A stretch of 47,616 nucleotides of DNA from Negativicutes bacterium (GTDB taxonomy: Bacteria; Bacillota_C; Negativicutes; Sporomusales_B; JARLHX01): NCBI GenBank assembly GCA_031292015.1, contig JARLHY010000192.1, forward strand, positions 1 to 47,616, given 5' to 3'. The notes under the pieces are model-generated. The model was not told the DNA's origin, ran no database searches, and saw only the letters and a program-made list of their open reading frames with translations. A program made the position numbers and the translations under genes. Position 1 is the first letter of the stretch. The number at the start of each line of letters is the position of its first letter. Positions 1 to 47,616 of the stretch are shown here, in pieces.

Positions 1-1
1 A

Positions 2-1453
2 GATCAAAATACATTAATTTCTGTTTTCCTAAGTAAAAACCACAAACTTCCTTTTGGCTGGCTTGTCCAAAACAGCAATGTCGAATTGAGAATTGACGGG
101 GATAAATTCTTTGGGAAACATATTGCTATCGTTGGATCTACGGGTTCCGGCAAATCATGCGCAGTTACAAAAATTTTGCACAATGTTATTGGAATTATGA
201 ACTCTAAAAATCTTCATAAAGAAAGTCAAAAGAATTCGCATATTATTATCTTTGACATACATTCGGAATATCAATCTGCATTCAAATTAGATAATGAACA
301 AAATTTTACTTTAAATCTTCTAAGCATTGACAATCTAAAGTTACCATATTGGCTTATGAACGCTGAAGAGCTAGAAGGTATGTTTATTGAAAGCAATGAA
401 AGTAATTCACACAACCAAATATCGCAATTTAAGCAAGCCGTCATTCTAAATAAAGAGAAACACAATCCTACCGTAAAAGATGTAACTTATGATACCCCCA
501 TATATTTTGATATTAAAGAAGTCTACTACTATATCGATAATCTAAATAATGAAGTAATTGGAAAAAAAGAAGATGAAAACTTACCAAAGCTGAAAGATGG
601 CACTCTTATAAAAGACAGAACAGTTTACTTCGAAAAAACATTTGAATTTACCGAGCCGAGTACAGCGAAAGACACGAAAGCTTCAAAAGGGCCACTCAAT
701 GGGGATTTCGATAGATTTTTGCTTAGACTTGATACCAAGCTGCATGATAAACGCCTTAAATTTCTTATTGAACCCAAAACTTCTGGTGGTAACCCTTATC
801 AAACTGACGATTTTGAATATATCATGAAACAGTTTCTAGGGTACCTGGACAAATCGAATGTTACTATAATTGATCTAAGCGGCATCCCCTTCGAAGTTCT
901 AAGTATCACGGTGAGCCTAATGTCGCGTCTAGTTTTTGATTTTTGTTTCCACTATTCCAAATTAAAGCACACTGAAGACTTGCTAAATGATATCCCAGTC
1001 ATGATTGTTTGCGAAGAAGCTCATAATTATGTGCCCCGAACTGGTGGCGCAGAATATAATTCTTCCAAAAAATCTTTAGAACGTATAGCAAAGGAAGGGC
1101 GAAAATACGGACTAAGCTTAATGGTCGTAAGCCAGAGACCTTCGGAGGTTTCTGAAACAATATTTGCGCAATGCAATAATTTTATCTCTTTACGTCTCAC
1201 AAATAACGATGACCAAAACTATATTAAAAAGCTAATGCCGGATAATACTAACGCAATCGCGGATATACTACCTAACTTAGGACAGGGAGAATGCATTATA
1301 GTAGGAGACGCCGTTTTAATGCCTGCCATCGTGAAATTGGAAAAACCTTGCCCTGAACCCAGTTCACAAACTGTGCAATTTTATACTGAGTGGCAATATG
1401 ACTGGAAAGACGTTACCTTCGCAGACATTATAAAAAAATGGAGAAAAGAATAG
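2..1453 (+). CDS. HerA/FtsK-type P-loop ATPase (5' end outside window)
   Basis: Hexameric DNA-translocase-type ATPase of the HerA (DUF87) family. The visible part is 483 residues. A TTG at 86 could be read as a start, but the frame is open to the window edge and encodes protein-like sequence, so the N-terminus most likely lies outside. The Walker A motif GSTGSGKS follows soon after the visible start. A Walker B-like segment IPVMIVCEEAHNYVP lies in the C-terminal third, followed by a GRKYGLSLMVVSQRPSE segment typical of HerA sensor and arginine-finger regions. Known relatives act with NurA in DNA end processing or with SIR2, nuclease or other partners in phage defence; the partner gene would lie upstream, off the window. 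The gene is far more AT-rich than everything after 3.1 kb and uses A/T-ending codons, a sign of transfer. Family assignment is firm; the role is open. Confidence 0.88.
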   Translation, partial: DQNTLISVFLSKNHKLPFGWLVQNSNVELRIDGDKFFGKHIAIVGSTGSGKSCAVTKILHNVIGIMNSKNLHKESQKNSHIIIFDIHSEYQSAFKLDNEQNFTLNLLSIDNLKLPYWLMNAEELEGMFIESNESNSHNQISQFKQAVILNKEKHNPTVKDVTYDTPIYFDIKEVYYYIDNLNNEVIGKKEDENLPKLKDGTLIKDRTVYFEKTFEFTEPSTAKDTKASKGPLNGDFDRFLLRLDTKLHDKRLKFLIEPKTSGGNPYQTDDFEYIMKQFLGYLDKSNVTIIDLSGIPFEVLSITVSLMSRLVFDFCFHYSKLKHTEDLLNDIPVMIVCEEAHNYVPRTGGAEYNSSKKSLERIAKEGRKYGLSLMVVSQRPSEVSETIFAQCNNFISLRLTNNDDQNYIKKLMPDNTNAIADILPNLGQGECIIVGDAVLMPAIVKLEKPCPEPSSQTVQFYTEWQYDWKDVTFADIIKKWRKE

Positions 1454-1515
1454 CAATAAACGTTTGTCTATTGTCTCTACTCAAGTTCTTCTCTGCCCAG
1501 GCAGTCTTTTACGTC

Positions 1516-1541
1516 TTTTGCCCCCCAGATTGCCCCCCTCT
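1516..1541. repeat. two-copy 12-bp-period repeat beside att-like remnant
   Basis: TTGCCCCCC occurs at 1518-1526 and again at 1530-1538, a 12-bp period. It lies just left of the tRNA-end-like sequence at 1560-1630. A different 12-bp tandem repeat occupies the same relative place at 3034-3057. Paired short repeats beside attachment sites can be recombinase arm sites; this is inference. Confidence 0.4.
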
Positions 1542-1558
1542 CTCGAAATTCGCATTAG

Positions 1559-1635
1559 AAAAACAAATAAGCTTCTAACCTCAAATGGCTAGAAGCCTTA
1601 TCATTACTGTGGCGGGAGCGTCTAGGAATCAAGCT
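1559..1635 (-). other. degenerate duplicate of tRNA-Arg 3' end and terminator (att-like)
   Basis: The stretch repeats, with divergence, the layout found at 3059-3130 around the tRNA-Arg 3' end: an A-rich run, a hairpin (here 1571-1580 with 1587-1596, one mismatch), then GAAGCCTT, ATTACTG and a TGGCG tract like the reverse complement of a tRNA CCA end. Exact shared blocks include GAAGCCTT and ATTACTG in the same order and spacing. The simplest reading is a relic attachment site left by an element that integrated into the tRNA-Arg gene. The hairpin may also serve as terminator for the ankyrin gene, since T-rich sequence follows it on the minus strand. Divergence is high, so an independent tRNA-gene remnant is also possible. 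Confidence 0.5.
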
Positions 1636-1687
1636 CAGCTACGACGTGTTAGCGCCGCACGAATGGTTTTGAAGAGCATGCTAGGCG

Positions 1688-2245
1688 CTAGGATACTCGG
1701 ACATCCGTTTTGATATCACGCTTATAACGGAGTTTGAACTCAGCTATCCGAGCGAACGATGTCTGCGTCGTAAACCTGAATCCGGTTATCGCTTCCAGCA
1801 TTTCAAACCTACAAGCAGCCAACAACTTGTTACACAGCCTGTTGAAGTTCCTGGGCAACAACCATTCGAGATCCATCCAGGCTTTTACGGCTTCCAAGTT
1901 ACCGTACAAGGCAAAATAGATCAACGCATTGTTTCGCCTGCCGTCGGTGATATACGGATCAGCCTTGTATCGTGCCAAAAGCTTAACCATGTCATCGGTG
2001 GAGGCCTGCATAAGTGGAGTTAATTGTTCCTTGGATTTCATATTTGGTTTAGCACCATTTTTGAGCAGATACTCGACGACAGACAAATGATTGTTGATCA
2101 CGGCGATTTGGAGCACAGTATACTTCCCTTCTTGATAGTTGGGATTACCGCCACCTGCAAGGGACTGTTTAACGGATTCCAGGTCGCCTTTTTCGGCAGC
2201 ATAATGAAGATCACTACAAGCTCTATTATTATATTTTTTCGGCAT
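1688..2245 (-). CDS. ankyrin-repeat protein
   Basis: 185-residue soluble protein with three to four ankyrin repeats in its first two thirds: segments of the type DLHYAAEKGDLESVKQSL, LQIAVINNHLSVVEYLL and TPLMQAS. Such repeats mediate protein-protein contacts; no enzymatic domain is visible. The last third, rich in aromatic and basic residues, is not recognised. The start is supported by GGAGTGAAATAGA before the ATG. It lies 21 bp downstream of the HTH gene stop and is probably cotranscribed with it. It sits between the two tRNA-end-like sequences, so it is likely cargo of an integrated element. Partner and function are unknown. Confidence 0.75.
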   Translation of the reverse strand: MPKKYNNRACSDLHYAAEKGDLESVKQSLAGGGNPNYQEGKYTVLQIAVINNHLSVVEYLLKNGAKPNMKSKEQLTPLMQASTDDMVKLLARYKADPYITDGRRNNALIYFALYGNLEAVKAWMDLEWLLPRNFNRLCNKLLAACRFEMLEAITGFRFTTQTSFARIAEFKLRYKRDIKTDVRVS

Positions 2246-2268
2246 TCTATTTCACTCCAATCCGTAAT

Positions 2269-2847
2269 TCAGTCTTGTTTCTCCGTAAATTCCTGGATAC
2301 TGCTGGTAACGTCATACTTTGCTTTTAGCATGGCTGCGATATCATTAGCCAGCTCTTTTGTGAACACATCGGTTTTATTGGCACCTGAAAACGGTGTTTT
2401 CTTCATTTCTGCGGTTGCCATTCTTTCAGCGTATTCCTTGACGATTAGTTCAGTATCGGTTTGGGACGCAGGTGCTGGGATCTTGCCATACATATCAATA
2501 ATTTTTAATACCTCCGTGGCAGCTTTAAGGCTTCCCTTATTAAGGTGATCTTCCAGTACCTCAGTCGCCTTGACCGCTAAGCCCTGTAGTCGCAGCTTCA
2601 CGCCATCACAGATTTCGCCGTGTTGCCGGTTGAATTCTGCGATAAAATGTGGGTTTTCGTTCCTCCACCGAGATACTGTGTCACGAGATCTTCCAATCAT
2701 TGCTGCGGTCTCGTTTACGGTCCGGCCGGCAAGAAGATATTGTATTGAGCGGTGCTGCTCGACAGACAATTTCGGATTACCTACGGGTAGCGATGAAATC
2801 TGTTTCTGCTGCGGTTTGCGGTTACTTGCGGCGTGTAAGGTCATCAT
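2269..2847 (-). CDS. phage-type helix-turn-helix protein (phBC6A51 / small-terminase-like)
   Basis: 192 residues from the chosen ATG, which has AGGAG six bases upstream; the frame is open 18 codons further but without a ribosome site. Near residues 30-75 a helix-turn-helix is visible (LSVEQHRSIQYLLAGRTVNE, then IGRSRDTVSRWRNENPHF). This resembles the N-terminal DNA-binding part of phBC6A51-type and small-terminase-like proteins. The middle, helical and rich in A/E/K (LQGLAVKATEVLEDHLNKG), is typical of such proteins, which often act in phage packaging or element regulation. No large terminase, portal or integrase is present nearby. It is probably a remnant or cargo gene of a mobile element; its partner is the ankyrin gene downstream. 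Confidence 0.65.
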   Translation of the reverse strand: MMTLHAASNRKPQQKQISSLPVGNPKLSVEQHRSIQYLLAGRTVNETAAMIGRSRDTVSRWRNENPHFIAEFNRQHGEICDGVKLRLQGLAVKATEVLEDHLNKGSLKAATEVLKIIDMYGKIPAPASQTDTELIVKEYAERMATAEMKKTPFSGANKTDVFTKELANDIAAMLKAKYDVTSSIQEFTEKQD

Positions 2848-3033
2848 CTTCAACTCCTGATAGGGATTCCTAAATACTATTATACCGGGTACCATTTTCA
2901 ATAAAGAGGATCGCGGAAACCGAGACCATTTCTATAAAGTCCTTGATTTTCCTATTGGCAGCGCTGAGGTTCGAATGCGGCGCAACCCCTTTAGATTAGT
3001 GCTAAACGGATTGCCTTCGCACATGGTAATAAG

Positions 3034-3057
3034 GGTTTTGGCATCGGTTTTGGCATC
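3034..3057. repeat. perfect 12-bp tandem repeat next to tRNA-Arg
   Basis: GGTTTTGGCATC is repeated exactly twice in tandem, immediately left of the A-rich tract and terminator of the tRNA gene. The position mirrors the 12-bp-period repeat at 1516-1541, which suggests a shared recombination-site architecture (inference). Confidence 0.6.
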
Positions 3058-3090
3058 AAAAACAAAAAAGCCTCCGAGTAAAAACCTCGG
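3051..3090 (-). terminator. Rho-independent terminator of tRNA-Arg
   Basis: On the minus strand CCGAG (3090-3086) and CTCGG (3078-3074) form a stem with a 7-nt loop, flanked by an AGGC/GCCT-like context and followed by a T-rich run (3070-3055). It lies about 16 bp past the tRNA 3' end. Confidence 0.75.
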
Positions 3091-3105
3091 AAGCCTTGAT
3101 ATTAC

Positions 3106-3182
3106 TGGCGACCCCGGCAGGATTCGAACCTGCGACCTTTTGATTCGTAGTCAAACGCTCTATCCAGCTGAGCTACGGAGTC
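3106..3182 (-). tRNA. tRNA-Arg (anticodon ACG)
   Basis: 77-nt cloverleaf with encoded CCA. The acceptor stem GACTCCG pairs with CGGGGTC with one G-U. The D arm is GCTC..GAGC, the anticodon arm TTTGA-CTACGAA-TCAAA gives ACG, and the T arm is GCAGG-TTCGAAT-CCTGC. ACG is read as ICG and decodes CGN arginine codons. It has its own terminator. It marks the border between the AT-rich accessory DNA on the left and the core-like GC-rich genes on the right, and is the likely integration target of the island. Confidence 0.97.
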
Positions 3183-3254
3183 ATTGTGGCCAACGTCCAC
3201 TTGTATATTATATCTATCTGGACACACTATGTCAACAATGTAAATACTGGAAAT

Positions 3255-4556
3255 TTATTTTCCCTGCAGCAGCGGCACCGTGTTGGCCGCATGGGGCATG
3301 ACGGTGATAGAATAGTCGTCCCGGCCGAGTTTCTGTTTTGCCAGGGCGTAAGCTTCTTCCGCCGTAGTAACCGGGATCATCCCTGTCTTTTTGATAAATT
3401 CCATGTTCTCGGGTTTGGTGACCACGATCAGGGGATTTTCCCTGGCGATATAGGCGCATTTATAGGCAATGAAGCCCGGAATGGTGAAGTACTCCCGGAT
3501 CGCCATCTCAAATTCCAGCATATCCTTGTGCTTGAACCAGTCGCTGAATTCCTTCGGCTCGTAAATGTCGCGGCACTCCAGGAAGCAAATGATCACTCCG
3601 CCCGGCTTGACGGCCATATAAGCGTTGTCGATAGTTTTAGAGCCCTGATAAAGGTTGATGTCTTTGGGGAATCCGCCGGCCGAGGCAATGACCAGGTCGG
3701 CCTGAGCCTGAATCGGAATGCCGTAGATTTCCTCCACCAGCTTGGTGCCGGCCTCCCAGGCCTTATACCAGTGTCCGGCCACGAATTTGGCGAACTTGCC
3801 TTCCGGCGTGAAAACAGCGTTCAGCAGAAAATCGGGTTTGGCCAGCGCCGCAATTTCGCTCATGTCCGCATGCATCTCATTGCCTTCCAGTTTGCCGGAG
3901 ATACAGTTCGGGTTGAGCCCCTTGCCCACTTCCTTGTTCATGCAGAAAAGATGGTTGCCCTGAATGCTGGTAAAGCCGCTGACTCCCGGCATGATGGCCT
4001 TGCGCCCGCCGCCGAATCCGGCCATCAGATGATACACGATCCCGCCGGTGAGAATGACTTTGTCAGCGTCCGCAACCCGCTTGTTAACATAGCATTTGAC
4101 TCCGCCGCTGGTGGTCCCGGTATAAGTAAGGTTCTCCTTGTCATGGCAGTCGTGCTGATATACCGGCACCCGATGGCAGACATTCCGGCCGCAGACCAGT
4201 ACGTCCTCTTCCGGAGTATGGGCCCGGTGAGCCCCCAGACCGATGACGATAAACATATCGCTGTCCGGTATACCGCTGGCGTTCAGTTCGTCAAGCAGCG
4301 TCGGCAGAAAGTGGTCGAACTTGGCCCAGGCCCGGGTAACATCACTGACAATGATGGCCACCTTGTCACCGGCTTTGACGACTTCCCTCAGTGGCGGGGA
4401 GCCGACGGGATTGTTCAGCGCTTCCCGGACCGCCGCAGGAATATCAGTAACCGGCGCAAACGGCCGGCCATCGATCTCATGGATAATTTGCTCCTCCGGC
4501 AGAGCCAGCTTGAATTTCCCGTCCCCAAAGCCAAATTCGAATACCTTTTCTTTCAT
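3255..4556 (-). CDS. LarA-family (nickel-dependent lactate racemase-like, DUF2088) protein
   Basis: 433 residues from the ATG preceded by GGGAGGGGTTAGG; the longer frame lacks a ribosome site. The protein matches the two-domain LarA fold in length. Residues likely to correspond to LarA functional ones are Arg75 (DVTRAW), His110 (GLGAH), Lys159 (VNK; anchors the pincer cofactor in LarA) and His176 (YHLMAG; nickel ligand). The glycine-rich segment MAGFGGGRKAIMPGVSG is a family hallmark. LarA needs the nickel-pincer nucleotide made by LarB, LarC and LarE, none of which is in the window. Many LarA homologues racemise or epimerise other 2-hydroxy acids, so the substrate is unassigned. The gene appears monocistronic, with a candidate promoter and palindrome upstream. 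Confidence 0.85.
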   Translation of the reverse strand: MKEKVFEFGFGDGKFKLALPEEQIIHEIDGRPFAPVTDIPAAVREALNNPVGSPPLREVVKAGDKVAIIVSDVTRAWAKFDHFLPTLLDELNASGIPDSDMFIVIGLGAHRAHTPEEDVLVCGRNVCHRVPVYQHDCHDKENLTYTGTTSGGVKCYVNKRVADADKVILTGGIVYHLMAGFGGGRKAIMPGVSGFTSIQGNHLFCMNKEVGKGLNPNCISGKLEGNEMHADMSEIAALAKPDFLLNAVFTPEGKFAKFVAGHWYKAWEAGTKLVEEIYGIPIQAQADLVIASAGGFPKDINLYQGSKTIDNAYMAVKPGGVIICFLECRDIYEPKEFSDWFKHKDMLEFEMAIREYFTIPGFIAYKCAYIARENPLIVVTKPENMEFIKKTGMIPVTTAEEAYALAKQKLGRDDYSITVMPHAANTVPLLQGK

Positions 4557-4658
4557 CCTAACCCCTCCCAATCCATCTTGCCGCAGAATCACGCTCTACC
4601 AGCCAACCTCAGCCTCCAGCCGGCAAGCCTAACCCACGAAACTTCTCTTTATGCTTAG

Positions 4659-4693
4659 ATTATACCATACCCTTCCTCACGATTAAACGTTTA
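4659..4693 (-). promoter_or_regulatory. promoter and palindrome upstream of the larA-like gene
   Basis: On the minus strand TATAAT (4664-4659) is preceded by TGG, an extended -10, with only a weak -35. A perfect palindrome TAAACGTTTA (4684-4693) covers the -35 zone and could be an operator. Inference from sequence pattern only. Confidence 0.5.
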
Positions 4694-4828
4694 TCGCACC
4701 CGCGTTTTGTCGTTTTTCACCGGCAGGCGCAGCCGCGGCCCGGCTCGCCATCAGGCTCCGTCGCTGCCGGCCCGGCCCAATTTCCCGGGAAATCGTCGAT
4801 CCGTGTCGATTCCCAATAAAGTGAAAAA

Positions 4829-5255
4829 GGGGGGTTGTCTCAAAAAGGGTTTTGAGACAACCCCCAGTCGATCAGCAAAATGCACTGGGAAAATAATTTT
4901 GCCTTCGCTTTTGGGCTAAAAGTAGCGATGAGCGGAGGTGGGCGCGCTGGGAGCAGGCCAATTTCCCGAAGGATGTACTCGCCGTTAATGCAGCGGACGG
5001 CAACAGCCCAGCAGGCGGAACCTTGGATGGTTCCGCCGGTCTCCCCTGCGTCACGGACGACGCAGGGGAGACGGTGCGGCGCTGTCGGTGCAAATTTATG
5101 GCGCGTTCATCCGAAGGCCCCGGCCGGCTTCCGGCGCCCTTCTGCGCGGGCCTAAAAGCCGATACAAAGCAAATGATCCCCCCTTCCCCTAGTCTGTCTA
5201 CAAACTGGAGGAGCTGCCTCAAACAGGTTTCTAAAACCTATTTTGAGACAGCCCC
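4829..5255. repeat. palindrome-bounded intergenic repeat element (MITE-like)
   Basis: About 430 bp of non-coding DNA bounded by two related palindromes. The left one is perfect: 16-bp arms 4830-4845 and 4850-4865 with loop AGGG. The right one (5210-5255) is imperfect. Both contain the core (T/C)TG(T/C)CTCAAA and its complement, which resembles insertion-sequence termini. No transposase frame is seen inside. The interior carries two further perfect hairpins. It fills most of the 790-bp gap between the larA-like gene and hydE. It could be a MITE, a deleted IS, or a structured RNA region; copy number in the genome would decide. Confidence 0.55.
5014..5072. repeat. two adjacent perfect hairpins with 6-nt loops
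   Basis: GGCGGAACC (5014-5022) pairs with 5029-5037 around the loop TTGGAT. One base later GTCTCCCCTGCGTC (5039-5052) pairs with 5059-5072 around the loop ACGGAC. Outer ACAGC (5003-5007) could pair with GCTGT (5082-5086), giving a three-way junction. The strong perfect pairing inside the repeat element is not explained by any gene. Confidence 0.75.
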
Positions 5256-5348
5256 TTTTAGGTAACGATAGACCCCAGGTGCTTGCGAAACCTCCCGATG
5301 CACGACGACACAAAGCAGATGGGGTTGCAGAGCGGCCCGGTCCTGGAC

Positions 5349-6383
5349 CTATGAAGTTTTTTGGCGAAAACCGTAGCCTTGCCCCACTTTTCGGCCAATG
5401 CCGCTGATTTTTCCGCCGATGCACACCCGGCAGTGAGCCGGCGTGTCGTTGATGCAGATTTTCCCCGGATAAAGCGCGTACAGCCTGCGATAATCGCCTT
5501 CGGTCACGTTAGGCATGACCACGTTGGCGCCGCTCTTCAGCGCGACGACCCGGCCTTCCGGGTGCAGCGACTCCATCGCCGTTGTTGCCGGTATGTTGAT
5601 ATCCGGCAGCAGCAGCCTGATAATCGCCATCACCTTCAGGGCCAGCGTAAACGTGCCGCCTTCGGCGTCCTTCAGCGGCGTATCCGGATTCGGGATAAAG
5701 GGCCCGACCCCGATCATGTCGGCGTCAATGGCCTTGAAAAACAGAATATCCTCAGCCAGCGACTGAAGCGTCTGCCCCGGCAGGCCGACCAGACAGCCGC
5801 TGCCTACCTCGAAACCCAGTTCTCCCAGATCTTTTAGGCACCGCATCCGGTTCTCGAAGCTCATCCCGGGATCCATCGCCTCATACAAGGCCTTGTCAGT
5901 AGTCTCGATCCTCAGCAAGTACCTGTCGGCCCCCGCTTCCTTATAAGCCAGGTATTCCGCTCTGCTTTTTTCGCCGATGCTGAGCGTGACGGCAACATCC
6001 AGTTCCTTGATTTTGCGGATGATATCCGCCATCTCCTCTGCCGTGTAGCAGGGATCCTCACCCGACTGCAGGACTACCGTCCGGTAGCCGTACTCCCGGG
6101 CCTTGCGGGCGAACTCCACGACAACCTCCGGCTCCAAGCGGTACCGGTCCAGATTCGTGTTGTCCCGCCGCAGGCCGCAGTACAGGCAGTTTTGCTTGCA
6201 GATATTCGAAAACTCAATCAGCCCCCTGAGATGGACCTCGTCACCGACATAACGATGACGGACCCTGTCAGCGGCTGCGAATAACTCCTCATTATACTCA
6301 TCCGACGCCAGCAGCGCGACAATCTCGCTCTTTTCCAGCTGATGGGTCTGCTCGGCTTTAGCGATGATCGCCTGAAGTTCCAC
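5349..6383 (-). CDS. hydE: [FeFe]-hydrogenase maturase, radical SAM protein HydE
   Basis: 344 residues, the usual HydE length. The radical-SAM cluster motif CKQNCLYC lies at residues 62-69. Near the C-terminus a C-x7-C-x2-C set (CINDTPAHCRVC) matches the second, non-essential cluster site known from Thermotoga HydE. HydE works with HydF and HydG to build the 2Fe subcluster of the H-cluster, probably supplying the dithiomethylamine bridge pathway. The start is GTG with GGAGG seven bases upstream. It lies 18 bp downstream of the TPM-domain gene and may be cotranscribed with it. HydF, HydG and hydrogenase genes are absent from the window. PylB/BioB relatives are excluded by overall sequence style and the second Cys set. 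Confidence 0.9.
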   Translation of the reverse strand: MELQAIIAKAEQTHQLEKSEIVALLASDEYNEELFAAADRVRHRYVGDEVHLRGLIEFSNICKQNCLYCGLRRDNTNLDRYRLEPEVVVEFARKAREYGYRTVVLQSGEDPCYTAEEMADIIRKIKELDVAVTLSIGEKSRAEYLAYKEAGADRYLLRIETTDKALYEAMDPGMSFENRMRCLKDLGELGFEVGSGCLVGLPGQTLQSLAEDILFFKAIDADMIGVGPFIPNPDTPLKDAEGGTFTLALKVMAIIRLLLPDINIPATTAMESLHPEGRVVALKSGANVVMPNVTEGDYRRLYALYPGKICINDTPAHCRVCIGGKISGIGRKVGQGYGFRQKTS

Positions 6384-6401
6384 TTCTTCGCCTCCTTGCC
6401 G

Positions 6402-7169
6402 TCACCATCTTCGTTCGCTGCCGCCGCCGCCGCCGGATCCGCCGCCGAAGCCGCCGCCACCGCCGCCACCGCCTCCTCCGCCGCCGCGGAACAGCGACAG
6501 CAGCAAAAAGGTGATCGTGCCGCCAAAAAACAGCCAGTCGACAACGAACAACAGCAGCAGCCCAGCGATGACCGCGATATGCAGCCACCAGGGCATGCTG
6601 TCCCACAAAGAGTGGCTGGTGGCCGGTTTGGCCCGCTGGACCGGTTTGGCGTCGGTCTTCAGCTCCAGATTGTACTCTTTGGCCACCTCGGTGGCAACAG
6701 CCAGATAGCCGTTGAGAATGCCCTTGTCATAGTCGCCCTGCTGGAAATAAGGCAGCATATAGTCGTCCTGGATGCGCCCGGTCTTGGCGTCAGGCAGCCG
6801 TCCCTCCAGGCCGTAGCCGACCTCGATCCTCGATTGCCGGTCGTCCACCGCCACCAGCAGAAGAACCCCGTTATTTAAGGTTTTATCACCGATACCCCAC
6901 TGGCGCAGGAGAGCCAACGAATAATCCGAGATCGGAGCCCCATCCAGGGTTTTTACTGTCACCACCGTCACATGAGCTTTGGTTCTGGACCGCAGCTGGC
7001 TGCTCAGGTTGTCGATCCGGTTTTTCGTATCGCCGCTCAGCACCCCGGCGTAGTCTTGAACAAAGACGCTGCCGGTCGTTGGCGCCGGCGGGACTTGCGG
7101 CTGGGCCCAGGCAACTGCGCCGATGGCCAAATATACTCCCAGTACCAGGCAAGCCAGCCATCTTCTCAT
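6402..7169 (-). CDS. TPM-domain (YgcG-like) membrane protein with Gly-rich tail
   Basis: 255 residues: an N-terminal signal peptide (about 1-23), a TPM domain (about 35-165, including VFVQDYAGVLS, a family start signature), a hydrophobic segment around 195-230, and a C-terminal glycine tract ending SERRW. TPM_phosphatase-domain proteins are exported and membrane-anchored; function is poorly defined (photosystem repair in plants, envelope-linked roles in bacteria). It is paired with the upstream lemA gene, as in many genomes. The start ATG has GAGGAATGTAGC upstream. The Gly tail is low complexity, encoded by GCC/GCG-rich repeats at 6420-6485. Confidence 0.85.
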   Translation of the reverse strand: MRRWLACLVLGVYLAIGAVAWAQPQVPPAPTTGSVFVQDYAGVLSGDTKNRIDNLSSQLRSRTKAHVTVVTVKTLDGAPISDYSLALLRQWGIGDKTLNNGVLLLVAVDDRQSRIEVGYGLEGRLPDAKTGRIQDDYMLPYFQQGDYDKGILNGYLAVATEVAKEYNLELKTDAKPVQRAKPATSHSLWDSMPWWLHIAVIAGLLLLFVVDWLFFGGTITFLLLSLFRGGGGGGGGGGGGFGGGSGGGGGSERRW

Positions 7170-7195
7170 GCTACATTCCTCGCTTTACCCGACAG

Positions 7196-7747
7196 TTAGA
7201 ACTTGACCTGGGGAACCTGTTTGGCGCCCTCTGCCGCTTTGAAATACTCTTTCGGTGCGAAGCCGAACATCCTGGCGTACAGAACCGACGGGAAGGACTG
7301 AATCTTGGCGTTGAAGATCTGAACGGCGTTGTTGTAATCCTGCCGTGCTACCGCCAGCCGATTTTCCGTACCGGCCAGCTCGTCCTGCAGCGCCCGGAAA
7401 TTTTTGTCTGACTTAATTTGGGGATAATTCTCCACAACCACCAGCAGCCTTGAGAGCGCTCCGCTCAGCTGGTCGTTCGCTTCAGCTTTGGCGGCCGGTC
7501 CCTGGGCCCCGGCCAGTTTGGCCCTGGCGTCGGTAACCGACTGGATCACGGCCCGCTCCTGCGCGGCCACACCTTGCACTGTTGAGACAAGATTGGGAAT
7601 CAGGTCGGCCCGGCGCTGCAGCTGGTTTTCCACCTGAGCCCATTTGCCGTTGACATTTTCGTTAAGGGATACCAGGCTGTTATAGCCGCTGATACCCATC
7701 ACTGCCAGGAGTACAACAACTACTCCGGCGATAATCCATCCTTTCAA
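7196..7747 (-). CDS. lemA: LemA family protein
   Basis: 183 residues from a TTG start with GGAGGTG seven bases upstream; an ATG 27 bp earlier lacks a ribosome site. It has one N-terminal membrane segment (about 3-22) followed by helical-bundle motifs typical of LemA: NENVNGKWAQVENQLQRRADL and LIPNLVSTVQG, then YPQIKSDKNFRALQDELAGTE. LemA proteins have an N-terminus-out anchor and a cytoplasmic helical domain; their role is not well defined. Here it precedes the TPM-domain protein by 26 bp, a widespread pair. A promoter region of about 200 bp lies upstream, before the AtoE terminator. Confidence 0.93.
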   Translation of the reverse strand: MKGWIIAGVVVVLLAVMGISGYNSLVSLNENVNGKWAQVENQLQRRADLIPNLVSTVQGVAAQERAVIQSVTDARAKLAGAQGPAAKAEANDQLSGALSRLLVVVENYPQIKSDKNFRALQDELAGTENRLAVARQDYNNAVQIFNAKIQSFPSVLYARMFGFAPKEYFKAAEGAKQVPQVKF

Positions 7748-7926
7748 AATAAAGCACCTCCGTCTAATGATCAATATCGTTGAAAAAACTTTTTCTTTTG
7801 TCTGTCTATCTGCTAGTTTCTTCCTTTAGTCAACCTCCTTTTTATAGAGTCTAGTATCTATTATACCAGAAATTCACCGATTATCCACTCTCGCCGGACA
7901 CCCTCACTCGCGGGTTTGCGCAGGCA

Positions 7927-7966
7927 TAGAAAAAGCCGGAAAAGGCTTTTCGCCTTTTTCCGGCTT
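7927..7966 (-). terminator. Rho-independent terminator after the AtoE-type gene
   Basis: On the minus strand AAGCCGGAAAAAGGC and GCCTTTTCCGGCTT form a long stem with one bulge and a GAAAA loop, followed by TTTTTC. It ends the BKACE-HBDH-AtoE transcription unit. Confidence 0.85.
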
Positions 7967-7997
7967 CATGCGAATACCCCAAGGCTGGTTCAAAAGA

Positions 7998-9335
7998 TCA
8001 GGGGAATAAGAAGATACCGGCAATCGCGACAACATTACCCACCAGGAACAGCAACATGGTGAAACCGATTAAGTCTCTGATGCTGATGTTGGCGATGGCC
8101 AGGAGTGGCAGCGCCCAGAAAGGACAAACCACGTTCCAGATACTTTCGCCCCAGGCAACACCCATGATGACTTTCCAAGGTTCGACGCCCAGGGTATGAG
8201 CCGCCGGCAGCATGAATGGAGCCTGGACAACCCAGTGTCCGCCTGCGGAAGGAACGAATATGCTGATAATCAGCGAGGAGAGGTAGCAGTAGAATTCAAA
8301 AGTATTATATGTTGCCAGGTGCAATAAGCCATCGGATATGACATAAACAAGACCGCTTCCTTTCATGAGACCCATGATAGCGGCATAGAAAGGATACTGG
8401 AGAATAATTCCCCCGGCACTGGTAGCGCCTTTGGTCATAGCGTCGGAATAAGAAGTTAAATCGTCATGCAGCCAGACACCAAGGATGACAAAGATAAAAA
8501 TCAAAATATTCATATTGAGCTCGAAACCTTTGGTGGCAAAAAAGTAGCCAATGTAGACGGTACCAATAATCGCCAGACTGTATTTTAAAATCTTGCTTTT
8601 ATCGATACTGTCGGCTAATGTAGGATTGGCCGGCGGCGGTGCAATTATTTCTTCGTCGTCTTTAAAAACAGCCGGATCGACGATAACCATATTTTCTTTC
8701 TTAGGAATGAGGTAGAGACAAATAAACGGAATGATGATCGCTAACACAATCGTAATAAACAGAGTTTGATGATTGAACATGGTAAGGGACAAAGGAACAA
8801 CGCCTATCTCTTTTTCCAGGAAATGGCCTGGCGTTGCAGAGAGCAAGGGTACGGAAGCCGACAATCCGCCATGCGTAATGATGATACCGGACCAGGCAGC
8901 GGCAACAACAGCGCGAAAGTCAACATCCTGGCGAATTTTTGCGATTTCGCGGGCCAGCAGGGCCCCGGCAATCAAACCAAGTCCCCAGTTAAACCAATAC
9001 AAAATCATGGAGACAAAAGCAACGAACAAGATAGTCTGTTTCGGCGTGTTAGGAATACGGGCAATACGCCGCAAGAAACGGCCCATTGGTTTGGCGACCG
9101 CAAAGGCATATCCGCTGACAATCAATAATGTCATCTGCATAGCGAAGGATAAAATACCGAAGAAATCATTGCCCCAAAACTGGACGGTTTTTAATGGGTT
9201 TGTGCCAGTAATGGCAAAAGCAAGCACGAACACGACCAGGGTAATGATCCATGCAATAGTGAACGGGTTAGGCAGGTATTTTTGCATAAGATTGACAAAA
9301 AACAGTACCAGTTTATTGACCATTAAGGTCACCAT
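7998..9335 (-). CDS. atoE: AtoE-type short-chain fatty acid transporter
   Basis: 445 residues, strongly hydrophobic with about 11-12 membrane segments and a hydrophilic loop near residues 215-245. It resembles the AtoE family (short-chain fatty acid permease, TIGR00366 type) in length and in motifs such as MILYWFNWGLGLIAGALLAREIA and PSAGGHWVVQAPFMLPAA (shown in parts). AtoE family members import acetoacetate or butyrate-like acids. Several nearby starts are possible; ATG at 9335 sits right behind AGAAGG, ATG at 9323 is at better spacing. It is the last gene of the sigma-54 operon, fitting uptake of the keto or hydroxy acid that the two upstream enzymes process. Confidence 0.87.
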   Translation of the reverse strand: MVTLMVNKLVLFFVNLMQKYLPNPFTIAWIITLVVFVLAFAITGTNPLKTVQFWGNDFFGILSFAMQMTLLIVSGYAFAVAKPMGRFLRRIARIPNTPKQTILFVAFVSMILYWFNWGLGLIAGALLAREIAKIRQDVDFRAVVAAAWSGIIITHGGLSASVPLLSATPGHFLEKEIGVVPLSLTMFNHQTLFITIVLAIIIPFICLYLIPKKENMVIVDPAVFKDDEEIIAPPPANPTLADSIDKSKILKYSLAIIGTVYIGYFFATKGFELNMNILIFIFVILGVWLHDDLTSYSDAMTKGATSAGGIILQYPFYAAIMGLMKGSGLVYVISDGLLHLATYNTFEFYCYLSSLIISIFVPSAGGHWVVQAPFMLPAAHTLGVEPWKVIMGVAWGESIWNVVCPFWALPLLAIANISIRDLIGFTMLLFLVGNVVAIAGIFLFP

Positions 9336-9357
9336 CCTTCTTCACGAAATTTAGTTC

Positions 9358-9472
9358 AATCACCGACAATGCACCAGACGTCGGTGCCGCCAAAGTCAGC
9401 TGCTTCCAGTCGCAAATACTTCTCTGGCGACACCCTGGCGAATGCGACTGGCACCAGTCTGGTACATCTTGT
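9358..9472 (-). pseudogene. remnant of a second 3-hydroxyacyl-CoA dehydrogenase gene
   Basis: On the minus strand the stretch encodes SRIRQGVAREVFATG, then in another frame RLEAADFGGTDVWCIVGD followed by a stop. These match two separated parts of the intact neighbour (NRIQQGVAREAF and QLEVADFGGLDIWCVVGD). The segment between them is deleted and the frame is shifted. It is thus a decayed partial duplicate or the tail of an old paralogue, lying in the gap between the intact gene and atoE. Confidence 0.8.
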
Positions 9473-9592
9473 GAACTGCTCACCACCTGAGAGGCGGGAG
9501 CTTCCTGCGCCTATCTTGACCATTGTCTGCTAAACACCTATTGCCTGATTGTCACGTTTCAGCGGCATCGATGCCGACCGGCCCTTGCCGGC

Positions 9593-10537
9593 TCAGACGT
9601 AGTATTCCGAAGCCTTCAGCTGATGGATGAGTTTTTGCATAAACCGTTTCTTGATGGCCGGAATCTCTTCAGCCGGGTACTTATAGAACCCCTCCCCGGA
9701 CTTGACTCCCAGTTTTCCCTCCTTTACCTTGGCATGCAGCAGGGGATTGGCCCCGCGGGAATTATCCATCTCTTTCAGCAGATTGTCACCCACCACGCAC
9801 CAGATATCCAGTCCGCCGAAATCGGCGACCTCCAGTTGCCCGGTGGTGGCGTAACGGAAAGCCGGGCCGAATTTGAGCGCCTTGTCGACATCCTCGGGAG
9901 CGGCGATACCCTGCTGGATGATCGAAAACGCCTCCCGGGCCACCCCCTGCTGGATTCTGTTGGCCACAAGGCCAGGAACGTCTTTCAGTACCTTCACTGT
10001 CTGCTTTTTGATGGTGGCGAACAGCTGAACCACTTCGGCGAAAATCGGCTCAGGCATGTTGCCGAAATAGGACAGTTCGACAATCGGCATCAGGTGGGCC
10101 GGGTTGTACCAGTGATTCACCATCATCCGCTGCTTGCGCTCCTGTGGAACCAGGGCCATCATTTCGTTCAGCTTCAAACTGGATGTGTTGCTGGCCAGAA
10201 TGGTATGCGCCGGACAATATTCGTCCAGTTGCCGGAACAATTTTTGTTTGAGGTCAATAATCTCCGGCACCGCCTCGATAACATAGTCCCGGTCGGCCAC
10301 CGCCGCCTTCAGGTCGGTGCACAGCTTGATCCGGTCGAGGGTCGGTCCGATCAGTTCCTTGCCGATAAACGCCTCCTCCGCCATCATTTCCAGTTCCTGT
10401 TTGATCTCCTGTTTGGCCACAGTCAGCCGCTGCTCATCGGTGTCATACAGATTGACGTCATATCCGTACATGGCAAAAGACTCGGCGATGCCATGCCCCA
10501 TAGTACCTGAACCCAAAACCGCTATATTACGGATCAT
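9593..10537 (-). CDS. 3-hydroxyacyl-CoA dehydrogenase family protein
   Basis: 314 residues. An N-terminal Rossmann fold with GSGTMGHGIAESFAMYGYDV (residues 9-28) binds NAD(H). The catalytic histidine region NHWYNPAHLMPIVEL matches the HxxNP motif of hydroxyacyl-CoA dehydrogenases, and the C-terminal helical domain contains the substrate-cleft segment VADFGGLDIW. The variant HWYNP is common in single-domain relatives acting on hydroxy acids, such as L-carnitine dehydrogenase, rather than in classical fatty-acid oxidation enzymes. It lies 25 bp downstream of the BKACE gene in one operon, so it may make or consume the 3-keto acid that BKACE cleaves. AGGAG lies eight bases before the ATG. Confidence 0.88.
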   Translation of the reverse strand: MIRNIAVLGSGTMGHGIAESFAMYGYDVNLYDTDEQRLTVAKQEIKQELEMMAEEAFIGKELIGPTLDRIKLCTDLKAAVADRDYVIEAVPEIIDLKQKLFRQLDEYCPAHTILASNTSSLKLNEMMALVPQERKQRMMVNHWYNPAHLMPIVELSYFGNMPEPIFAEVVQLFATIKKQTVKVLKDVPGLVANRIQQGVAREAFSIIQQGIAAPEDVDKALKFGPAFRYATTGQLEVADFGGLDIWCVVGDNLLKEMDNSRGANPLLHAKVKEGKLGVKSGEGFYKYPAEEIPAIKKRFMQKLIHQLKASEYYV

Positions 10538-10562
10538 TTCAGTTTCTCCTCCCGTTGCTGCC

Positions 10563-11384
10563 TTACTTCTTCAGACTCAGGATCTGTCTTGCTTCATCCG
10601 GCGAAGCTACCTCTTGGTTCGCTTCCTTGATCAGTCTGGCCGCCCGCTCGACAAACTCGGCGTTGGAGGCAGCCAACCTGTTTTTGGCATACATCACATT
10701 GTCCTCCATACCAACCCGGACATGCCCCCCCAGCCCCAGCGTCGCGAAAAGGATCGGCAGATGGCCGGCCCCGATGCCGAATGCCGACCAGGTTGAATCC
10801 TGAGGAATCAGGCTCTTCAGATACACCAGATTCTCCACCGTCGCCGCCGTGCCGCCGGGAGCTCCCAGCACGAACTGGAAATGCAGCGGCGCCTTCAGAA
10901 CGTTCTTTTTCAGATAGTACAGGGAATTGTAGACCATACCGGCGTCAAAAATCTCGATCTCCGGCTTCACATTGAGTTCCTGCATTACCGTGCCCAGTTT
11001 TTCCAGAAACGGCGGAGTATTCATAAATACGCCGGTGTGGCCCCAGTTCATCGTCCCGGCGTCATAGGAAGCCATTTCCGGTTTCAGTTCGATAAGATGG
11101 GCCATCCGCGTTTCATCGGTGGCGTTAAGATCCCCCGAGGTCGTGAGATTCAGGATGATGTCGCACTTGCCGCGGATCAGTTCTACCGTTTCCCGGAACT
11201 TCTCCTTATTCATCGTGCCCAGACCTTCGTCGTCGCGCATATGAAGATGCGCCACCGCCGCCCCCGCCTGCCAGCAGGCGTAGACGTCATCGGCTATCTC
11301 CCTGGGAGTCAGGGGGACGTTGGGGTTGTTCTTCTTGGTCGGAAACGCCCCGGTAGTAGCAGCCGTAATAATCACTTTACCCAT
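10563..11384 (-). CDS. 3-keto acid cleavage enzyme (BKACE, DUF849)
   Basis: 273 residues from ATG with GAGAGGTG six bases upstream. BKACE enzymes condense a beta-keto acid with acetyl-CoA to give acetoacetate and a new acyl-CoA. The zinc ligands His46 and His48 (HLHMRD) sit as in Kce, and the conserved HVRVGMEDN stretch holds the catalytic Arg/Glu region. The TIM-barrel length is normal. The exact keto acid (3-keto-5-aminohexanoate, dehydrocarnitine, beta-ketoadipate and others are known in the family) cannot be read off. First gene of an operon with a hydroxyacyl-CoA dehydrogenase and AtoE transporter, downstream of a sigma-54 promoter. With the dehydrogenase a carnitine-like or hydroxy-acid substrate is possible. 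Confidence 0.92.
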   Translation of the reverse strand: MGKVIITAATTGAFPTKKNNPNVPLTPREIADDVYACWQAGAAVAHLHMRDDEGLGTMNKEKFRETVELIRGKCDIILNLTTSGDLNATDETRMAHLIELKPEMASYDAGTMNWGHTGVFMNTPPFLEKLGTVMQELNVKPEIEIFDAGMVYNSLYYLKKNVLKAPLHFQFVLGAPGGTAATVENLVYLKSLIPQDSTWSAFGIGAGHLPILFATLGLGGHVRVGMEDNVMYAKNRLAASNAEFVERAARLIKEANQEVASPDEARQILSLKK

Positions 11385-11420
11385 AAGAATCACCTCTCAT
11401 TTTATTTCTACTATATTTAT

Positions 11421-11437
11421 TGCAAATAACATGCCAA
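11421..11437 (-). promoter_or_regulatory. sigma-54 (-24/-12) promoter
   Basis: Minus-strand TTGGCATGTTATTTGCA matches TGGCAC-N5-TTGCA, with the invariant GG and GC separated by ten bases. It lies about 40 bp upstream of the BKACE start. A short inverted repeat GCGG-TAAT-CCGC at 11458-11469, further upstream, could be an activator site. The sigma-54 activator gene adjoins, so the control circuit is local. Confidence 0.85.
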
Positions 11438-11469
11438 CCTCTGGAGGGCCTAAAACCGCGGATTACCGC

Positions 11470-11508
11470 AAAAAAAAATTAGGGACCGATGAAAATAATC
11501 ATCGGTCC
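11470..11508 (-). terminator. second terminator behind the sigma-54 activator gene
   Basis: Perfect 10-bp stem GGACCGATGA / TCATCGGTCC (11483-11492, 11499-11508) with a six-base loop. On the minus strand it is followed by a run of about ten T. It insulates the sigma-54 promoter from readthrough. Confidence 0.85.
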
Positions 11509-11553
11509 GATTAAAAAGAGGAAATATTCTGGACAAACACCGCGTCTAGCGCC

Positions 11554-11591
11554 GATGAAAAAAGGCATCACTATTGATGCCTTTTTTCATC
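11554..11591 (-). terminator. terminator enclosing the stop codon of the activator gene
   Basis: Perfect 17-bp stem GATGAAAAAAGGCATCA (11554-11570) with 11575-11591; the loop CTAT contains the TAG stop codon (11571-11573) of the sigma-54 activator. The six A/T pairs in both arms make it usable in either direction. Confidence 0.8.
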
Positions 11592-13118
11592 ACCCACTAC
11601 AATTCCAAGCTTTTTCGCTTTTTTTACCACTGTTGATTGATCGATCCGCAGTATTTTTGCGGCCTTTCTGGTGCTGCCACACAGCGCCAGCACTTTTTCA
11701 ATCGTTTTCTTCTCGATATTTTCCACGATTTCTTTGAGCCCCAGCTCCTGATTCAAAAGCTCGGTATAGTAGGGATCAATGTTGAGCAAATTGCCGATCT
11801 GTTCGGCGCTGATCACCGTGCTCTGCTCGGCAACAATCACCAGCCGCTCGATAATATTCTGCAGTTCTCTGATGTTGCCTGGCCAGAGATAACGTTTGAG
11901 TATTTCTACCCCGGGCGATTCAATCCTGGTTTGTTTGCCGTACTTGGTGTTGTAGGCGGCAAGAAAATATTTTGTCAGCACTTCGATGTCGGTCGCCCGC
12001 AGCCTTAGCGGCGGAATATGAATAGGAAAGACATTGAGCCGGTAGAATAGGTCCTCCCGGAATCTTCCCTGCCGGACAAGCTCCCGCAAATCGCAGTTGG
12101 TTGACGACAAAATCCTTACATCCAGCTTGATGGGTTTTCTGCCGCCGACCCGGATGATTTCCTTGTGCTGAATGACCCTGAGCAGCTTTGACTGCAGTTC
12201 CAGCGGCATCTCGCCGATTTCATCCAATAGCAGCGTCCCCTTGTCCGCCAGTTCAAACATACCCAGTTTTCCGGTGCTGGCCGCGCCGGTATAGGCGCCC
12301 TTTTCGTAGCCGAAAAGCTCGGCCTCCAGCAGTGTGGTGGGAATGGCCGCACAGTTGACTTTGATGAACGGTCCGCTGTTGCGGCTGCTGTTCGTATATA
12401 TTTCGTTGGCCACGACCTCTTTGCCTGAACCGGTCTCCCCGGTGATCAGGACGGTGATGTCAAGGTCGGCCACCTGCTGAATCATCTTGACGATCTGCTG
12501 AATTTCCGGGCTGTTCCCGATGAGGTTCTTACTCAGATGCAGTCGTCTCAGATGCTCGATTTCCAGCTTATTTTTGTTCTTGTCCTGCTCGACTGCCTGC
12601 ATTTTTTGCTGGGATGCCTCAAGTTCGGCTTTCATCCCCAACAGATCGGTGATCTCCCGATCGATGACAACCACTTTTTTCACATTGCCGGCTTCGTCAA
12701 AAATCGGGTTTCCGGTAATCAGCATCTTGATGCCGTTGCGTGAGCTCTCGCCCATGGCGTTGACCTGTTTCTTGTCCTTGATGACCATGGGAGTAACGGC
12801 GTTTTTGTACAGGCCCTCGTCTTCAATGTCCTTCACATACCTGCCGACGATTTCTTCCGGACGGATGCCGGTGATACGGGCGTAAGCCTTATTGACATAA
12901 AGAGTTTTTCCGGCTCCGTCGGCGATATAGATACCGTCATAGAGATGATCCCCGATTTCGCGGAAGTCAAAATCCCTGGCCTGCCGGAACTCCTCCAGCA
13001 GTTGCCGCAGTCCGGCGGCAGCCTGCCTGGGGTCGAAAGGTCTCCCCTGATCAGCCTCCAGGCGTACGATCAAATCCTCCAGAAAAGGCAACGAACGAAA
13101 TGGTTCCTTACCTGCCAA
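11571..13118 (-). CDS. sigma-54-dependent transcriptional activator (PAS, AAA+, Fis-type HTH)
   Basis: 515 residues from a TTG start with a strong AAGGAGGGAGGTG eight bases upstream; ATG at 13154 lacks a site. Order: a short N-terminal region, PAS domain (about 70-180, IADGAGKTLYVNKAYARITG), a coiled linker with QQKMQAVEQDKNKNKLE, AAA+ domain with Walker A GETGSGKE, sigma-54 contact loop GAYTGA (Tyr in place of the common Phe) and Walker B LLLDEIGEMP, then a C-terminal HTH (TRKAAKILRIDQSTVVKKAKKL). PAS may sense a small ligand or redox state. It is transcribed toward the operon it probably controls, across the sigma-54 promoter at 11421-11437. Two terminators close it. Confidence 0.93.
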   Translation of the reverse strand: MAGKEPFRSLPFLEDLIVRLEADQGRPFDPRQAAAGLRQLLEEFRQARDFDFREIGDHLYDGIYIADGAGKTLYVNKAYARITGIRPEEIVGRYVKDIEDEGLYKNAVTPMVIKDKKQVNAMGESSRNGIKMLITGNPIFDEAGNVKKVVVIDREITDLLGMKAELEASQQKMQAVEQDKNKNKLEIEHLRRLHLSKNLIGNSPEIQQIVKMIQQVADLDITVLITGETGSGKEVVANEIYTNSSRNSGPFIKVNCAAIPTTLLEAELFGYEKGAYTGAASTGKLGMFELADKGTLLLDEIGEMPLELQSKLLRVIQHKEIIRVGGRKPIKLDVRILSSTNCDLRELVRQGRFREDLFYRLNVFPIHIPPLRLRATDIEVLTKYFLAAYNTKYGKQTRIESPGVEILKRYLWPGNIRELQNIIERLVIVAEQSTVISAEQIGNLLNIDPYYTELLNQELGLKEIVENIEKKTIEKVLALCGSTRKAAKILRIDQSTVVKKAKKLGIVVGDEKRHQ

Positions 13119-13215
13119 CCGCGCCACCTCCCTCCTTCTTGCATCATATCCCATCTGCCGGTCGGATGTAAACCCCGCCGGCCCCGGACACACTATAGCC
13201 AGGAGGTGATACGGC

Positions 13216-13362
13216 ATGGACGGTTCCGGCAGTCGCGCGGCGCCCCGCCCTTTCCCTGACGATGAAATCCCCCTTGAGCAGGACGTTTACGCCAAACAAG
13301 AAGACCTGTTCGGCGCAATTCTCCCGGAAGAGGCTGGCATCTCCCGCCGCCCCGCCCCTTAA
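13216..13362 (+). CDS. 48-residue acidic small protein
   Basis: Short frame from ATG to TAA with an excellent AGGAGGTGA six bases upstream. The product begins MDGSGSRAAPRPFPDDEIPL and ends with ISRRPAP. It is acidic in its middle and rich in Pro, without a membrane segment. It is divergent from the sigma-54 activator gene. No family recognised. The ribosome site, nearly identical in form to that of the next small frame, is the main support. Confidence 0.55.
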   Translation: MDGSGSRAAPRPFPDDEIPLEQDVYAKQEDLFGAILPEEAGISRRPAP

Positions 13363-13575
13363 CTGGATGAATTTGGCGTCCCCCGCTTTTGATTAAGATC
13401 CGGCAAACAGCGCAAAATAGTTCCGAGGGGTTGGCCGGGGGCGAAAGTATGCGCGCCTTTCGTCCTGTAGCCTGGGGTGCACGTTTGGACACGGCACGCC
13501 GGACCTCCAGCCCCCGCGTTTTTCTAAAAGCCGGGCCGCGGTCGACAGGCGCGGCCGGTTCAGGAGGTGACTGGT

Positions 13576-13719
13576 ATGGATGAAAAAGTTTACCACGAAA
13601 TGAGTACAGACTATCCTGATACGAATCCCTATGAAAATGATGAACGGCTGGAAAAGATCCGCCGGCTCGAGCAGCTTTCCATCAGGCCGGCGATAACCGT
13701 TTATCAGGAGCCCGACTAG
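13576..13719 (+). CDS. 47-residue acidic small protein
   Basis: ATG to TAG with AGGAGGTGA six bases upstream and a strong terminator 57 bp after the stop. The sequence starts MDEKVYHEMSTDYPDTNPYE and continues with a short amphipathic helix (DERLEKIRRLEQL), ending VYQEPD. Charged and soluble, no Cys, no export signal. It is separated by 213 bp, without other recognisable features, from the 48-residue frame upstream. Possibly a sporulation or stress small protein; no family recognised. Confidence 0.65.
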   Translation: MDEKVYHEMSTDYPDTNPYENDERLEKIRRLEQLSIRPAITVYQEPD

Positions 13720-13776
13720 CCTGTCCCGTTCCGGTTCGGCCTTACATCGGCCTGATAACTGCTCAGCCAGCCGCGT

Positions 13777-13807
13777 TGCCTGTGTCGTCACAGGCAGTTT
13801 CTTTTTG
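13777..13807 (+). terminator. Rho-independent terminator after small ORF
   Basis: TGCCTGTG (13777-13784), loop TCGT, CACAGGCA (13789-13796), then GTTTCTTTTTG. Ends the transcript carrying the 47-residue frame. Confidence 0.85.
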
Positions 13808-13848
13808 CTTTCAACAATTTGTACTAGAAACTATTGACAGCTATCTCT

Positions 13849-13857
13849 TGGTATAAT
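13849..13857 (+). promoter_or_regulatory. extended -10 promoter before leader region
   Basis: TGG directly followed by TATAAT (13852-13857). A TTGACA at 13834-13839 is only 12 bp away, too close for a normal -35, so the extended -10 is the better reading. Confidence 0.5.
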
Positions 13858-13898
13858 ACAATTCATGTAAGCCATATCAATTTTCTTTTCCCACTATT

Positions 13899-13930
13899 GT
13901 CTGTGTGTAAACACAGACGCTTTTCTTTTT
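13899..13930 (+). terminator. leader terminator upstream of the AsmA-like gene
   Basis: GTCTGTGT (13899-13906), loop GTAA, ACACAGAC (13911-13918), then GCTTTTCTTTTTTT. It lies about 40 bp past the promoter at 13849-13857 and 100 bp before the next gene, so it either attenuates that gene or ends a short RNA of about 60 nt. Confidence 0.75.
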
Positions 13931-14030
13931 TTCCCGTCTTTCATTTATTGCCAGAGTCCGGCAACAGGAAGAAACGGCCTCTTTGTGTAAGTATTATACA
14001 TAGGGTTTACAACATTAGGAGGCAAAGCAA

Positions 14031-15605
14031 TTGGCAAAGCGCTATAAAATCCTGCTGGCGGCTCTGCTGCTGGTCCTTCTCGGCGGCGGCCTTCTTTGGA
14101 ATTCTCTCATGTCCAAGGCAGTCAGCGTCGCCCAGACCCAGGTACTGGCAAAGGCCAACGAAAATATCAACGGAAAACTCAGCGTCGGCAGCATCGACTT
14201 TTCCTTTTCCGGCAGCATGACCGCTCGCCAGATCACAGTCTATGACCGTGCCAACGCCGTCATCGGTACCTGCGACCAAATGGTTGTCCGCTTCGGACTC
14301 TGGGACCTCTTGTCCGGCAATCTCGATCCCCAGTCCCTGCAGAGCATCACCCTGGATAATCCGGTGATCCTGGTTGATAATAAGGAAGGTCGCTGGAACT
14401 GGGAAGATCTGTTCAGATCGGAGTCCGACCAGCCCCTCAAGTATCGGGGCCGGGTGGAAATCAACCAGGGGTCGGTCGCGACCGGCTCCCTCGACAACCG
14501 CAAGCTGAGCTCGCTGACCGGCACCATTGACTTCGCCCAGTACCCCTCGCTGGCCCTCGACCTGACCGCCAAACGTGGCAACTCGCCGCTCACGGCCAAA
14601 GGCCTGTGGGCTTTCGACGGAGACGGCAAACTGGAGATCAAAACCGATCAGCTTTCCCTCGGCGATCTTCCCCTGGATGAGTTCACCCAGGCCGACTTTA
14701 CTTTAGACGGGGGCCTGGTAAAAGGCGCGGTCGTCACAGTCATTCAGCAGGCCGGCAAGCTCTCTTTCGCCGGCAGCGGAACCTTCGAGAAGCTCGCCGC
14801 CACCATCGCCGGCTTTTCCTTAAGCGAAGGAACAGGCAAATTCGACCTGACCGATACCCAGATCGGGCTTCATGACATGGCGGTGCTGGTCAACGGCCAG
14901 AGCGTGGCTGTCGACGGAACCATCAGCATGGCCAAAACCGGTTTCAACATCGTCCTCAATGCCTCTTCGTCCCATTTTGATCCGGCGGCCATCGTCGGGG
15001 ACTCCTTCCAGGGCCCCATCGCTTTCAACGCGAACATCGAAGGACCGGCAATCACACCGCTGGCCAAAGGACAGTTTTCCATCCCCCAAGGAGCTTTCGC
15101 CGCCGTGTCCTTCACCAACGTCAGCGGCAACTTCGCGTATAGCGGCGGCGTGCTGACCCTCAGCGACACCCGCGGCAACGCCTGGGACGGAACGCTGGCA
15201 GCCAGCGGCGATATCGTTCCCGCGACGAAGCGCTATAAGATGACGGTGGACGGCAGTGGCGTGGACAGCTCCCTGCTGACCGAAAAGGACATCAAGGGGC
15301 GAGTGAATTTCGCGGCTTACATATCCGGACAGGGGACCACCGGCGGGAACGCTGAAGGCAGTTTCAACATGGGTGAGGGCAGCTTCTCCGGTATCCCCTT
15401 CTCGTCGCTAAATGGAAATTTTGTCAAACAGGGCGAAAAGGTCAGCTTCAGCAACATCACCGTCCATACACTGGCCGGCACCTTTCACGCCGACGGTTAT
15501 TCCGACGGAAACGTCGTGCGCCTACGACAGCTTGACGCCCCGGTAAACCCGCGCGCTATATTGGAAAAGGCCGTGACCGACCAGTTGAAACGGCTCATCC
15601 ACTGA
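14031..15605 (+). CDS. AsmA-like / DUF748-type envelope protein
   Basis: 524 residues; TTG start with AGGAGG eight bases upstream. One N-terminal membrane segment (about 6-25) is followed by a long beta-rich periplasmic-type domain with repeated short strands (GKLEIKTDQLSL, GTISMAKTGFNIVL). The segment from about 50 to 115 (ENINGKLSVGSIDFSFSGS, DNPVILVDNKEGRWNW) looks like the start of AsmA/DUF748 proteins. These belong to the bridge-like lipid-transfer group that helps outer-membrane lipid homeostasis; their presence in a Firmicute points to a diderm envelope. The protein is short relative to TamB/YhdP. First of three closely spaced + strand genes. Family likely, role inferred. Confidence 0.7.
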   Translation: MAKRYKILLAALLLVLLGGGLLWNSLMSKAVSVAQTQVLAKANENINGKLSVGSIDFSFSGSMTARQITVYDRANAVIGTCDQMVVRFGLWDLLSGNLDPQSLQSITLDNPVILVDNKEGRWNWEDLFRSESDQPLKYRGRVEINQGSVATGSLDNRKLSSLTGTIDFAQYPSLALDLTAKRGNSPLTAKGLWAFDGDGKLEIKTDQLSLGDLPLDEFTQADFTLDGGLVKGAVVTVIQQAGKLSFAGSGTFEKLAATIAGFSLSEGTGKFDLTDTQIGLHDMAVLVNGQSVAVDGTISMAKTGFNIVLNASSSHFDPAAIVGDSFQGPIAFNANIEGPAITPLAKGQFSIPQGAFAAVSFTNVSGNFAYSGGVLTLSDTRGNAWDGTLAASGDIVPATKRYKMTVDGSGVDSSLLTEKDIKGRVNFAAYISGQGTTGGNAEGSFNMGEGSFSGIPFSSLNGNFVKQGEKVSFSNITVHTLAGTFHADGYSDGNVVRLRQLDAPVNPRAILEKAVTDQLKRLIH

Positions 15606-15653
15606 TTGGTCCAAAGCAATCATCCGCTCAAACGGCGGCAGGAGGAATTAACG

Positions 15654-15965
15654 ATGTCTGAATTTACCAATGTGACTGTCATCAAAGCGGCAAATATTTA
15701 TTTCGACGGCCGGGTAACCAGCCGGACGGTAAAATTCCCTGACGGCAGCAAAAAAACCCTGGGAATCATGCTGCCGGGAGACTACGAATTCGGTACCGCC
15801 GCAGCCGAAACGATGGAGATCCTGGCCGGTGAACTAAGTGTGCTGTTGCCAGGGTCAAGCGACTGGCAGACCTTCACCGCCGGCCATAGTTTCGCCGTTC
15901 CGGCCGACTCGCGTTTTAAGCTCAAAGTCAGCAGTGTTGTCGATTACTGCTGTTCCTATCACTGA
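15654..15965 (+). CDS. ppnP: pyrimidine/purine nucleoside phosphorylase PpnP (DUF1255)
   Basis: 103 residues, a normal length for this cupin-fold family, from ATG with AGGAGG eight bases upstream (the in-frame start at 15606 has none). Visible signatures are [20 protein letters not shown] near 18-37, [13 protein letters not shown], and the C-terminal [14 protein letters not shown]. PpnP phosphorolyses several nucleosides to base and ribose-1-phosphate in nucleotide salvage. It lies 48 bp after the AsmA-like gene and 33 bp before the HD protein, probably cotranscribed. Confidence 0.92.
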
Positions 15966-15998
15966 TAAACTCAAGCCGTTACAAGGAGCTGCTTTCGT

Positions 15999-16739
15999 TT
16001 GGATATCTCGGTGCTCAAAGATCTGAGCTGCTGGTTTACCGACTATGTGAAAACCTATGCTACCGCCGATGAACAGATTCAATCCATGATCAACACCAAG
16101 GAAGAACATACCCATTTCGTGGCCCGGTACTGCCGGGAACTGGCCCTGTCGCTAAAGCTTCCGGCTGAGGACGTGCGGCTGGCGGAAGCGGTCGGCCTGT
16201 GTCATGACGTCGGCCGGTTCAAACAGGCCACTTTGTATCGCACCTTTCAGGATCCCCTATCCGTGAACCACGGACTGCTGGGAATCAGCGAACTGAAAGC
16301 CGAAGGCATTGATCGCCGACTGGCGTCGGAGGAATGGAAAACCCTGGCTTTTGCCGTTTCCTGCCATAACGCCAAGGCCATTCCCGGTCACCCGGCCGCA
16401 AGGCCGCTGGTCTTTGCCAAAATAATCCGGGACGCCGACAAGCTTGACATATACAGAGTCTTGCCGCCCCAGCCCAGCGAATCCGGCTGCTCCCCCGGCT
16501 TCATCGCCGCGATGCTGTCCGGCCAGATGCTCGATTACCGGAACATGAAAACCCGGGACGACCGAAAACTGATGATGCTCAGCTGGATATACGATATAAA
16601 TTTTCCCTGGACCCTGGATCAGATTGTCCGGCGCGGGTACATCGAAAAGCTCTTCGACGCCATCCCGGCGTCGCCGCCGCTGGCCGAAATCAAGGCGAAA
16701 ATGCAAGAGTACCTCAACTCGGCTCTCCAGACCCGCTAA
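15999..16739 (+). CDS. HD-domain phosphohydrolase
   Basis: 246 residues; TTG start with AAGGAG about ten bases upstream. The HD domain spans about 35-150: HTHFVARYCREL gives the first metal His, LCHDVGRFKQ the HD doublet, SCHNAK a third, and IRDADKLDIY the final Asp. Such proteins hydrolyse phosphate esters of nucleotides or related metabolites; substrate unknown. It follows ppnP, so a nucleotide-salvage role is plausible. No signal peptide or output domain, so it is not of the HD-GYP type. Confidence 0.82.
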   Translation: MDISVLKDLSCWFTDYVKTYATADEQIQSMINTKEEHTHFVARYCRELALSLKLPAEDVRLAEAVGLCHDVGRFKQATLYRTFQDPLSVNHGLLGISELKAEGIDRRLASEEWKTLAFAVSCHNAKAIPGHPAARPLVFAKIIRDADKLDIYRVLPPQPSESGCSPGFIAAMLSGQMLDYRNMKTRDDRKLMMLSWIYDINFPWTLDQIVRRGYIEKLFDAIPASPPLAEIKAKMQEYLNSALQTR

Positions 16740-16742
16740 CGA

Positions 16743-16769
16743 CAAAAAAAATCCCCGGTCAAGCCGGGG
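16743..16769 (-). terminator. terminator of the spoVT-like gene
   Basis: CCCCGG / CCGGGG stem (16753-16758, 16764-16769); on the minus strand it is followed by eight T. It lies between the convergent HD and spoVT-like genes. Confidence 0.8.
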
Positions 16770-16817
16770 GGCTCACACTACATTGTGACAGCCAGATTAC
16801 CGGTGTTATAAGCCCGG

Positions 16818-17348
16818 TTATTTGGCTGCGTTCTTTTCCAGCCACCGGCCAAGAAACTGTGTTGCAGTTTGCACGGTTTTGCTTTCCGCCGCCCCGAGGT
16901 CGCCGCGATTTTTGGCCAGCATGATAAACCGGCCCTTAATGCCGCCGGGAATAGCCACCTCTTCCACGATCGCCTGGCTGTACGGCAGCCCCTCGTCCGG
17001 TTCAATATCCACCAGTCCGCTCTTTCCTGACAGCTGCAATTCGTCAGGAATCGGCTTGTTTAAATATTCCCGTTTCGGCAGCCCCGCCACAGCGATGATA
17101 TTGCGGGAGTCGTCGACAATTACCGCCTGGTTGAAAGTCTTATAAAGCGTTTCGGCGTACTCCTGGGCCAACGCTTCCATGTTGGGCTGGGAGTGGTACT
17201 TGCGCAAAACAATGGTGTCATTACCGTCGACAAAAATCTCTAACGGCTCATTTTTGCCTATATGGAACGATTTCCTGACCTCCTTTGGTATGACGACCCT
17301 GCCGAGTTCGTCCATCCGCCGCACCATGCCTATTTCATTACCCGTCAT
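16818..17348 (-). CDS. spoVT: SpoVT-like AbrB-family sporulation regulator
   Basis: 176 residues against 178 in Bacillus SpoVT. The N-terminal AbrB swapped-hairpin domain (residues 1-50) carries GMVRRMDELGRVVIPKEVRK and PLEIFVDGNDTIVLRKY. The C-terminal part (about 60-176) is a GAF-like domain (NQAVIVDDSRNIIAVAGLP, GRFIMLAKNRGDLG). In Bacillus SpoVT modulates sigma-G-dependent genes in the forespore. Its presence indicates an endospore former. Monocistronic, with a terminator downstream. The start ATG has GGGGAG upstream. A generic AbrB/GAF regulator is the alternative, but length and both domains fit SpoVT. Confidence 0.85.
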   Translation of the reverse strand: MTGNEIGMVRRMDELGRVVIPKEVRKSFHIGKNEPLEIFVDGNDTIVLRKYHSQPNMEALAQEYAETLYKTFNQAVIVDDSRNIIAVAGLPKREYLNKPIPDELQLSGKSGLVDIEPDEGLPYSQAIVEEVAIPGGIKGRFIMLAKNRGDLGAAESKTVQTATQFLGRWLEKNAAK

Positions 17349-17515
17349 TTTCTCAAACTCCCCTTCCTTCTCTAGCTTTGCGTCTGTTTATAGTTTTGCC
17401 TAAGCCGGAAATTTTATTTTGCCGTGGCAGCGATTCCGGCGACCTTGCGTCGCCGTTCGGCCCTGCGGCTGGTTCCGGCCGAAACCTGGCGAATGTTTCC
17501 TCAGACAATCAGGCG

Positions 17516-17551
17516 GCAAAAAACCGGCGTGGCCTAAGGCCACGCCGGTTT
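17516..17551 (-). terminator. terminator of the sugar ABC operon
   Basis: AAACCGGCGTGGCC (17521-17534), loop TAA, perfect complement 17538-17551; on the minus strand followed by TTTTTTG. Ends the SBP-permease-permease-ATPase transcript. Confidence 0.9.
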
Positions 17552-17596
17552 AAACATGTAGACAAACTCCGGGCTTAATCGTTGTGCACTGCCCGG

Positions 17597-18685
17597 TCAG
17601 CGGGCCAGTGCCAGCCCGCCTGCAGCGTCAAACAGATGGATTTTCCCTGCCTCGGGCGTCAGCGGCAGGGTCTGGCCGGGGACCAGCTTAAGCTCCGGTG
17701 CAACCCGGATTATGGCCTTTTGCTCGCCGATCCGCAGATTAAGATAAGTCTCCGACCCCATCGGTTCGACCACGTCAATAACCGCCTGCAGCCGGCCTGC
17801 TTCGCCCTCCCCGGGCTGCACCACCTCCGGACGAAGTCCAAGGGTGATCTCCCCGCCGGTCAGCGGCTCCACTGTCCGCCGCCACTCGTCCGGCACCGGA
17901 ACTTCAAGGTCTGGAGCAACCAGGATCAGTCCGCCTTCCCTATTCTCCACCCGGCAGGAGAAGAAATTCATGGGCGGTGTGCCGATAAACCCTGCTACAA
18001 AACGGTTAGCCGGTTTATCGTACAGCGTCTGGGGATCATCGATCTGTTGGATGACCCCATCCTTGATAACGACGATCCGGTCGGCCATAGTCATGGCCTC
18101 GGTCTGATCATGAGTAACATACAGGGTAGTGACACCAAGTCGGGCCTGAAGTTTGGCGATCTCGGCCCGCGTCTGCACGCGAAGCTTGGCGTCCAGGTTG
18201 GACAGCGGCTCATCCATGAGAAAGACTTCAGGCTCGCGGACAATAGCCCGGCCTAGGGCTACCCGCTGCCGTTGCCCTCCCGACAGCTCCTTCGGCTTGC
18301 GGCTGAGATACTGGCCGATGTCCAGTATGTCAGCCGCCTCTTTCACTTTCCGTTCGATTTCCGCTTTGGGAACACCCCGCAAGGTGAGCCCAAAAGCCAT
18401 GTTCTCATAAACATTCATATGCGGATACAGGGCATAGTTCTGAAAAACCATGGCGATGTTGCGATCGCGGGGCGGTTTGTCGTTCACCAGCTCGCCGGCG
18501 ATATAAATATTGCCGGAGGTTTGCGTCTCAAGTCCGGCCACCATCCGCAGGACGGTAGACTTGCCGCAGCCGGAAGGGCCGACCACCACGATAAATTCGT
18601 TGTCGGCGATATCAAGACTGAAATCGTTGACAGCCGTGACCGAACCGAACTGTTTGGTTATATTCTCAAATACCACTCTACCCAT
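17597..18685 (-). CDS. MalK/UgpC-type sugar ABC importer ATPase
   Basis: 362 residues. Nucleotide-binding domain 1-240: Walker A GPSGCGKST (36-44), Q-loop MVFQNYALYPH, signature LSGGQ, Walker B VFLMDEPLSNLDA, H-loop THDQTEAM. The C-terminal third is the MalK-type regulatory OB/TOBE region (about 245-362, GLRPEVVQPG). It energises the two permeases upstream in the same operon (11 bp gap to the preceding gene). AGGAGG lies six bases before the ATG. The ATPase next to its permeases shows a dedicated complete importer. Sugar identity unknown. Confidence 0.95.
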   Translation of the reverse strand: MGRVVFENITKQFGSVTAVNDFSLDIADNEFIVVVGPSGCGKSTVLRMVAGLETQTSGNIYIAGELVNDKPPRDRNIAMVFQNYALYPHMNVYENMAFGLTLRGVPKAEIERKVKEAADILDIGQYLSRKPKELSGGQRQRVALGRAIVREPEVFLMDEPLSNLDAKLRVQTRAEIAKLQARLGVTTLYVTHDQTEAMTMADRIVVIKDGVIQQIDDPQTLYDKPANRFVAGFIGTPPMNFFSCRVENREGGLILVAPDLEVPVPDEWRRTVEPLTGGEITLGLRPEVVQPGEGEAGRLQAVIDVVEPMGSETYLNLRIGEQKAIIRVAPELKLVPGQTLPLTPEAGKIHLFDAAGGLALAR

Positions 18686-18695
18686 AAGCGACCTC

Positions 18696-19511
18696 CTAGC
18701 CTTTGACCGCGCCCATCGTCAATCCCTTGATGACGTAGCGCTGGAAGAACATTGTCAGAATTATTGCCGGAGCGATGATTACCACCGCCGCTGCCATGAC
18801 GCTGCCCCAGCTCACCTCGGCATAGGACACGAAGCTGTAGATGGCGATAGGCAGAGGCTTGGTGCGGTCGGCGCTCAGCACCAGGGCAAACATGAAATTG
18901 TTCCAGGAAAAAAGGAAAGACAGCGTGCTGGCGGTGATAATCCCGGGACCCGACAGGGGCAGCACAACCCGCAGGAAGGTCTGCTGCAGCGTGCACCCGT
19001 CTACCTGGGCGGCTTCTTCCAGCTCACGGGGCAGACCGTCGAAGTAATTGACCATGATCCAGACGATGAGCGGCATCCCCACCAGCATGTGGCTGGCGAT
19101 CATGGCCCCGTAAGTGTCGACCATATGGAGCTTCGTGAACAGAATAAACCAGGGAATCAGGTAAGAAATACCGGGCATCAGCCGGGCCAGCAAAATGAGG
19201 ACACCCAAAGCCTGCTGCCGGTAGCGGGAAATGGTGTAGGCTGCCGGCAGGCCGAGCACCAGCGACAACACGGTCGAGCCCACAGCGATGACGGTACTGT
19301 TGAAAAGAAAACGGCCAAATTCCTGTTCCACAAAGACCCGCCGGTAATTTTCCAGCGTAGGTTCAAAAATCCACACCGGCGGGACAGCGACGATCTGGAC
19401 CTGGGTCTTCACCGAGGCCAGCGCAATCCACACCAGCGGGAACAAAAACGGCAGGGCGACAAACAGTACAAGGATATAAAAGAGTATTGACGACAATTTC
19501 GGCATTTTCAT
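18696..19511 (-). CDS. carbohydrate ABC transporter permease (MalG/UgpE type)
   Basis: 271 residues with six predicted membrane helices. The EAA loop YFDGLPRELEEAAQVDGCTL (about 160-185), docking site for the ATPase coupling helix, is clear, followed by LPLSGPGIITA. The start ATG has GGAGG eight bases upstream. It lies 12 bp downstream of the first permease. Together they form the membrane channel of a CUT1-type importer for oligosaccharides or glycerol phosphodiesters. Confidence 0.95.
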   Translation of the reverse strand: MKMPKLSSILFYILVLFVALPFLFPLVWIALASVKTQVQIVAVPPVWIFEPTLENYRRVFVEQEFGRFLFNSTVIAVGSTVLSLVLGLPAAYTISRYRQQALGVLILLARLMPGISYLIPWFILFTKLHMVDTYGAMIASHMLVGMPLIVWIMVNYFDGLPRELEEAAQVDGCTLQQTFLRVVLPLSGPGIITASTLSFLFSWNNFMFALVLSADRTKPLPIAIYSFVSYAEVSWGSVMAAAVVIIAPAIILTMFFQRYVIKGLTMGAVKG

Positions 19512-19523
19512 CAGCTCATCCTC

Positions 19524-20396
19524 CTACACTTCCCAGCGCCGGCGGAAGTAAAGCACCACCAGGCTGGAGCCCAGAACCAGGGCCAGCAGAGCCACCAGAG
19601 CCGAAGACGCGGCGCCGAAGCGGAAATACTGGAAGCCAAGCGTATAGGCGAAAATATTCATGGTCTCTGATGCAAACCCCGGCCCGCCGCCGGTCATGGT
19701 GTAGATAATGTCGAAGGTCTTGAAGGCGTCGATGCCGCGCAGCACAACAGCCACCATGATAGTTGGCGCCAAAAGCGGCAGCGTCACATGGCGGAACACC
19801 TGCAGCGGCGTCGCCCCATCCACCCGGGCGGCTTCGAAAGGCTCGGACGGCAGGGACGCCAGGCCGGCCAGGACGATCAGGGCGATCATCGGCGTCCACT
19901 CCCAGATATCCACCAACGCCAGGGACGGAATGACCGTGTTCGGATCGGCCAGCCATTTGGAGGCCGGAAGACCCAACAGGTGCATCGTATAATTGGCCAT
20001 GCCGACCGTCGGCTCATAGAAAAGAGTCCAGGCCAGGCCGATGGCCACCGGTGTCGCCACCATCGGCAGCAGCATAATGGTTTTTAACGTATTCTTGCCG
20101 CGGAACTCACGGTTGAGCAGCAAGGCGATGGCCACCCCGAGGACGGTTTCGACCCCTACCGCCAGCACCGTGAAATAAACCGTCAGTTTCAAGGCGTTGT
20201 AGAAACGGGGCTCCAGCAAGAGAACCTCGTAATTCTTCAGTCCGATGAAGTGGGCTTCGCCGCCGCTGGCCAGCGACCAGTCGGTCATACTGACCCAGAA
20301 AGTGTACAGCACAGGAAAAACCATCATGGCACAAATAAAGAGCGCGGCCGGCAGCGGGAAAAGCCAGCGGACATTATTTTCTATATATGACTTCAT
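19524..20396 (-). CDS. carbohydrate ABC transporter permease (MalF/UgpA type)
   Basis: 290 residues, six membrane helices, short N-terminus (no large periplasmic loop as in MalF of enteric bacteria). The EAA loop SLPSEPFEAARVDGATPL (about 190-210) and the following VFRHVTLPLLAPT are visible. AGGAG lies five bases before the ATG. It pairs with the second permease. Gap of 62 bp from the substrate-binding protein gene. Confidence 0.95.
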   Translation of the reverse strand: MKSYIENNVRWLFPLPAALFICAMMVFPVLYTFWVSMTDWSLASGGEAHFIGLKNYEVLLLEPRFYNALKLTVYFTVLAVGVETVLGVAIALLLNREFRGKNTLKTIMLLPMVATPVAIGLAWTLFYEPTVGMANYTMHLLGLPASKWLADPNTVIPSLALVDIWEWTPMIALIVLAGLASLPSEPFEAARVDGATPLQVFRHVTLPLLAPTIMVAVVLRGIDAFKTFDIIYTMTGGGPGFASETMNIFAYTLGFQYFRFGAASSALVALLALVLGSSLVVLYFRRRWEV

Positions 20397-20458
20397 ATGT
20401 ACTCCTACGGAAGAACTGGCACGGTCGAGCGACCATGCCAGTCATTCCAACAGTTGAC

Positions 20459-21781
20459 TTATTTTTCCTTGCTGAGGAGATCGGTGACGATTTGGGCCTG
20501 TTCTTTGATCAGCGGCGTCAGATCTGCTTCGCCGCCGGTCTCGATGGCCTTGACGATCACTGTACCGATGGCGTCGCGGGCTTCGCCCACCGCCGTCATA
20601 ACCGGGCGATCATAGGGAACAGCGGTGGCACCGCTCTTTTGAGCAACTTCGGCAAAGCCGGCCGGGAATTTGGCGGTCGCTTCCTTGTCAGCCCAGGCCG
20701 AATTCCTTGTGACAGTGACGCCGGCGGCCAGCATCTTCTTCATATTCTCCTTGGAATTGGCCCACTTCACGAATTCCCAGGCAGCGTCTTTGTTCTTGGA
20801 GGACGCGGGAATCCCCAGACACCACGCCACGGCGTCATACGGCTTGGAACCGTTCGGTCCGGCCGGGAAGGTCACATAACCCACCTGATCGGCTACCTGC
20901 GACTTGGTCTTGTCGGTAATCTGGCCGACGAAGGTACTGGCATCGGTCCACATGGCGGCCTTGCCGCTGGAGAACACGACAATGGCCTGCTCCCAGCTCA
21001 TGTTGGTCACGCCGGGCGGGCCGTAATTTTTCAGGATGCGGCCGTAGTACTTGAAGGCTTCCAGCGCCGCCGGCGAATCGAAGATGGCCTTGCCATCCTT
21101 GATGAAATCGCCGCCAAAGGAGTAAAGATACGCCGAGAACTGGGTCACAGCCGCGCCGCGGTTGCCGCGGGCAACAATGCCCGCCACGCCGTTGGCCGGA
21201 TCATTGAGTTTTTTCGCCGCTGCTTCCATCTCCTCCAAGGTGGTGGGAGGCTTCAGGCCGGCTTTCTCAAACAGGTCTTTCCGGTAGAACAGGGTGGTCC
21301 ATTCACTCACGATAGGGGAAGCTACGACCACGCCGTCTACTGTCACAGCGTCAAGAGTCGACTTCTTGAAGTCGTTATAGTCCCAGTCGGCCGGGGTCTT
21401 GTTAGGATCATTGATGAACGTCTTCAGGTCGGTAGACCACTTGTTTTTGGCAAACAGTTTGGCTTCCTGGAGAGGGCGGCTCATAAAAACATCGATGGTG
21501 GAAGATCCGGTGGCCAGCTCCACCGTCAGCTTGTCGGACAGATTCTTTTCCGAATAACTTTCCAGTTTGACAGTAATCCCGGTCTCTTTCTCAAAATCGG
21601 CGATCAGGGGCTTCATACCCTCGGCCCAGGGATGGTTGGCAAACAGAACCCGGATGGTCTGTCCGGCATACGGTTTCTTCGGGTCCTTGGCCGTGTCCTT
21701 CTTGTCGCCGCCGCCGCAGCCTGCCATCGTCAGGGCGAACATAACGATCAGCAGCAAAGCGACCCATTGTTTTGTCCTCAA
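20459..21781 (-). CDS. ABC sugar substrate-binding lipoprotein
   Basis: 440 residues; TTG start with GGGGGGAG eight bases upstream. Signal peptide with lipobox MAGC, lipid Cys at residue 22, then a Gly/Lys linker (GGGDKKD). The mature part is a cluster-B type SBP (TIRVLFANHPWAEGMKPLI, WTTLFYRKDLFEKAG, GIPASSKNKDAAWEFVKWAN). It captures a carbohydrate for the permeases downstream. First gene of the operon with a candidate promoter at 21837-21865. Ligand not predictable. Confidence 0.95.
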   Translation of the reverse strand: MRTKQWVALLLIVMFALTMAGCGGGDKKDTAKDPKKPYAGQTIRVLFANHPWAEGMKPLIADFEKETGITVKLESYSEKNLSDKLTVELATGSSTIDVFMSRPLQEAKLFAKNKWSTDLKTFINDPNKTPADWDYNDFKKSTLDAVTVDGVVVASPIVSEWTTLFYRKDLFEKAGLKPPTTLEEMEAAAKKLNDPANGVAGIVARGNRGAAVTQFSAYLYSFGGDFIKDGKAIFDSPAALEAFKYYGRILKNYGPPGVTNMSWEQAIVVFSSGKAAMWTDASTFVGQITDKTKSQVADQVGYVTFPAGPNGSKPYDAVAWCLGIPASSKNKDAAWEFVKWANSKENMKKMLAAGVTVTRNSAWADKEATAKFPAGFAEVAQKSGATAVPYDRPVMTAVGEARDAIGTVIVKAIETGGEADLTPLIKEQAQIVTDLLSKEK

Positions 21782-21836
21782 AATTAAAACTCCCCCCCAA
21801 ATTTACGCGCTGCGGGATTCCGCACCGTTTTTTCAA

Positions 21837-21872
21837 TTTATAGAATTCTTCCCAAAGCTGGGCAAATCCTGC
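21837..21872 (-). promoter_or_regulatory. promoter of the sugar ABC operon, with GCAGGA element
   Basis: On the minus strand TTGCCC (21865-21860) and TATAAA (21842-21837) are separated by 17 bp. GCAGGA (21872-21867) abuts the -35. The same GCAGGA hexamer occurs upstream of the genes at 38203 and 40637, so it may be a local promoter element. Confidence 0.55.
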
Positions 21873-21979
21873 CATTGGCCCAGGTGGTTCCGACAATATT
21901 TTAGCTTTACGTGCTGGAAAAATCTCCCTGTCCACCGCAAGCAGTCCCCTATATTCTCTTGCCGCTCCAGCCTCCCCGT

Positions 21980-22534
21980 CTACTCCGGCGGCCCCAGCCA
22001 CACCCCTTGGGAGGTGGCCACGCCGAGAAGACTCCGGGCCAGGTCTGCGGCCTGTTCAACCGGGACATACCTGTCCTCGCACGCCACCGGGCCGAGGTCG
22101 GGCAGAAAAAAGCGCGAATGCCGCTCCTTCAGACCTCGGCGGGCCCGAAACATGCTGCTGATCTTTTTGATCCCCTCATCGGTCAGCAGCTTTCCCCGGG
22201 TTGTCGCCATATCCAGCCCCACCGTAGCCAGCGGCCTGCCGTCCTCGTAAAGGGCGTAAACCAGCGGCTGCCGCGCCGCCTGGCAATAGCGGCGCCAGAC
22301 ATCGAACAGCCGCTTTTCCCGCCTGGTGAGCATCAGAAAACCGCGGTCCTTACCTGTCGAAAAAGCCGCCTGCTCCTTCGCATTAAGCCGCAGCGGCAGC
22401 AGTTCGGTGCGGGAAAAACCATATTCGCCCGCCACGCGTATCACCTTCAACTGGCCGCGGATCGCCGATTCGACTTCCGCCACCGTAAGGGCGTGTTCGC
22501 CGCGGGCCTTGATGAACAAAGTCTGAATAATCAT
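21980..22534 (-). CDS. conserved-looking protein of unknown function
   Basis: 184 residues from ATG with AGGAG eight bases upstream; the frame is open a further 43 codons with no ribosome site. Soluble, basic, no signal peptide. The first part MIIQTLFIKARGEHALTVAE looks like a beta strand and helix start; the centre has LTRREKRLFDVWRRYCQAAR, the end ARSLLGVATSQGVWL. No catalytic motif recognised. It stands between the FrdA-like gene and the sugar ABC operon, on the same strand, but a terminator (22720-22748) separates it from the former. Confidence 0.6.
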   Translation of the reverse strand: MIIQTLFIKARGEHALTVAEVESAIRGQLKVIRVAGEYGFSRTELLPLRLNAKEQAAFSTGKDRGFLMLTRREKRLFDVWRRYCQAARQPLVYALYEDGRPLATVGLDMATTRGKLLTDEGIKKISSMFRARRGLKERHSRFFLPDLGPVACEDRYVPVEQAADLARSLLGVATSQGVWLGPPE

Positions 22535-22857
22535 CTTACCGGCTCCTGTATCAATAGTTCTACAGCTGGGTCGTAGTTCATATAATAGCAGGTTGCCTCT
22601 GAAAAGTTTGTAGATGTGGGCGGCAAAAACAGGTAACCTTCCGACACGCCCAAGACAAATCAATCTGAAAATAGCACCGTTCTGTCAGCAAATTTCTCAA
22701 GCTCCCCAGGCTCTGTATTAAACAAAAGAACCCTGCACAGGGTTCTTTGATATAACAGCCTCCCGATATTTTATTTTTCTCCTGGCTTCTCAACCGTTCT
22801 TGCACCGGTCACAGCTGGACCGGGGTCTTTAATCGCCGACTTCAGCCCTTTTCTTTC
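22535..22857. other. intergenic region
   Basis: 323 bp between the FrdA-like gene and the unknown gene at 21980-22534. It holds the terminator at 22720-22748 and, nearer the unknown gene, a TATTAT run on the minus strand that could be its -10. No other structure or small frame with a ribosome site seen. Confidence 0.5.
22720..22748 (-). terminator. terminator after the FrdA-like gene
   Basis: AAAGAACCC (22725-22733) pairs with GGGTTCTTT (22740-22748) around TGCACA; on the minus strand followed by TGTTTAAT. It closes the long cluster that starts at 30863. Confidence 0.75.
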
Positions 22858-24531
22858 TCACAGCCTGACGACCGGTTTTGTGGCAAAGCGGGGCCCGTCC
22901 GCCCCTTTGACCGCCAGCGTGTGCTTTAGCCAGCTGTCGTCGTCGCTTGCCGGGAAATCGCGCCGGAAATGATGGCCCCGCGATTCCTGGCGCAGCAGGG
23001 CCGCGCCGGCAATCAGTCCGGCTGCCTCGCCCATGATCTCAAGCTGCAGCGCGTCCACCAGCTGCTGATTATAGCTGGAAACAGCCGGCACCCTCAGCCG
23101 CTGCGCCTCTGACCGCACCGTCGCCGCCACCTCAGCCAGCTTCCGCAGCCCTGCCGCGTCCCGGTGAACCCCGGCGTGACGCTGAACAGCCGAACGCAGC
23201 TCAGACCGGAGAACCTTGATGTCTGCTCCGCCGGCCGGCCCCACCGCCACTTTCGCGGCGACCCGCTCGACTTCGCCGGCCAGCCAAACCGGGTCGGCTT
23301 CAAGCTGCTGGCCGGCTTTGGCCCACTCATGGGCGTACAGCCCCGCCCTGGCCCCGAAGACCTGGGTTGCCGTGAGACCGCTGCCGGTCAGGCGGTTGGC
23401 CCCGTCAAAGTTGCCGGCGCATTCGGGGGTGGCGTACAGGCCCTGCAGCGTTGTCCGGCACTGGCTGTCAATGTGAATCCCCCCCAGCAGGTAATGGGCT
23501 CCGGGAGCCACTTCGATCCGGTCGGTAGCCGGCTCGACGCCATGTTGCCTGATATAATTGTACTGAGCGGTACTCAGGATGCTCTTCACCGTCTCCGGCG
23601 GTTTGGGGGAATCCCCCACATACCAGAGCAGTCCGCCCCGGGCCGTGCCGCGCCCGCCATCTATCGCCCCGGCCATCAGCCGCATCGCCTCATCCCTCAC
23701 CGGCAGGGGCGTGGGCAGAACCGGAGTCCCGTTTTTATCATAGACATTGCCACCCAGGGCTGTCGGCGTCAGGAATTCGTAGTGAACGAACGCCCCCTGC
23801 AGCGACGGCGGCCAGACAAGCACCGAGGGATAAAACAGCACCATCTCCATATCGACAAGCTCCGCTCCGGCCCGGTAGGCGTAAACCACACCATCGCCGA
23901 CGGCGTCGGTGGGACAGTCGTTCACCTTCCATAGCCACTGGCAGCCGCCGGTAGCCATCACCACGGCCTTGGCGTTAATTTTCAGCAGTTCCCCGTCCCG
24001 CAGGCTCAGCCCGACGGCCCCGCAGACCGCCTGCCCGGCCTGCAGCAGTCCGCTGACGAAAAAGTCATCAAGCAGCGTAATGTTGGCGTGACGCCGGCAG
24101 GCCTTGGCCAGCGCCGCCACAATGCCGATTCCGCCACCGCTGATGAAAATGCCCCGCGGCTTGGACTGGCCGGGGAACTGGCGAAGAGTGCAGTTTCCGT
24201 CCTCGTCACGGATAATCTTCGCTCCGTATTTCTCCAGGTCCAGCGACCGTTCGCAAGCCTCCTCGGCCAGGACCCGGGCAAGGTTTTCATCCCCCAGACC
24301 ATAACCGGCGGCCAGTGTATCGCGGAAAAAAAGTTCCTGGCTGTCCTCCGGGTGAAACGGAGCCTGCAGGCCGCCCGCCGCAGTCAGTGAAATCCCCGAG
24401 CGGGCCAGCGGCCCCTTGTTGGTCAGCAGCACCCGGGAGCCGGCCTCCGCCGCGGCCAGTGCCGCCCTGAGTCCCGCTCCGCCGGCCCCGATAATCAGCA
24501 CGTCTGTCCTAAGTTCTCTGGCGATCTTCAT
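22858..24531 (-). CDS. FrdA/SdhA-like FAD-dependent dehydrogenase or reductase
   Basis: 557 residues from ATG four bases after the upstream stop, with GGGGTG as ribosome site. FAD-binding GAGGAGLRAALAAAEAGSRV lies near the N-terminus, then the family loop ARSGISLTAAGGLQ. The C-terminal segment GGIHIDSQCRTTLQGLYATPE and NRLTGSGLTATQVFGARAG is typical of the fumarate reductase, aspartate oxidase and tricarballylate dehydrogenase superfamily. It probably interconverts a C=C and C-C bond of a carboxylic acid. The partner is the 2Fe-2S protein upstream. The cluster suggests fumarate, aconitate or tricarballylate as substrate, not resolved. No heme-binding membrane anchor gene nearby. Confidence 0.88.
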   Translation of the reverse strand: MKIARELRTDVLIIGAGGAGLRAALAAAEAGSRVLLTNKGPLARSGISLTAAGGLQAPFHPEDSQELFFRDTLAAGYGLGDENLARVLAEEACERSLDLEKYGAKIIRDEDGNCTLRQFPGQSKPRGIFISGGGIGIVAALAKACRRHANITLLDDFFVSGLLQAGQAVCGAVGLSLRDGELLKINAKAVVMATGGCQWLWKVNDCPTDAVGDGVVYAYRAGAELVDMEMVLFYPSVLVWPPSLQGAFVHYEFLTPTALGGNVYDKNGTPVLPTPLPVRDEAMRLMAGAIDGGRGTARGGLLWYVGDSPKPPETVKSILSTAQYNYIRQHGVEPATDRIEVAPGAHYLLGGIHIDSQCRTTLQGLYATPECAGNFDGANRLTGSGLTATQVFGARAGLYAHEWAKAGQQLEADPVWLAGEVERVAAKVAVGPAGGADIKVLRSELRSAVQRHAGVHRDAAGLRKLAEVAATVRSEAQRLRVPAVSSYNQQLVDALQLEIMGEAAGLIAGAALLRQESRGHHFRRDFPASDDDSWLKHTLAVKGADGPRFATKPVVRL

Positions 24532-24535
24532 ATGC

Positions 24536-24883
24536 TCACACCCCGTCCTGCGCGGAATCCAGCGGCTGAGAAAAGTCAACCACCACGTCCCGGATGATTT
24601 TGAACCTGGAATGCGGTTCCACCGTGACCGCCTCGCCGGGACTCACCAGCGTCGTACAGCCGAATACATCCTTGCCGTTGGCCCTGACCAGGCAGGAGCC
24701 GCAAAACCCCTTGAAACAGGTTGACGTTCGGCAGGCGAACCCCGGGTCCAGCTCGTGAACCTTGGCCAGCAGCGCCATCACCGACAGCGCCTCATCGGTT
24801 TCGATCATGAACTCCTGGAACCGGCCCTGGCTGTCCGTTCCCGGTGTAAAGCGAAAGACCTTCACCGTTATACCCTGTGTCAT
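24536..24883 (-). CDS. 2Fe-2S protein equal to the N-terminal half of FrdB/SdhB
   Basis: 115 residues. The Fer2_3-type domain shows CRTSTCFKGFCGSC...C, the plant-type 2Fe-2S ligand set of succinate dehydrogenase iron-sulfur subunits. The sequence then reads IIRDVVVDFSQPLDS and stops, exactly where full-length FrdB would continue into its two-cluster ferredoxin domain. GGGGGG lies nine bases before the ATG. It passes electrons to or from the FrdA-like protein immediately downstream. The missing 3Fe-4S/4Fe-4S part is unusual and implies another electron partner. Confidence 0.85.
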   Translation of the reverse strand: MTQGITVKVFRFTPGTDSQGRFQEFMIETDEALSVMALLAKVHELDPGFACRTSTCFKGFCGSCLVRANGKDVFGCTTLVSPGEAVTVEPHSRFKIIRDVVVDFSQPLDSAQDGV

Positions 24884-24994
24884 TCAGCAAATCCCCCCAG
24901 ACCATCTTTTCCCCTTCCGGACTTGTCCGCCGGATCCTGGAAATATATTGTAATAGTTAGCCAAAATAGCGAAAAAGTCCTGTAACCGCCCAAA

Positions 24995-25035
24995 CAAATA
25001 ATTAACCTTTGCCTACAGCAAAGGTTAATTATTTG
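24995..25035 (-). terminator. 18-bp perfect AT-rich hairpin after the DASS gene
   Basis: CAAATAATTAACCTTTGC (24995-25012) pairs fully with 25018-25035 around CTACA. It begins 10 bp past the DASS transporter stop. On the minus strand TTATTTGTTTG follows. Likely a terminator or a processing/stability stem between the transporter and 2Fe-2S genes. Confidence 0.65.
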
Positions 25036-25045
25036 AACTATATGG

Positions 25046-26449
25046 TTACCACAGGCCTAATATCTTCCACCAGATGGAGCCAAGGCCAAGCCATATTACC
25101 AGGTTAATCAGCGAAATCATAAAACCGATTTTCCACCACGTGCCCTGCTCGATATAACCTGCCCCGAAATAAATCGGCGCCGGGCCGGCCGCGTAGTGGG
25201 TCAGCGACATACCCAGATGGGAGGCATAAGCCAGAATCAGCACCGTCAGCATCAGCGGCGCGCCGGCGGCCACCGCCACCGTGGCGAAGGCGACGAACAT
25301 GGCTGTGACGTGGGCGGCGACACTGGCGAAGCCATAGTGGGCATACAGGTAAACCAGAACAAGGACCACGAAAGCAGTTGTCCAGGGAACGCCCACCAGG
25401 CTGGCGGCCACCGCTTTGGCAAACCAGGGGATAAAGCCCAGTTTGGAGAGATGATCGGCCAGACTGAGCAGGCTGCCCATCCAGATCATTGTATCCCAGG
25501 AGTGTTCTTCCTTGAGAACGTCTTTCCAGTCGACCACCCCAAAGATGATCGTCACCGACACCCCGGCCAGGGCGACGATCGCCGGGTCGATCTTGTTGAT
25601 GGTACTGGTGCTCCAGAGGGCCAGCATACCGAGAAACACGGCGGTGGTAATTTTCTCGCCCCGCGACATCGACCCCATTTTCTTCAGTTCATCGGCCGCT
25701 ATTTGCTTGGCTTCAGGGGTGTCCTTGAGTTCCGGCGGGTAAACCCGGTAGATGAAATACGGAATAACCAGGAGGGACACGATGCCAGGCACCACGGCTC
25801 CCAGCGCCCACAAGCCCCAGGTGATGTTGGCGTGCAGCGTGTTGATGGCCAGCGCCGCGGCGAGGGTATTCGCGGCTGAAGCGGTCATGAACATGGATGA
25901 ACAGATGCCGTCCCCCTGATAACTGACCTTCAGCAGATAGGCGCCGATCTTCCGCGCCGTCGGACCCGGTTCGGAACCAAAGGCCGAGGCCAGGCTGCGG
26001 ACGATCGGGAACATGATGCCTCCGGCCCGGGCGGCGTTGGACGCGGTCGCCGGTGAGATGATCAGGTCGGCGATGACCACGGCGTAGCCCAGGCGGAGCG
26101 CACTGCCGCCGATGGCCCGCATTACCGTATAGGCGACGCGCCGCCCCAGCCCGGTTTTCTTGAAGGCCACCGAAAACACGAAGGCGGCCACGATCAGCCA
26201 GATGGTGGTGTTGCTGAAGCCGGAAAGAGCCTCAGCCGGCTTCAGGACATTGACAAAAGCGGCGAAGGTTATGCTGATGAGAGCGACCGCCCCGATCGGC
26301 AGCGGTTTTACGATAAATCCGACAATAGTAGCGACAAATATAGCGAACAAATGCCACGCCTCTGGCTTGAGACCGGTCGGTACAGGTATGAACCAGATGA
26401 CGGCGCACAAGGCAACGACACCCAGACCCCGGACCACAGAATTATTCAC
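25046..26449 (-). CDS. DASS-family di/tricarboxylate transporter
   Basis: 467 residues; GTG start with GGAGG seven bases upstream. About 12 membrane segments. Substrate-site motifs of the DASS/SLC13 (SodiT, CitT-like) type: SPATASNAARAGGIMFPI in the first repeat, and SLTHYAAGPAPIYFGAGY followed by a WWKIGF stretch near the C-terminus. Members exchange or symport malate, 2-oxoglutarate, citrate, tartrate or related acids with Na+. Its place between the aconitase/dehydrogenase block and the flavoprotein block makes it the likely uptake system of the cluster. Confidence 0.92.
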   Translation of the reverse strand: MNNSVVRGLGVVALCAVIWFIPVPTGLKPEAWHLFAIFVATIVGFIVKPLPIGAVALISITFAAFVNVLKPAEALSGFSNTTIWLIVAAFVFSVAFKKTGLGRRVAYTVMRAIGGSALRLGYAVVIADLIISPATASNAARAGGIMFPIVRSLASAFGSEPGPTARKIGAYLLKVSYQGDGICSSMFMTASAANTLAAALAINTLHANITWGLWALGAVVPGIVSLLVIPYFIYRVYPPELKDTPEAKQIAADELKKMGSMSRGEKITTAVFLGMLALWSTSTINKIDPAIVALAGVSVTIIFGVVDWKDVLKEEHSWDTMIWMGSLLSLADHLSKLGFIPWFAKAVAASLVGVPWTTAFVVLVLVYLYAHYGFASVAAHVTAMFVAFATVAVAAGAPLMLTVLILAYASHLGMSLTHYAAGPAPIYFGAGYIEQGTWWKIGFMISLINLVIWLGLGSIWWKILGLW

Positions 26450-26503
26450 TAGACACCCTCCTCTGCATACTATTACTCTAATAGCTGCCCCTACTCAAGC
26501 AAA

Positions 26504-26551
26504 CTGCGCCTGCCGGCTCGCCGGCAAGCCTTGTCGGCCTGTCCGGCGCAG
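26504..26551 (-). other. predicted three-way-junction structure upstream of the DASS gene
   Basis: CTGCGCC (26504-26510) pairs with GGCGCAG (26545-26551) and encloses TGCCGGC..GCCGGCA (26511-26526) and a small GCC..GGC hairpin (26528-26538). It lies in the 154-bp gap between two genes of the cluster and has no T run. It may act in mRNA processing or translation control of the transporter. Confidence 0.45.
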
Positions 26552-26603
26552 CCGCATAAAAATCTTTGATCATCGCTCTGTCGACAACCAAATTCTCTCT
26601 AGT

Positions 26604-27221
26604 TTACACGTTCTCGCGGATAATCTCGGCGCAGCGCACCTGGTTGAAGATGCCGCAATAGCAGAAGTCGCTGAGGCGGATAGCCCCCTGCTCCGGTGTC
26701 ATCTTGCCTGACTCCACCTGTTTCATGATATGGCTGACGAATTTGGGCGGTATCATATGATGGCCGCACATCGTCGTCACCGACAGGGTGACCTCGTCCG
26801 GCAGCTTGTCCTTGCGTCCCCACACTCCCAGAGAGTAGTTGACTGAATGCGGCGTCACCCCGGCCTCTTTGCAGGCTTCCAGCACTTCCGGCAATACGCC
26901 GGTGATCACCGCCGACATCCCCAGCTCCTGCTCCTTGATCCGCTTCAGGAAACCCACTACCTGCTCTTTCCGGGTGAATACCCCCCGCAGCCGCGACTTG
27001 TCGGAGATTTTAGCTTTGATTTCCTCCGAACTGAAGCGGGTCACCGGGCCGGTTTTCACGTCGCCCCAGTTTTCCGAACCCACCGCCTCGGCGGCTTCGA
27101 TGTACGCCAGCGCTTTCGGTCTGATCCCCACGTCGTTGACGCCCTTGGTCTGATACATGAACCAGTTGAAGTCCTTTTTCTGGGACTCGATGTCACCTGA
27201 ACGATGCAATGAATGCGTCAT
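26604..27221 (-). CDS. Cys-rich protein of unknown function
   Basis: 205 residues, ATG with AGGAGG eight bases upstream, 14 bp after the ferredoxin-domain gene. Soluble, no signal peptide. The C-terminal third holds TTMCGHHMIPPKFVSHIM and SDFCYCGIFNQVRC: four Cys and two His that could bind a metal or Fe-S cluster. The middle reads VVGFLKRIKEQELGMSAVIT and SVNYSLGVWGRK, suggesting an alpha/beta fold. I do not recognise the family. The tight spacing and shared strand tie it to the neighbouring aconitase-type enzymes and the ferredoxin protein, so it is probably a part of the same pathway or complex. Confidence 0.75.
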   Translation of the reverse strand: MTHSLHRSGDIESQKKDFNWFMYQTKGVNDVGIRPKALAYIEAAEAVGSENWGDVKTGPVTRFSSEEIKAKISDKSRLRGVFTRKEQVVGFLKRIKEQELGMSAVITGVLPEVLEACKEAGVTPHSVNYSLGVWGRKDKLPDEVTLSVTTMCGHHMIPPKFVSHIMKQVESGKMTPEQGAIRLSDFCYCGIFNQVRCAEIIRENV

Positions 27222-27235
27222 GGTTGTCTCCCTCC

Positions 27236-27964
27236 TTAATCCGTCACAAGCGGCCGGCCCAGGCCGACGTTGACTTTTCCCCGGTGCGGCTGCGCGATGC
27301 CCAGCTCGTCCAGGCAGCTTAGCGTGGCATTGTGGCCTTCTTCGTCCACCCTGAGGATCAGCCCCAGGGAAAACACGGTGTCGATTTCCTTCTCCACCTT
27401 TTGCAGGGCCGCGAGAGCGTCCTTCAGCTGGTCTTCCCGACAGTGTCCTTCGATGATGACTGACAGCATCCGGGTATCAAGGCAATCTTCCTTCAGCTTG
27501 CCTGTGGTGATATCCGGCATGAGCCCCATCAGTGGCGACTGATCCGGCTGAGCCAGCTCCACCCCGGCGCTGCACAGCGCCATCGCTACTTTTTCGGCGT
27601 CCCGCAGGTGAACTCCCAGCCCCGGGCGCCCCATATCAATCGCGAAGCCCACCTGGCCGCGCCTTACCCGGCCGGATACGTCGTTGGTCTTGACTTCTTC
27701 CGTGCCCCGGCCGGTCACGCCGGTCACCGGGTGGTTCTCCACCGGGTCGCTCATCATGTGCTTGAACTCCTTGTAAAAGGTATCCAGCGGCGACGGTTCG
27801 ATGGCGTCCTTGGGACATACCTTCTGGCGGAGACAAACATAGCACTCCACACACTCGTCCTGATCGATATGGCATTTCTTGTCCCCGAAGTGGATGGCAT
27901 CCACCGTGCAGTAGGTCATACAGATTTTACAGCCAATACACTTGTCCTGATTCACTTGAGCCAT
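27236..27964 (-). CDS. ferredoxin-domain protein with unknown C-terminal domain
   Basis: 242 residues. N-terminal 2x[4Fe-4S] ferredoxin domain (about 1-55): CIGCKICMTYC and CVECYVCLRQKVC with a longer last spacing. After a linker comes an unassigned domain (about 95-242) with RGQVGFAIDMGRPGLGVHLRD, MLSVIIEGHCRED and a C-terminal helix-rich part. It could be an electron-transfer subunit with a binding domain. ATG with AGGAGG; 18 bp after the aconitase small-subunit gene and 14 bp before the Cys-rich protein. It may supply the 4Fe-4S clusters that the FrdB-like partner lacks (inference). Confidence 0.8.
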   Translation of the reverse strand: MAQVNQDKCIGCKICMTYCTVDAIHFGDKKCHIDQDECVECYVCLRQKVCPKDAIEPSPLDTFYKEFKHMMSDPVENHPVTGVTGRGTEEVKTNDVSGRVRRGQVGFAIDMGRPGLGVHLRDAEKVAMALCSAGVELAQPDQSPLMGLMPDITTGKLKEDCLDTRMLSVIIEGHCREDQLKDALAALQKVEKEIDTVFSLGLILRVDEEGHNATLSCLDELGIAQPHRGKVNVGLGRPLVTD

Positions 27965-27981
27965 TCAGCTTTCCTCCTTAG

Positions 27982-28506
27982 CTAATTTTCCGTTCTGCCG
28001 GCTGGCAGCACGTGGGTAAGATACGGCACCAGGCCGCCCAGGCGGATGTACTCCAGCAAAAAAGCCGGTGGTTTCACGAAAGAGTACGCTTTGCCTGTAG
28101 TCAGGTTTGTAATCACACCGTCTTCCAGATTGATGGCGGCACAGTCGCCGCCGTTTGCCTCGGCCGCAAACGCGGAACAGATAATGGCCGGTATGCCGAG
28201 ATTATAGCAGTTGCGGTAGAAGATCCGGGCGAAGGAAGCCGCCACCACCGCGCTGACCCCGGCGTGTTTCAGCGCCTGGGGCGCCTGCTCCCGGCTGGAA
28301 CCGTAGCCTAGGTTGACGCCGGCTGTCACGATGTCCCCGGGCTGAACCTGACCGGCGAATTCCGGGTCCGCGCCAGCCATGCAGTGGGCTGCCAGTTCCT
28401 CCGGCCTGGTCTGGGTCATGAAACGGGACGGCAGGATATGGTCGGTGCTGAGATTGTCGCCAAATTTCCATACCTTGCCTTTGAGCAGGATCACTTTCAG
28501 ACTCAT
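27982..28506 (-). CDS. aconitase/isopropylmalate isomerase family, small subunit
   Basis: 174 residues from ATG, whose last bases overlap the stop of the large-subunit gene (ATGA). The frame is open upstream but belongs to the large subunit in another frame. LeuD-type swivel domain: KFGDNLSTDHILPSRF near the start and the substrate-contact loop GYGSSREQAPQAL (about 75). The variant GSSREQA is shared by LeuD, homoaconitase and dimethylmaleate hydratase small subunits. It forms the active hydratase with the large subunit. The substrate is a 2- or 3-carboxy-hydroxy acid. Confidence 0.9.
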   Translation of the reverse strand: MSLKVILLKGKVWKFGDNLSTDHILPSRFMTQTRPEELAAHCMAGADPEFAGQVQPGDIVTAGVNLGYGSSREQAPQALKHAGVSAVVAASFARIFYRNCYNLGIPAIICSAFAAEANGGDCAAINLEDGVITNLTTGKAYSFVKPPAFLLEYIRLGGLVPYLTHVLPAGRTEN

Positions 28507-29768
28507 TTGCCTCGCCCTCCCATCAGTTCCCGCGGATCGGTGATCACGCCGGTTACGGCCGACGCCGCCACCGTCAAAGCGCTGGCCAGATAAATCTGGC
28601 CGCCCTGGCCCATCCGGCCTTCCATATTGCGGGTCGTGGTCGAGATGCATACTTCCCCCGGCGCCAGGCAGCCAACCTCGTAGCCGGCGCAGGTGCCGCA
28701 GGCCGGCGAACTGATAACCGCCCCGGCCTTGGTAAGCTTTTCGATAAGACCGTCGCGGGCCGCTTTCTCCACCACCTGCGACGTATTGGGCACAATGACG
28801 AACCGTACATCAGGGTGAACCCGCCGATTTTCCAGAACCGCGGCCGCCTGGGCCAGATCGTGGTAAAAAGCGCCCGAGCAAGACCCGAGAGTCGCCTGAT
28901 CGATCCGCGTACCGGCGGCCTGTTGCACAGGCCTGCCGTTAGTCGGCAGGCTCGGCGGAGCTACGACCGGCTCAAGCTTCGACAGGTCGTAGCTTCTTTC
29001 TTCTTTATATATTGCATCAGCGTCAGGAGTCACAAACCAATCCCCCTCCCGCGCACCACCCAATTTTTCCAGTGTTTTGGCGTCAGCCGCCACGAAAACG
29101 TTCTTGGCGCCCATCTCCAGCCCCATGACCGCCACCGCCATCCGCTCGTCCACCCCGAGCGACTCCACCAGCGGACCGCCCAGTTCCAGGGCCAGGTAAT
29201 TCAGCCCCTGCGGCCCGAACTCATTTAGCAGAAACAGGGCGATATCCTTGGCAGCCACCTGCGGGCGAAGCTCCCCGGTGAGGGTGACCTTGACCGTTTC
29301 CGGTACCATGAGCCAAACCTTGCCGGTAGCCAGCACCCCGGCCATCTCCGTCGAGCCGATCCCGCTGGCGAAGCAGCCGCAGACCCCCTGACCGACGGTG
29401 TGGGAGTCAGTGCCCACTACTACGCTGCCGGGACGGGCCAGCCCCTCTTCCACCACCACCGGGTGCATAACCCCGCGTCCCGGCGGAAACACCCGGGCGC
29501 CTTGGCGGGCCGCGAAGCGGCGCAGAGCCCGGTGGTGCTCGGCCGCCCGGAACGTGGTGGCCGGCGAATGATGATCAAGGACAAACCACACCCTGTCCGG
29601 AGCCCAAATGCCGTCAACAGGCAATTTCGCGAATTCTTCAATCATAATCGGGCCGTTATTGTCATGAATCACCGCCAGGTCCACCGGCACATCGAGGATC
29701 TGCCCCGGCACCGGGTCAGCCTGGCCAGCCTTGGCTCCGAGAATCTTTTGCACTACCGTCAAACCCAC
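28503..29768 (-). CDS. aconitase/isopropylmalate isomerase family, large subunit
   Basis: 421 residues; GTG start with GGGGGG six bases upstream. The LeuC-type [4Fe-4S] cluster Cys are in LGSCSGAF and SSPACGTCAGYEVG. Further family segments: VVGTDSHTVGQGVCGCFASGIG, then EMAGVLATGKVWLMVPET. It hydrates and dehydrates a cis-aconitate-like acid with the small subunit. The 420-residue length fits the archaeal/Firmicute LeuC-HacA group, not the 900-residue aconitase A. No leuA or leuB-like biosynthetic set adjoins, whereas a transporter and redox genes do, which favours catabolism. Confidence 0.92.
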   Translation of the reverse strand: MGLTVVQKILGAKAGQADPVPGQILDVPVDLAVIHDNNGPIMIEEFAKLPVDGIWAPDRVWFVLDHHSPATTFRAAEHHRALRRFAARQGARVFPPGRGVMHPVVVEEGLARPGSVVVGTDSHTVGQGVCGCFASGIGSTEMAGVLATGKVWLMVPETVKVTLTGELRPQVAAKDIALFLLNEFGPQGLNYLALELGGPLVESLGVDERMAVAVMGLEMGAKNVFVAADAKTLEKLGGAREGDWFVTPDADAIYKEERSYDLSKLEPVVAPPSLPTNGRPVQQAAGTRIDQATLGSCSGAFYHDLAQAAAVLENRRVHPDVRFVIVPNTSQVVEKAARDGLIEKLTKAGAVISSPACGTCAGYEVGCLAPGEVCISTTTRNMEGRMGQGGQIYLASALTVAASAVTGVITDPRELMGGRGK

Positions 29769-29780
29769 ACTGATCCCCCC

Positions 29781-30863
29781 CTAAACCTCGGCCAGCTTGC
29801 GGCAGACGGCATCGCCCATCTGCTCGGTGGTCGCCGTCCCGCCAAGGTCCGGTGTTACATCAGTCAGTTCGTCAAGCACCTTGCCTATAGCCGCCTCGAT
29901 ATCCCGGGCGCAGGCCACCATCTGCTCGTCGCCCTGACGCATCCCCAGCCACTGGAGCATCATCTGGCCTGACATGATCATCGCGTAGGGGTTGGCGATA
30001 TGCCTGCCGGCGATATCCGGCGCCGAACCGTGGGTCGCCTGAGCCATGACGTAGCGCGGTCCGACGCAGAGCCCCGGGGCCATCCCCAGGCCCCCCACCA
30101 GGCCGGCCGCTTCGTCAGTAAGAATGTCGCCGAACATGCTGGTGGACACCACCACATCAAAGTTCTGCGGTTTCATGACCAGTTGCATCGCGAAAGTGTC
30201 GACCACCGCGGTGTCAAAGGTGATATCAGGAAATTCTTTGCTGACATCCCGGCAGGAGTCGATGAACAGGCCGCAGCCCAGCTTAAAGACGGTATTCTTA
30301 TGGATGGCGGTCACCCGTTTTTTGCCGCCCCGCAGGCGGGCAAGCTCAAAAGCCGCCCTGGCCGCCATCTCGGAGTTGCGGCGAGTGATCACCCGCACCG
30401 ACATGGCGATATCCGGGGTTGGCATGAATTCACCGCTGCCTTTGTACATATTCCGGTCCGGCTGAAAGCCTTCGTTGTTTTCCCGGATGATCACAAGATC
30501 GACGTTTTGATGAATCGACGGCAGGCGCGGATGCGACTTCGCCGGCCGGACATTGCTCACAAGGTCGAAAGTGCGCCGGATGATCGGGTGGGGGTTGATT
30601 GCCTTAGGGTCATTCTTGGGATAAGCCATGTGGCCGATCGGCCCCAGTATCCATCCATCCAGTTCCAGCAGCGTACTGAGTGTCTGCTCCGGCAGCGTCT
30701 CACCCAGGCTTTTGTAAGCCGGGGCTCCCACCGGCAGCGGCACCCACTCCACATTTACCTGCGGGTATTTCTTCAGTGCCTCTTGCATGATCTTGACAGC
30801 CACCGGCACGATTTCCAGACCGATGTCGTCACCCTCCAAAATTCCAAGCCGATAATTTCCCAT
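29781..30863 (-). CDS. isocitrate/isopropylmalate dehydrogenase family protein
   Basis: 360 residues, beta-decarboxylating dehydrogenase fold. N-terminal LGILEGDDIGLEIVP is the family start; substrate-loop HPIIRRTFDLVSNVRPAKSHP supplies arginines; AIHKNTVFKLGCGLF contains the catalytic Lys; DILTDEAAGLVGGLGMAPGL contains the metal-binding Asp pair; HGSAPDIAGRHIANPYAMI is the coenzyme loop. It oxidises and decarboxylates a 2-hydroxy-3-carboxy acid (isocitrate, isopropylmalate, homoisocitrate or a methylmalate); the substrate loop does not match a single class clearly. First gene after the divergent LysR promoter region, 12 bp before the aconitase large subunit. Confidence 0.9.
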   Translation of the reverse strand: MGNYRLGILEGDDIGLEIVPVAVKIMQEALKKYPQVNVEWVPLPVGAPAYKSLGETLPEQTLSTLLELDGWILGPIGHMAYPKNDPKAINPHPIIRRTFDLVSNVRPAKSHPRLPSIHQNVDLVIIRENNEGFQPDRNMYKGSGEFMPTPDIAMSVRVITRRNSEMAARAAFELARLRGGKKRVTAIHKNTVFKLGCGLFIDSCRDVSKEFPDITFDTAVVDTFAMQLVMKPQNFDVVVSTSMFGDILTDEAAGLVGGLGMAPGLCVGPRYVMAQATHGSAPDIAGRHIANPYAMIMSGQMMLQWLGMRQGDEQMVACARDIEAAIGKVLDELTDVTPDLGGTATTEQMGDAVCRKLAEV

Positions 30864-30931
30864 ATCTGCTCCTCCTGTAATACTGATTGTACTGGTAAAT
30901 ATACTACTACCGTAACACTAACTGAAAAATA

Positions 30932-30960
30932 ACTGAAATATTCAGTAAATATGGTATAAT
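30932..30960 (+). promoter_or_regulatory. lysR promoter and LysR-type operator
   Basis: TG-G-TATAAT (TATAAT 30955-30960) is an extended -10 on the plus strand. Its -35 zone is the palindrome ACTGAA-ATA-TTCAGT (30932-30946), and another ACTGAAA half-site lies directly before it. The palindrome of T-N11-A form in the 136-bp divergent gap is the probable LysR site, controlling both directions. Confidence 0.65.
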
Positions 30961-30999
30961 AACAAATACATATCGTTGGATAAATCAGGAGGCCCCTCA

Positions 31000-31881
31000 A
31001 TGGAACTGCGGGAATTAGAATACTTCCGGGAGGTGTGCCGGACAGGCAGTTTCACCCGGGCGGCGGTCAATCTTTACGTGGCCCAGCCTTCGGTGACCAA
31101 CGCCGTTCGCAAGCTGGAATCCGAACTCGGCGTCCAGTTATTCCACCGTACCAACAAAACCGTGACCATAACCCCCGAAGGTCAGGTGTTCCTCGAACGG
31201 ATAACCGCGCTGCTTTGCATGGCCGAAGAAATCGTCCAGGAAATGCGCGATTTTGATACCTTGAGCCGAGGCTCCCTCAAACTCGGCATACCGCCGCAGA
31301 TCGGCGCCAATCTTTTTCCCGACCTCTTCATGGAATTCGGCGCCCTTTACCCCAACATCAATCTGAGCGTTTTCGAGGAAGGCTCGGTAGCGACGCTGGA
31401 CCTCCTGGAAAAGGGCGAGCTTGACGTAGGCATCATTGTCCTGCCCGAAACTGCTCACGAACTGAATATCCATCATCTCCGGCAAGAACCCATCCTGCTT
31501 TGCCTGTCGCCCCGGCATCCCTTCAACGGTCGCGATGTAGTCGACTTCTCCGAACTGCGGGACGAAAAATTCATTCTGAGGAAAACCGATTCCTTTCACC
31601 GCAACATCGTGCTTGAGCAGTGCCGCAGGCACGGCTTCACCCCTAATGTCATTTTCTCCTCCAACCAGCTTCAGACCATCAAATCCCTGGTGGCAAAAAA
31701 CGTCGGCATCGCCTTTTTCATGGAAATGGTGGTCAAACACGATCCGACCCTCGTCTCCCTGCCCCTGCGCGAACCCCTGTCCGTCCACATCGGTCTTGCC
31801 TGGAAAAAGGGACGCTACACCTCCAAAGCGGCCCAGGCATTCATCGATTTCGCCATCACCAAAGCCGCCGGCCCGTCTTGA
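31000..31881 (+). CDS. LysR-family transcriptional regulator
   Basis: 293 residues from ATG with AGGAGG eight bases upstream. N-terminal winged HTH (about 1-60; FTRAAVNLYVAQPSVTNAVRKLE), then an effector-binding domain (about 90-293) with GSLKLGIPPQIGANLFPDL. The protein is encoded divergently from the 30863-22858 cluster, the classic arrangement for a LysR activator of an acid-degradation operon. The effector is likely the substrate or an intermediate of that pathway. A terminator follows. Confidence 0.95.
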   Translation: MELRELEYFREVCRTGSFTRAAVNLYVAQPSVTNAVRKLESELGVQLFHRTNKTVTITPEGQVFLERITALLCMAEEIVQEMRDFDTLSRGSLKLGIPPQIGANLFPDLFMEFGALYPNINLSVFEEGSVATLDLLEKGELDVGIIVLPETAHELNIHHLRQEPILLCLSPRHPFNGRDVVDFSELRDEKFILRKTDSFHRNIVLEQCRRHGFTPNVIFSSNQLQTIKSLVAKNVGIAFFMEMVVKHDPTLVSLPLREPLSVHIGLAWKKGRYTSKAAQAFIDFAITKAAGPS

Positions 31882-31892
31882 CCTACAAAAAG

Positions 31893-31921
31893 GCCAAAGG
31901 AGAAAATCCTTTGGCTTTTTT
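31893..31921 (+). terminator. terminator of lysR
   Basis: GCCAAAGGA (31893-31901), loop GAAAA, TCCTTTGGC (31907-31915), then TTTTTT. Confidence 0.9.
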
Positions 31922-31960
31922 ATGTTACCGTGAGCACCGCCAATAACATACGAATTGACA

Positions 31961-31986
31961 ACGTTCAGAATGTATCGGCATATTAT
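31961..31986 (+). promoter_or_regulatory. possible mother-cell sigma (SigK/SigE-like) promoter
   Basis: CATATTAT (31979-31986) matches the CATANNNT -10 of SigE/SigK; AC at 31961-31962 is 16 bases upstream, as in SigK sites. It precedes the Cys/Pro-rich small gene at 32030. A TTGACA at 31955-31960 is 20 bp from TATTAT, a poor SigA spacing. Confidence 0.4.
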
Positions 31987-32029
31987 GTAATGTAAATGGT
32001 TATCAACTTATTGCAAGGAGGTTAATCCT

Positions 32030-32257
32030 ATGCCTCGCCGACAGCGAAGCCGCGGGTGGGGCCGGCCCGAGCTCGTCCTCTGGAACGATCAACGGCCGCC
32101 GGCTCCTGCTCCCTGCTTCCCGTCCTGCGGCCCCTTTTGCTTCCCGGCATCCGCATCCGGCGGTTACTCGCCAGGCTGCTTTCCGTCCTCCCAGATCATC
32201 TGTGCCCCGTTTTACGGAACCAAACCTCCGCCTCACCGGACCTGCCGGCCCAGCTGA
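32030..32257 (+). CDS. 75-residue Cys/Pro/Ser-rich small protein
   Basis: ATG with AGGAGG eight bases upstream. The N-terminus is basic (MPRRQRSRGWGRPELVLW) and the rest is rich in Pro, Ser, Gly and Cys (PCFPSCGPFCFP, GCFPSS, IICAPF, RTCRPS). No signal peptide or known fold. Low-complexity Cys/Pro proteins behind a SigK-like promoter often belong to the spore coat or exosporium, which would fit this sporulating background. It faces the DJ-1 gene convergently with 19 bp between. Coding status rests on the ribosome site and promoter. Confidence 0.5.
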   Translation: MPRRQRSRGWGRPELVLWNDQRPPAPAPCFPSCGPFCFPASASGGYSPGCFPSSQIICAPFYGTKPPPHRTCRPS

Positions 32258-32276
32258 CAGGCTGACCTTCCGAGAA

Positions 32277-32840
32277 TCAGCCTCCCGTCGGCTGATAGTC
32301 CATCTTTTCGCAAATGAGCGCTCTGGCCTTGCTGCCAACCAGCATTTCGCACAAGTAAACACCAAGGTCCAGCGACGTCGCGCAGCCCCGGGAGGTTATC
32401 ACCCCGTCAGACACTACGACCCGGTCATCCGCCACACTGCAGTACTGCTTTAAGAGATCCTGGGCGTCACGACGGGTGCCGGCGGTGTGTCCTTCGAGAA
32501 ACCCGGCCGCGCCCAGGATCAAAGACCCGGTACAAGCCGCGGCTTTGTATCTGCAGGGCGCGGCGCTGCGAACCCAGTCCAGAAACACTTCATCAACCAT
32601 CATCTTCCTGGAACCCGGTCCGCCGGCCACGACGATCATATCATAGCCTGCCAGCGAAGGCGCCACTTTGCCTGCTTTCAGGACCAACCCGGTGGAATCG
32701 GTGACGGTTTCGCTCAGGGAGCAGACGTCAAGCTCCAGCTCAGGCAAAAGATTCAAGGTCTTCATACGGGAAATGGGATCATAGGCACCGACGAAATCCA
32801 GGGCTGTCATTCCGTCATACAGAATAAACGCAATCCTCAT
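32277..32840 (-). CDS. DJ-1/PfpI (GATase-1-like) family protein
   Basis: 187 residues. The nucleophile elbow AACTGSLILGAAG places Cys103 after strand five; GGPGSRKMM (about 73-81) is the oxyanion-type glycine loop; DFVGAYDP near residue 15-22 supplies the acidic partner as in isonitrile hydratases. The family includes isocyanide hydratases, deglycase-like proteins and chaperones; exact role unknown. ATG with GGGGAGG upstream. Single gene. Confidence 0.88.
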   Translation of the reverse strand: MRIAFILYDGMTALDFVGAYDPISRMKTLNLLPELELDVCSLSETVTDSTGLVLKAGKVAPSLAGYDMIVVAGGPGSRKMMVDEVFLDWVRSAAPCRYKAAACTGSLILGAAGFLEGHTAGTRRDAQDLLKQYCSVADDRVVVSDGVITSRGCATSLDLGVYLCEMLVGSKARALICEKMDYQPTGG

Positions 32841-32884
32841 CTGTTAATCCTCCCCGACCTTTTTATCCTGCCTAATTTTTTTGG

Positions 32885-33586
32885 TCATTCCGGCGGTACG
32901 CAAGAGTCCTGTTCCTGCAGAAACACCGTATTTTTTACTTTTTTTGCTTCGTACATCGCCGCGTCAGCGAAAGCCAAAATGCCGTCAAGACCCATATTCG
33001 CCGAAACCGAGATCACACCGATGCTGATGGTCGAGCCGCACAGAAGCGTCCGGGCCTCCGCCACCGCTTTTTTGACCCGTTCCGCGGCCTGGAGCGCCCG
33101 ATCCCCGGCCGTTTCCGGAAACAGGACGGCAAACTCGTCGCCGCCCCACCGGCCGATGGTATCCATCAAACGGACATTGCTCCGGCAAATTTCCGCCAAT
33201 TCCCGCAGCACCCGATCCCCCGCCTGATGACCGAACCGGTCGTTCACCGATTTGAAGTCGTCCACATCGATCATCGCCAGGCACAGCGTCGATTGCATGC
33301 GGTGCTGCCGCTTCAGTTCGTACTCCAGGATAGAATAAAAATGCCGGCGGTTGGACAGGCCGGTGAGCTGATCGATGGTCGCCAGTACCTCAAGTTTCTG
33401 CAGCAAACCGCCGAGAGTAAACCCGATGAAGGACATGAGCGCGGTGATCACCGGCCATATAATCCAGCCGGGATCATAACCCAGGCTTTGCAGGTATCTG
33501 TCCAACGTAAAGCCGATGGCGCAGAAAACAATTCCGGCAAGAATAAAGATATAGGGCGCCCGCTGATAAAATAGTTTTTCCCCCAA
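32885..33586 (-). CDS. membrane diguanylate cyclase (GGDEF)
   Basis: 233 residues from a TTG with GGGGGG six bases upstream (a GTG 27 bp earlier is unsupported). Two hydrophobic segments near the N-terminus (YIFILAGIVFCAIGF; IIWPVITALMSFIGF) precede a GGDEF domain with intact GRWGGDEF. RLMD five residues before it is the product-inhibition I-site. It makes c-di-GMP from two GTP at the inner membrane. The sensor part is minimal. Divergent from a nitroreductase gene. Confidence 0.93.
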   Translation of the reverse strand: MGEKLFYQRAPYIFILAGIVFCAIGFTLDRYLQSLGYDPGWIIWPVITALMSFIGFTLGGLLQKLEVLATIDQLTGLSNRRHFYSILEYELKRQHRMQSTLCLAMIDVDDFKSVNDRFGHQAGDRVLRELAEICRSNVRLMDTIGRWGGDEFAVLFPETAGDRALQAAERVKKAVAEARTLLCGSTISIGVISVSANMGLDGILAFADAAMYEAKKVKNTVFLQEQDSCVPPE

Positions 33587-33767
33587 AACCGTCCCCCCGT
33601 GCGAAAAGATCACAATTACTATCTAAATTGTACAACGAATGGCCGCTAGGTCAAGAAAATTATCTTTTTCACGCAAACGGCTGCCTTATCAGCGGCCTGA
33701 CTTTCATTGGATAAAGGTGCCAAAACCGGTATATAATTATTGCTAAGACGAACGAGGAGGGATAGGG

Positions 33768-34334
33768 ATGTTAACCAACGAAACCCTGATAGCCATCAAA
33801 CAGCGACGCAGCACCAGGGCCTTTAAAGACGAACAGATCAAGGATGACGAACTGCAGGCCGTGATCGAGGCGGGGACCTGGGCCCCCAGCGCCAGAAACC
33901 AGCAAGCCTGGCACTTCACGGTAATCCAGGACAAGCAGGTGCTCACCGCCTTGAACCAGGAAACCAAAAAAGCCGCCCTGCAGTTGGACAACGAGTACAT
34001 CCGGCAGGCGGCGAGCAATGAGAACTTTAATATTTTCTACGGCGCCCCGACCCTGATCGTCGTCTCCGGCGACGAAAAAGCCATGGTCATCGACTTCGAT
34101 TGCGCCGCCGCCAATCAAAACATGCTGCTGGCAGCCCATTCCGTCGGCCTCGGCTCCTGCTGGATCAACTTCGTCATGCTGCTGTTCAACAGCCCCGGCG
34201 GCGAAAAACACATCAAACAGCTGGGCCTTCCCGCCGGCTACAAACCCTATTGCTCGGTGGCCCTGGGCTACAAAAAGGCCGACACCGCCGCCGCCCCGCC
34301 CCGCAAAGAGGGTATCGTCAACTACATCCGCTGA
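33768..34334 (+). CDS. nitroreductase family protein
   Basis: 188 residues, FMN-dependent oxidoreductase fold: the N-terminal RRSTRAFKDEQI phosphate-binding signature, GTWAPSARNQQAWHFTVI, AANQNMLLAAHSVGLGSCWIN, and the C-terminal YCSVALGYKK. Reduces quinones, nitro compounds or enones with NAD(P)H; natural substrate unknown. ATG with GGAGG seven bases upstream; TATAAT at 33732-33737. A terminator follows. Confidence 0.92.
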   Translation: MLTNETLIAIKQRRSTRAFKDEQIKDDELQAVIEAGTWAPSARNQQAWHFTVIQDKQVLTALNQETKKAALQLDNEYIRQAASNENFNIFYGAPTLIVVSGDEKAMVIDFDCAAANQNMLLAAHSVGLGSCWINFVMLLFNSPGGEKHIKQLGLPAGYKPYCSVALGYKKADTAAAPPRKEGIVNYIR

Positions 34335-34341
34335 ATGCAAG

Positions 34342-34366
34342 AAGGCACCGGAATTCCGGTGCCTTC
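34342..34366. terminator. palindromic terminator
   Basis: AAGGCACCGG-AATT-CCGGTGCCTT (34342-34365) followed on the plus strand by CTCTTCTTTAATTTT. It separates the nitroreductase and the convergent MFS gene. Confidence 0.75.
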
Positions 34367-34428
34367 TCTTCTTTAATTTTATAAAATACCTAGACTGTTC
34401 AAAAAGGGCGAGCTGCGAGGCCACATCG

Positions 34429-35649
34429 CTAATCCAGCTCGATCTGCTCGACTTTGCCGACAACGAACCACATCGACAGCGCCGCAAAGACGATCATCAG
34501 ACTGGCGACAAGAAACGCCTGCTGAAAATTGCCGGTCAGTTTCAGCAGAACCCCGGTCACGATGGGCGATACAATGCCGGCCAGCGCCCCGGCCGTGTTC
34601 ATGATCCCGGCTACCGAAGCCGACGTGTTGCGGGGAGCGATTTCAGCGCACACCGACCACAAAACGGTGCTGGCCCCGGACTCGCAGACCAGAGCGACCA
34701 CCAGGAAGGCCATGGCCACCGCCGGACTGTCGGCATATACCGCGAAGACGATTGACGCCGCGATAAGCTGGCCGATGACGATCATCCCCTTGCGGGAAGC
34801 AGTGACACTCATGCCGCGCTTGATCAGAGTATCGGATAAGAGACCGATCAGCGGCAGGGCCAAAAAAGTGACAATCCAAGGCAGTGACGCGTACCAGCCC
34901 ATTTTCAGAACGGTAAACCCACGCTCCATCACCAGGTAGGCCGGCAGCCAGGTGATGAACATATTATAAAGATATTCCTGGAAAAACTTGCACAACATGA
35001 CCCCGATGATTGAGCGGTGTTTGAGCAGTTTCAGCCAGGGCACTTTCTCCTGGGAGGCGCTTTCGGTTTTATCGTCGGCCTTGGCCTCTTTGTAGAAGTA
35101 AAACCAGATCGCAACCCATATCAGGCTGCCGATGCCGGTCACATAGAAGGCGATCCGCCAGTTCCAGGCGGTAATGAGATAAGCCATCAGGATCGGCACC
35201 ACCGCCAGCCCGAGACGGATCCCGGCGTTGAAGATGCCGATGGCCGTGGCCCTTTCCTCGGTGGGAAAGACGCTCTTGACCACCTTGACGTTGCACGGCT
35301 GAAGAGCCGACTCGCCGGCTCCCACCCCGATCCGGCAGGCGATAAGCTGTACAAAGTTTTGTGCTGCCCCGGTCAGCGCCGACAGAAACGACCAGATGAA
35401 TGCCGCCCAGCCGAGAGTCGCCTTGGCGCCAAACTTGTCGGCCAGCGCCCCTGAGGGGATATTGCCGGCGAAATAGGACCAGAAGAAGGCCGACAGGATA
35501 ACCCCCATCATCGCCGGATCCAGCCCCAGTTCCTTCATCATCGAGGGAGCCGCGACCCCCATACTGCCACGGTCCACGGCATTTACAAACGTACCGGCAA
35601 AAAGCATGGTAATAACCCACCAGCGGTAATTCTTCTTCACTTCCCCCAT
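34429..35649 (-). CDS. MFS transporter, ACS (anion:cation symporter) family
   Basis: 406 residues, 12 membrane segments. Early motif GTFVNAVDRGSMGVAAPSMM matches the YxxRxxxxxA region of hexuronate/galactonate/phthalate symporters; GALADKFGAKATL is the MFS loop 2-3 motif. Of three ATG in a row, the third has AGGAGG six bases upstream. Such carriers take up sugar acids or small organic acids with H+ or Na+. It lies downstream of a 2-hydroxyacid dehydrogenase on the same strand, so a 2-hydroxy or sugar acid is the likely cargo. Confidence 0.9.
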   Translation of the reverse strand: MGEVKKNYRWWVITMLFAGTFVNAVDRGSMGVAAPSMMKELGLDPAMMGVILSAFFWSYFAGNIPSGALADKFGAKATLGWAAFIWSFLSALTGAAQNFVQLIACRIGVGAGESALQPCNVKVVKSVFPTEERATAIGIFNAGIRLGLAVVPILMAYLITAWNWRIAFYVTGIGSLIWVAIWFYFYKEAKADDKTESASQEKVPWLKLLKHRSIIGVMLCKFFQEYLYNMFITWLPAYLVMERGFTVLKMGWYASLPWIVTFLALPLIGLLSDTLIKRGMSVTASRKGMIVIGQLIAASIVFAVYADSPAVAMAFLVVALVCESGASTVLWSVCAEIAPRNTSASVAGIMNTAGALAGIVSPIVTGVLLKLTGNFQQAFLVASLMIVFAALSMWFVVGKVEQIELD

Positions 35650-35698
35650 CATCATCCTCCTCTTATTGATCGGTGAACCGTCGGTGGAAGATCAGCCC

Positions 35699-36676
35699 TC
35701 AGCGTTTTTTTGCCGCCTCGGGATTCAGGCAGGTGGGCGGAACTTGGCCGTCCAGGGCGGCAAAAATATTGCGGGCGCACAGCTCGCCCATCTCAATTCT
35801 TGTATCCATGGTCGATGTGCCGATATGCGGCGTCAGCACAACATTTTTCAGTTCAGCCAGCCCGGGTTCAAGCTTGGGCTCGGCTTCAAACACATCCAGC
35901 CCCGCCCCGGCGATCACACCGGAGGAAAGCGCCGCCACCATCGCCTTTTCGTCGATTACCGGGCCGCGGGAAGTGTTGACTATAATGGCCGACCGTTTCA
36001 TCAGCTTGAATTCCTCGCTGCCGAAATAGTGGCGGGTTCCAGGCAAGAGCGGCACATGACAGGAAATGAAGTCGGCTTCTTTCAGCAGCGTCGCCTTGTC
36101 GACGAACCTGCCGCCGGTGGCCGCCTCGAAGGCGGGGTTCGGCTTCACGTCGGTATAGATGATTCTCATCTTGAAGCCTGTTCCGCGCGCACCTACCGCG
36201 GCTCCGATCCGGCCGCCGCCGACGATGCCCAGGGTTTTGCCGCTGACCTGGGTGCCAATCAGGTTGGTTGGGCCCCAGTCTTTGCTGCCTGACCGCACGA
36301 ACCGGTCGCACTCCACGACCCGCCGGGCGGTGGACAGCAGCAATGTCCAGGCCAGGTCGGCCGTGGCATCGGTGACGACTTCGGGGGTGTTGGTGACCCA
36401 GAGGCCGTGTTTAGTGGCGGCGTCGACATCAATATTGTTGTAGCCCACGCCATGGTTGGCCAGGAGCTTGCAGTGGGACTTGATGGCCTGGCAGATATCC
36501 TCGTCGATCGGGGTCGATACCACCACCACCGCGTCCCGTCCTTTCAGTTTTTCCAATAGTTCGTCCTTTGGTAAAACCCGGAACTCGGGATTCATCTCCA
36601 CGTCACAATGCTGTTTGAGCAATACCAGGGCTTCTTCAGGCAACGGGCGGGTAACATAGACGTTTGGTTTCTTCAT
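35699..36676 (-). CDS. D-isomer-specific 2-hydroxyacid dehydrogenase
   Basis: 325 residues from ATG with GGAGG eight bases upstream. Rossmann motif GIVGGGRIGAAVGARGTGF (about 148-166), catalytic Arg in VNTSRGPVIDEKAM, Glu in EAEPKLEPGL, and His in TPHIGTSTMDTR. The family includes glyoxylate/hydroxypyruvate reductase and phosphoglycerate dehydrogenase; length fits the first. It is followed 49 bp later by the sugar-acid MFS transporter. Probably reduces a 2-keto acid or oxidises a D-2-hydroxy acid. Confidence 0.93.
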   Translation of the reverse strand: MKKPNVYVTRPLPEEALVLLKQHCDVEMNPEFRVLPKDELLEKLKGRDAVVVVSTPIDEDICQAIKSHCKLLANHGVGYNNIDVDAATKHGLWVTNTPEVVTDATADLAWTLLLSTARRVVECDRFVRSGSKDWGPTNLIGTQVSGKTLGIVGGGRIGAAVGARGTGFKMRIIYTDVKPNPAFEAATGGRFVDKATLLKEADFISCHVPLLPGTRHYFGSEEFKLMKRSAIIVNTSRGPVIDEKAMVAALSSGVIAGAGLDVFEAEPKLEPGLAELKNVVLTPHIGTSTMDTRIEMGELCARNIFAALDGQVPPTCLNPEAAKKR

Positions 36677-36755
36677 CATGGCTTCCTCCAACTCGTAATA
36701 TAGTGTTCTATGCAGGATCAACCGGCAGTGAGACAGCGACTTTAGACGAATAGGA

Positions 36756-36791
36756 GCTGCCGCCGGGTCGCGGATCCGACCCGGCGGCAGC
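36756..36791. terminator. 14-bp GC-rich hairpin without T run
   Basis: GCTGCCGCCGGGTC (36756-36769) pairs perfectly with 36778-36791 around GCGGATCC. It lies in the 208-bp gap between the exported TIM-barrel gene and the dehydrogenase gene (both minus). It may be a terminator-like or processing stem; no U tract supports a Rho-independent one. Confidence 0.45.
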
Positions 36792-36884
36792 CTCCCACTA
36801 CCTTGCCTGTCGCCCGACAGGTTCGATGGCGTTTTTTATCGTTTCTTTCGGCTACTGACTGGCTGGCTGATAAATGCCTTTGCC

Positions 36885-37832
36885 TTAATAGTTTTTCATC
36901 AGGTACTGGACACTCTTGATATGGTTTGCGAAAGCGTCGTCAAGGGTGGCCGCCGCGTCCAGTTCAATGGCCACATAGTTTTTACCGTTCTTCTGCAGAA
37001 GGCTGAAATAAGCGTCAAAGGGCAGCTCATTGCCGTCCAGCACCTGCTGCGGCACATGGTTCTTGGAGGTCTTCAGGTGGGTATAGCCGATCTTGCTGAC
37101 ATTGGCGGCGACAAATGCCTTAACAGCGGCCGGATCTGCCGGAATCCTCGCCGTGCAGAAGAAATTGGCCACATCCAGCTGCAAGCCGACATTGGAGTTT
37201 ACTCCCTTGGGGCCGAAAAGCTCGGTGGTGCCGAAGGTGGTGACCCCGTCGCCCTGCAGTGATTCCCGGGCGTTCTCGGTCAGGAACTGCAGCCCGAACA
37301 TTTTGGCGTAATTAGCGGCCATGTTGGTGTTTTGGACTATTTTGGCGAAGTCTTCAGCGGTCCAGTGGGTTTTGGTATCACTGACCATCATCTCTCCGCC
37401 ATTGGCCCCGATGCGGACTACCTTCGGCCCGTCAAAAACCTGAGCGTTGGCGATCCCGCGGGCGAACACTTCCCAGTAATTCGGGTCCGTCGCGCCGGGA
37501 TTCATCGCATAGACGACCTCGACACCGGCGTGACGGGCATAAGCCGCGATCTCCTTACATTCGTTCACCGTCAGGGACGCATTGGGGTCACGAATTTCGA
37601 TGAAGACAAATCCCTGATCGCCGGCGAAATCGAGCAGTTTCTTAATATTAGGCACGCTGGGAGGGCAGAACTTCAAAAAATTGGCGGTAGTGAAACCGAT
37701 TTTAATGTCAGGGTATTTACCAAGAACGATCTTATTCGCGGCGTAGACGGTTGCCTGAGAAACAAACACCAGACAAAGCAGCAAAACCAGCCTTACCATT
37801 AGGTTTCTTCCGAACACAACCTTGCTCTTCAT
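36885..37832 (-). CDS. exported TIM-barrel sugar-phosphate isomerase/epimerase-like protein
   Basis: 315 residues. N-terminal signal peptide (about 1-31, LVLLLCLVFVSQATVYA-A). The mature part is a xylose-isomerase-like TIM barrel (AP2Ec family): DIKIGFTTANFLKF, DQGFVFIEIRDPN, AHAGVEVVYAMNPG-like strand (RHAGVEVVYAMN), NVGLQLDVANFF, KIGYTHLKTSKNH. Metal-binding His/Glu/Asp positions appear at strand ends. Most family members are cytoplasmic; export is notable. An operator-like palindrome lies 25 bp upstream. Possibly acts on a sugar acid outside the inner membrane. Confidence 0.8.
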   Translation of the reverse strand: MKSKVVFGRNLMVRLVLLLCLVFVSQATVYAANKIVLGKYPDIKIGFTTANFLKFCPPSVPNIKKLLDFAGDQGFVFIEIRDPNASLTVNECKEIAAYARHAGVEVVYAMNPGATDPNYWEVFARGIANAQVFDGPKVVRIGANGGEMMVSDTKTHWTAEDFAKIVQNTNMAANYAKMFGLQFLTENARESLQGDGVTTFGTTELFGPKGVNSNVGLQLDVANFFCTARIPADPAAVKAFVAANVSKIGYTHLKTSKNHVPQQVLDGNELPFDAYFSLLQKNGKNYVAIELDAAATLDDAFANHIKSVQYLMKNY

Positions 37833-38202
37833 AGCGGACCTCCCCTTTTTTATTGAGAATCAGTTGAACTGATTCATCGCCATTAACGGGCCACCCAGAC
37901 GATTGCAGAATATTCTTATTTATCGGCGCGAAACGCAGCTGGAACCGAAGCCTGGCTTTGAAGAACCAGCAGGCCGTGCCTGAGTTGTCTGGGCAGTCCC
38001 GGTCGCTGCAGAACTGGGCATGCGTCCACGAATATCGGGATAATTGGATGTTTTCGTGTTTTGACTGGCAATTCCTGCCCCAAGACCAAAAAAAAGGCTG
38101 ATTATCGCTGACTTTCCAGGATGTGAAACAAAATACTGCAGGAAAGTCCGGTAATAAGGTCAAATTCATTTAATTAAGAAATAATCTTTAAGGAGTGCTA
38201 TT
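37833..38202. other. divergent promoter region
   Basis: 370 bp between the exported TIM-barrel gene (minus) and the FMN-binding gene (plus). It contains the palindrome at 37857-37875 and, near the plus gene, GCAGGA at 38138-38143. No convincing small gene with a ribosome site. Confidence 0.5.
37857..37875. promoter_or_regulatory. 19-bp perfect palindrome (operator candidate)
   Basis: GAATCAGTTGAACTGATTC has 9-bp arms around a single base and lies 25 bp upstream of the TIM-barrel start, where a repressor would block transcription. It has the size of GntR/LacI-type operators. No such regulator gene is adjacent. Confidence 0.65.
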
Positions 38203-38688
38203 ATGTACGAACAAGAAGTCCTTCAACTGGTGAAAGCGAACCTTGCTTACATGGGGACCGTCGACGGGAACCGGCCGAGAGTTCGGCCGATGAAGCCATA
38301 TATCGACCGGGAGGGTCATATCTGGCTGTTCAGCCGCTTCGACACCCGGAAAGTAGCCGAACTGGAAAATAACCCCCGGGTTGAACTGTGCTTCGTCGGA
38401 CAGGAGCAGGAAGTTTTGACCTTGTACGGCCGGGTAAAGGATGACACCAAGCACGGCAGTCCCACTTTCCGGGCACTCAGGGACATGATGTTCGCCGAGA
38501 TCCCGGAGATGAAGAACTTCTTCAGTGAGCAGGACCTCAACAGCCTGATCATCTATCGCTTTGTCCTCCACGAAATCCGCTACTGGCGCCCTTCCGGAGA
38601 ATTTACCACCAGAGTGAACCTGCCCATGAAACAGGACCCCGACATTGAGCTTAATCTGTGCCAGGGCGGCTTCTGTCTGATGCCCTGA
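38203..38688 (+). CDS. pyridoxamine 5'-phosphate oxidase-like FMN-binding protein
   Basis: 161 residues, split-barrel fold. Signature: NLAYMGTVDGNRPRVRPMKP near the N-terminus, then HIWLFSRFDTRKVAELENNPRVELCF. The C-terminal segment ends NLCQGGFCLMP. Such small proteins bind FMN (or F420/heme) and act in redox or detoxification; substrate unknown. ATG with AAGGAG nine bases upstream. Single gene, with a strong hairpin downstream. Confidence 0.88.
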   Translation: MYEQEVLQLVKANLAYMGTVDGNRPRVRPMKPYIDREGHIWLFSRFDTRKVAELENNPRVELCFVGQEQEVLTLYGRVKDDTKHGSPTFRALRDMMFAEIPEMKNFFSEQDLNSLIIYRFVLHEIRYWRPSGEFTTRVNLPMKQDPDIELNLCQGGFCLMP

Positions 38689-38738
38689 CCCTTATCCGGC
38701 AAAAGCAAATCAGGTTAATCGAAAAGCCGGTTACTCAT

Positions 38739-38772
38739 GCGAGGGGCCAGGAAGAAATTCCTGGCCCCTCGC
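38739..38772. terminator. 15-bp perfect hairpin between convergent genes
   Basis: GCGAGGGGCCAGGAA (38739-38753), loop GAAA, perfect complement 38758-38772. Neither side has a U tract. Probably a transcription or degradation barrier between convergent genes. Confidence 0.55.
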
Positions 38773-38801
38773 TTACAGTAAAGCCTGGCGGGGGTATCCG
38801 C

Positions 38802-39221
38802 TTATTGGGTCACACTGAACACGTAATTCTCGCTGGAGTTGTTGTCCCAGTTGTAGGCAGCGTCGCGAAAACAGACATTAAGAGTTGACTTTTCGGCTGC
38901 AAGCATCGTGGCCTCGAATCCGCCTGCCTTGGTTTTGGCCATTTTCACTTCCTGAACATTCTCCCAGTCCGACCCGATACCGGCATGGGCATATAGCTCG
39001 GTCGCTCCGTTCTGGGCCAGCAGGCCGTCATAAGTGATCTTCACCGGCTCATAAACGGTGGAAACCTCCCTGCTTAACAATACACCCTTATCTTGGTAGT
39101 CTTTATTGACTTTTTTCCTGACCCCCCTGGATCTGGTCGCCGGCATGGTTGCGGAAACAGTCGCGATTTCGGCTTCCGACCCGCTGATGGCGAGCGCTTT
39201 GGACACCTTGGCCTTTGGCAT
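38802..39221 (-). CDS. starch-binding-like carbohydrate-binding module (CBM25/53-type) protein
   Basis: 139 residues from ATG with AAGGAGG upstream. A basic Ser/Ala-rich N-terminus (1-45) precedes a beta-sandwich CBM with ITYDGLLAQNGATELYAHAG, WENVQEVKM, and the C-terminal FRDAAYNWDNNSSENYVFSV typical of CBM25/53-like modules. It carries no catalytic domain and no signal peptide. Intracellular CBM-only proteins may bind glycogen-like polysaccharide. Single gene, no linked enzyme. Confidence 0.8.
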   Translation of the reverse strand: MPKAKVSKALAISGSEAEIATVSATMPATRSRGVRKKVNKDYQDKGVLLSREVSTVYEPVKITYDGLLAQNGATELYAHAGIGSDWENVQEVKMAKTKAGGFEATMLAAEKSTLNVCFRDAAYNWDNNSSENYVFSVTQ

Positions 39222-39408
39222 ATTCGCACCCTCCTTCGCCTGGTATTTTTTAAACCATATCTATATTTTTTCCCGCAGACAGGGATTGATACCTGATAAT
39301 AGCGGAAAATAATGCGTCTTTGCCAAACAGCGGCCGAACTTGTTGGCAAACCTGTCTTTCAGGCTGTTCAAAAACTCCTGCTGCGGGTTTTATGACCGAT
39401 AAAGCTCC

Positions 39409-40314
39409 TCAGCGATAGCGCACATCGCCCAGCTGCCTTTTAATCCCCCGGGGATAAGACACTGCCGGGTAGCCGAATAGTACAAGGACTCCTGGGATGT
39501 GGTCATCAGGGATACCGTATTTCCTCCGCAGCGACCCGGTATAACGGATAAACGGGGCGATGCTTCCGACGAGGCAGGTCCCCAGCCCCAGCGTTTCACC
39601 GGCCAGCATCGCGTAGGTCGCGGCAACCTGACAGTCGACAGGGTCGGCGACCGGCACGCTGTAGAAAAAGATGGCCAGCGGGGCGGAATAGGTGAGCCAG
39701 TCTTCGCCCAACGACTTTTTTTCTTTCAGGTTCAGGATGAACGGCAACAGATAGCTGGCGAGAGCGTCGTATTCGTTCCTGGTCAGAAGCGGCCGCAGAA
39801 AATGGCGCACCGGCGACGAAAACATCCAGCGGGCCCTGTCCATACCGTCAATAACATCCCAGGCGAACTCCCTCACCTTATCCCGGCCGGCAAAGATCAG
39901 AAGTTCGACATTGGACGGCGGTACCTGTACCGGAGCGGTGGCGGTGAAGGTCAAAATCTTTTCAATGGTTTCGGCCGGTACCTCTTTTTCCTGATAATCG
40001 TGGACGCTTCTCCGGCTCAAGGCCAGGGCGTGCAGAGCGTCAAAAGACGGTTTTTCTGTTTCCGGCAAGTCAATGAGACTGTCCTCAGCCAGCCTTCGCC
40101 CCCTGAGCCGTAGACAGCCGTGGGGACACACTGCGGCGCAGTGGGCACAGCCTATGCAGCCGAAATTTTTTCCGTGGCTTATCGTAATGGCACCGTGTTC
40201 CCGTTTGAGCACACCAGCCTTGCAGACCCTGACACACAAGCCGCAGCGGTTGCATTTCGTGGTATTTACCACCACAGTAGTATGATCGTCACCGCGCCCG
40301 GTCCTGATGGTCAT
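39409..40314 (-). CDS. ferredoxin-nitroreductase fusion oxidoreductase
   Basis: 301 residues. N-terminal 2x[4Fe-4S] ferredoxin (about 18-65): CNRCGLCVRVC and CIGCAHCAAVCPHGC. Then an FMN nitroreductase domain (about 90-280) with LSRRSVHDYQEKEVP, a substrate helix, and GETLGLGTCLVGS. The ferredoxin domain passes electrons to FMN; common in anaerobes, substrate undefined. ATG with AAGGG about ten bases upstream. Confidence 0.93.
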   Translation of the reverse strand: MTIRTGRGDDHTTVVVNTTKCNRCGLCVRVCKAGVLKREHGAITISHGKNFGCIGCAHCAAVCPHGCLRLRGRRLAEDSLIDLPETEKPSFDALHALALSRRSVHDYQEKEVPAETIEKILTFTATAPVQVPPSNVELLIFAGRDKVREFAWDVIDGMDRARWMFSSPVRHFLRPLLTRNEYDALASYLLPFILNLKEKKSLGEDWLTYSAPLAIFFYSVPVADPVDCQVAATYAMLAGETLGLGTCLVGSIAPFIRYTGSLRRKYGIPDDHIPGVLVLFGYPAVSYPRGIKRQLGDVRYR

Positions 40315-40636
40315 CGCAGCATCACCCTTTTTACCCGTTGTTCCCTAGAGCTAGTATATCCCTGCTTCATCGGCTGTTTACCGGGATGTTGGGGCTGACC
40401 AAATGTAAAAATAAGGATACATAAACAATTTATAAAACTTTTGTGATCTTCTTGCAGGATTTCGACAATTTGTAGTCAATATATTGCGTATGTTTGGTAT
40501 CATAATGTTCGCCTCCCCTGCAAAATATCGTCCCGCCTCCAGCGACAAACAAGCACAGGAGAAATACGGCGATAATCATATCCGCTTCTGTTTCGTATGT
40601 ATTGTTTCACTAAAAGTTATATCAAGGGAGGCAATC
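40315..40636. other. divergent intergenic region
   Basis: 322 bp between the ferredoxin-nitroreductase (minus) and HD-GYP (plus) genes. Contains GCAGGA at 40454-40459 and AT-rich stretches but no clear paired -35/-10. The frame open from 40484 belongs to the unstarted 5' part of the HD-GYP gene and has no ribosome site. Confidence 0.45.
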
Positions 40637-41749
40637 ATGTTTCGATTATCGCTCAGATATGTTCGACCCGGGTTGGTCGTTGCCCGCAGCATTCATCACG
40701 CCAACGGCACCCTTCTTCTCGGACAGGGCGTTGAACTGGATAACCGCCTCATTGCCAGACTGGCCACCATGGGCGTTGATTCGGTGTACGTAAAAAACCC
40801 CTATTTCGCCGGTGAGCCGACGGAAGTAATCAGTGAAAAAACCCGCATCACCACAACCAAGCTGACCCATAACGCTTTTGAAACCTACCGCCAGCGCGGC
40901 ACAATCAACCTGGGCGACCTGCAGCGGGTGATCAAAATGCTGGTGGAGGATGTCACCGATAACCGCCAGGTCCTGATTCAGCTTACCGATATCCGCACTC
41001 ATGACGATTATACTTTCGGCCATTCGATCAACACCTGTATCCTCTCCGCCATGATTGGCGTAAAAATGCGTCTCAAAGAGCACCAGCTGAAAGAACTGGC
41101 TCTCGGAGTCATCCTTCACGATCTCGGCAAGACGCTTCTTCCCAAAGAATTGTTAAATAAAAAAGAGCCGCTCCTGCCAGAGGAACGGCGACGGATCGAG
41201 GAGCACGCGACCAGCGGTTTCGAGGTGCTCAGACAGCAGGGATCCATCCCGCTGATGTCGGCCCATGTGGCCTTCCAGCACCATGAAAATTATGACGGAA
41301 GCGGCTATCCGCGTGGCCTTGCCGGAGAGGACATCCACCTCTACGCCCGCATTGCCGCCATCGCCGACCTATATGACGCCATCACCTCCGACCGGCCCTA
41401 CCGGCCGGCCATGCTCCCTCACGAGGCCTACGAAGTGGTTCTGGGCTCCCGCGGCGTAAAGCTGGATCCGGCGATAACCGACCTCTTCCTGGAAAATGTG
41501 GCCCTCTTCCCGATAGGAACCATGGTTCTTCTGGACAGCGGGGAGACCGGAGTGGTCACCGCGGTTCATCCCGGTCTGCAGGCCCGGCCTGTGGTAAAAG
41601 TGATACTGGACAAGTTCGGTCAGCAGTTGCCTGGCCAGGATCATATCATCGACCTGACCAAAGAGCTGACTAAATTCATCGTCAAAGTTTTCAAGCCAGA
41701 AGAGGTGGTCGCCCTCAGCCGCGGCGAAGCATCCGGCGCCACTGCCTGA
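40637..41749 (+). CDS. HD-GYP c-di-GMP phosphodiesterase
   Basis: 370 residues from ATG with GGGAGG upstream. N-terminal region (about 1-105) of a DUF3391-like type, followed by HD-GYP (about 130-300): FGHSINTCILSAMIG, ILHDLGKTLLPKEL, QHHENYDGSGYPRGL, and IAAIADLYDAITSDRPYRPA. HD-GYP hydrolyses c-di-GMP to pGpG or GMP. It balances the diguanylate cyclase at 32885. The C-terminal 60 residues hold a small extra domain. Confidence 0.95.
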   Translation: MFRLSLRYVRPGLVVARSIHHANGTLLLGQGVELDNRLIARLATMGVDSVYVKNPYFAGEPTEVISEKTRITTTKLTHNAFETYRQRGTINLGDLQRVIKMLVEDVTDNRQVLIQLTDIRTHDDYTFGHSINTCILSAMIGVKMRLKEHQLKELALGVILHDLGKTLLPKELLNKKEPLLPEERRRIEEHATSGFEVLRQQGSIPLMSAHVAFQHHENYDGSGYPRGLAGEDIHLYARIAAIADLYDAITSDRPYRPAMLPHEAYEVVLGSRGVKLDPAITDLFLENVALFPIGTMVLLDSGETGVVTAVHPGLQARPVVKVILDKFGQQLPGQDHIIDLTKELTKFIVKVFKPEEVVALSRGEASGATA

Positions 41750-41793
41750 CAGCCGTGCCCGCGGTGAATCCCAAAGCCGCCGGGATACGAAAA

Positions 41794-41817
41794 CGCTCCC
41801 GGCGTTAACCGGGAGCG
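41794..41817 (-). terminator. bidirectional terminator between HD-GYP and YczE-like genes
   Basis: CGCTCCCGG (41794-41802), loop CGTTAA, CCGGGAGCG (41809-41817); TTTTC follows on the minus strand. Confidence 0.7.
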
Positions 41818-41834
41818 CAGCATCAGCCGCTAAA

Positions 41835-42488
41835 CTAGGCTGATTGTTTTCTTTTGGAATATAGCGGCTCATGGCGGATATCCTGAACCCTCTTTCCCAT
41901 GATGGTAAAAGCCAGCTGGATCGCTGGCCCCAGCGTGAAAGCGACGATCACCGTTCCGATTCCTATCGGCCCCCCCAGCAGATAACCGGCGACAGCCACG
42001 CCTGTTTCCAGCAATGTCCTCACCAGCCACACCGGCCAGCCGGTCTTGAGGATGGCTCCCACCATGAAACTGTCCCTGGGGCCGGCGCCAAAGGCCGCCG
42101 ACAGATAAAAAAAGCTGCCCCAGCCGATAACAAGAACCCCACCCAGCAGCATTGCCAACTGGGTGAACCACCGGCCCGGAACCGGAAGCCAGGAACTGGC
42201 CATGAACAAGTCGATAAATACCCCGATGAAATACATGTTGGCGATGGTGCCCCAGCCGGGCTTGATCCCCAGTAACGCGCTGAGAGCGATGACCGCCACC
42301 CCTGTCAGCTGGCTCACTTGCCCGAAGGTCAAAGGTATATAGTTGATAAGACCCAAATGAAAGGCGTCCCATGGACCTGTCCCCAAATTGCTTTTGACGG
42401 TCATCACAATGCCAAGTCCGAAAAGGCAAAGCCCCCAAAGCAAAGAAATCCCCCTGATGATCATGCCGATAGCTCTCCTTACTGTCAT
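41835..42488 (-). CDS. YczE/YitT-like integral membrane protein
   Basis: 217 residues, about five to six membrane segments. Two internal repeats each carry a turn motif: NLGTGPWDAFHLGL and AFGAGPRDSFMVGA, the mark of YczE-family proteins. Function unknown; some are linked to peptide or metabolite export regulation. The first ATG at 42488 has GAAGAGG, the ATG at 42464 has AAGGAG; start uncertain by eight codons. Single gene. Confidence 0.88.
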   Translation of the reverse strand: MTVRRAIGMIIRGISLLWGLCLFGLGIVMTVKSNLGTGPWDAFHLGLINYIPLTFGQVSQLTGVAVIALSALLGIKPGWGTIANMYFIGVFIDLFMASSWLPVPGRWFTQLAMLLGGVLVIGWGSFFYLSAAFGAGPRDSFMVGAILKTGWPVWLVRTLLETGVAVAGYLLGGPIGIGTVIVAFTLGPAIQLAFTIMGKRVQDIRHEPLYSKRKQSA

Positions 42489-42659
42489 CCGCGGGCCTCT
42501 TCACCCTGACAACGAAATTATACCTCAATCTGGGATCGGCTGTGAACCCTCCAAGTAAATTTCCCTTTTCCAGAAAATACTGTTAAAAGCGGGAAGGAGC
42601 AATACGGAAATATATCGAAATTTTAGGATCGTTGTCGACAAAGTGATGGAGGTAACTGT

Positions 42660-44657
42660 ATGCGTCTAAATTTTTTTGCCCAAATGGTTGTCCTGGTTCT
42701 GGTTCTGACGATTGCCGCGACAGGCATCACCGGTCTGGTCCTGCTGAGTGGCATGGAAACAAGTCTGAAAGGCGCCATCAACCGTGAGGTACAGGGCCAG
42801 GTCGGCGCTTTGGCCGACAGCATCGAAAATATGCTGCAAGATAAAATCAAAACAGGACAGATGATCGCCAGCCACAGCCATGTCATCGGCAGCGACCCGG
42901 TGGGAACGAACGAACTGCTAAGCGCGGTCCAGAAAAACGACTCCGTCTCCTACGAGGCTGTCAACATCGCCGACAGTGCAGGGCGGCTGACTTACTTCGC
43001 TCCCGCCGCCGGCGCCGCCAAAATGATCGGCGTTTCCGTGGCCGACCGGCAATATTTCAAGGAGGCCATGCAGACAGGCAAAACGGTCATCAGTGATGTC
43101 CTTATTTCTAAAGACTCCGGCAGCCCGGTCATTTTGATTGCCACCCCGATCAAGGACGGCTCAGGCGCTTTCGCCGGCATCGTCAGCCAGGTCGTCAAGC
43201 TGGATGCCGTGGAAGCGTTGCGGGCCAAGATCAAACTCGGCGAGACAGGCTATGCCGGCATCAGCACCAACGTCAACGGAAAATCGATCATGATCGCCCA
43301 CCCTGATAAAAATCTTGTCAAAGAACAAAAGGATGTGGCGTCCAACATCATCGTCCGGGCGACCATGGGCGGACAAAAGCAGCTGATGAGCTTCAAGGGC
43401 CTAAACGGCACCGACATGATCGGCGCCACCGCCATTGTCCCCTCAACCAACTGGATTATCACCGCCATGGTGCCGGAAAGGGAAGTATACGCCGAAGTAA
43501 CCGCCAACCGCTATAAAATGCTGGCAATCCTGACGGTAACAATCCTTGTGGTTATTCTTTTCACCTGGTATTTCGCCCGCAGGATCGCCCACCGCCTTAC
43601 GGCGCTGGTCCAGAAGGTCACCCGGGTGGCTAACGGCGACCTGAGGTCGGCGGCCGCCACCGTCGCCGCCGCCGATGAGATCGGGCAGCTGGAAAGGGCG
43701 CTGAACGCCATGGCCGAAAACCTCAGCGCCGTCATCCGGCAGGTCGCTTCATCGGCCGAACAGGTGGCCTCATCCTCCCAGCAGCTGACCACAGGCGCTG
43801 AGCAGTCGGCCGAGGGTGCCGGCCAGGTCGCGGCATCCATCACCGAGGTTGCCGCCGGCACTGAGAAACAAACGGCCGCGGTGCGGAAAACCGCCGGCGT
43901 TGTCGAACGGATTTCCGCCGAGATCAAGCAGGCGGCAGCCAACGTCGACAACGTGGCAATTGCCGCCGATAAGGCCGCCGGCGCCGCCAAGGACGGCAGT
44001 ACAGCCGTGGAAGCAGCGATAACCAAGATGAACAGCGTCGAAGCCAAGGTAATGAGTTCGGCCGAAGTTGTCGCCAAACTGGGGGAACGTTCGAAAGAAA
44101 TCGGTCAGATCGTCGACACCATGTCCGGTATCGCCGGCCAGACCAACCTCCTCGCCCTGAACGCAGCCATTGAGGCCGCGCGCGCCGGCGAACAGGGCCG
44201 CGGCTTTGCCGTGGTGGCGGAAGAAGTCCGCAAACTGGCTGAACAGTCTCAGGAAGCCGCCAAGCAAATCGCCGACCTCATTGCCGAAATCCAGGGCGAC
44301 ACAGACAGCGCCGTAATCGCCATGAACGAAGGCAGCCAGGAAGTGAAGATCGGCGCCGAGGTATTCAACTCCGCCGGGCGGGATTTTGCCCGGATCGTTT
44401 CCCTGGTAGACGAGGTCTCGCGCCAGGTGAAGAACATCACCGCCGCTATCCAGCAGGTATCCGGCGGCAGCCAGGAGATCGTTTCCGCCGTGCGGGAAAT
44501 CGACGCCATCAGCAAGGAAACCGCCGGCCAGACTCAAACCGTGTCAGCGGTCACCGAGCAGCAGTCGGCTTCTATGGAGGAGATAGCCGCCTCCAGTGAA
44601 GCGTTGGCGCAAATGGCCAAGGATATGCGGACCGCGGTGCAGCGGTTCAAAGTCTGA
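42660..44657 (+). CDS. methyl-accepting chemotaxis protein (dCache)
   Basis: 665 residues from ATG with GGAGG seven bases upstream. TM1 (about 10-30), periplasmic Cache sensor (about 35-280, with [22 protein letters not shown]), TM2 (about 285-305), HAMP (about 305-360), and methyl-accepting signalling domain with the hairpin tip [20 protein letters not shown] and [18 protein letters not shown]. No C-terminal CheR-tethering pentapeptide is visible. dCache domains bind amino or carboxylic acids, fitting an organism that chases organic acids; ligand unknown. No CheA/CheW nearby. Confidence 0.97.
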
Positions 44658-44681
44658 CCGCCGGCTGACCCGGAATGCGAC

Positions 44682-44732
44682 AAAAAGGCTCCGAATATTG
44701 GACTAAACCCTGTCCAATATTCGGAGCCTTTT
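44682..44732. terminator. strong bidirectional terminator
   Basis: GGCTCCGAATATTGGAC (44687-44703) pairs perfectly with 44712-44728; TTTT follows on the plus side and TTTTTG on the minus side. It serves the chemoreceptor and the convergent amidase. Confidence 0.92.
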
Positions 44733-44746
44733 CTCTATTTACGGAC

Positions 44747-46177
44747 CTATTTTTCAACTGTCAGAGGCGGAGCGGCCGTACTGTAGCTGTGGGCTTGTTC
44801 GTACAGATGCGCGGCGGCGAACACCCGTCCCTCGCCGAACGGCCTCCCCTGAATCTGAAAGCCGATGGGGAGTCCGCCGGCCGTAAAGCCGCAGGGCAGC
44901 GAGATGGCCGGACAGCCGTTGAAATTGCTCAGTGAGGTTATCAGCGTCAGGATGACCTTTACCCGCGGATCGAGCACCTCTCCTCCGACGGAAATGGTGC
45001 TCTCGCCAACCGGAAAAGCCGGCAGAACCGTAGTGGGGGCGAGGAAGAAGTCGATCTCCCGGTAGATTGCCGCCCATTGCCGCTTATCCTCCTCGCGCAG
45101 GCGCTGGGCCTCGATATAAGAGCTGGCCGGGATATTCCTGCCTCTTTCCAGCCTTTGCAGCACACTGGGGCCGTACTTGCCAGGGCAGGTTGCCAGATAA
45201 GACGCATGATAAGTAAACGCCTCAGCCATCAGCATAGTGCTACGGACCGCGAAGGTTTCCCGGGACGGAAAAGGCAATTCTTTGATCCGGGCCCCACTTT
45301 CTGCAAACCACCGGACCACCCGCCGAAAAGCCTGCTCGACTTCCGGATCCAATAGGCCACTGTAATAATCCGGGCAAAGCCCCACTGTCGTCCCTTGCAG
45401 CGCCGCCGGACCGGCTGTAGCCACATATTCCGGATAATCCGGCACAGCGAAGCCGCTGGAGGTCGGATCAGCAGGGTCATAACCGGCGATTGCCGCCAGG
45501 ACGGCGGCGGTGTCCCACACCGATTTTGCCAGCGGTCCGGCGTGATCCAGCGACCAGCTGAGCGGAATCACCCCCCGGGTGCTCACTCGCCCATAGGTCG
45601 GTTTTATGCCTGTCACCCCGCACAAGGCCGCAGGTATCCTTATCGAGCCTCCGGTATCGGTGCCCAGCGAAAACAGCGAGCTGAAAGCCGCCACCGAAGC
45701 GGCCGAGCCGCCGCTCGACCCGCCGGGGATCATGGCGGTGTCCCAGGGATTTCGGCACGGCCCGAACCGGTCATTTTCGTTCGTTGTCCCGTAGGCAAAT
45801 TCATGCAGGTTGTTCTTCCCCACCAATATCGCTCCGGCCTGGTTCAACCGGTCGATAACCGCCGCGTTTTGATCCGGTATATGTTCTGACAGTATTTCCG
45901 AACCGGCGGTGGTACGGATTCCTTTGGTGAAATACAAGTCTTTGGCTGAATACGGAATACCGTGGAGAACACCCCGGTACCGCCCCTGCATGATTTCCTT
46001 TTCGGCCTGAGCCGCCGCCTGCAGGGCCTCATCCGCCAAAACGGTGATATAGGCGTTCAGCGCAGGTTCGGTTTTTTCAATCTGCCGCAGGCAGTCCCGC
46101 ACCAATTCCACCGGGGACAGCGCTCTGCCTTGAATGAGAGGTGCCAACTCCCGGATTGTTTTTCGCAAAAGCGTCAT
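44747..46177 (-). CDS. amidase signature family protein (GatA-like)
   Basis: 476 residues from ATG with AGGAG upstream (a GTG 24 bp earlier is unsupported). The Ser-cisSer-Lys triad is clear: Lys79 (SAKDLY), Ser154 (GGSSGGSAA) and Ser178 (DTGGSIR), at the same spacing as GatA. It hydrolyses an amide or may be a Glu-tRNA amidotransferase A-like enzyme. GatB and GatC are absent and the C-terminal region is not that of a classical GatA, so a stand-alone amidase is more likely. Single gene on the minus strand. Confidence 0.92.
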   Translation of the reverse strand: MTLLRKTIRELAPLIQGRALSPVELVRDCLRQIEKTEPALNAYITVLADEALQAAAQAEKEIMQGRYRGVLHGIPYSAKDLYFTKGIRTTAGSEILSEHIPDQNAAVIDRLNQAGAILVGKNNLHEFAYGTTNENDRFGPCRNPWDTAMIPGGSSGGSAASVAAFSSLFSLGTDTGGSIRIPAALCGVTGIKPTYGRVSTRGVIPLSWSLDHAGPLAKSVWDTAAVLAAIAGYDPADPTSSGFAVPDYPEYVATAGPAALQGTTVGLCPDYYSGLLDPEVEQAFRRVVRWFAESGARIKELPFPSRETFAVRSTMLMAEAFTYHASYLATCPGKYGPSVLQRLERGRNIPASSYIEAQRLREEDKRQWAAIYREIDFFLAPTTVLPAFPVGESTISVGGEVLDPRVKVILTLITSLSNFNGCPAISLPCGFTAGGLPIGFQIQGRPFGEGRVFAAAHLYEQAHSYSTAAPPLTVEK

Positions 46178-46492
46178 GCCTTGTCCATCTCCTTCCGCCA
46201 CTTGACAAGCTCCTTAGGAATATTTCGTCTGCCGCTCCGCCAGCTCCTTTTCTCGCGATAATTTTTTCCGGTGCCGACCAAACCATCCATTCTACGGTTC
46301 GTCGCCGCCGGGTCGACTTCCCGGGCGTCAGCACCCATCAAGCCGGCTGCCGAAAAAAACCGGAGCCCTGCTCTTTCGAACAAAGCCCCGACCTGGTATG
46401 CTTCGCATTCAATCCATCGAACTTTCCCTGGCAGCAGGCGCCATCACACGACTCGAAAACATTGTTTCGATACAAAACGTCCCGCTGGTTCC

Positions 46493-47059
46493 TCAGCTCT
46501 CGATGCCTATCTTCCCCAACGCGGTGTCAACCTCGTGCTCCCACAGCGAGCAAAAGGCCTCGACGAAGCCGCGGACGATGGACGATCCATACTGCTCGCC
46601 GATGGCGTCGATGGCGTCGATGAACGCCAACGGCCCCATCTGGGCTCCGGCCATCACCGTTTCGCGAAAATACTTCGTTTCTTGCGTCAAAAATGCCAAC
46701 TGGTCGGCGTGGGCCTTCTTTTCCCTGTCTGTCACAGGAGTCTCCTGCATCAGTTCTTCGTAGGCCGCGCAGTAATGCACCATCCTCGCAAGAAAGATGC
46801 CCTTGGGATTGACAGCGGGAATATCGCCGAAGAGTTCGGTAATCGTCGCATTCACGATATACTTTCCGTGCAGCAGGGTCCAGGATGCGTAGGCTTCTTC
46901 CAGGACATCCTCGGGATAATTGGTCCAGCGTCCGCCTTTTCCCCCGCCGCCGCGCCTGGGTTCGGGAATCAGCCGCCATTTTTCGTAATTCAGTAAGGTT
47001 CGTCTGGTAATGTTCACGCCCAAAGACTTGAGCGCCGTGACCACTTCATCAGGACTCAT
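46493..47059 (-). CDS. MerR-like HTH protein
   Basis: 188 residues, ATG with GGAGG five bases upstream. N-terminal winged HTH (about 1-65; LGVNITRRTLLNYEKWRLIPEP, then a Gly/Arg-rich turn and RWTNYPEDVLEEAYASW), as in MerR-type or phage-excisionase-like folds. The C-terminal 120 residues are helical (VHYCAAYEELMQETPVTDRE, DAIDAIGEQYGSS) with no known effector site. The transcript runs toward the amidase, 315 bp away; the gap holds no clear terminator, so cotranscription is possible. Confidence 0.75.
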   Translation of the reverse strand: MSPDEVVTALKSLGVNITRRTLLNYEKWRLIPEPRRGGGGKGGRWTNYPEDVLEEAYASWTLLHGKYIVNATITELFGDIPAVNPKGIFLARMVHYCAAYEELMQETPVTDREKKAHADQLAFLTQETKYFRETVMAGAQMGPLAFIDAIDAIGEQYGSSIVRGFVEAFCSLWEHEVDTALGKIGIES

Positions 47060-47178
47060 GGTGACCTCCGCTTATAAAGAAACAGCAATTTCTAGTTCCA
47101 TTTCTCATTATAGCGATATGTCCCACAGTCGTCAAACCTGAATCCATCCAGCAGCGGAGCTATCGCCACCGCCGTTAC

Positions 47179-47358
47179 TCAGCGCGTCCCCCTGCGGTTC
47201 ATACCCCACACACTTTTCAGCACATAAGGTTTGTTCCTGATCTGTCGCAGCGTCTGCAGCCGCCAGTATCGGCGATACTTCCATTTTTGCACGGCAGAAT
47301 AGACCACCGCCACCGCCACCAGTGCCCCGAAAATCAAAGCCCAGAATTGAAGATCCAT
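47179..47358 (-). CDS. 59-residue single-pass membrane protein
   Basis: ATG with GGGGGG six bases upstream (ATG two codons earlier is too close to it). One membrane helix FWALIFGALVAVAVVYSAV (5-23) followed by a very basic tail (KWKYRRYWRLQTLRQIRNKP). Orientation would be N-out or N-in with the positive end inside. No family recognised. A longer frame through 47592 in this reading is spurious because another gene ends at 47393. Possible membrane toxin or small regulator; only speculation. Confidence 0.7.
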   Translation of the reverse strand: MDLQFWALIFGALVAVAVVYSAVQKWKYRRYWRLQTLRQIRNKPYVLKSVWGMNRRGTR

Positions 47359-47392
47359 CAACATCCCCCCTGCCGACCGATCCACCGGCGGC

Positions 47393-47616
47393 TTAGTAGA
47401 ATTCGTATCCGACCAAAGCGTATTTTTCCAGCGGATCCAGGTTCTTAACAACCGCAACGACCTCGTCCAGCCGTTTCCCGAAATTGTTGAACCCTGAAGA
47501 CTGGCAGTGAACCCATTCTTCGCCGTACAATTCGTCCACGAACCGCATGATGTCCCGCGGCGTGACGATGGCAACCCAACAGCCCCAGTCAATCTGTTTC
47601 CCGTATAATTCGCCGG
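47393..47616 (-). CDS. C-terminal part of an unidentified protein (start off window)
   Basis: 73 visible residues read through the right edge in a frame other than the one that would extend the small membrane gene. They include YGKQIDWGCWVAIVTP, DIMRFVDELYGEEWVHCQSS and LDPLEKYALVGYEFY. Codons and residue mix look like a real soluble protein. Family not recognised. It ends 35 bp before the membrane protein start, so both are probably in one transcript. Confidence 0.7.
   Translation of the reverse strand, partial: GELYGKQIDWGCWVAIVTPRDIMRFVDELYGEEWVHCQSSGFNNFGKRLDEVVAVVKNLDPLEKYALVGYEFY

Follow-up and report, generated by a model that had tools for sequence, protein, structure and literature searches.

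A putative five-gene operon with a conserved Fd242-U205 pair beside aconitase-type and isocitrate dehydrogenase-like genes in a Negativicutes bacterium

Introduction

In a Negativicutes bacterium, genes for a carrier, a flavoprotein, an aconitase-type hydratase and an isocitrate dehydrogenase-like enzyme lie next to a LysR-type regulator. Do they form one catabolic set, and which acid would such a set process? The whole stretch of DNA analysed, 47,616 nucleotides of contig JARLHY010000192.1, is referred to as the window.

Organisation of the locus

Open reading frames and family searches place all the genes named in a first-pass annotation where it had put them. They also agree with its description of a LysR-type regulator diverging from the IDH, hydratase, transporter and flavoprotein genes, the latter all on the minus strand. 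The regulator (30976..31881, plus strand; PF03466, PF00126) is divergent from IDH (29781..30863), a member of the beta-decarboxylating-dehydrogenase family (PF00180, 270.6 bits). On the minus strand IDH is followed by the large hydratase subunit AcnL (28503..29768) and the small subunit AcnS (27982..28506), whose start overlaps the AcnL stop (ATGA). Two genes missed in the first-pass annotation, Fd242 (27236..27964) and U205 (26604..27221), sit mid-operon between the hydratase and transporter genes. The transporter is a DASS-family sodium-coupled anion carrier (25046..26449; TIGR00785 441.3 bits, cut-off 198.6), and it is followed by Fer2 (24536..24883) and an FrdA-like flavoprotein (22858..24531, start approximate).

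The intergenic gaps across IDH-AcnL-AcnS-Fd242-U205 are 12, -4, 17 and 14 nt. They widen to 154 nt between U205 and DASS and 162 nt between DASS and Fer2, while Fer2 and FrdA are 4 nt apart. A G+C-rich inverted repeat (26504..26551, minus strand) lies between U205 and DASS; the region 26480-26560 folds with -42.8 kcal/mol against a mononucleotide-shuffle mean of -29.5 (SD 3.6, lowest of 500 shuffles -46.5). Just 3' of the DASS stop there is a perfect, terminator-like 18-bp inverted repeat (24995..25035), the stem of which reaches -23.5 kcal/mol against a shuffle mean of -7.0 (mononucleotide shuffles, SD 2.5, lowest of 500 -18.8). A consensus terminator scan did not list this repeat, and no Rfam family reached its gathering score within the cluster. 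Given the gaps and the strong hairpin after DASS, the sequence suggests three parts: an operon of five genes, a carrier gene, and Fer2-FrdA as a unit of its own. The genes of the first-pass annotation stand, but their union in a single set diverging from LysR looks unlikely, as the hairpin, the gaps and the neighbourhoods of FrdA orthologues described below appear to set Fer2-FrdA apart.

The top NCBIfam matches of the regulator are CidR and GltC, and the best 25 of its 54 matches are all below cut-off. The divergent promoter region (30864..30975) contains four candidate LysR-type T-N11-A boxes, each complementary at 4-5 of 6 positions and strongest at 30939 and 30952, all of which may be chance occurrences.

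The Fer2-FrdA unit

Fer2 is a 115-residue 2Fe-2S protein resembling the N-terminus of SdhB/FrdB (PF13085, 68.9 bits), and the flavoprotein matches PF00890 and PF02910. FrdA orthologues were found in 14 of 250 Negativicutes genomes, and in 10 of these 14 loci Fer2 adjoins them. None of IDH, AcnL, AcnS, Fd242 or U205 occurs in the stretches fetched around the 14 orthologues. Conversely, no FrdA or Fer2 label was found in 51 loci containing U205 (threshold 100 bits, rechecked). TctA is present in 29 of the 51 U205 operons versus none of the 14 FrdA loci. On the orthologue neighbourhoods FrdA is rejected as a part of the operon, and Fer2-FrdA looks like a different, neighbouring unit.

The HPT and RGEGG-type motifs are the active-site motifs of fumarate reductase and succinate dehydrogenase flavoproteins, and the FrdA-like protein does not class with these enzymes by the two motifs. 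In all 15 FrdA orthologues aligned, the His of HPT is replaced by Tyr (motif YP(S/T)), and no RGEGG-type loop was seen in the stretch of the orthologue alignment shown, a stretch for which HMMER gave no alignment with any of the three PDB chains displayed. Among the best 25 of 60 NCBIfam rows the top score is 350.7 (TfrA model). This protein is below both TcuA cut-offs (NF006130, 369 bits; TIGR02485, 372.55 bits), while a Pacificitalea TcuA scores 686.7 and 604.4 on the same models. With TcuA its FAD domain shares 30% identity across 209 columns (E 3e-12), a kinship to be expected of two members of the same flavoprotein superfamily.

The hydratase and the dehydrogenase

AcnL is a large subunit of the LeuC/homoaconitase type. 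It exceeds the cut-offs of NF001614 (465.8/385), TIGR01343 and TIGR02086 but is below every equivalog listed. AcnS, of the LeuD/DmdB type, carries a GSSRE motif and the recognition loop SRFMTQ and scores 181.2 bits on TIGR02087 (cut-off 108.95) when scanned as the longer frame 27982-28650. From the subfamily cut-offs passed and the GSSRE motif, AcnL-AcnS belongs to the aconitase superfamily and is of the LeuC/LeuD or DmdA/DmdB type. The LeuC/LeuD isomerase equivalogs are missed (TIGR02083, 371.8 vs 610.65; TIGR02084, 170.4 vs 245.85), as is the homoaconitase equivalog (NF040615, 340.2 vs 550 bits). In the tree AcnL falls into a clade of 7 rows (support 100/99) apart from the leuC rows. The best PDB sequence matches of the hydratase are to isopropylmalate/citramalate isomerase.

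IDH also has a clade of its own (12 rows, support 99/99), outside the leuB and ICDH clades and marked by the motifs [IV]NPHP and NNEGFQPDRN, in a count that left out loci L012 (cut by a contig end) and L031 (other clade). It is not LeuB by score (TIGR00169, 192.5 bits, cut-off 353.2) or by clade, and it is below all listed ICDH cut-offs and so does not class as an ICDH. By sequence it best matches homoisocitrate/isocitrate dehydrogenases in the PDB. The clade has Gln where ICDH- and IPMDH-type rows have the catalytic Tyr after RENTEx, and Thr replaces the Asn of the HKAN motif; ordinary decarboxylation by IDH is therefore not assured. Asn and His replace the Ser and Asn of ICDH-type rows. According to PMC2796266, Asn at that recognition position goes with isocitrate, Leu with isopropylmalate, and Trp at Glu88 with tartrate or malate.

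The relatives of IDH occur in varied company. MmgE/PrpD genes adjoin the sister clade in all four annotated loci viewed. Seven tcuA loci were hand-picked from 30 rows among 463 matching records. The next clade includes the IDH that directly follows tcuB in two of these loci and one nearby in a third, and no IDH-family gene is in view in the other four. GntR, TTT, DUF1932, Ldh_2 and AbrB-type genes are common to U205 loci and tcuA-type loci. Beyond the operon, each of the ten relatives' genomes searched has further matches of the AcnL type and of the IDH type.

Conservation of the gene order and of the Fd242-U205 pair

The order IDH-AcnL-AcnS-Fd242-U205 is kept in four of the 51 U205 loci, all from Clostridia (L008, L012, L018 and L023), and this recurrence shows that it is not due to chance. 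These four loci have a TctABC-type transporter in place of the DASS carrier of the window. As the 51 loci were found via U205, its linkage to IDH is assessed from the U205 side alone. Searches starting from IDH, a weak test, gave no new case of the IDH clade: the best two matches in 250 Negativicutes genomes are 45% identical and both in one genome, and at E 1e-105 two additional classes gave hits in 1 of 82 genomes and in 2 of 391, three cases that the U205 loci had already supplied. The L012 genome was missed at this threshold because its IDH is split between contigs.

The most conserved part of the operon is Fd242-U205, an Fe-S-type pair of uncharacterised chemistry. Fd242 has two [4Fe-4S] motifs, with Fer4 family matches on residues 2-56, and an uncharacterised C-terminal domain with a GRGTEEVKTND motif. 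Its AF2 model has a mean pLDDT of 86.9. Foldseek pairs it weakly (E about 0.01) with an aspartate-kinase regulatory subunit and with MJ1052, matches that appear to fall on the C-terminal part, while the ferredoxin half takes up the VIA list. The scan that started from U205 places Fd242 immediately 5' of it in 46 of 51 loci. A recount gave 93 pairs, of which 89 are distinct genes, and confirmed the earlier figures; for these plus the window, the distances of the two paired proteins correlate with r 0.95 against a permutation maximum of 0.19 in 2000, a correlation that can also come from shared ancestry. By BLASTP, Fd242 and U205 have only a 13-residue cysteine motif in common with a TcuB. In several operons (e.g., L013, L015, L019, L022 and L029) the pair accompanies TTT genes without a hydratase or IDH.

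U205 (205 residues) has no Pfam or NCBIfam match, no homologue in the PDB by sequence up to E 1 and no clear structural match in a fold search of the PDB. However, it has 816 scored homologues, with 70-90% identity in many loci across phyla (Bacillota, Desulfobacterota-type and Synergistota records), and no matches in plasmid records at E 1e-5. Culturable relatives are Anaerosolibacter carboniphilus DSM 103526, the source of locus L019, and Acetonema longum, which has a U205 homologue (P0052). H3, R7, C152, G153, H154, C187, C189, N193 and R196 are conserved in 90 of 90 sequences at these columns, and the AF2 model has a mean pLDDT of 94.3. CODH-like, radical-SAM and GD_AH-type genes also adjoin U205 relatives, so the family reaches beyond tricarboxylates. 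Neither this operon nor U205, which has no name to search by, was found described in open-licence papers.

Possible function of the operon

The gene content, order, conservation and clade membership observed lead us to favour, at a little less than an even chance, a LysR-controlled operon that imports and oxidises a tricarboxylate-like acid in an anaerobe, with Fd242-U205 as the Fe-S step. Here we infer the substrate, the direction and order of the steps, and the union of Fd242 and U205 in one enzyme. The DASS carrier would import a citrate-like acid. Fd242-U205 would then act as one Fe-S enzyme in which the two [4Fe-4S] clusters of Fd242 pass electrons to or from the U205 site. Judging by conservation and predicted topology, Cys152, Cys187, Cys189 and perhaps His154 may hold an acid-binding site in U205. 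Most likely the pair would desaturate or otherwise redox-activate the acid, perhaps filling the genomic slot held by TcuAB in some aerobes. AcnL-AcnS would shift the hydroxyl group through dehydration followed by rehydration, and the product would go to the IDH-like enzyme for oxidation, probably with decarboxylation, to a 2-oxo acid. It can be speculated further, though this is doubtful, that Fd242-U205 represents a new family of Fe-S oxidoreductases that work without flavin. U205 would bind its substrate at the open iron of a three-cysteine cluster, and the pair would be the anaerobes' substitute, in operons for tricarboxylate-like acids, for the desaturation or dehydration step that in aerobes falls to TcuA and other flavoenzymes.

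Ordinary oxidation of citrate or isocitrate, with AcnL-AcnS as aconitase, IDH as isocitrate dehydrogenase and Fd242-U205 in electron handling or an accessory role, is unlikely. In its favour, the aconitase-type pair adjoins a gene of the IDH family whose isocitrate-recognition positions are polar, and relatives have tricarboxylate transporters. However, longer aconitase-type frames (548 to 794 aa) are also present in the L008, L012, L018 and L023 genomes, and two of these (L012 and L018) have a second IDH-type gene, of 41% identity, among the ICDH-type rows. Nor do the Gln and Thr substitutions of the IDH clade, or the loci where Fd242-U205 and TTT genes occur without hydratase and IDH, fit this explanation. 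Rather unlikely is also a branched hydroxy-dicarboxylate (methyl-/dimethylmalate, citramalate) or an acid of the 2-methylcitrate type. AcnS does exceed the LeuD/DmdB small-subunit cut-off, and MmgE/PrpD, the 2-methylcitrate dehydratase family, is found beside the IDH sister clade. But L163, the only MmgE/PrpD protein scored, falls far short of the PrpD cut-offs, and IDH has neither the Leu expected for alkylmalates nor the Trp for malate or tartrate (PMC2796266).

The first-pass annotation had proposed that the FrdA-like protein oxidises tricarballylate to cis-aconitate, which passes to AcnL-AcnS and IDH. This route is coherent on paper, and the genes are physically close and the FAD domain distantly related to TcuA. 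It is nevertheless quite improbable, as the unit is bounded by a hairpin and shows no conserved operon link, the active-site motifs are altered (Tyr for the HPT His in 15 of 15, no RGEGG-type loop seen) and the scores are below the TcuA cut-offs. A role of the FrdA-like protein as tricarballylate oxidase is thus not supported, while the wider tricarboxylate reading keeps its tricarboxylate-like company, i.e. TctA in the U205 operons and related IDHs beside tcuAB. That the genes are leuBCD is extremely improbable: the superfamilies are identical, but the scores do not reach the equivalog cut-offs for leuB, leuC and leuD. In five relatives, moreover, a leuC-type gene of its own lies some 0.5 kb away from one of the leuB type, with the leu-type rows of four of the five in other clades. 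The LysR, carrier and Fe-S company also speaks against it. Leucine biosynthesis is rejected on the equivalog scores, the clades and the separate leu-type genes, and the view of a dedicated acid-catabolic set is upheld.

Relation to known systems

Among the closest known systems is TcuABC of Salmonella, with the FAD dehydrogenase TcuA, the Fe-S electron carrier TcuB and the transporter TcuC. Both combine a carboxylate transporter with a two-component redox step, and two Rhodobacterales loci have, after tcuAB, an IDH whose clade is related to that of the window IDH. However, the flavoprotein of the window is below the TcuA cut-offs, and Fd242 and U205 have no TcuB kinship beyond the cysteine motif. 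LeuBCD and the Hac/Aks pairs share the superfamilies and the logic of a hydratase followed by a dehydrogenase, but the window proteins are all below the equivalog cut-offs, form their own clades and have the AcnS loop SRFMTQ. The recognition loop of homoaconitase is YLRT. Aconitase and isocitrate dehydrogenase of the TCA cycle resemble the pair in reaction types; ICDH-type rows are, however, elsewhere in the tree, and the window IDH has Gln at the Tyr position. FrdAB, SdhAB and TfrAB share the FrdA-like family and the SdhB-like 2Fe-2S domain, but differ from the window unit, which has YP(S/T) for HPT and no RGEGG-type loop seen, in which Fer2 matches the N-terminal 2Fe-2S domain only, and which is unlinked to the operon in relatives.

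Within the Negativicutes, Acidaminococcus fermentans has IDH-type, MatC-type carrier and aconitase genes under neighbouring locus numbers, and its fermentation of trans-aconitate and citrate runs via citrate, oxaloacetate and pyruvate (PMC3035267). In contrast to the operon described here, nothing like Fd242-U205 is named in the available excerpt of that paper (PMC3035267).

Conclusions

The operon gives U205 a pathway and candidate substrates, and its chemistry is therefore directly testable. Annotations that class relatives of IDH and of AcnL as leuB, leuC or isocitrate enzymes would be corrected, and the finding would help to explain the anaerobic use of tricarballylate-like acids.

Gene organisation of the putative operon

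ORF calling and family searches give, on the minus strand, IDH (a protein of the beta-decarboxylating dehydrogenase family), AcnL and AcnS (LeuC/aconitase-type large and LeuD-type small subunits), Fd242 (two [4Fe-4S] motifs; 27964-27236), U205 (205 residues, without Pfam, NCBIfam or PDB sequence match; 27221-26604), the sodium-coupled anion carrier DASS, the 2Fe-2S protein Fer2 and the flavoprotein FrdA, with a divergent LysR gene on the opposite strand. The transporter, FrdA-like, aconitase-type and IDH-type genes are present as the first-pass annotation named them, while both Fd242 and U205 had been overlooked. The five genes from IDH to U205 are closely packed, with gaps of 12, -4, 17 and 14 nt; the gap from U205 to DASS is 154 nt and from DASS to Fer2 162 nt. 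The DASS gene is followed directly by a perfect inverted repeat of 18 bp around a loop of 5 bases, which is absent from the list of a consensus terminator scan.

The LysR-IDH intergenic region contains a TATAAT hexamer and a pair of T-N11-A boxes next to each other (30939-30964). A TwoAYGGAY RNA motif is found at 4964-5119 on the plus strand, scoring 58.1 bits (gathering score 43).

Distribution and conservation of the Fd242-U205 pair

A scan for U205 using one genome per species (84,980 species) gave 51 loci, and a protein search scored 816 proteins as homologues; both cysteine motifs are found in all of the best 120 listed. A U205-family match is present in 20 of 250 Negativicutes genomes, but only four of these (G001, G003, G027, G043) reach at least 79% identity, the remaining matches being paralogues at 31-40%. 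In 46 of these 51 loci the gene immediately preceding U205 is Fd242. The exceptions are two loci beginning at a contig end (L009, L034), one where an overlapping frame was called as the neighbour (L033), one with Fd242 further downstream (L049) and one partial match (L051).

The complete IDH-AcnL-AcnS-Fd242-U205 order is found again in four loci (L008, L012, L018, L023), while in L002 and L010 Fd242 is preceded by a transporter and an additional AcnL-AcnS pair. Five others (L020, L024, L025, L027, L028) contain LysR, Fd242, U205 and IDH, followed in three by the tricarboxylate transporter genes TctC and TctA. With neighbour clusters labelled from one scanned representative each, TctA is within the U205 operon in 29/51 loci, compared with 0/14 FrdA control loci.

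In six loci (L011, L014, L016, L026, L038, L045), paralogous Fd242-U205 pairs adjoin an FNOR-like flavoprotein and a protein of ~490 residues, and in five of the six a polyferredoxin is also present. Two of the ~490-residue proteins were tested and match the CODH catalytic subunit with their own N-terminus only (51-53 bits, cut-off 478). We take these loci to resemble the mini-CooS idea. Next to the distant relatives in L049 and L050 are genes for a methyltransferase-type protein and for an amino acid dehydrogenase of the ELFV type. Radical-SAM proteins, one of which gives a weak B12-binding match, are neighbours in L030 and L043; L030 also has a GD_AH-type dehydratase with CoA-transferase and Fe-ADH.

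In 89 distinct adjacent pairs plus the window pair, U205 residues H3, R7, G9, C152, G153, H154, C187, C189, N193 and R196 are invariant (90/90), and Fd242 keeps its eight ferredoxin cysteines in 88 to 90 of the 90. Pairwise distances among the Fd242 proteins track those among their U205 partners, with a correlation of 0.95 (no more than 0.19 under permutation) to which shared ancestry contributes. The predicted structure of U205 has high confidence (mean pLDDT 94.3). Aligners match its strands and helices to ferredoxin-like folds; fold searches gave no clear match. Judging from the element list, the loops bearing C152/H154 and C187/C189 should be neighbours in the fold, because the helices following the ferredoxin-like part (159-170 and 176-184) are joined by a short turn.

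The dehydrogenase and the tricarballylate loci

In a tree of 40 rows, to which long-branch warnings are attached, IDH is inside a 12-row clade of anaerobes (support 99/99), separate from leuB-like, tartrate-dehydrogenase-like and ICDH-like rows. Five proteobacterial proteins are next to it (17 rows, 99/97), and the next clade outward contains the IDHs encoded next to tcuAB (24 rows, 98/96; inner fork of seven, 92/90). IDH and the 11 other clade members share [IV]NPHP and NNEGFQPDRN; the five proteobacterial rows also have INPH and NNEGFQPDRN. The clade has Gln in place of the Tyr of ICDH-, IPMDH- and tartrate-type rows, a Tyr that serves as the catalytic acid; this position is Met in an Ilyobacter relative and Tyr in two TcuAB-linked or Roseomonas rows. 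In the MAFFT alignment, the recognition positions are Asn and His, against Ser and Asn in ICDH-type rows. According to PMC2796266, Asn goes with isocitrate as substrate, Leu with isopropylmalate, and Trp with tartrate or malate.

IDH relatives were also searched on plasmid records (712 matched, 15 of them listed). In all four annotated loci viewed for the nearest clade, the relatives adjoin MmgE/PrpD genes, and in Pacificitalea an IDH relative adjoins tcuA-tcuB, encoding an FAD dehydrogenase and its Fe-S electron carrier. According to a title cited in PMC10468695, cis-aconitate is the product that TcuA forms from tricarballylate. Searching with TcuA gave 463 matching records, 30 of them listed, and seven hand-picked tcuA loci were viewed. 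An IDH-family gene directly follows tcuB in two and is nearby in one. Adjoining or near tcuA are GntR genes (7/7), TTT tricarboxylate transporter genes (6/7), 4-oxalomesaconate tautomerase (6/7), AbrB-type genes (5/7), DUF1932 (2/7) and Ldh (2/7). As Fd242-U205 likewise occurs together with TTT, GntR, DUF1932, Ldh_2 and AbrB-type genes, we propose that this pair may occupy a slot resembling that of TcuAB, a likeness of context and not homology. BLASTP of Fd242 and U205 against a TcuB gave nothing beyond a 13-residue cysteine motif.

AcnL-AcnS and the FrdA-Fer2 unit

AcnL and AcnS score above subfamily cut-offs and reach no equivalog cut-off. In a 23-row tree, AcnL belongs to a 7-row clade (100/99) separate from the leuC rows. 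AcnL-type and IDH-type matches are both present outside the operon in all ten relatives' genomes searched. In five genomes (G251, G253, G254, G255, G257) a leuC-type gene is ~0.5 kb from a leuB-type gene; rows from four of them are in the trees.

The FrdA-like flavoprotein is paired with the single-domain, SdhB-N-terminus-like 2Fe-2S protein Fer2 (22858-24883, minus strand). At E 1e-120, FrdA orthologues (60-67% identity) are single-copy in 14 of 250 Negativicutes genomes. Fer2 adjoins FrdA in ten of these loci; the remaining four have a longer called FrdA frame. None of the 14 loci (14-18 kb fetched each) contains an IDH, AcnL, AcnS, Fd242 or U205 label; a U205-family gene is elsewhere in nine of these genomes. 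Window FrdA is probably not an ordinary fumarate reductase, since in all 15 orthologues FYP(S/T) replaces FHPT (YPS in the window protein) and an RGEGG-like loop is not found in the aligned stretch.

A candidate operon for a tricarboxylate-like acid

The original observation is real and incomplete. Against a tricarboxylate reading count the mixed company of U205 relatives, which in six loci includes FNOR-like genes and genes resembling the N-terminus of CODH, and the selection of the loci by U205 itself. The pathway first suggested survives in altered form: the window would carry a candidate operon devoted to a tricarboxylate-like acid, and its distinctive part would be the Fd242-U205 pair and not FrdA.
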